From Nitrospinota bacterium (GTDB taxonomy: Bacteria; Tectomicrobia; Entotheonellia; J063), in contig RFHZ01000241.1 of assembly GCA_003696125.1 (NCBI GenBank), positions 1 through 6,133 on the forward strand: a stretch of DNA of 6,133 nt. The letters are read 5' to 3'. Position numbers and translations under genes: made by a program. Each line of letters opens with the position of its first letter. Within the stretch, counting starts at the first letter, position 1. Positions 1 through 6,133 of the stretch are shown piece by piece. The notes beneath the pieces are model-generated. The model did no database searches. It worked only from the letters and a program-made list of their open reading frames with translations, and was not told where the DNA came from.

Positions 1-571
1 CCCCTTGACCGGCTAGCTGGTAGATCAGCTCCCAAAAAGCCCGACGACTGATCGGATCGACACCTGACGTCGGCTCATCTAAAAAGAGGATCGGTGGTTC
101 ATGTAAGATGGCGCATCCCAGGGCAAGTCGCTGTTTCCAGCCTCCAGAGAGGATGGCGGTACGGGAATGGCGGTGCGCTTGCAGTCCTGCCATCTCGATG
201 ACCCACTCCTTACGTTGGGCCCTCTTCTCCTTGGGAACCCGGTAGACACCGCTATAGAAGTCGATGTTCTCTTCTACGGTGAGATCCTCGTAGAGGGAGA
301 ACTTCTGGCTCATGTACCCGATATGGGCTTTGATCTTCTCCGGTTCCCTTACGATATCAAAGCCGGCAACCATTCCCCTGCCGGCACTGGGAGTAAGCAG
401 GCCGCAGAGCATGCGAATGGTCGTCGATTTTCCTGCCCCGTTTGGTCCCAGGAAGCCGAAGATTTCTCCGGTTCTTACCTGCAGGCTGATGCGGTTGACA
501 GCGATAAAATCGCCAAAGCGCTTTTCCAGGTCCTGTACCACCACGGCAAAGCCATCAGTGAGCGAGGGCAT
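1..571 (-). CDS. ABC transporter ATP-binding protein, partial (C-terminus beyond window)
   Basis: This is the nucleotide-binding subunit of an ABC exporter, acting on the cytoplasmic face with membrane subunits that are not in the window. I translated 190 residues from the ATG at 571. They show Walker A GPNGAGKST (42-50), the Q-loop glutamine in GYMSQK (Q89), an ABC signature written LSGGW (141-145) and Walker B ILFLDEP (161-167), followed by SGVDP of the D-loop. The frame stays open to the window edge before the H-loop, so the rest is missing. The start overlaps the end of the upstream ATPase gene by 17 nt, with AAGGAGG just 2 nt ahead of the ATG, which points to translational coupling. It is clearly paralogous to the upstream gene: both contain IGYMSQ, encoded by a shared 14-nt string. 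The closest architecture I know is the C-terminal ATPase half of YbhF/RbbA-type proteins. The substrate cannot be told. Confidence 0.93.
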   Translation of the reverse strand, partial: MPSLTDGFAVVVQDLEKRFGDFIAVNRISLQVRTGEIFGFLGPNGAGKSTTIRMLCGLLTPSAGRGMVAGFDIVREPEKIKAHIGYMSQKFSLYEDLTVEENIDFYSGVYRVPKEKRAQRKEWVIEMAGLQAHRHSRTAILSGGWKQRLALGCAILHEPPILFLDEPTSGVDPISRRAFWELIYQLAGQG

Positions 572-1511
572 GCCCTCCTTCTCCCCTCTGCATGCGGGCC
601 AATACCGAGACGAATACGTCTTCCAGGGTAGGCTCTACCTGCTGGAGAGAGCGAAGAGGGATACCGGCCTGCTGTAACAGGATTCGAACCTCCTGGCCGG
701 TTATGGCCGGGGATGAGGTCACCAGGTGCAGGCGGTCCCCAAAGAGCTCTACCGACTCCACCGCAAGCCGGGTGCGCAGCAAAGAGGCGACACGGCGGAT
801 CTGCGGTGCCACAACCTCTAAAATTGTCCCGGGCATGAGTTTTTTTATCTGTTCCGGAGTGTCACAGGCTAAGAGCCGACCATGATGGATGAGTCCCACA
901 CGGCTACACCGTTCCACCTCATCCAGATAGGTGGTAGAGAGCACAATGGTCACCCCCTCTTTCACCAACTGATAGAGGATACGCCAGAATTCTCGACGAG
1001 AAACCGGATCCACCCCACTGGTCGGCTCATCAAGGAAGAGGACACGTGGGGTATGAATCAAAGCACAGATCAGGCCCAGCTTCTGCTTCATCCCCCCTGA
1101 CAGCTTGCCGGCCAGCCGTTTGCGGAACGGTTTTAAGTTGCTAAAGGAGAGGAGGAAGTCGATCTTCGCCTCCCGATCTCGTTGCGGGACCCCGTAGAGA
1201 TCGGCATAGAAGTGGATATTCTCTTCTACGCTCAGGTCGTTATAGAGACCAAAGCGCTGGCTCATGTACCCGATCTCTTCCTTTAAGGCCTCGGCTTCCC
1301 GAACCGTATGCTTCCCCATGACCCGGGCTTCGCCGGCCGATGGGGTCATGATTCCGGTCAATAAACGCATGGTGGTGGTCTTTCCCGCCCCGTCTGGACC
1401 GACCAGACCAAAGATCTCCTGTTGGTATACCCGGAAGGTCATTCCCTCCACGGCGCGGGTTTCCCCGAAAGACTTGGAGAGGTTTTTTACCGTGATCACT
1501 TCCAGGCTCAT
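555..1511 (-). CDS. ABC transporter ATP-binding protein with a substituted H-loop (YbhF N-half-like)
   Basis: A 318-residue ABC ATPase subunit. Walker A is GPDGAGKTT (38-46), the Q-loop glutamine is Q85, the signature is LSGGM (137-141) and Walker B is VLFLDEP (157-163) with SGVDP following. The H-loop histidine is replaced: the segment reads LSTTYLDEVE, placing Thr194 where His is expected. Such a change is familiar in the first ATPase half of tandem proteins such as RbbA/YbhF, so this subunit probably supplies a weak or non-hydrolysing site and pairs with the ATPase encoded immediately downstream. About 90 residues after the core form the usual C-terminal extension of CcmA-like exporters, including EPTLEDVF (293-300). 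An in-frame TAG lies 18 nt before the ATG at 1511, which fixes the start near here; the Shine-Dalgarno is weak (AGAAGAG). The permease subunits and any HlyD-type adaptor are not seen. The cargo is unknown. Confidence 0.95.
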   Translation of the reverse strand: MSLEVITVKNLSKSFGETRAVEGMTFRVYQQEIFGLVGPDGAGKTTTMRLLTGIMTPSAGEARVMGKHTVREAEALKEEIGYMSQRFGLYNDLSVEENIHFYADLYGVPQRDREAKIDFLLSFSNLKPFRKRLAGKLSGGMKQKLGLICALIHTPRVLFLDEPTSGVDPVSRREFWRILYQLVKEGVTIVLSTTYLDEVERCSRVGLIHHGRLLACDTPEQIKKLMPGTILEVVAPQIRRVASLLRTRLAVESVELFGDRLHLVTSSPAITGQEVRILLQQAGIPLRSLQQVEPTLEDVFVSVLARMQRGEGGHALAH

Positions 1512-1727
1512 GCCGCTCTTCTCGCTCTACCAGAAACAGGCGAGGGACCATGTAAAGTCGCAGGGACAACACGGAACAGGTTGTGATGGTAACCCCTGGC
1601 TATCCTGGACTCTCTGGAAACGTAACGGAGAGGGTGATCCGGCTTGCTCCCTGTCCTGCACCCAGAGCTCCGGACACAGAGGAAGCCTGACCGAAAGCGC
1701 ATAGGACACATCTCTGCAGAGAGGGGA
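1512..1727. other. 216-nt spacer without a convincing gene
   Basis: This stretch lies between the TAA of the small putative selenoprotein gene and the first ABC ATPase. A 67-codon minus-strand frame (1508-1711) ends in an ATGA overlap with the ATPase start, but it has no ribosome binding site and an arginine/serine-rich composition unlike its neighbours. I do not call it. A perfect 12-bp palindrome, TCTCTGCAGAGA, sits at 1711-1722, just downstream of the TAA. I see no clear promoter or T-tract terminator, so the ABC genes may be read from the sigma-factor transcript. Confidence 0.5.
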
Positions 1728-1874
1728 TTACTCCGACGGTTGCTCTGTCTGTTTGGAAGGCTGCTCGACCGAGCATGTACGTGCCATTCAGGTCGGAATG
1801 CCCCATTTGGGGAGTACCCAAACCTGCAACACCAACCAGAATACCACTATACCCAGTATCCATAAGATATCCAT
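1728..1874 (-). CDS. Putative 48-aa single-pass membrane selenoprotein (in-frame UGA = Sec29)
   Basis: I do not recognise a named family. The ATG at 1874 has a good Shine-Dalgarno (AAGGA at 1885-1881, 6-nt spacer). Residues 3-21 are almost entirely Ile/Leu/Val/Trp/Phe, one transmembrane helix, followed by LPKWGIPT and then TGA at 1790-1788. If the TGA is selenocysteine, the frame continues with MARTCSVEQPSKQ and ends at TAA (1730-1728), giving 48 residues with a U-x4-C pair (U29, C34) just past the membrane helix. A hairpin 12 nt after the TGA, with its GGUC loop starting at nt 18, has the loop, spacing and upstream U of the E. coli fdhF SECIS. Positive charges K23, R32 and K41 lie after the helix, which hints at a cytoplasmic C-terminus. 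The gene sits 75 nt after the anti-sigma gene in the same direction. The alternative is a 28-residue membrane microprotein that ends at the TGA. Expected role, by inference: membrane thiol/selenol redox chemistry or sensing. Confidence 0.78.
1759..1785 (-). promoter_or_regulatory. Candidate bacterial SECIS hairpin for the UGA at 1790-1788
   Basis: On the minus strand, UGCUC (1775-1771) pairs perfectly with GAGCA (1766-1762) around the tetraloop GGUC (1770-1767). The loop begins 17 nt after the UGA. In E. coli fdhF the loop is also GGUC, lies 18 nt after the UGA on a 4-bp UGCA stem, and is preceded by a bulged U needed for SelB binding. Here a U (1775) likewise lies 4 nt before GGUC, although it could pair with A1762. 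GGC (1785-1783) and GCC (1761-1759) can close a lower stem around an asymmetric bulge. The fdhF facts are from memory of that well-studied element; the pairing is read directly. Confidence 0.75.
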
Positions 1875-1897
1875 GGCGATTCCTTTTTTCGCAGCGT

Positions 1898-1919
1898 ATC
1901 ATACCGTTCTTGGCCAAGA
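1898..1919 (-). promoter_or_regulatory. Possible internal -10 element next to a 12-bp palindrome
   Basis: Upstream of the small selenoprotein gene, the minus strand carries TATGAT (1903-1898), one mismatch from the sigma-70 -10 consensus. It lies 4 bp downstream of a perfect palindrome, TCTTGGCCAAGA (1919-1908). No good -35 is found at 16-18 bp, so a promoter here would need an activator or another sigma factor; the palindrome would be a natural operator. This is weak evidence, read by eye. Confidence 0.25.
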
Positions 1920-1949
1920 CCAGAGCCGCTTGCCTCCAGCCTCAGCTCA

Positions 1950-2189
1950 TCACTCGAACAGTTGTTCCCATTTCTTACGCAGGGTTTGGTGCAACTGCTC
2001 GCGAAACTCTTGCGGCATCTCGTAAATCTCTTCTCCCTTATACAGGGTGATCGTTTTGCGAAGGGTATCGACAACTACCCGGCAGGGATCACATCCGGCC
2101 AGGTGCTGCTCAAACTGGGTACAGAGAGCAGGATCAATATCCCCATCAACGTAATCATTTAACAGGCGGAGTAGCTCTTCACACTTCAT
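1950..2189 (-). CDS. Zinc-binding anti-sigma factor (zf-HC2/ZAS type)
   Basis: A 79-residue soluble anti-sigma factor expected to bind and silence the ECF sigma factor encoded just upstream. The N-terminal half has the ZAS signature: C3, then H29-x3-C33-x2-C36 (in EQHLAGCDPC), ligands for one zinc ion. C23 is an extra cysteine outside that motif. The rest is a charged helical tail with no membrane segment, so it acts in the cytoplasm, like RsrA- or ChrR-N-type regulators rather than membrane-spanning ones. The ATG at 2189 overlaps the sigma-factor stop as ATGA and is preceded by GGGGGAG, typical of coupled sigma/anti-sigma pairs that need balanced synthesis. ZAS proteins often release sigma on thiol oxidation or zinc loss; whether this one does is inference. 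A small membrane selenoprotein gene follows 75 nt downstream. Confidence 0.92.
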   Translation of the reverse strand: MKCEELLRLLNDYVDGDIDPALCTQFEQHLAGCDPCRVVVDTLRKTITLYKGEEIYEMPQEFREQLHQTLRKKWEQLFE

Positions 2190-2893
2190 GTTCTCCCCCT
2201 TGATCCAGCTTCTTTCCCTGGGGCAACGGCCTCCATCGTGGAGGGATGAAAAGAGGTGTCATGATGAGGGGAGAGGCGCCGTTTCTCCTCCCCAAAGATG
2301 CGGGTGAGTTTTTCGCGGAGCAGGAGGCGTGCCCGCAGGAGCCGGACCTTCACGTTGGCTTCGCTGATTCCTAATAAGTCAGCCGTCTCTCTGATACTCA
2401 GTCCCCTAACATCGCGAAGGATAAAGACGAGTCGAAGCTTCTCTGGAAGGGTGGCAATCGTCTCCTCCAGGACCCGCCGCAGTTCCTGCTGCTCAAGTAA
2501 ACTCGCCGGATCACCACGCCAGTCTGCGATATACTCAGGGTGGGGAATGTCTCCCTCTGTCTCCTCTAAGCTGGCTTCTTCCAGGGAAAAGTGTCCAGGC
2601 CGACGTTTACGCAAGACCTTTAGCGCATTGTTGATGGCAATGCGGGTGACCCAGGTAGCAAAAGAGGCCTCTTCCCGAAACGTGGCTAAATGCTCTATCA
2701 CGTTAAGAAAGGTGGTTCGTACCACATCCTCGGCGTCTTCACGCTGCCGGACCATATGCATGGCCAGTGCGTATAAACGCCCTTCGTGTCGCTGAACCAG
2801 TTGCTCAAACGCTCTGTAGTCCCCGGCTTTGGCTTGGGCAACGAGTTGCCGCTCTTCTCTCGCTCCCCTGTCCCCTGTGTTTTGAGCGTTCAT
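2186..2893 (-). CDS. ECF-family RNA polymerase sigma-70 factor
   Basis: A 235-residue extracytoplasmic-function sigma factor that directs RNA polymerase to a specific regulon. Region 2 spans about residues 25-98, with the core-binding helix REDAEDVVRTTFL (51-63) and the -10 recognition segment SFATWVTRIAINNALKV (77-93). An acidic linker of about 45 residues follows. Region 4 covers about 140-195, with the -35-binding helix-turn-helix LSIRETADLLGISEANVKVR (165-184). Regions 1.1, 1.2 and 3 are absent, as usual for ECF proteins. About 38 residues follow region 4, rich in His, Ser and Glu with no recognised domain, longer than in a minimal ECF protein. The ATG at 2893 is chosen because AAGGAG (2904-2899) lies 5 nt upstream. 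It is the first gene of the leftward operon, with its anti-sigma factor overlapping its stop by 4 nt. Its own promoter looks sigma-70-like rather than ECF-like. Confidence 0.95.
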   Translation of the reverse strand: MNAQNTGDRGAREERQLVAQAKAGDYRAFEQLVQRHEGRLYALAMHMVRQREDAEDVVRTTFLNVIEHLATFREEASFATWVTRIAINNALKVLRKRRPGHFSLEEASLEETEGDIPHPEYIADWRGDPASLLEQQELRRVLEETIATLPEKLRLVFILRDVRGLSIRETADLLGISEANVKVRLLRARLLLREKLTRIFGEEKRRLSPHHDTSFHPSTMEAVAPGKEAGSRGRT

Positions 2894-2932
2894 CTGTTCT
2901 CCTTACCGTGAAAGCAGTATCCCTGTGCCTCT

Positions 2933-2961
2933 ATTATACCCTTTCCCGTCTGCATCGACAA
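2933..2961 (-). promoter_or_regulatory. Sigma-70-type promoter of the sigma/anti-sigma operon
   Basis: On the minus strand, TTGTCG (2961-2956, 4 of 6 to TTGACA) and a perfect TATAAT (2938-2933) are separated by 17 bp. Transcription would start near 2926, about 33 nt before the sigma-factor ATG. An 8-bp inverted repeat (CCTTTCCC at 2940-2947, GGGAAAGG at 2972-2979) has one arm in the spacer and the other upstream of the -35, placed to act as an operator. Confidence 0.7.
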
Positions 2962-3033
2962 TCTCTTTTTAGGGAAAGGTGGCCAGCCTCGTGGCTGATC
3001 GCCCCCCATCTGCTTCCCTTTACCCCTCCTTGA

Positions 3034-3065
3034 GACATTTTGTCACTCCCCCTGGACAGCTTGTC
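3034..3065. repeat. Twin palindromes GACA-N2-TTGTC, candidate operator pair
   Basis: GACATTTTGTC (3034-3044) and GACAGCTTGTC (3055-3065) agree at 9 of 11 positions and are each palindromic as GACA-N3-TGTC. The second extends to GGACA/TGTCC. Their centres (3039 and 3060) are 21 bp apart, two helical turns, so two dimers would bind the same face of the DNA. They lie between the two divergent promoters, about 30 bp upstream of the rightward -35. The regulator is unknown. Confidence 0.45.
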
Positions 3066-3093
3066 CCATTTCTCTGTTCAGGAGACTCCCCCC

Positions 3094-3121
3094 TTGCACA
3101 AAATACGTTTTTCTGTATACT
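3094..3121 (+). promoter_or_regulatory. Candidate promoter of the radical SAM operon
   Basis: TTGCAC (3094-3099) and TATACT (3116-3121, 5 of 6 to TATAAT) with a 16-bp spacer. Only the TTG of the -35 matches consensus, so activation may be needed. A start near 3128 would give a leader of about 157 nt. Confidence 0.45.
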
Positions 3122-3166
3122 TCAACCTAGGGCTTCTCCTGGCATAACTCTTGCTCTTACACCTAC

Positions 3167-3185
3167 CCAGGATAGCCGATCCTGG
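3167..3185 (+). other. Perfect 7-bp hairpin in the radical SAM leader
   Basis: CCAGGAT pairs with ATCCTGG around the loop AGCCG. It is GC-balanced and not followed by a T-tract, so it is not a standard terminator. It could shape the leader RNA or be a DNA operator. No known riboswitch consensus is recognised around it. Confidence 0.35.
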
Positions 3186-3284
3186 AGCGGCCTGCAAAGC
3201 GGGGAAGCAGGGTTCTCAACCGGAGGAGTGACGGTGATTCAGGGAGAATCAGGAGAAAAAAGCGGATAGGGAGAGAGAAGAGGG

Positions 3285-4562
3285 ATGCTAGAGTGTATCC
3301 TGCCGGAAACAGGTGAGCAGGTGTTGATCAACATCAGGTGGGAGGCGATTTCCATAGCGATTGATGCCACCACGGTATTCACCTTTGACCGGGAAGGACG
3401 TCTGGTAGGAGCCTATCTGCACGGGAAAACCTTCCGGCGAGGCATGGATAACCGTGTGCTGGCGAAGTGGCGTGTGCGGGAAGACGGCAAACAACGTCGT
3501 ATCCGTCAATACCTCCCTCAGGAAGAGAAGCGAGAACTCCTTACGGCTATCTACCAGAAAGTCGCACAGATCTTTACTGCCCTGAGCACAGGGCAGATCG
3601 TACCGATCTCCTCCCCTGCCCTCTCCCTTGATACGGTAAGAGAGGACCTGGCACCGATACTCCGGTATGATTTCTCCCGTTTAGAAGCGGAGAGGAGGCA
3701 ATTCTACCAGGTGTATCGGCCGGTAGGTATCCTCCCTCCCGATCAATATGCCACCCTGGTTCTGCAGGCGACAGAAGGGTGCTCTTACAACCGCTGTACC
3801 TTCTGCCGTTTTTACAAAGATATTCCCTTCCGCATAAAGGAGGTGGCAGAATTCCGCCAGCATCTCCAGGCGGTGCAGCGTTTCTTTGGCCGTGCTCTTC
3901 GCTTAAAAAAGAGCCTCTTCTTCGGAGAGGCCAATGCCCTGGTGATTCCCCAACATCGGCTTCTTCCCCTGTTCGACGTGGTGAATGAGACCTTTACCAT
4001 TTGTCCAGAGGGATTATCAGCAGAGGCACGGAAACAATGGAAGCGTGAACATCCCCTCTCTTTCCGGGGAATATACGCCTTTCTGGACGCCTTTAGCTCC
4101 CGGAAAAAGAGGGTCGAGGATTTTCAGGCCCTCAAGGCCCGCAACTTGCGTCGTGTCTATATCGGGCTGGAAACCGGATCGAATCGTCTGTTGCAGCTTT
4201 TGCACAAGGCAGGGACGGCTCAGGATGCCATAGAAGCCGTACACAAAATCAAGGCCGGGGGGATAGCGGTAGGGATCATCGTGATGCTGGGAGTGGGCGG
4301 GGATCTGTTTGCCGAGACCCATGTAGAGGAAACCGGTGCGGTGTTACGGGAGATGCACCTTGAAGAGGACGATCTCCTCTACTTCTCCCCTTTGGTCGTC
4401 TCTCCGGATCTCGGGTATGCCCGGGAAGCCAACCGGCTGGGGATCCGTCCCCTGACGGAGGAGGAGATGGAGAGGCAAAAGGAGGCGATTCTACAAGCGT
4501 ATCAACCGGGACCGAATGGCCCGCGTGTCTCGCTCTACGATATTCAGGAGTTTATCTATTAA
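3285..4562 (+). CDS. Radical SAM enzyme with CX4CX2C cluster motif
   Basis: A 425-residue radical SAM protein of unknown substrate. Cysteines C166, C171 and C174 (TEGCSYNRCTFCRFYKD) should ligate the [4Fe-4S] cluster that cleaves S-adenosylmethionine. The spacing is CX4CX2C instead of the usual CX3CX2C; the GCSYNRCTFC form is one I associate with a COG1032-like subfamily, and the flanking Asn-Arg is consistent with that. FFGEANALV (212-220) supplies the GE-type SAM-binding segment, and YIGLETGSNRLL (292-303) and IIVMLGVGGD (331-340) are later barrel strands of the same fold. The first 160 or so residues lack cysteine motifs other than C4. They begin with a beta-rich part and continue with a helical part, and I cannot assign them to a domain. 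No C-terminal accessory cluster is evident. The ATG at 3285 is the first of the frame, with a purine-rich GGGAGAGAGAAGAGG ahead. First gene of a three-gene run. Confidence 0.9.
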   Translation: MLECILPETGEQVLINIRWEAISIAIDATTVFTFDREGRLVGAYLHGKTFRRGMDNRVLAKWRVREDGKQRRIRQYLPQEEKRELLTAIYQKVAQIFTALSTGQIVPISSPALSLDTVREDLAPILRYDFSRLEAERRQFYQVYRPVGILPPDQYATLVLQATEGCSYNRCTFCRFYKDIPFRIKEVAEFRQHLQAVQRFFGRALRLKKSLFFGEANALVIPQHRLLPLFDVVNETFTICPEGLSAEARKQWKREHPLSFRGIYAFLDAFSSRKKRVEDFQALKARNLRRVYIGLETGSNRLLQLLHKAGTAQDAIEAVHKIKAGGIAVGIIVMLGVGGDLFAETHVEETGAVLREMHLEEDDLLYFSPLVVSPDLGYAREANRLGIRPLTEEEMERQKEAILQAYQPGPNGPRVSLYDIQEFIY

Positions 4563-4610
4563 GAGAGCATACCCGGTATCTGCACGACCCATAGAGGAGG
4601 TGAAGGAGGG

Positions 4611-5264
4611 ATGAAGATACCATTCCCCAATCGCACATATGCCGCCCAGCTCCTGGCAGAAAGGCTGCAGCAGTATCGGGGAAAACATCCTCTGGTTCTG
4701 GCGATTCCGCGGGGAGCTGTCCCGATGGCAAAATGTATCGCCGACGCCTTGGACGGGGAAGTGGACGTTGTCCTGGTGCATAAGCTTCGTGCCCCACACC
4801 AGCCAGAACTGGCTATCGGTGCGATCGATGAAACGGGTCGTCTCTACCTCAATGCACCGCTGAGTGATCTCCTGGTGGATGAAGAGTATATCCAGAAGGA
4901 AAAAGAGATCCAGCTCAACGAACTGCGGAAGCGTCGGGCCCTGTACACACCGGTACGTCCTCCCCTTGATCCTGCTGGCCGTATCGTCATCGTGGTCGAT
5001 GACGGGGTGGCTACCGGGGCGACCATGATTGCTGCTCTACGGGCTGTCCGGGCCCGGCAGCCGGCCAGGCTGATTGCAGCCATGGCGGTTGCTCCTCCCG
5101 ATACGGTAGACCGGCTGGCCAGAGAGGCTGACGAAGTGGTCTGCTTAGAGACACCGATCCATTTTTATGCGGTGGGACAGTTCTTTGAAGACTTCTCCCA
5201 GGTATCTGATGAGGAGGTGGTAACTCTCCTGTCGCATGGATGTTCACCGAACCAACAGCAGTGA
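4611..5264 (+). CDS. Phosphoribosyltransferase-fold protein (COG1926-like)
   Basis: A 217-residue type I phosphoribosyltransferase. The PRPP-binding signature is IVIVVDDGVATGATM (125-139): two adjacent acidic residues, then GVATGAT. PRGAVPMA (33-40) matches the N-terminal PPi-loop region, and VHKLRAPHQPELAIGAI (56-72) is the long conserved segment typical of the 'predicted phosphoribosyltransferase' group COG1926. Length fits that group, and the fold is soluble and cytoplasmic. The substrate base is not known for this group, and some members occur as fusions with hydrolases; none is seen here. The start is supported by a strong Shine-Dalgarno, GAGGAGGTGA (4594-4603), 7 nt before the ATG. It lies 48 nt after the radical SAM gene and 49 nt before the zinc-finger/BON gene, so the three are probably co-transcribed. 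A nucleotide-salvage or modification role is plausible but unproven. Confidence 0.9.
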   Translation: MKIPFPNRTYAAQLLAERLQQYRGKHPLVLAIPRGAVPMAKCIADALDGEVDVVLVHKLRAPHQPELAIGAIDETGRLYLNAPLSDLLVDEEYIQKEKEIQLNELRKRRALYTPVRPPLDPAGRIVIVVDDGVATGATMIAALRAVRARQPARLIAAMAVAPPDTVDRLAREADEVVCLETPIHFYAVGQFFEDFSQVSDEEVVTLLSHGCSPNQQQ

Positions 5265-5313
5265 GGCCTGATATCGTGAGATTTCAGGGAGGAGTCCAGG
5301 AGGAGGGAAGGAG

Positions 5314-6099
5314 ATGTCTAACCAGAAGGTAATGGCGTTACGAGAGAAGCTCCTCTCCCGACTGGAGGAGATTGTCCACCATCTCCTCCAGCGTCAGGCA
5401 GAGCGCGAGGCGTTGCAGGAGCGGGAAATCGAGCTGGAAGAAGAGGCGCAAAAGGCGGATATTTCTCGCCTGTCTGATCAGTTGGAGGAACGGGAAAAAC
5501 GAGAGATCGAAGAGATCGATCTGGCCCTGCACAAGATAGCCCTTGGAACCTATGGGCTTTGCGAGCAGTGCCAGCGTCCCATCGAATGGAAACGGCTGGA
5601 TGCTTTACCGGCCGCCCGTCTCTGTCGGCGATGTGCCAAACAGGCTGAACAGACCCGGTCTCTTCTCCCCCTCCCGCAAGAGATACTCACCGCGACACCC
5701 CTTCCCCAGGAATACCAGGGTCTGGATGGTCGACAACTCCGTCAGGTCATTCAAGAAGAGCTGCGCAGCGATGGCCGGATCGATCTGGAAGAGCTGAAGA
5801 TCTCCTGCCGACAGGGGGTGGTGTATCTGGAGGGGGCGGTACCAAACGAGGGAGAACACCAGATCCTGTTGCATATCCTTACCGATGTCATGGGTTTAAC
5901 GGCGATTGTTGATCGGCTCCGCATCGATGAGATGATCTGGGAACGAGAGGATCGCACCCCTTCCCCTCCCCGTCCTCTGGTATCAGAAGACGAACAACTC
6001 CTCTACGACCTGGAAGAGTTGAGCGAGGATGTCTTTGAGGCCCAGGAGGAAGAGGTCCCTTACACTCCCCCGGATCGCCTGCAACCGGAACGGGAGTAG
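5314..6099 (+). CDS. TraR/DksA-type C4 zinc-finger protein fused to a BON domain
   Basis: A 261-residue, very acidic protein in three parts. Residues 1-78 are a long charged coiled coil (EREALQEREIELEEEAQKAD and onward), like the DksA coiled-coil arm that enters the RNA polymerase secondary channel. Residues 77-110 form the C4 zinc finger: GTYGLCEQC then ARLCRRC, ligands C83, C86, C104 and C107 (CX2CX17CX2C). Residues about 138-205 look like a BON domain, with alternating strands GVVYLEGAVPNEGEHQ (168-183) and a helix before the closing IVDRLRID. The last 55 residues are Pro/Glu-rich and probably disordered. There is no signal peptide or membrane helix, so it is cytoplasmic, unusual for BON, which is mostly envelope-associated. 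The usual DksA tip DxxDxA is not clear, so direct action on polymerase is uncertain. AGGAGG (5301-5306) lies 7 nt before the ATG. Last gene seen in the run; no terminator is visible in the 34 nt left. Confidence 0.88.
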   Translation: MSNQKVMALREKLLSRLEEIVHHLLQRQAEREALQEREIELEEEAQKADISRLSDQLEEREKREIEEIDLALHKIALGTYGLCEQCQRPIEWKRLDALPAARLCRRCAKQAEQTRSLLPLPQEILTATPLPQEYQGLDGRQLRQVIQEELRSDGRIDLEELKISCRQGVVYLEGAVPNEGEHQILLHILTDVMGLTAIVDRLRIDEMIWEREDRTPSPPRPLVSEDEQLLYDLEELSEDVFEAQEEEVPYTPPDRLQPERE

Positions 6100-6133
6100 T
6101 ACCTCTCTCCATCATAGAGCAGAGCAGTGCCGA

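Follow-up and report, generated by a model that had tools for sequence, protein, structure and literature searches.

Background

Small single-pass membrane selenoproteins are exemplified by SELENOS (VIMP) and SELENOK, which carry selenocysteine (Sec) in a flexible tail on the cytosolic side of the membrane; SELENOS forms a Cys-Sec selenenylsulfide that is reduced by thioredoxin. The known prokaryotic selenoprotein families (119 are listed in PMC13188914, among them TsoA-Y, GOS_B/C, the CC/Se motif family and YeeE/YedE) share with the gene described here a UGA codon, a bacterial SECIS hairpin (bSECIS) and a near Cys, and several of them are likewise thiol-redox proteins. In the bSECIS model, the apical loop lies 16-37 nt from the UGA and has G in its first two positions (PMC13188914).

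The gene and its predicted product

The window analysed here, a stretch of 6,133 nucleotides from a Nitrospinota bacterium, belongs to a 990-contig draft genome with 8% contamination. The original prediction, which named no strand, described a membrane selenoprotein hidden behind an in-frame UGA. Its open reading frame lies on the minus strand and runs from 1874 to 1728, starting at an ATG and continuing through 28 codons, TGA and 19 open codons to a TAA, in agreement with every element of that description (Table 1). A ribosome-binding-site-like AAAAAAGGAA lies a few nucleotides 5' of the ATG, and the full product encoded is MDILWILGIVVFWLVLQVWVLPKWGIPT-U-MARTCSVEQPSKQTEQPSE. The plus-strand reading of positions 1728-1874 (LLRRLLCLF...) was discarded as containing nothing noteworthy. 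A 48-codon open frame with a single TGA is unremarkable alone; comparison of homologous sequences is what lifts it above chance.

AlphaFold2, run with a 30-sequence alignment, predicted a single helix at residues 2-23 with a pLDDT of about 90 over residues 1-20, and hydropathy reached 2.6 over residues 3-21. The tail bearing U29 and C34 was a low-confidence region of the same model.

Table 1. Coordinates of features in the window; those of the first row take in the TAA stop.
Feature	Position	Strand	Basis or remark
Membrane selenoprotein gene, 48 codons + TAA	1728..1874	-	Translation; TGA at the matching codon in homologues
In-frame TGA (U29)	1788..1790	-	Aligns with TGA in 77/80 and TGC in 3/80 homologues
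Cys34 codon (TGC), conserved U-x4-C partner	1773..1775	-	Within the hairpin's 5' arm; 75/80 have Cys at +5
Single transmembrane helix, residues 2-23, predicted	1806..1871	-	AlphaFold2 and hydropathy
bSECIS-like hairpin UGCUC-GGUC-GAGCA	1762..1775	-	17 nt from UGA to loop; loop starts GG
zf-HC2 anti-sigma-like protein (HxxxCxxC)	1950..2189	-	Directly upstream; PF13490 5e-12
ECF sigma factor	2186..2893	-	Overlaps the anti-sigma gene

Homologues and their distribution

A protein search of 20 relatives and the window's own genome already turned up, in two genomes of different lineages (G011 and G010), copies interrupted by a single in-frame TGA. A survey with a three-row profile found TGA-bearing matches in 39 of 386 genomes, and a 37-row profile matched 41 of the 386 at E <= 1e-4, adding G029 and G249, both of which have selB. 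From 84,980 named genomes, one scan listed 207 relatives, and the counts given below are for the 80 of these that were kept. They span many phyla, with members in KSB1, Desulfuromonadales, Geobacter, Planctomycetes, Acidobacteria, Armatimonadota, Zixibacteria, Calditrichaeota, Spirochaetes, Latescibacterota, Anaerolineae and others. A tblastn search of plasmids gave no match.

The original prediction had proposed looking for homologues with Cys in place of Sec. Such forms exist and are rare: the codon is TGA in 77 and TGC in three of the 80 kept relatives, the three (L104, L113 and L120) all being Deltaproteobacteria. No Cys form was found in the 386-genome survey, and the family is therefore nearly obligate for Sec. 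One further copy (L038:1498-1605, in G249) reads ACG CGA ATG AGC GAC GGA TGC AAG TAA, with CGA (Arg) where the TGA would stand; it reaches a stop seven codons further on and seems to be either in decay or wrongly assembled.

Conservation across the UGA

The 30-member alignment revealed a shared plan of one helix, LP[KR]xG[VI]xT-U-M/L-S-x-x-C and a variable hydrophilic tail, and the family motif can be written [FYW]-[VIL]-L-P-[KR]-x-G-[VI]-x-T-U-M-S-x-x-C, followed by a short disordered hydrophilic tail. Residues up to GVPT before the U were fixed by the scan pattern, so that their invariance in the 80-member set arises from how that set was selected; residues after the U lay outside the pattern. 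Beyond the TGA, Met at +1 is present in 63/80 copies, Ser at +2 in 62/80 and Cys at +5 in 75/80. The Cys is encoded by TGC in 40 copies and TGT in 35, and the Ser by both the TCN and AGY boxes. Past the TGA, the frame is free of stops for 15 codons or more in every one of the 77 TGA copies, and the other two frames are so in 68% and 42%; the chance of 77 open frames would be about 8e-25 if the cases were independent, which they are not. The residue conservation, the variety of synonymous codons and the open frame together imply selection on amino acids past the UGA.

These data bear directly on the possibility that the TGA is an ordinary stop, ending a 28-residue membrane peptide with non-coding sequence beyond it. 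One helix followed by LPKWGIPT would make a complete micropeptide, which is what a conventional gene caller would report, and the CGA copy with its early TAA shows that the site can erode. However, the conserved Cys at +5 with both of its codons, the Ser at +2 from both boxes, the three TGC homologues, the SECIS hairpins and the strict co-occurrence with selB (see below) all speak against termination, a reading that is very improbable and, on these aligned sequences, already contradicted. Homologues that ended at the TGA with unrelated sequence beyond would have told against the original prediction; conservation of U-M-S-x-x-C past the codon shows the opposite. The terminal stop is itself TGA in 31 of the 80 copies, and the codon is therefore not generally reassigned. 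That figure, the replacement of the residue by Cys in homologues and the presence of SECIS and selB, with nothing specific in its favour, make reading of the TGA as Trp or another amino acid through suppression or a code change scarcely credible.

SECIS hairpins and Sec machinery

An Rfam scan of the window gave no match, and the judgement on a SECIS element consequently rests on hairpin statistics. A perfect stem of at least 7 bp fitting the bSECIS model was found in 50 of 78 genes, against 2.3 expected from dinucleotide shuffles, and a stem of at least 6 bp in 59 of 78, against 7.1 expected. The most frequent loops are GGA, the commonest, and GTC, at +23. In 29 genes the loop has 3 nt and lies at +23, and along their stems G-C, A-U and C-G pairs replace one another in compensatory exchanges; the rate of pairing in this group is biased, because its members were picked for having a hairpin, although the exchanges are still informative. 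The hairpin of the window has a stem of only 5 bp, overlaps the coding sequence, and appears in the minimum free energy (MFE) structure of a 36-nt fold, where it is weak (z -1.0), and not in that of a 50-nt fold. The 50-nt MFE z-scores are weak across the family (mean -0.8), and the geometry-specific hairpin test, rather than this z-score, is the informative one.

The original prediction also depended on a Sec machinery in the same genome, and all of selA, selB, selC and selD were detected there. The tRNA-Sec scored 74 bits, selA 526 bits and selB 386 bits, and selD 136 bits over the part present on its contig. The selD gene (G000:C684:3-299, L139) is cut by the contig end. It carries an in-frame TGA, and SelD is therefore itself likely to be a selenoprotein. 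In the wider survey, selB was above the cut-off in all 39 genomes with the family, compared with 170 of the 386 overall (hypergeometric p 8e-16).

Aligned UGA and Cys codons, conservation downstream, a bSECIS and the Sec machinery, the features expected of a bacterial selenoprotein, are thus all found for this family. Judged from this comparative evidence, the 48-residue membrane protein is almost certainly a selenoprotein, its UGA being decoded, as we would expect, by SelB and tRNA-Sec with the help of the overlapping hairpin.

Gene neighbourhood

On the minus strand of the window, the genes for the ECF sigma factor, the zf-HC2 protein and the selenoprotein lie in this order; genes for two DrrA-type ABC ATPases come after that of the selenoprotein. 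The zf-HC2 protein also matched the RsrA-like model TIGR03988 (1e-7), below that model's cut-off. Two deltaproteobacteria (L077, L088) and one Vicinamibacterales genome (L127) have similar sigma/zf-HC2 pairs close to their copy of the selenoprotein gene. In the window, the gene is probably in one operon with the pair upstream of it, an ECF sigma and a zinc-binding anti-sigma factor of redox-responsive type. Elsewhere in the window, the plus strand encodes a radical SAM protein (3285-4562), with a Pfam match and without an NCBIfam equivalog, and a protein that joins a DksA/TraR-type zinc finger to a BON domain (5314-6099), an unusual pairing.

Across loci, the neighbours are genes of thiol and sulfur redox chemistry: thioredoxin, TlpA, CcdA, OsmC, rhodanese, DUF302, DUF6132, FmdB, ArsR and ECF sigma/zf-HC2. 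When genes within 1.5 kb were compared with those beyond 3 kb at the 80 loci, several families were enriched close by; the counts, which are uncorrected and come from loci that are not independent, were 12:0 for FmdB and 10:0 for DUF6132 (both all on the same strand), 11:0 for TlpA, 14:2 for thioredoxin, 11:1 for ArsR and 10:1 for CcdA. FmdB, thioredoxin/TlpA, ArsR, YgaP-TM/RND and DUF302 came up again in a second sample, of 33 loci, that shares some of its members with the first. For two of the Cys forms, L104 and L120, the gene order is thioredoxin, DUF6132, the Cys form and a CcdA/thioredoxin fusion. A rhodanese follows the gene in L089 and a YgaP-like TM protein (DUF2892) in L087. The neighbourhoods are mosaic, and many loci are without any recognised common neighbour.

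FmdB-type zinc ribbons start about 60-110 nt 3' of the Sec codon in twelve loci (L003, L042, L046, L060, L062, L068, L072, L073, L078, L099, L118 and L138). Since selenoproteins have been reported among FmdB proteins, a functional link between the two is possible. DUF6132, with the sequence IGCxSGxCPITSNP and its conserved C-x3-C, lies beside the gene in L068, L070, L073, L078, L087, L091, L099, L104, L114 and L120.

Proposed role

The U-x4-C directly after the membrane helix, which the original prediction had singled out, is indeed the family signature; the selenenylsulfide switch that it was said to form is, for this reason, plausible. The explanation we favour, at roughly even odds, is a Sec/Cys redox relay anchored in the membrane and working for a pathway of the thioredoxin/CcdA type. 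The basis of the topology assumed in this proposal is wholly charge: the C-side flank of the helix carries +1.75 without acidic residues and the N-side flank -0.5. With basic residues on the C-flank only, the positive-inside rule would have the helix insert N-out/C-in and place Sec29 at the cytoplasmic surface of the membrane. There, Sec29 and Cys34 could form a reversible selenenylsulfide, which a thioredoxin-type protein would reduce. As to what the relay works with and which way electrons move, we infer that it would either give electrons to a second membrane protein or accept persulfide sulfur or oxidised thiols from it, in a pathway handling thiol or sulfane-sulfur stress; a CcdA/DsbD-type carrier and DUF6132, the small protein with C-x3-C, are candidates for this partner.

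The neighbourhood can be read differently. Rhodanese, the YgaP-like TM protein (DUF2892), DUF302, OsmC, ArsR and RND efflux neighbours characteristically belong to operons for reactive-sulfur or metal stress, and would be consistent with a real selenoprotein that carries sulfane sulfur or metal at the membrane, with the U and C as ligands or as a persulfide carrier and C34 available as co-ligand. However, among partners whose function is known, thioredoxin, TlpA and CcdA recur most often, and Cys forms sit between thioredoxin and CcdA-thioredoxin genes, making this carrier function unlikely, if worth keeping in view. Less probable again is a small redox-sensing regulator or subunit, in which the U-C pair would signal to the ECF sigma/zinc anti-sigma pair or stabilise a larger membrane complex. 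The protein has a size typical of small membrane regulators, and the sigma/zf-HC2 genes adjoin it in the window, with related pairs near the gene in the three loci named above, but most loci are without a sigma pair, a sigma gene lying within 1.5 kb in only 5 of 80.

Novelty and significance

Searches of Pfam and NCBIfam (June 2026) with the window protein and with 30 and 37 members found no family model, the matches being limited to weak ones and to the read-through neighbour gene of one row. NCBIfam selenoprotein models (including TsoY, GOS_B/C, DF/DG and CC/Se) matched neither the window protein nor the 30 and 37 members, and a profile search of PDB sequences gave chance-level helix matches only. 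None of the entries in the 2026 review of 119 prokaryotic selenoprotein families (PMC13188914) shows this motif or build, and literature text searches for the motif returned nothing relevant; the families of Haft and Tolstoy 2025 were judged through NCBIfam and the review table. The family that the original prediction could not name thus appears to be undescribed as far as the libraries and literature searched reach.

The family occurs in about a tenth of the sampled bacterial genomes and in 23% of those bearing selB, yet is missing from Pfam, NCBIfam and the review. Plausible reasons for this gap are its very short length, gene callers that stop at UGA and the rarity of Cys homologues. By the account of its authors, deep-Sep may overlook a selenoprotein that has no Cys homologues, which may explain the absence of the family from catalogues. 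The protein could rank among the smallest membrane selenoproteins, and in uncultured phyla its gene is a ready indicator of Sec use. It also lies near recurrent, unexplained thiol- or sulfur-stress genes (DUF6132, DUF302 and FmdB). Since Geobacter and Trichlorobacter carry copies, with TGA in both Geobacter argillaceus (L074) and Trichlorobacter thiogenes (L108), work in culturable species may be possible.

Comparison with known systems

None of the known prokaryotic selenoprotein families has the motif GVPT-U-MSxxC, and in most of them the domains are known and Cys homologues are many, in contrast to the three in 80 found here. DUF6132 (PF19628) is also a small membrane protein, with a conserved C-x3-C, and adjoins the gene in 10 of 80 loci; it is a separate family and a candidate partner, not a homologue. 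The F0F1 ATP synthase subunits b/b' were considered and rejected, the NCBIfam matches being weak (best 0.0015) and confined to at most 7 of 37 members. Their N-terminal helix is alike in being a membrane helix that ends LPRxG, but the family described here has no subunit-b stalk, the window protein ending after 48 residues, and subunit b has no Sec/Cys; the resemblance is probably convergent or due to chance.

By analogy, the nearest likeness is to SELENOS and SELENOK: the predicted structure has a single helix, at residues 2-23, and Sec in a low-confidence tail. They differ in that the motif and length are other, Sec lies 5-6 residues from the helix and not at the far C-terminus, the bacterial SECIS is inside the coding region, and there is no ER setting; the comparison is one of analogy, and homology is not claimed. 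On this analogy we suggest, tentatively and as somewhat less than an even prospect, that this nearly obligate-Sec micro membrane family could act as a general selenol/thiol relay from cytoplasmic thioredoxin to membrane carriers or sulfane-sulfur handling, a counterpart of SELENOS and SELENOK.
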